Shown here: piece after piece, positions 1 through 12,057 of the stretch | Layout of the letters: every line of letters begins with the position of its first letter | Numbering within the stretch: the stretch's first letter is position 1 | Assembly: GCA_002455215.1 (NCBI GenBank) | Contig: DKKK01000102.1 | Span: 1,964 to 14,020, forward strand | DNA from: Anaerolineales bacterium UBA6668 | GTDB taxonomy: Bacteria; Chloroflexota; Anaerolineae; Anaerolineales; UBA6668 | Direction of reading: 5' to 3' | DNA length: 12,057 nt | Program-made: the position numbers and the translations under genes | The notes under the pieces: generated by a model | Seen by the model: only the letters and a program-made list of their open reading frames with translations | Told to the model about the DNA's origin: nothing | The model's database searches: none

Positions 1-307
1 AAGCCAAGCCAGTATCTACCCACTGCTCAGCAATTGCCAAGAAGCCAGTACCACCCATCAGCATTAAGCCACCGACAATCGCGCTATCGCGCCACTGTCG
101 GGCAGTGGGTAGTGGCTGTTTGCGCCATTTTTGCCATGCCAAAAGTAGTGTTCCAGCGAAAAAGAAACGTAAGCCCAACAAGACGAAAGGCGAAAACCCT
201 TCTAGCCCAATCAGAATGCCGAGATAGGTACTGCCCCATATGATGTAGACACCAACCAAAGCCAGAATAACTTGCAAGGTGAGTGGGTTTTGTTTTGTAT
301 TGCTCAT
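1..307 (-). CDS. EamA/DMT-superfamily transporter, 5' part only
   Basis: This is the N-terminal part (about 102 codons) of a drug/metabolite transporter of the EamA family, read on the minus strand and running off the left edge without a stop. The protein begins MSNTKQNPLTLQVILALVGV and continues through YIIWGSTYLGI and GFSPFVLLGLRFFFAGTLLL. The W-G-S-T-Y-L motif in the first helix and the LRFFFAG motif in the second are typical of EamA proteins, which are inner-membrane permeases with ten helices in two repeats. About three helices are visible. The ATG at 305-307 is preceded by GGAGAA about 8 nt upstream and by an extended -10 promoter. The substrate cannot be inferred. It is divergently oriented from the PadR operon and probably transcribed separately. 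Confidence 0.85.
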   Translation of the reverse strand, partial: MSNTKQNPLTLQVILALVGVYIIWGSTYLGILIGLEGFSPFVLLGLRFFFAGTLLLAWQKWRKQPLPTARQWRDSAIVGGLMLMGGTGFLAIAEQWVDTGLA

Positions 308-328
308 GAATTTTCTCCAAAGGGGGGA

Positions 329-337
329 ATTATACCA
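329..337 (-). promoter_or_regulatory. Extended -10 promoter for the EamA gene
   Basis: On the minus strand the sequence reads TGGTATAAT, a perfect TATAAT hexamer (334 down to 329) preceded by the TGn extension. No good -35 hexamer lies 16-18 bp upstream, as is common for extended -10 promoters. Transcription would begin near 322, giving a leader of about 15 nt that still contains the GGAG ribosome-binding site (315-318). This is inferred from sequence pattern only. Confidence 0.5.
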
Positions 338-462
338 AATCAAAGTTGGTTAATTGCTAATTTTGACAGGTATTTCCAACTGCACAACCCGATTCTTGTA
401 AATCATGGCACTTAACCTGCTCACCCCATTGCAATTATCGGCGAAAAATCGCTAAATCGCCC

Positions 463-491
463 TTGACAAAAAATAGTAACTTGTTTATTAT
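463..491 (+). promoter_or_regulatory. Near-consensus sigma70-type promoter
   Basis: TTGACA (463-468), a 17-bp spacer and TATTAT (486-491) form a near-perfect housekeeping promoter pointing right, with a start site expected near 498. The next recognisable gene on this strand is the PadR regulator at 780, so the transcript would have an unusually long leader of about 280 nt, or the promoter drives a small RNA that I cannot otherwise recognise. A palindrome lies about 35 nt downstream of the start. Confidence 0.6.
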
Positions 492-530
492 TTTTATATA
501 TGATTAATTTGTAGCTTTTTAGGCATAGTC

Positions 531-557
531 GCGACTCTAGAGTCGCCGACTCTAGAG
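531..557. repeat. 16-bp perfect palindrome plus partial second copy
   Basis: GCGACTCTAGAGTCGC (531-546) is its own reverse complement. The 11-mer CGACTCTAGAG occurs at 532-542 and again at 547-557, 15 bp apart. The palindrome lies just downstream of the strong promoter at 463-491, a fitting place for an operator of a dimeric repressor such as the PadR protein encoded downstream. A dispersed intergenic repeat is an alternative. The structure is seen directly; the function is inference. Confidence 0.6.
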
Positions 558-779
558 CTGGGTTTATCCTGTTTAGCCAGTACTGCAGTTATGCCACACA
601 TGCCTGAGTCGTTACGATAATTTTGCCCAATTTTGGCTCTAGTGTCCCGCTCCCGCACCCCAGTTGTATTTGACACGGGGCGAGTACAGCGCACTTCACC
701 CTTGCGGTATTCATGCCGAAATATTTTTTAAAACCGCTAATCGCCACCACTCACCTTCATAGCCACTTCCACCTCCCCT

Positions 780-1376
780 ATGTCCATTCGTCATGCGCTA
801 CTCGGTTTACTGTCCCAACGCCCTCGGCACGGCTACGAATTGCGAGCCGCTTTTTCGGCAGTGGTTGGGGGTGAAGAAAGCTGGGAAGTCAAACCCGCGC
901 AAATCTACATGACGCTTGAACGGTTGACGGAAGCAGGTTGGGTCGTTTGTGAGAGTAACTTGGGCGAAGGGCAAGAACCGGCTCGGCGCATCTATGCCAT
1001 CACCCCGCAAGGACATTCCGCATTGCAAGCGTGGTTTGGCAGTGGCGTGCCCTCTGAGCACCAGCGTGACCCTTTTTTCCTAAAGTTAATTACTGCTGTA
1101 GTGGCGGGAGAAAAAGACCTACAGCGAATTTTACAAGTGCAACGCGCTACCTTATACCGTGAACTGCACGCGCTCACTGCATTGCGGGGGCGGTTGGATG
1201 CACGAGTCGAGCTGGCGCAAATTCTCCTGCTGGACAAAGCCATTATGCACACCGAAGCAGATATTCGCTGGCTGGACTTTATTGAAATCCGGCTAGATGA
1301 GATCTGCCGTCAACCCATCCCGCAACCTGAATTGCGCCCTCGGGGTAGACCCAAAAAAGAAATTCAACCCGAATAA
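780..1376 (+). CDS. PadR-family transcriptional regulator with AT-hook-like C-terminus
   Basis: This 198-aa protein is a winged-helix regulator of the PadR family. The N-terminus (residues 1-90) shows the family signature: RHALLGLLSQRPRHGYEL, then PAQIYMTLERLTEAGWV and RRIYAITPQGHSALQAWF. Residues 95-178 are helical and fit the PadR C-terminal dimerisation region. The end carries RPRGRPKKE (residues 186-194), an AT-hook-like minor-groove motif not normally part of PadR proteins. The ATG has no Shine-Dalgarno; the sequence before it is a pyrimidine-rich CCACCTCCCCT-type stretch. It lies 30 bp before an ABC exporter and probably represses that operon in response to a drug-like or membrane-active ligand, as PadR proteins often do. 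The ligand is unknown. Confidence 0.9.
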   Translation: MSIRHALLGLLSQRPRHGYELRAAFSAVVGGEESWEVKPAQIYMTLERLTEAGWVVCESNLGEGQEPARRIYAITPQGHSALQAWFGSGVPSEHQRDPFFLKLITAVVAGEKDLQRILQVQRATLYRELHALTALRGRLDARVELAQILLLDKAIMHTEADIRWLDFIEIRLDEICRQPIPQPELRPRGRPKKEIQPE

Positions 1377-1406
1377 CTTTCACACTCATTCACTTTTTAC
1401 AATCTT

Positions 1407-2120
1407 ATGGCTATTTTAAAAACCAACCAACTTACAAAAACGTATGGCGCAGGAGATACCGCTGTCACCGCCTTAGACCACCTGTCATTAGAAATTGCGG
1501 TGGGCGAAATGGTTGCGATTATGGGTCCAAGTGGCTGTGGCAAATCTACTCTATTACACCTATTGGGTGGGCTTGATACCCCTACCAGCGGCGAAGTATG
1601 GATTGATGGGCAAAATCTCACTCGGTTAAACGATAACCAACTGACTGAACTCCGCCGCCGCAAATTAGGCTTTATTTTTCAATTCTTTAATTTGATTCCG
1701 GTGCTGAACGCGGTCGAAAACGCCGCTTTGCCGGTGACACTAGATGGAATGGCAAGCCAACAAGCACAAGCCAAGGCTACCGAATGGCTTCAACGCTTTG
1801 GATTGGGTAACCGCCTAAAGAACTTACCCAGCCAACTTTCCGGTGGGCAACAACAACGGGTTGCAATTGCGCGAGCATTGGTTGCCGAACCAGCGCTCAT
1901 TCTCGCCGATGAACCGACAGGCAACCTCGACACCCACGCCAGCGATGAAATTGCCGCACTTTTGCGCCAAGTAGCCAAGGAATACCGGCGCAGTGTGGTG
2001 ATGGTCACACACGACCCACGCATTGCCGCTTATGCTGACCGTATCATTTTCCTGAAAGATGGCAAACTTGCCGATGAAACCGTGCTTGCCAGCCAACCTG
2101 CCGGAGCAGTCGCTCATTAA
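1407..2120 (+). CDS. ABC transporter ATP-binding protein (MacB/LolD-like)
   Basis: This 237-aa nucleotide-binding subunit energises the FtsX-type permease encoded 17 bp downstream. All ATPase motifs are intact: Walker [10 protein letters not shown] (residues 40-48), Q-loop Gln92 in [10 protein letters not shown], signature LSGGQ (144-148), Walker B LILADE (164-169), D-loop near NLD (173-175) and the H-loop His202 in VTHD. The sequence [27 protein letters not shown] is characteristic of the MacB/LolD/FtsE class, whose members act as mechanotransmission or lipoprotein/peptide exporters rather than classical importers. Length is normal for the class. There is no clear ribosome-binding site. The substrate is not evident. 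Confidence 0.95.
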
Positions 2121-2137
2121 TGTGAGACTATCTATCA

Positions 2138-4702
2138 ATGAACACACTACTTACACTTGCCACTCGTTACTTAATGGGACGGAAATTGCGTACCGCTCTG
2201 ACCACGCTAGCCGTGATGTTTGGGGTATTGGTTTTGTTTGGCATGAATATCATTCTCCCTACCATGATTACCGCGCTACAAGCCAATGTACAAGGCGCAT
2301 CCGGATTGGTAGATTTTTCCATTAGCCAAGTCTCCGGTGAGCCTTTTTCACAAGACATCCTGGCAAAAGTGCAGGCAGTGGCAGGGGTGCGTGTCGCAGT
2401 GGGTAGCTTACAGCGTACCATCAACTTGCCAGCCAATTACCTAGACAACGCTCCGGACACGCCCGACCGCATTACATCCTTTCAACTCATTGGCGTGATT
2501 CCCAGCGAAGCCAGCCAGATTCGTACCTTTCCAGTGGTGGAAGGTACATTCTTGCAGGAATCTGCTACCCAACAAGCGGTTATTTCCCGCACATTTGCCG
2601 ATGCTTCTGCTGTCAAAATTGGGGATGAATTAGAAATTCCTTCGGTTAGCGGGGTACAACCATTGCAGGTGGTCGGAATTTTGCCCCCTAACACAGACCC
2701 AGGCGGCGAGCGAGTGTATGTTACCCTTGCTACCGCCCAAAAATTAGTCGGCTCGGTTGGCAAAATCAACCAAATTGACGTGAACTTACCCGCAATGGCA
2801 GACGAAGCCACCCGCGAAACCGTTCAAGCCGACATTCAATCCGCATTGGGTACATCCTTCTCGGTTGGCACCCTGTTGAGCGGCACCGAAATGTTTGCAT
2901 CTATCCAAATGGCAGAAGCGGCATTTAATTTATTTGGGGTGCTAGCGTTCTTTATGGGTGGATTTATCATTTTTAATACGTTTCGCACCTTAGTGGTGGA
3001 AAGAAGGCGGGATATTGGCATGTTGCGCTCGCTTGGCGCGACTCGGGGGCATATTTTGGGATTGGTGCTGGTGGAAGGTTTGGTGCAAGGCATAGTGGGA
3101 ACCACGGGTGGGTTGATAGTAGGCTATGGGCTTGGCGCTCTGATTCTCAGGCTGGCAGAAGCCCCATTGAGCCAATTTATCAACATTCAACTCGGAAAAC
3201 CGGTAGTCTCCCCCGCACTGCTGATAGTTTCCAGTTTATTAGGGGTGGGTACGACCTTATTGGCAGGGCTATTTCCGGCGCTGAGCGCGAGTCGTGTTGC
3301 ACCGCTCGAAGCGTTACGCCCCAATACCCATATGCCACAAATGCGTTGGCAACGCGGTATGGGCTTTATTTTGGGTGGTATTTTTATCGTAGTTTCCATA
3401 TTTGTGCTATTTACCGGCAATGCGTTATGGATTGTGCCGTGTGGTTTTCTATTTTTAATTGGCTTGGTCTTGGTTGCCCCAGCCTTGGTACAGCCCCTCG
3501 CTGTGTGGTTTGGACGGTTGCTTGGCTGGTTGTACGCCCGGCAAGGTACGGGTACGCTTGCCCAAAGCAACCTGACACGCCAGCCCACTCGCGTTGCCGT
3601 GACCGCCTCCGCCACCATGCTAGGGCTGGCTGTTTTGGTAGCCGCGGGCGGTTTGGTGAGTAGTCTGACCTCCACCATGTTTGATGTGATTCGCAAAAGT
3701 TTGGGTAGTGATTATCTGTTTGTTCCGCCGTCAATTGGCGTATGGGGAAGTAATTTAGGCAGTGGTGCAGAATTTGCCGAGACATTACGGACTATTCCGG
3801 GAGTCGAAACCGTTAGCGCCCTGCGCTATCTGCCCAGCTCTGCCAATGGGCAAGTACTGACTTTATTGGGTATTGACCCGCAAGCTTTTCCAAAAGTGAG
3901 TGGCTTAAGCTTTCAGCAATCGGTTGTCGGGAATGATGACCAGTCCTATGCCACACTGGCAAACGAACGAGCGCTAATCGTGAATGGAGTCTTCTTGAGT
4001 ACAGTAGGGGCACAGGTGGGCGATGTGATAGACCTTTCTACCACTGAAGGCACGGTTTCCTACCGCATCGTGGCAGTTGCCGCCGATATTTTGAACGCCA
4101 AAATTGTCACCGCTTATATTTCCCAAGCCAACCTGCAAGCCGATTTCGGCGATAGCGCTGACGTGTTCATCCAACTCAACTTAAAACCGGGCGCAGATGT
4201 GGCAAGTACGGAACAAGCTATCAAGACGCTTGCCGCCGATTACCCGCAATTTAATGTCATTGCCGGGCGTGAATATACCGATGTCATGCTAAACCAGATG
4301 TCGGCGGCATTTGGCGCAATGTATTTCTTGTTTGCGATGTTGGCGATTCCTTCGTTAATTGCCATGCTGAACACGCTTACCATTGGTGTGATAGAACGCA
4401 CCCGTGAGATCGGTATGCTTCGTGCAGTTGGGGCAACTCGCCAGCAAGTGCGTACCATCGTCACTGCCGAAGCCCTGCTCTTGGCGGCAATCGGGGCAAT
4501 ATTGGGGATTTTGGGCGGGCTGTACTTGGGCTACGTGTTGGTGCTTGCCATGCAAGCCATGTTCCCGATGGGCTATCGCTTTCCCGTCAATGGGGTTATC
4601 ATTGCTCTCTTTGTCGCCTTATTGTTTGGCGCAATTGCCGCAATCTTACCTGCCCGCCAAGCCGCTCGCTTGCGTGTGGTAGAAGCCTTACGTTATGAGT
4701 GA
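2138..4702 (+). CDS. FtsX-like ABC transporter permease, double-FtsX type
   Basis: This 854-aa membrane protein is the permease partner of the preceding ATPase. It has two FtsX units in one chain. Unit 1: a helix at about 17-42, an extracytoplasmic MacB-type domain (about 45-255) and an FtsX domain with helices near 263-283, 306-338 and 358-382. Its coupling segment VERRRDIGMLRSLGATRG is at 287-304. Two linker helices follow (about 408-426 and 430-452). Unit 2: a helix at about 487-512, a second extracytoplasmic domain (about 515-715) and FtsX helices near 725-750, 775-805 and 815-838. Its coupling segment IERTREIGMLRAVGATRQQ is at 752-770. The layout predicts ten helices and a permease able to work as a single chain. 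It likely exports a hydrophobic or peptide substrate, or acts on lipoproteins. Confidence 0.93.
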   Translation: MNTLLTLATRYLMGRKLRTALTTLAVMFGVLVLFGMNIILPTMITALQANVQGASGLVDFSISQVSGEPFSQDILAKVQAVAGVRVAVGSLQRTINLPANYLDNAPDTPDRITSFQLIGVIPSEASQIRTFPVVEGTFLQESATQQAVISRTFADASAVKIGDELEIPSVSGVQPLQVVGILPPNTDPGGERVYVTLATAQKLVGSVGKINQIDVNLPAMADEATRETVQADIQSALGTSFSVGTLLSGTEMFASIQMAEAAFNLFGVLAFFMGGFIIFNTFRTLVVERRRDIGMLRSLGATRGHILGLVLVEGLVQGIVGTTGGLIVGYGLGALILRLAEAPLSQFINIQLGKPVVSPALLIVSSLLGVGTTLLAGLFPALSASRVAPLEALRPNTHMPQMRWQRGMGFILGGIFIVVSIFVLFTGNALWIVPCGFLFLIGLVLVAPALVQPLAVWFGRLLGWLYARQGTGTLAQSNLTRQPTRVAVTASATMLGLAVLVAAGGLVSSLTSTMFDVIRKSLGSDYLFVPPSIGVWGSNLGSGAEFAETLRTIPGVETVSALRYLPSSANGQVLTLLGIDPQAFPKVSGLSFQQSVVGNDDQSYATLANERALIVNGVFLSTVGAQVGDVIDLSTTEGTVSYRIVAVAADILNAKIVTAYISQANLQADFGDSADVFIQLNLKPGADVASTEQAIKTLAADYPQFNVIAGREYTDVMLNQMSAAFGAMYFLFAMLAIPSLIAMLNTLTIGVIERTREIGMLRAVGATRQQVRTIVTAEALLLAAIGAILGILGGLYLGYVLVLAMQAMFPMGYRFPVNGVIIALFVALLFGAIAAILPARQAARLRVVEALRYE

Positions 4703-4707
4703 TTACT

Positions 4708-5124
4708 ATGAGTAACCAGCGTGCTTATACCAACATTGACGAGTATATTGCTCAATTTCCTGCTGAAGTGCAGGTGGTTTTGCAGAAAATCCGTACCATC
4801 ATTCGTGAAGAAGTCCCCATTGCCAGTGAGAAAATCAGTTATGCAATCCCTGCCTTTGCACTAAATGGCTACAACCTAGTGTATTTTGCTGGCTGGAAGA
4901 GACATGTTTCGCTGTACCCTATTCCAAAGGGTTCGGCTGAATTTGCCCAAACTGTCGAACAGTACGCTGATGGCAAAGGGACTTTAAAATTTGACTTAGC
5001 GCAACCACTGCCGGAGGCGTTTATCCGTGAAGTGGTATTTTGGCATGTAGAAAACAACAAACTTCGTGTCGCAGTAAAGCAAGCGAAGAGTCGGAAGAAT
5101 TCAAACAATACCTCCTATGAATAA
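4708..5124 (+). CDS. DUF1801 (YdhG-like) domain protein
   Basis: This 138-aa soluble protein matches DUF1801. It shows YTNIDEYIAQFPAEVQVVLQKIR (split here as residues 7-29), followed by EKISYAIPAFALNGYNLVYFAGWKRHVSLYP (41-71 region) and a C-terminal helix with FIREVVFWHV. Family members adopt the YdhG fold. A relative, B. subtilis Fra/YdhG, has been described as an iron chaperone, but most members are uncharacterised. An alternative GTG start at 4699 would overlap the permease stop codon as GTGA and suggest translational coupling. I prefer the ATG at 4708 because the conserved domain begins right after it. It is co-directional with the ABC genes and overlaps the next gene by 8 bp. Confidence 0.85.
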   Translation: MSNQRAYTNIDEYIAQFPAEVQVVLQKIRTIIREEVPIASEKISYAIPAFALNGYNLVYFAGWKRHVSLYPIPKGSAEFAQTVEQYADGKGTLKFDLAQPLPEAFIREVVFWHVENNKLRVAVKQAKSRKNSNNTSYE

Positions 5125-5575
5125 AATTACCCCTTTTCTCTGGTTCAACAATCAAGCGGAAGAAGCCATGAACTTTTATTTGTCCGTGTTTAAGCAAGGG
5201 CGAGTCTTGGAAATTCAGCGCGGTGCGGACGGGCAAGCTTTTTCAGTTAGTTTTGAAGTGCATGGGCAACGTTTCATTGCACTGAATGGGGGGCCGCATT
5301 TTAGCTTTAATGAAGCAATCTCGCTGTTTGTGAGTTGTGATGACCAAGCTGAAGTGGACGAACTTTGGAGGAAACTTACCGCAGATGGCGGTGAGCCTAG
5401 CCAATGTGGCTGGTTGAAGGATAAATATGGCTTATCTTGGCAAATTATCCCGAAGCAATTACCGGAATTATTAAGCCATCCCGACCCAATCAAAGCACAA
5501 TTTGCGATGCAATCTATGTTGAAAGTGCAAAAAATAGTGCTTGCGGATTTGGAAATGCGAAGTTCAAATGGGTGA
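5117..5575 (+). CDS. VOC-superfamily (PhnB / 3-demethylubiquinone-methyltransferase-like) protein
   Basis: This 152-aa protein belongs to the glyoxalase/bleomycin-resistance (VOC) superfamily, PhnB-like branch. Visible motifs: ITPFLWFNNQAEEAMNFYLSVF (residues 4-25 region), FSVSFEVHGQRFIALNGGP in the central strand pair, EAISLFVSCDDQAEVDELW, and GWLKDKYGLSWQIIP (about 98-112), the conserved PhnB-type strand. The enzymatic role of such proteins is rarely known. The start codon lies within the last codons of the DUF1801 gene (8-bp overlap), so the two are translationally linked. It ends the PadR-ABC-permease operon. Confidence 0.88.
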   Translation: MNKITPFLWFNNQAEEAMNFYLSVFKQGRVLEIQRGADGQAFSVSFEVHGQRFIALNGGPHFSFNEAISLFVSCDDQAEVDELWRKLTADGGEPSQCGWLKDKYGLSWQIIPKQLPELLSHPDPIKAQFAMQSMLKVQKIVLADLEMRSSNG

Positions 5576-5789
5576 GAAATTCGTTTTTTTGTCACTTGGG
5601 TTGGCAATAGAAGCTGGTTTTTAACCTATATTCGACATGTGTGACAAATTTTGAACGGCACTTTTTTTCCTAAGGCGAACTGCGCAACTTTCATCGGCGG
5701 CAAATATACAAATACGGCTAAGCCTGAAGCAAAAAATCGCGTCTTGTATGCTCCGAAAAACTGAACCGCACCCTATCAAACAAAATAAC

Positions 5790-5817
5790 TTGCTAAAAAC
5801 AAGGATTATTGTATAAT
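5790..5817 (+). promoter_or_regulatory. Sigma70-type promoter upstream of HTH gene
   Basis: TTGCTA (5790-5795), a 16-bp spacer and a perfect TATAAT (5812-5817) form a plausible promoter. The expected start site (about 5824) coincides with the left arm of an inverted repeat, placing a possible operator or 5' hairpin exactly at +1. The leader to the first start codon (5885) would be about 60 nt. Confidence 0.6.
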
Positions 5818-5823
5818 TTTGAT

Positions 5824-5856
5824 GTACCTTACTTAAACAAAGTTAGTATAAGGTAC
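5824..5856. repeat. Inverted repeat at the transcription start (possible operator)
   Basis: GTACCTTA (5824-5831) and TAAGGTAC (5849-5856) are perfect 8-bp inverted arms separated by 17 bp, with additional partial pairing (ACT/AGT) just inside. The position, immediately after TATAAT, suits autoregulation by the HTH protein encoded downstream or an mRNA-stabilising 5' stem. Function is inferred from position only. Confidence 0.5.
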
Positions 5857-5884
5857 GTATTCGTTCCATAAAGAGAGCCAACCC

Positions 5885-6448
5885 GTGTTGCCAACTTCTG
5901 TAAATCTTAGTTCATTCTCAGTGTTTGCTGGTGTCAGTACTATGACTATCAGTGTGTTGGCAATGCTGGTGCTGGTGCTGGTACCTGCCGCTATCTTTAG
6001 TCGTTTTTTTTCGGGGCGAAATCCAAACCATACAAGTACAGGTGACAACATGATGACAAACCAAGACCCAGCAGACGAAGATCGTGAAATGCGCGAAAAA
6101 CGTCGGATTAAGGCATGGGAGATGTTTCAACAAGGGGTATCGCAGGCAGAAATTGCAAAAGAACTAGCTGTAACTCGTGGTGCAGTGAGTCAATGGATTA
6201 AAGCCGCTCGTGACAATGGCGGTTCAGATGCGTTACTAAGCCGACCCAGACCCGGGCGACCCAACATGTTGACAGAGGAACAACTTGCAGAGCTAAAGTC
6301 TATGCTCCAACAAACCCCAACCGATTTTGGTTTTTCCGGTCAACGTTGGACTTACGCCAAAACTGCTGAACTAATTGAAAAGCAATACGGCGTAACCTAT
6401 CATCCCGCGCATGTTTCTCGCTTAATGAAAAAGATAGAGCAGAAGTAA
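5885..6448 (+). CDS. Solo IS630-type winged helix-turn-helix protein, possibly membrane-anchored
   Basis: This 187-aa protein carries the DNA-binding half of IS630-family transposases without the DDE catalytic domain. Residues 72-107 form the first HTH (GVSQAEIAKELAVTRGAVSQWIK). The linker is RPRPGRP (120-126), followed by a second winged HTH (128-184) with QRWTYAKTAELIEKQYGVTY and the family-typical HVSRLM. The gene stops right after this, and the downstream 90 bp has no DDE remnant, so it looks like a domesticated or stand-alone regulator rather than a recently broken IS. From the GTG at 5885 the N-terminus has a hydrophobic stretch (residues 20-38) resembling a membrane anchor. An alternative start at Met57 (6053) has a better SD (AGGTGA at 6040-6045, 7 nt away) and would drop it. 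I chose the long form because the frame is open back to 5852 and the promoter lies 70 bp upstream. Confidence 0.72.
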   Translation: MLPTSVNLSSFSVFAGVSTMTISVLAMLVLVLVPAAIFSRFFSGRNPNHTSTGDNMMTNQDPADEDREMREKRRIKAWEMFQQGVSQAEIAKELAVTRGAVSQWIKAARDNGGSDALLSRPRPGRPNMLTEEQLAELKSMLQQTPTDFGFSGQRWTYAKTAELIEKQYGVTYHPAHVSRLMKKIEQK

Positions 6449-6512
6449 AAATCCCTGCATTTGCCCGTGTCAAGTGCAGGAAGCGAAAAAGTCCCCTAAC
6501 TAAATTAATGGA

Positions 6513-6548
6513 AAGAGCTAACCCAATCGTAGGCGTTGGCTCTTTTTT
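6513..6548 (+). terminator. Rho-independent terminator after HTH gene
   Basis: AAGAGCTAAC (6513-6522) pairs with GTTGGCTCTT (6535-6544) in a 10-bp stem with one G-U pair and a 12-nt loop. The stem runs directly into a T-run (6543-6548). It sits 65 bp after the HTH stop codon and before the next gene, separating the two transcripts. Confidence 0.75.
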
Positions 6549-6568
6549 ATGCAAGAATTCATAGTCTT

Positions 6569-7015
6569 ATGCTACGTTCAAAAACGATTGGAATCTTTTT
6601 GTTGGCTGTAAATTTTATTTTTGCCTGTGCATTTTTGATTTACGGACTAAGTTTACCGTTTACAAAGGTGGATGTCTTTTGGGAAACGAAAACTGAGATA
6701 GGGACATTGGGCTATCATATCTACAGAAGTGAAACCCCCAATTCGCAGGCGATTCAGATCACACAAGAATTGATTGCCGCAAAAGGAGATGAAACCAAAG
6801 GTGGCAAGTATTCTTATCGTGATTTGGACGTAAAAGCAGGGCAAACCTATTACTACGAATTGGAAGAAGTTGAACTGAATGGAGCAAAAAATAAGTACCA
6901 ATTAACATCCGCAAAACCCAATTGGTATGAAAAGGTTCTTGTTTTGGGCTCTGCGGCAGTCTTATTTATTTCTAGTGCTTATTTAGGCTATTCTGTGCTT
7001 GGAAAAAGAGATTAA
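6569..7015 (+). CDS. Small membrane protein with FN3-like extracytoplasmic loop
   Basis: This 148-aa protein is unfamiliar at family level. It has a hydrophobic helix at residues 7-29, an external region (about 31-118) and a second helix at 121-144 with a short basic end (GKRD). The loop reads LGYHIYRSETP, YSYRDLDVKAGQTYYYELEEVELNG, a pattern typical of fibronectin type III-like modules in secreted bacterial proteins (G-x-x-I/L-Y-R-S, then Y-x-Y-x-D, then TYYYxLE-V). I start it at the ATG at 6569 because earlier in-frame codons fall inside the terminator. There is no strong ribosome-binding site. Function is unknown; an adhesive or sensory surface role is a guess. Confidence 0.7.
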   Translation: MLRSKTIGIFLLAVNFIFACAFLIYGLSLPFTKVDVFWETKTEIGTLGYHIYRSETPNSQAIQITQELIAAKGDETKGGKYSYRDLDVKAGQTYYYELEEVELNGAKNKYQLTSAKPNWYEKVLVLGSAAVLFISSAYLGYSVLGKRD

Positions 7016-7263
7016 CATTGTTTAGAGTGTTGCCTAAATGACTGCATTCTCCTTTTTAAGCTGTATTGTAACAGAAATTTACCTGTGACAGTTTTATTGT
7101 CGATTTTTTTGCAGAATTTGGGTCACTGAAATACTTTTGTACTAACAAGAGTCGTTAAGAAAGTATTAATTTTCCTTTAATCCAAAATAATTATAAAACT
7201 ATTGCGTCTTAAGTTTATATGTGATAAAAATAAGGTTGACGCAACGATTTTTGGATTTCTGTC

Positions 7264-7292
7264 TTGTACATTTTTTGCTTTTATGGTATAAG
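7264..7292 (+). promoter_or_regulatory. Extended -10 promoter for the precursor gene
   Basis: TGGTATAAG (7284-7292) is a TGn-extended -10 element with a 5/6 hexamer. A weak -35 (TTGTAC, 7264-7269) lies 17 bp upstream. Transcription would start near 7299, giving a leader of about 60 nt that contains the inverted repeat at 7319-7336 and the ribosome-binding site. Confidence 0.45.
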
Positions 7293-7318
7293 TACTGTAG
7301 TGCTAGAAAACGTGGCTA

Positions 7319-7336
7319 ATTCATAGAGTTATGAAT
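7319..7336. repeat. Inverted repeat in the precursor leader
   Basis: ATTCATA and TATGAAT are perfect 7-bp arms around a 4-nt GAGT loop, located 12 bp upstream of the AAAGGAG ribosome-binding site of the small precursor gene. It could be an operator or a weak RNA hairpin. The arms are AT-rich, so the hairpin would be marginally stable. Confidence 0.4.
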
Positions 7337-7360
7337 AGTCACTGAACAAAGGAGTTCCAA

Positions 7361-7537
7361 ATGTCATACCAAACCAATCCACTGTGCGATGTATCAGACC
7401 AAAAAGTTGTATGTGATTACCAAACACCAGATATCATTTTTGAAGCCGATTTGCAAACGCGAGCCGGTTCTCCCTTAACGGGAGGTGGGTTGGACCCACT
7501 GTTTGATGATCATAGCGGTTTTGGTGATATGCCTTAG
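7361..7537 (+). CDS. Putative RiPP (lasso-like) precursor peptide, 58 aa
   Basis: This small gene has a near-perfect SD (AAAGGAG, 7348-7354, 6 nt before ATG). The peptide has an N-terminal Cys-containing segment, then YQTPDIIFEADLQTRAGSPL (residues 20-39), then a Gly/Asp-rich tail with TGGGLDPLFDD (40-50) and HSGFGDMP at the C-terminus. The YxxPxI motif matches the leader element bound by PqqD-like recognition domains in lasso-peptide systems (consensus YxxPxLxxxGxxxxxT), and a PqqD-family protein is encoded 4 kb downstream. By leader spacing, Ala35 occupies the usual Thr(-2) place and the core would start at Ser37, putting Asp45 at ring position 9. An alternative is Thr40 at -2, with core start at Gly42 and Asp49/Asp50 at positions 8/9. 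Product class is inference; no cyclase is visible in the window. Confidence 0.7.
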   Translation: MSYQTNPLCDVSDQKVVCDYQTPDIIFEADLQTRAGSPLTGGGLDPLFDDHSGFGDMP

Positions 7538-7573
7538 AAAATAAAGCGCTCTTACGGTTCAGACAGGTTGTAA

Positions 7574-7585
7574 ATCTAATTAGAT
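7574..7585. repeat. 12-bp palindrome after precursor gene
   Basis: ATCTAATTAGAT is a perfect palindrome 37 bp after the precursor stop codon, flanked more widely by GTTGT (7567-7571) and ACAAC (7591-7595). It may be part of an RNA stem in the precursor 3' region, but there is no T-run, so I do not call a terminator. The rest of 7538-7783 shows no second precursor-like ORF and no strong promoter. Confidence 0.35.
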
Positions 7586-7783
7586 CTGGCACAACGGCAG
7601 TTACTCGCTTTCTACCTGAAAAATTGTATTTGCGTTTGTGTTGGCTAGATGGGGCTTAAGGTTATCGTTGGCGTCATAAAATAGCAAAATAAAATTTGTA
7701 ACCTTTACTGTTTTTTTATTTTATTCGCCACGCAAAAATGATGGTGTTTGTTTACCCATCAAATATTAATCAATGGTAACCTT

Positions 7784-10700
7784 ATGAAACCTGGAAAATT
7801 TATCCGTTTTACATCTATCCTGTTCGTACTATTACTGGGGATATTAAGTGTTTATACAAGTCATAGTACAGCCCAAGATAATTCTGTAAATATAACCACA
7901 CCTGTTGTCCGGCTTGAATCATCCGATTTGGCTGGTGTTTCGTTTCAGTATGTTGGGGGAGTACCGGAAGTATCTCAAACAGTTATTGAAGGAATTACAT
8001 ATTCTGAAGTTTCTTTGAAAGATGCACAACTGGCGGAAGAGCAAGGCAAGCCAAGTTTGCCAATGTTTATTGCAATGATAGGCATTCCTTATGGAGTAGA
8101 GCCTAGCCTGCATTTTACCGTTCAACCCGCGCAAATTTTGCCCCTTTCCGCACCAGTTTTACCAGCAGTCTCCCAACTGCCAGCCGAAGAAGATTTGCAA
8201 CCAGCAAAGCAAGCTTACCTACCCAGTGCAGAAATTTATCAATCTGCCGATTCCTTTCCAGATACCCCAGTTGTACTCTCTGACACCCTTCAAGTGCGTG
8301 ACCAACGCGTCGTGGTGGTGAAGATATTCCCGGTTTCTTATCAACCATCAGAATCTACTTTGCAGTGGAGCGCCCAAATTGATATTCGCATTGATTTTGT
8401 CGGCGATGCGGAATTGTCAAACCCGGCAGTAGAAGAAGTAGAGTTTGAAGGGATGTACAAAAACCTTTTAAACTATGATAGCGCCAAAGCCTGGCGCCAA
8501 AGCCTAGCCGTGCAATCTTCAGTTGCGCCCGCCAATGGAAGCGAAAGTTTGTTGGCGGTAGGCACTCGCTATCGCATTGCAGTTCCCCAAGATGGGCGGG
8601 TGAAGTTGAAAGGCTCGCAACTCACGGCAGTCGGAGCGAATTTGACCAAAACTTGTGCTGGCAACACCGCCTACCCCATTCATTTGACCGTTCAGGGGCA
8701 AGATGTGGCATATACGGTAGCGGACGGCGGTAATAATATTTTTGATATCAATATCATCAGTAACGACTATATTTTCTTCTACGGTGAAAAATTTCGTGGT
8801 GACCGCTTTGCCACACTTTTCTCAGATGAAGATGACGGATGGCTGGATTTTGCCGCATATTGGCCACTCTATGGCTTAGGCACTCAAAAGATTGAGCTTG
8901 CCGACCACTTTGAGACCATTACCGACACCAATTATTACTGGCTGAGTGTTGAATGTACGGGAGTATTACAAATGTCCACCGCGACACCGGTTACGGGCGG
9001 CACTTCCAAGAACATTTATCGGGAAACGGTGCGTTTTGAGCAACAACTTCTCCCCTGGACGCACCATTTTACTCATGCAGATTTGTGGTTTTGGTTCCGC
9101 TTGCGCTCCAGTATTAACCCAAGCTCATCAGTTTACCCATTGGCTATTTCCGATGTTGTGCCGGGCGGGGCAAATGCGACTTTCCGCGCCGAAGCAGTAT
9201 CTAGAAGTTACAACGAACTTGCCCCGAATAGAACTCTTGAGTTTAGCATTAATGGAACTTCGATTGGCTCAACCACTTGGGCAGGCAGAAGTCGTACCTT
9301 CTTCAGTACCAGTGTAACGCCAGCGCAAATTAATGATGGCGATGGGGTTGTGGATTTTCAAGCAAACATACAAACTTCATCGGCTGAACAGGATATTTAC
9401 TTCGATTTTGCGGAAGTCGAGTATGACCGCTATATGGTGGCGCAGTCCAATCGCCTAACCTTCACAGAAACGGCGGTGGGGACATTTGCTTATCAAATTA
9501 GCGGGTTCTCCGGCGTAACTGAAGATGTCGTTGCCTATGATATTACCAACCCACTCCAACCGGTACAAATTACGGGTACTTATAACTCAGGCACTGGCAC
9601 TTTCACATTTCAAGCACAAAATACCGGTACACGGCGCTTTGGTGTATTTGGTGCATCCTATCCGCCTAATGGAACGGTAACGGCTTATGCCAATACCACT
9701 TGGTCTGCTAGTTCGCATAATGCAAAATATGTCATCATCGCGCCGGATGATAGCAGTTTTATTACTGCGCTAGAACCGTTACGCACCTATCGCGCCTCCA
9801 CTTATGGAAGTGCATTGATTATCAACGTGCGTGATTTGTACAACGAGTTCACCTTTGGCATTGAACAACCCACGGCTGTCCGGCAGTTTTTGAAATCAGC
9901 CTATAATTGGCAAACCCGCCCATCTTTCGTTTTACTGGTAGGTTACGGGCACTGGAATACCAAAGGGTATAACACGGCAAGCTGGTATAGCCCAACTGCG
10001 GCTGGTACAAAGAATATTTTGACTCCCAACATGGTGTGGGCTGACCCGTGGCAAGGTAATGTGGATAGCAGTAGCTGGTTGGCGGCTGTTTCCGGCTCTG
10101 ACCCTGTACCGGATTACTTTATTGGGCGCTTACCTGCTTTTAATACCACTCAAATTACCAATTATATTAACAAGCTCATAGCTTACGAAGCTTCCTCCGC
10201 TTTTGCCAATTGGCGCAAGAATCACATCTTTGCCGCAGATAACTTGGATATTCTTGCGGGTAATTTTTGGGCATTGAGCGATGGTATTGCAAATACGTAT
10301 GTCAGTGCCGGGCGGCGACTTAAAACCTATGTATGCTCAGGTGGAGCATCTGACCCGGCTGGTTGTTATAACGGCTCAGCCGCGCGTACCAATCTAATCA
10401 ATGACCTGAATACCAAAGGTGCGCTCATTGCCAACTATGTTGGGCACGGCAGTGTGGCGCAATACGCGGACGAAGGTGTTTTGCGTATTTCAGACGTTTC
10501 CACCCTGAATAATGCCGGAAAATTGCCCATATTTGTCTCTATGGATTGTTTGGACGGCTACTATGCCTTCCCATCCAGCACCACCGGGGCAACCCCGTTA
10601 CAACCCAGCCTAACGGCTTCTTTGGTGCTTCAACAAGATGTGGGTGGTATTGCCGCTTATGCTCCAACTGGTTTGGGGATTGCCAACGGGCATGATGTGA

Positions 10701-10894
10701 TGCACAACGGTTTTTACAAGAGTATCATGGTACAAAACGCAACCAATTTGGGGCAGGCTGTTTTGCTTTCCAAAGCAGAGCTTTACGGTACGGGCTACCA
10801 TTTTGACTTGATTCACAGCTTCACAATTTTTGGCGACCCAGGTTTGCGAATTGTTTATGCAAGAGATGTGTTTTTGCCGATTATCTTGAAATAA
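7784..10894 (+). CDS. Secreted gingipain-type (C25) cysteine peptidase
   Basis: This 1036-aa exported protein is a C25-family cysteine peptidase. A signal peptide covers about residues 1-31 (KPGKFIRF basic start, SILFVLLLGILSVYTS core, STAQD end). Residues about 45-240 resemble the C25 propeptide (EEQGKPSLPMFIAMIGIPYG, then VRDQRVVVVKIFPVSYQPS). A beta-rich middle part spans 260-630. The catalytic domain (about 645-1020) starts at KYVIIAPDD and contains the expected catalytic His888 in YVGHGS and Cys922 in SMDCLDGYY, 34 residues apart, close to the spacing in gingipain R. GDPGLR near the end is also family-typical. The C-terminus DVFLPIILK resembles a tail I associate with Chloroflexota surface proteins. 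I chose ATG 7784 over an upstream TTG because the signal peptide begins there. The ribosome-binding site is weak. Specificity is unknown. Confidence 0.9.
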   Translation: MKPGKFIRFTSILFVLLLGILSVYTSHSTAQDNSVNITTPVVRLESSDLAGVSFQYVGGVPEVSQTVIEGITYSEVSLKDAQLAEEQGKPSLPMFIAMIGIPYGVEPSLHFTVQPAQILPLSAPVLPAVSQLPAEEDLQPAKQAYLPSAEIYQSADSFPDTPVVLSDTLQVRDQRVVVVKIFPVSYQPSESTLQWSAQIDIRIDFVGDAELSNPAVEEVEFEGMYKNLLNYDSAKAWRQSLAVQSSVAPANGSESLLAVGTRYRIAVPQDGRVKLKGSQLTAVGANLTKTCAGNTAYPIHLTVQGQDVAYTVADGGNNIFDINIISNDYIFFYGEKFRGDRFATLFSDEDDGWLDFAAYWPLYGLGTQKIELADHFETITDTNYYWLSVECTGVLQMSTATPVTGGTSKNIYRETVRFEQQLLPWTHHFTHADLWFWFRLRSSINPSSSVYPLAISDVVPGGANATFRAEAVSRSYNELAPNRTLEFSINGTSIGSTTWAGRSRTFFSTSVTPAQINDGDGVVDFQANIQTSSAEQDIYFDFAEVEYDRYMVAQSNRLTFTETAVGTFAYQISGFSGVTEDVVAYDITNPLQPVQITGTYNSGTGTFTFQAQNTGTRRFGVFGASYPPNGTVTAYANTTWSASSHNAKYVIIAPDDSSFITALEPLRTYRASTYGSALIINVRDLYNEFTFGIEQPTAVRQFLKSAYNWQTRPSFVLLVGYGHWNTKGYNTASWYSPTAAGTKNILTPNMVWADPWQGNVDSSSWLAAVSGSDPVPDYFIGRLPAFNTTQITNYINKLIAYEASSAFANWRKNHIFAADNLDILAGNFWALSDGIANTYVSAGRRLKTYVCSGGASDPAGCYNGSAARTNLINDLNTKGALIANYVGHGSVAQYADEGVLRISDVSTLNNAGKLPIFVSMDCLDGYYAFPSSTTGATPLQPSLTASLVLQQDVGGIAAYAPTGLGIANGHDVMHNGFYKSIMVQNATNLGQAVLLSKAELYGTGYHFDLIHSFTIFGDPGLRIVYARDVFLPIILK

Positions 10895-10912
10895 GGAGCT
10901 ATCCTTAAGCTA

Positions 10913-11407
10913 ATGATTGATTCCATGTCCACAGGTACCCTTCATCAAGTTCCGGTCGTTGGGCAAAGCATGATGCCATTAATTCGCTATGGAGACAGCA
11001 TCACGCTCGTACTGAACGAAAAACACCCCATCGTTGTCGGAGAAATTATCACTTTTTGGCAAGAGTACGCCTACACCACCCATCGCGTGGTGCAGGTAGG
11101 GCATGAGCAATTACGCACAAAGGGCGATTCTACCCTCCAAGTGGATACCCCGATTCGTGTAGAGCAGGTTTTGGGCAAAGTAAGCACTGTCTTTCGCGCA
11201 GGTAGCAAACTCCCAATGGCAAAGATTCCAGCTTTTTATCGGTTCGCACAAGCAAGAGCGAGTCTTTTGCAGGCAACCGTGAATGAAAAATTTTCCACCC
11301 AGTCGCCACTACTGGTGCGAGTTGTTCGTACCCTTTGCTCAATATTTCTATCCGGTACGAATCAAATGCTTTGGTGGCTATTTGCCGAGGAGAACTCACT
11401 CAGTTAA
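10913..11407 (+). CDS. S24/S26-type signal-peptidase-like protein
   Basis: This 164-aa protein has the core of a type I signal peptidase of the Ser/His (archaeal/SipW-like) kind: VVGQSMMPLIRYGDSI with putative nucleophile Ser19, THRVV with His57 in the place of the usual base, and RTKGDSTLQVD with Asp72 and Asp78. It lacks the usual N-terminal membrane helix; the only hydrophobic stretch is near the C-terminus (about 133-157). AAGGAG (10893-10898) overlaps the stop codon of the C25 peptidase gene and lies 14 nt before the ATG, a rather long spacing. Small S26-like proteins of this kind recur in lasso-like RiPP clusters beside PqqD genes, where their role is unclear. A processing role for the precursor or the C25 protein is possible. 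Confidence 0.82.
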   Translation: MIDSMSTGTLHQVPVVGQSMMPLIRYGDSITLVLNEKHPIVVGEIITFWQEYAYTTHRVVQVGHEQLRTKGDSTLQVDTPIRVEQVLGKVSTVFRAGSKLPMAKIPAFYRFAQARASLLQATVNEKFSTQSPLLVRVVRTLCSIFLSGTNQMLWWLFAEENSLS

Positions 11408-11452
11408 ATGGTTCAATATCCGGCATACGTGCCTAATCATGTATTGCGTATG

Positions 11453-11474
11453 TTTGCAATAGAAAAATTGCAAA
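11453..11474. repeat. Hairpin between S26-like and PqqD genes
   Basis: TTTGCAAT (11453-11460) and ATTGCAAA (11467-11474) are perfect 8-bp arms with a 6-nt loop (AGAAAA), extendable by two G-U pairs. It sits in the 104-bp spacer before the PqqD gene and lacks a T-run, so it is more likely an mRNA processing or differential-stability element than a terminator. Confidence 0.5.
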
Positions 11475-11511
11475 TGCTCTGTGTACCGACAATCCATAAA
11501 AGGATACTCTG

Positions 11512-11814
11512 ATGACAAAACCTGTTACACTTTCTCAGACATTTGCCCCCAAGCCTGGCCTTGTCGTTCAAATTTTAGGTCAAGAAGCCGTGCTAGTTCA
11601 CCCGGAGCGTGGACGGGTACAAGTGTTCAATGCAGTTGGAAGCTATATTTGGAAATTGTTGGATGGGCATAATTCGTTGAAACAAGTTGTGGTTGAGATA
11701 GAAAAGACCTATGGCATCTCTGCAGAGCGAGCGCAATCAGATGTGTTGGCATTTTGCCATCAATTGCTAGTACGTGACTTGATTGTAGTGCATGAAAACG
11801 AAGATTTAGCTTGA
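11512..11814 (+). CDS. PqqD-family protein (RiPP recognition element)
   Basis: This 100-aa protein is a stand-alone PqqD-like domain, the peptide-binding module (RRE) that captures the leader of RiPP precursors and delivers it to the modifying or cutting enzyme. Family features: AVLVHPERGRVQVFNAVGSYIWKLLDG (strand pair then N40-W47 helix start; residues 26-52), SLKQVVVEIEKTYGIS (55-70) and a C-terminal helix pair ending LLVRDLIVV (85-93). AAAGGA (11498-11503) is 8 nt before the ATG, an optimal ribosome-binding site. Its likely partner is the YxxPxI leader of the 58-aa peptide at 7361. In lasso systems the equivalent is the B1 protein; the matching B2 peptidase and cyclase would be expected downstream of the window. 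Confidence 0.88.
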   Translation: MTKPVTLSQTFAPKPGLVVQILGQEAVLVHPERGRVQVFNAVGSYIWKLLDGHNSLKQVVVEIEKTYGISAERAQSDVLAFCHQLLVRDLIVVHENEDLA

Positions 11815-11830
11815 ATCGTCAAATCGAAAA

Positions 11831-11848
11831 GTTAATCTTAAGTTAATC
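11831..11848. promoter_or_regulatory. Direct repeats, candidate response-regulator site
   Basis: GTTAATC occurs at 11831-11837 and 11842-11848, each followed by TTAA, giving two 11-bp tandem units and a degenerate third. Seven-base direct repeats with 11-bp period are the classic arrangement bound by OmpR/PhoB-family response regulators. They end just upstream of where the -35 of the promoter at 11875 would be. The regulator is not in the window. Confidence 0.5.
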
Positions 11849-11874
11849 TTAATTAAACTATTCGGTTTTTAATA

Positions 11875-11880
11875 TATAAT
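11875..11880 (+). promoter_or_regulatory. -10 element of an activator-dependent promoter
   Basis: A perfect TATAAT lies downstream of the PqqD gene. The position of the -35 (about 11852-11857, ATTAAA) has no TTGACA-like hexamer, and the tandem repeats at 11831-11848 lie immediately upstream. This suggests a promoter that needs an activator. The start site would be near 11887, ahead of the stem-loops and the possible next gene. Confidence 0.5.
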
Positions 11881-11904
11881 AGTGCTATATTCAACATGCT
11901 TGGA

Positions 11905-11939
11905 AATTGCGCGTTTTTCTTATGGGAAAAAGCGCAATT
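11905..11939. repeat. 14-bp stem-loop
   Basis: AATTGCGC (11905-11912) and TTTTTC (11914-11919) pair with GAAAAA and GCGCAATT (11926-11939), giving a 14-bp stem with one bulged G and a 6-nt loop. No T-run follows, so it is not a typical terminator. It lies about 18 nt after the predicted start of the transcript. Confidence 0.6.
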
Positions 11940-11945
11940 CTGCCC

Positions 11946-12057
11946 ATGTCAAACACATCTTATGTGTCAATACCTTCGCCAATTTTGAAATCGCACCCCT
12001 ACATAGGTCGGATTTTTGGACATTCACGAATTTTGGCGAAGGTATTGTTAAGAATAA
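11946..12057 (+). CDS. Possible start of the next gene, truncated by window edge
   Basis: From the ATG at 11946 a frame stays open to the end of the window (37 codons plus the last base), beginning MSNTSYVSIPSPILKSHPYI and continuing with a basic, Leu/Ile-rich stretch. It has no recognisable ribosome-binding site and runs through both hairpins, so it may be chance (an open frame this short is not rare). If real, context predicts a RiPP biosynthesis gene, but the visible part matches no family I can name. Confidence 0.3.
   Translation, partial: MSNTSYVSIPSPILKSHPYIGRIFGHSRILAKVLLRI
11953..11967. repeat. Short perfect hairpin adjoining the long inverted repeat
   Basis: ACACAT, loop CTT, ATGTGT form a 6-bp stem that abuts the long inverted repeat beginning at 11968, so the two helices could stack. 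Confidence 0.45.
11968..12047. repeat. 80-bp element with 15-bp perfect inverted ends
   Basis: CAATACCTTCGCCAA (11968-11982) and TTGGCGAAGGTATTG (12033-12047) are perfect inverted arms separated by 50 bp. The interior has further pairing (AAATC 11988-11992 with GATTT 12011-12015; CCT with AGG at the tip), so as RNA it would form a long irregular hairpin. As DNA it could be a small palindromic or MITE-like repeat, but no target-site duplication is visible. Confidence 0.65.

Follow-up and report, generated by a model that had tools for sequence, protein, structure and literature searches.

The window (the whole analysed stretch of 12,057 nucleotides from Anaerolineales bacterium UBA6668) carries on one strand a short open reading frame followed by genes for a C25 peptidase, an S26-type peptidase and a PqqD-family protein, with a small Fn3-like gene ahead of them. 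The contig ends 646 bp beyond the window, soon after the PqqD gene. The features are as follows; a slash in a peptide motif, here and below, marks a cut.

6569..7015, + strand: Fn3-like small membrane protein (BLAST clustering and family HMM; Fn3 by eye)
7361..7537, + strand: precursor peptide of 58 aa (ORF, homologues, family profile, codon-position differences)
7418..7435, + strand: predicted YxxPxI RRE-binding motif of the leader, Y20-x-x-P23-x-I25 (sequence; relatives)
7451..7477, + strand: LQTRAGSPL junction, residues 31-39 (conservation in relatives; analogy with the LPP junction FET/AQS)
7784..10894, + strand: C25 (gingipain/PorU-like) peptidase (Pfam, profile matches, conserved His888/Cys922)
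10913..11407, + strand: S26B-type (archaeal/SEC11-like) peptidase, the predicted leader peptidase (TIGR02228, 23 homologues)
11512..11814, + strand: PqqD-family RRE (PF05402; LppB leader-pocket residues kept)

The preliminary description of this DNA had taken the 58-aa ORF, whose ATG is preceded by AAAGGAGTTCCAA, for an unannotated small gene. The gene is real and coding, and its product belongs to a large family, as yet without a name, of Anaerolineae-type bacteria. A full-length homologue is 71% identical, and with the ORF alone as query, short ORFs sharing the motif turned up in other genomes, the best at 9.5e-7; of 151 genomes, 42 gave a match at E ≤ 10, the weak matches being mostly due to chance. 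A profile built from 22 members had matches at E ≤ 0.01 in 57 genomes out of a sample of 298 of the window's class, and the family spans 1225 protein clusters. Differences between 33 disjoint pairs of homologues fell at codon positions 1, 2 and 3 in the numbers 109, 55 and 320, a skew inflated by the choice of pairs by protein similarity. The description had made its claim hang on conservation of the ORF in relatives, and there the family is kept and the coding pattern seen. "Unannotated" was right in substance, since the legible names among 120 listed homologues are all "hypothetical protein". A match to known RiPP precursor models did not materialise: the sole NCBIfam match of the 22 members at E ≤ 10 was noursin (E 0.13), and the peptide profile found no real match in the PDB.

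The family leader has the consensus Y-x-x-P-x-[IV]-[IV]-x-E-x-x-L-E-[TV]-[RKQ]-A-G-S-P-L, which in the window peptide appears as YQTPDII (residues 20-26) and LQTRAGSPL (31-39), followed by a Gly/Asp-rich tail. Among 86 anchored relatives the Tyr is kept in 84, the Pro in 85, the I/V in 85, the Leu in 72 and the Glu in 68, and the junction holds Gly in 84/86 and Ser or Thr in 83/86, while the tails vary. The spacing from Tyr to Ala is 15 in 77 of 81 parsed peptides. From this conservation and by analogy, LQTRAGSPL is the predicted leader cleavage region and Ser37 a candidate phosphosite. The -3/-1 signal-peptidase rule ([TVAI]-x-A/G) fits 82/86 relatives at position 13 and 84/86 at position 15, the latter fit being favoured by an anchoring that itself admitted only A, V, T or S at this position. 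We kept such a cut only as an alternative to R/A because LppS, the peptidase of the system introduced below, cuts after Thr.

The best match in print is LPP, the linear polyphosphorylated peptides encoded by lppA/K/B/S/D/N, which the relevant passages of PMC13381572 (2026) say are restricted to Bacillota. According to those passages, the LPP leader reads YxxPxVLxHQxIxFETxxS and the junction FET/AQS; LppS (catalytic residues S29/H68/D93) cut the leader in vitro with LppB and not alone; LppK phosphorylates Ser3 of the core; an MsbA-like exporter and an NTP transferase are core genes; and there is no cyclase (PMC13381572).

The window PqqD protein (PF05402, 2e-17) keeps the LppB residues that hold the leader Tyr and Pro: N40, V42, Y67, D77 and F81 correspond to LppB pocket residues N33, V35, Y60, D70 and F74. 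Its profile found the lasso B1 protein TbiB1 as best solved match (2.9e-17), with LppB 9x8z at 4.8e-12. The S26-like protein scores 50.6 bits against TIGR02228, just under the cut-off of 51.85; Ser19, His57, Asp72 and Asp78 are invariant in 23 homologues, and the nearest solved chains are SEC11C/A. This protein, described at first as a soluble signal-peptidase-like protein, is probably central, because such a protein is the leader peptidase of LPP in the same passages (PMC13381572).

The C25 peptidase matches PF01364 (1e-65) and Propeptide_C25 (8e-13) and has, in addition to its pro-domain, an N-terminal secretion signal by eye. Its catalytic His (in GHG) and Cys, H888 and C922, are kept in at least 90% of 23 homologues and align with RgpB H211/C244, which we take to be the catalytic residues of that enzyme. 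Profile matches were PorU 6za2 (7e-53), gingipain R2 4ief (1.3e-35) and gingipain pro-domains. Foldseek placed PorU first (E 4e-29, but with TM 0.42 and rmsd 11) and RgpB next (8e-18), and the NCBIfam PorU (T9SS sortase) equivalog gave 220.8 bits, under its cut-off of 420. Asp163 of RgpB, presumably its S1 residue, finds no matching Asp in a profile alignment that is uncertain in this loop. Our literature search listed no paper linking C25 to RiPPs and none treating precursors from Anaerolineae, and a term search of a review of RiPP leader proteases gave no hit for C25, gingipain or signal peptidase (PMC10885120).

In relatives a recurrent order was found: an Fn3-like gene and an HprK-like kinase gene, the peptide, the secreted C25, S26, PqqD, an Fn3/Thr-Pro-rich anchor and a second C25. 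The window's Fn3-like protein, a seed of the family HMM, is homologous to the gene opening these clusters and has no Pfam domain above cut-off. C25 is present in 55 and PqqD in 54 of the 57 peptide genomes, counts that treat related genomes as independent; among genomes with a best peptide E ≤ 9.1e-6 they are 37/37 and 36/37, and the background frequencies are 199/298 and 193/298, so both are common. The earlier proposals that PqqD is a partner of the peptide and that C25 is an unusual companion in such a locus are supported.

L036, a chance Tyr-Gln stretch, and L025, the locus on contig C66, were dropped at an earlier count. At the locus level, 29 peptides have a C25 in their locus; for 24 of them a C25 gene of the same strand starts no more than 1.5 kb downstream, and at least 18 of these 24 stretches also hold PqqD (10, plus 8 more from six-frame rows). 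HprK lies near 9/24 and S26 near 9/24 of the C25-linked peptides, many contigs being short; one of these S26 proteins is a 416-aa ORF. G617, from another class of the phylum, was found by the peptide profile alone and shows peptide, C25, Fn3 and second C25 in that order. For a further 59 peptides the retrieved stretch holds no C25; in five C25-less loci (L076, L079, L085, L105, L116) PqqD lies within 0.4 kb of the peptide. Genomes G008 and G127 were removed from the peptide-less clusters, each likely holding one cluster over two contigs (L026+L159, L035+L160). The P-loop and DDL of the kinase are invariant in 6/6 HprK-like proteins. In the window genome, 92% complete, a kinase of the type linked to the peptide elsewhere was not found (best match E=0.008). 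Profile searches found neither HprK nor S26 near PqqD/C25 in G380 and G335, and therefore neither is strictly required. Recurrent neighbour families include response-regulator/GAF types. The window genome has a second PqqD, on C66, which lies by eye beside a glycosyltransferase, ABC genes and an HprK-like-looking protein that the search for the linked-type kinase did not match; it was set aside as a different locus.

We read the locus, at a probability of about 0.7, as an LPP-like RiPP system with a linear product in Anaerolineae-type Chloroflexota. Its precursor would be the 58-aa peptide, whose YxxPxI leader would dock on PqqD as the RRE, and the S26B-type peptidase would cut the leader inside LQT-R-AGS, leaving a short acidic, Gly/Pro-rich linear core starting AGSPL. 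Where relatives carry an HprK-like kinase, the conserved Ser in AGS is its probable phosphorylation site. We infer an export route for the core, which would be handled outside the membrane by the two C25 peptidases and the Fn3/Thr-Pro-rich membrane-anchored proteins, most likely to finish its processing or to attach it to the cell surface.

The leader might instead be cut by C25 after the basic residue of ETR/AGS, with S26 as an accessory. Gingipains are Arg/Lys-specific, R or K precedes AG in 65/86 relatives, and clusters without S26 (L163, L165) retain C25. However, Q, H, F or V stands there in the remaining 21/86, and C25 looks secreted with a pro-domain whereas by eye no signal sequence is visible in the peptide. 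We judge this division of labour unlikely; an Arg-specific gingipain cut was rejected as the main idea because some relatives have a non-basic residue at position 14 and RgpB Asp163 is unmatched.

The claim that the YxxP leader marks a RiPP-type precursor is upheld by the conservation of the family leader and by co-occurrence and synteny with PqqD; the lasso type proposed with it is not. For a lasso precursor, PqqD would be B1, with B2 and the cyclase beyond the contig or elsewhere in the genome. The leader, which we take to resemble paeninodin-type leaders, and the TbiB1 match fit this, the contig ends 646 bp past the window, 6 rows of Asn_synthase matches fall on other contigs of the window genome, and real lasso clusters occur in the same class, e.g. 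L143 (B2 99.8 bits, cut-off 33; cyclase-like protein 232.9 bits, cut-off 525; GGTWGNPE core). But B2 was not found in the window genome, and B2 (NF033537) had any match in 6 of the 52 peptide genomes, exceeded its cut-off in 4 and never stood on an AGSPL-peptide contig. Asn_synthase (PF00733, the cyclase fold) matched in 30/52, never on a peptide contig, these contigs often being short, and 22/52 had no match at E ≤ 1e-10. An acidic residue stands at core positions 7-9 in 30/81 peptides counting Ala as 1 (46/81 counting Gly as 1). Lasso membership was rejected on the missing linked B2 and cyclase and on the 30/81, and a lasso precursor here is scarcely credible. It is improbable that a radical SAM enzyme encoded elsewhere acts on the family in trans, as sister clusters might suggest: radical SAM/SPASM-like genes do occur in C25/PqqD/HprK clusters whose YxxP or WxxP peptides contain Cys (NCBIfam models of this kind match 7 proteins, all below cut-offs, and one matches by Pfam; further candidates show CxxxCxxC only), but Cys occurs in 1/81 parsed AGSPL cores and no radical SAM enzyme appeared among 25 of 123 matched families from 82 of 102 unlabelled neighbours. 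Quite improbable, too, is a small protein outside the RiPPs that serves the neighbouring surface proteins as structural or regulatory partner and carries YxxP by chance. Such a protein would suit the secreted-like ORFs adjoining 38 of the 59 C25-less peptides, but not the co-occurrence and synteny with PqqD, the conserved LppB pocket, or a strictly conserved leader and junction with a variable tail, typical of RiPP precursors.

The peptide probably represents a linear modified peptide of a new, surface-linked kind and not a lasso peptide. In some genomes one machinery cluster stands against between one and seven scattered peptide genes, frequently next to secreted proteins, which suggests a cell-envelope function. 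Tentatively, and with real doubt, this could be a separate surface-display RiPP class of Chloroflexota, in which each genome would have a single machinery (PqqD, S26, kinase or radical SAM, a C25 pair, Fn3/Thr-Pro stalks) maturing many small scattered YxxP precursors encoded next to adhesin-like secreted proteins, with a C25 working as a PorU-like transpeptidase that joins the mature peptide to stalk or surface proteins.

Among known systems, gingipains and the PorU sortase share a C25 domain with pro-domain and catalytic His and Cys, but the window C25 is linked to an RRE and a peptide, falls under the PorU cut-off and leaves RgpB Asp163 unmatched. Paeninodin-type and other lasso systems with discrete B1, B2 and cyclase share the YxxP/WxxP leader and the discrete PqqD-like RRE, and paeninodin clusters also have an HprK-like kinase, whereas the AGSPL system has no linked B2 or cyclase and no conserved ring-acceptor acid. 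The SynChlorMet cassette (NCBIfam ScmC/ScmD/ScmE/F), under whose name no paper was found, is matched far under the cut-offs (PqqD 45.9 bits to ScmD, cut-off 100; HprK-like protein 35.6 bits to ScmC, cut-off 125), and no radical SAM was seen in AGSPL clusters.

With LPP the system shares a discrete RRE with the same Tyr/Pro leader pocket, a YxxPx[VI] leader with an E-T junction ahead of a conserved Ser close to the LPP phosphosite, an archaeal-type SpI leader peptidase with Ser/His/Asp (the S26 likened via its catalytic residues), an HprK-like kinase in the window's relatives although not found in the window genome, and the absence of a cyclase; EPS genes lie nearby in some loci, as in L087, with Wzz-like and LMWPc beside the peptide. 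In contrast, H, Q and F of the LPP leader are not shared, the distance from Tyr to the conserved Ser is one residue off, and among solved structures PqqD matches TbiB1 better than LppB. Two loci have ABC exporters next to the peptide (L083 and, identified through homology, L088), and the 25 of 123 matched neighbour families that were covered include no NTP transferase. New relative to LPP are the phylum, Chloroflexota and not Bacillota, the recurrent pair of C25 peptidases, the Fn3/Thr-Pro-rich membrane proteins, and the single machinery cluster for dispersed precursors in several genomes. An LPP-type RiPP, with discrete RRE and signal-peptidase leader cutter, would thereby be carried into another phylum with a gingipain-like protease pair as an addition, its precursor family is defined among proteins that databases call hypothetical, and the dispersed-peptide layout makes the question of what LPPs do testable.

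The 58-aa open reading frame (ORF) in the window is well supported as a RiPP-type precursor with PqqD, a leader-binding protein (RRE), as its partner. The preliminary description placed this ORF, with a ribosome-binding site, ahead of C25 and S26-like genes and a PqqD gene reading in its direction, and all are present:

6569-7015, upstream of the peptide: Fn3-like small membrane protein; a homologue opens the cluster in relatives
7361-7537, + strand: precursor peptide, 58 aa, ATG behind AAAGGAGTTCCAA
7784-10894, same strand as the peptide: C25 peptidase, secretion signal by eye
10913-11407, same strand as the peptide: S26-like protein, starting 18 bp past the C25 stop
11512-11814, same strand as the peptide: PqqD

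The assembly (3.34 Mb, 225 contigs, 92% complete) allowed the proposed extension past 12057 for only 646 bases, where the contig stops. A Thr/Pro-rich, N-gapped ORF begins there; it matches the relatives' Fn3/Thr-Pro gene weakly (27.9 bits, low complexity) and did not match the Fn3-small profile. Just beyond PqqD, a scaffolding gap is flanked by a direct repeat of 23 nt and by matching inverted repeats of 15-16 nt (window 11967-12047 and fetched locus L002:13930-14046). Upstream, 780-4702 is an ordinary exporter operon (PadR regulator by Pfam; ABC ATPase and 854-aa FtsX/MacB-like permease, both by eye), and 5885-6448 encodes an HTH_32/HTH_29 protein that resembles transposase DNA-binding parts and has a long N-terminal extension if a GTG start is assumed. 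A second PqqD of this genome (L025:623-2140, contig C66) has as its neighbors, by eye, a glycosyltransferase, ABC polysaccharide-export-like genes and a protein that looks HprK-like.

As sole query, the window ORF found a 71%-identical protein and matched short ORFs in 42 of 151 relatives' genomes at E<=10, a threshold at which most of the weak matches are due to chance. A database protein of 44 aa, P0001, from a 6871-bp contig, is identical to the window peptide over 41 residues and then reads PTV; it is an assembly variant or a strain variant. A profile (A1) built from 22 members of the family, here called AGSPL, matched 57 of 298 genomes in an even sample of the class, and 1225 protein clusters, both at E<=0.01. 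All legible names among the 120 clusters listed were 'hypothetical protein', and the 15 named loci that A1 also matched carried Chloroflexi/Chloroflexota, Anaerolineae or Anaerolineales titles, with Ca. Aquidulcis and Thermoflexales once each. A phylum-wide draw of 301 genomes gave three matches at E<=1e-4: the window's genome, another of its class, and G617, from a different class. The G617 peptide (YTPPAILYEGRLQTNAGTP..) sits directly ahead of a C25 gene, followed by an Fn3-like gene and a second C25, a confirmation that was reached with the peptide as sole guide.

We collected 88 peptides from 79 loci: the window's contig, 18 of 19 relatives' stretches (chosen for the better of 67 single-ORF match rows) and 60 stretches taken for 94 A1 match rows. 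Among the 86 that could be anchored, with A, V, T or S required at +15 from the Tyr, the leader holds Y (84), P (85), I/V at +5 (85), E at +8 (75), L at +11 (72), E at +12 (68), T/V/A/I at +13 (82) and R/K (65) or Q (15) at +14. The junction reads A (84), G (84), S/T (83; S in 76), P (71) and L (63), and the tails are variable and often acidic. Under a less strict parse made earlier, 77 of 81 peptides showed the 15-residue spacing. Differences at codon positions 1/2/3 numbered 109/55/320 in 33 disjoint homologue pairs, which favors a coding over a non-coding ORF, with a bias towards that result because pairs were picked by protein similarity.

The co-occurrence proposed for the YxxP peptide also held in the class sample. 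C25 was found in 199 and PqqD in 193 of the 298 genomes, and in 55 and 54 of the 57 with the peptide (37 and 36 of the 37 with best E<=9.1e-6; Fisher p < 1e-6, among related genomes). For 24 of the 29 peptides in stretches that hold C25, the C25 gene starts no more than 1.5 kb downstream, on the peptide's strand. The usual gene order is [Fn3-like, HprK-like kinase] - peptide - C25 - S26 - PqqD - Fn3/Thr-Pro-rich membrane protein - C25b (a second C25 gene), sometimes with ECF sigma and anti-sigma genes ahead of the peptide. These 24 loci gave Fn3 in 20, C25b in 14, PqqD in 10, HprK in 9, S26 in 9 and sigma in 4. The ORF set misses genes, as six-frame rows add PqqD in eight of these stretches (L040, L075, L088, L095, L096, L097, L113, L133), hence in at least 18 of 24, and many contigs are short. 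In five stretches lacking C25 (L076, L079, L085, L105, L116), PqqD lies within 0.4 kb of the peptide. In one family (L112, L117, L120, L121, L128, L131), the peptide gene has a ribonucleotide-reductase-like gene before it (two identified by eye, and all six joined by a single BLAST cluster) and a convergent gene for a secreted-type protein opposite; this position is fixed across genera.

Not all genomes keep the peptide within the cluster, as the window's and others do. A1 matched seven peptides in G064, six in G073, five in G089, two in G029 and one in G122 (E<=1.2e-10, bar one G073 row at 1.5e-5; that match and one in G064 contain a stop), plus six in G244, and none lies on the same genome's C25-PqqD contig (L155, L156, L157, L158, L161, L162; in L157, from G089, the contig end cuts the cluster). 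The Fn3-PqqD-C25-Fn3-C25b clusters of G380 and G335 (L163, L165) likewise had no peptide on the contig, and no HprK or S26 by profiles. Stretches lacking C25 hold 59 peptides, and 38 of these peptides lie within 700 bp of an ORF of >=250 aa that a hydropathy rule marks as secreted-like; the secreted-like share is 38/85 for near ORFs versus 29/243 for ORFs elsewhere in those stretches (odds ratio 6, p 1e-9, from related loci). One such neighbor, in L031, carries Big_1, SdrD_B, SpaA and thioester domains. Given these placements, peptides in dispersed-layout genomes probably undergo processing in trans and have a link with secreted proteins.

The lasso type put forward previously, with PqqD as B1, would call for a B2 peptidase and a cyclase nearby, and we consider it very improbable. 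B2 exceeded the cut-off in only four of 52 peptide genomes and Asn_synthase matched in 30, leaving 22 without a match at E<=1e-10; neither occurs on a peptide contig, as judged by contig numbers against peptide rows of the ORF and A1 searches. The window's genome has no B2, and its six Asn_synthase match rows all fall on other contigs. One real-looking lasso cluster, at L143:1775-4583, comprises PqqD, B2 (99.8 bits; cut-off 33), a cyclase-like protein and the core GGTWGNPEDFV..; it is situated several kb upstream of a C25/peptide cluster with which it shares the contig.

In S26, Ser19, Met20, Pro22, His57, Arg58, Asp72 and Asp78 are invariant across 23 homologues; its nearest solved chains are SEC11C/A, and its model (mean pLDDT 86.5) resembles LexA, SEC11 and SipA folds at TM 0.40-0.47. 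C25 retains His888 and Cys922 in >=90% of 23 homologues; its profile matched PorU best (7e-53), then gingipain R2 and gingipain pro-domains, and Foldseek placed its model (mean pLDDT 76.4) closest to PorU (TM 0.42, rmsd 11) and RgpB. The RgpB S1 residue, Asp163, aligns to a non-acidic C25 column, so Arg specificity is unsupported. The P-loop and DDL of the HprK-like kinase are invariant (6/6), and no kinase of the linked type was found in the window's genome. We predict that S26 would remove the leader; with less confidence, that the kinase, where present, would phosphorylate the AGS Ser; and, least firmly, that C25 may act at the cell surface.

We also viewed 20 additional stretches: 17 for which C25 and PqqD are listed on a single contig, and three with PqqD and a weak peptide match. 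By eye, 15 hold other YxxP/WxxP peptides and five none convincing; some have Cys-bearing peptides beside radical SAM/SPASM-like genes (seven proteins scoring under the cut-offs of NCBIfam models, one identified by Pfam, and others recognized from the motif alone). Sister clusters (L139, L142-L148, L152, L154, L166, L168, L133) combine C25 with various of HprK-like, S26 and PqqD; their peptides are other YxxP/WxxP types, most with Cys and some Ser-ended, with radical SAM/SPASM-like neighbors. They are possibly a radical-SAM branch of the same system, and the AGSPL family looks like the branch without radical SAM in a wider association of C25, PqqD and HprK. The C25/HprK loci L135-L138, most with PqqD, share the near-identical peptide Y-[QK]-T-P-x-L-T-K-H-Q-R-L-Q-K-V-T-L-G-T-V.

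The closest known system is that of the linear polyphosphorylated peptides (LPP). As described in the main text of PMC13381572, LPP have a discrete RRE, LppB, and the leader YxxPxVLxHQxIxFETxxS; LppS, an archaeal-type signal peptidase (S29, H68, D93), cuts the leader after T-1 in vitro with LppB and not alone; LppK adds several phosphates to core Ser3 (AQS); and the system also includes an exporter and an NTP transferase and lacks a cyclase. The PqqD profile matched TbiB1 (2.9e-17), LppB 9x8z (4.8e-12) and PbaB1 9x90 (2.6e-11), and LppB N33, V35, Y60, D70 and F74 correspond to window N40, V42, Y67, D77 and F81 (chain numbering = paper + 18, checked on residues named in PMC13381572), D70 being reported there to hydrogen-bond the leader Tyr. 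The two systems have in common the leader, the pocket, the peptidase type and the junction Ser, which is core residue 3 in both if the AGSPL cut is ETR|AGS, as well as the kinase in AGSPL relatives. In contrast to LPP, which the discussion of PMC13381572 calls restricted to Bacillota and whose main text returned no mention of Chloroflexota, C25 or gingipain in a term search, AGSPL belongs to another phylum, has C25 and Fn3 genes and a dispersed layout, rarely has an exporter or NTP transferase in its loci and, in the window's genome, lacks the linked kinase. These likenesses and differences indicate a variant of the LPP kind; by analogy, AGSPL probably works like an LPP and is a candidate member of that class.
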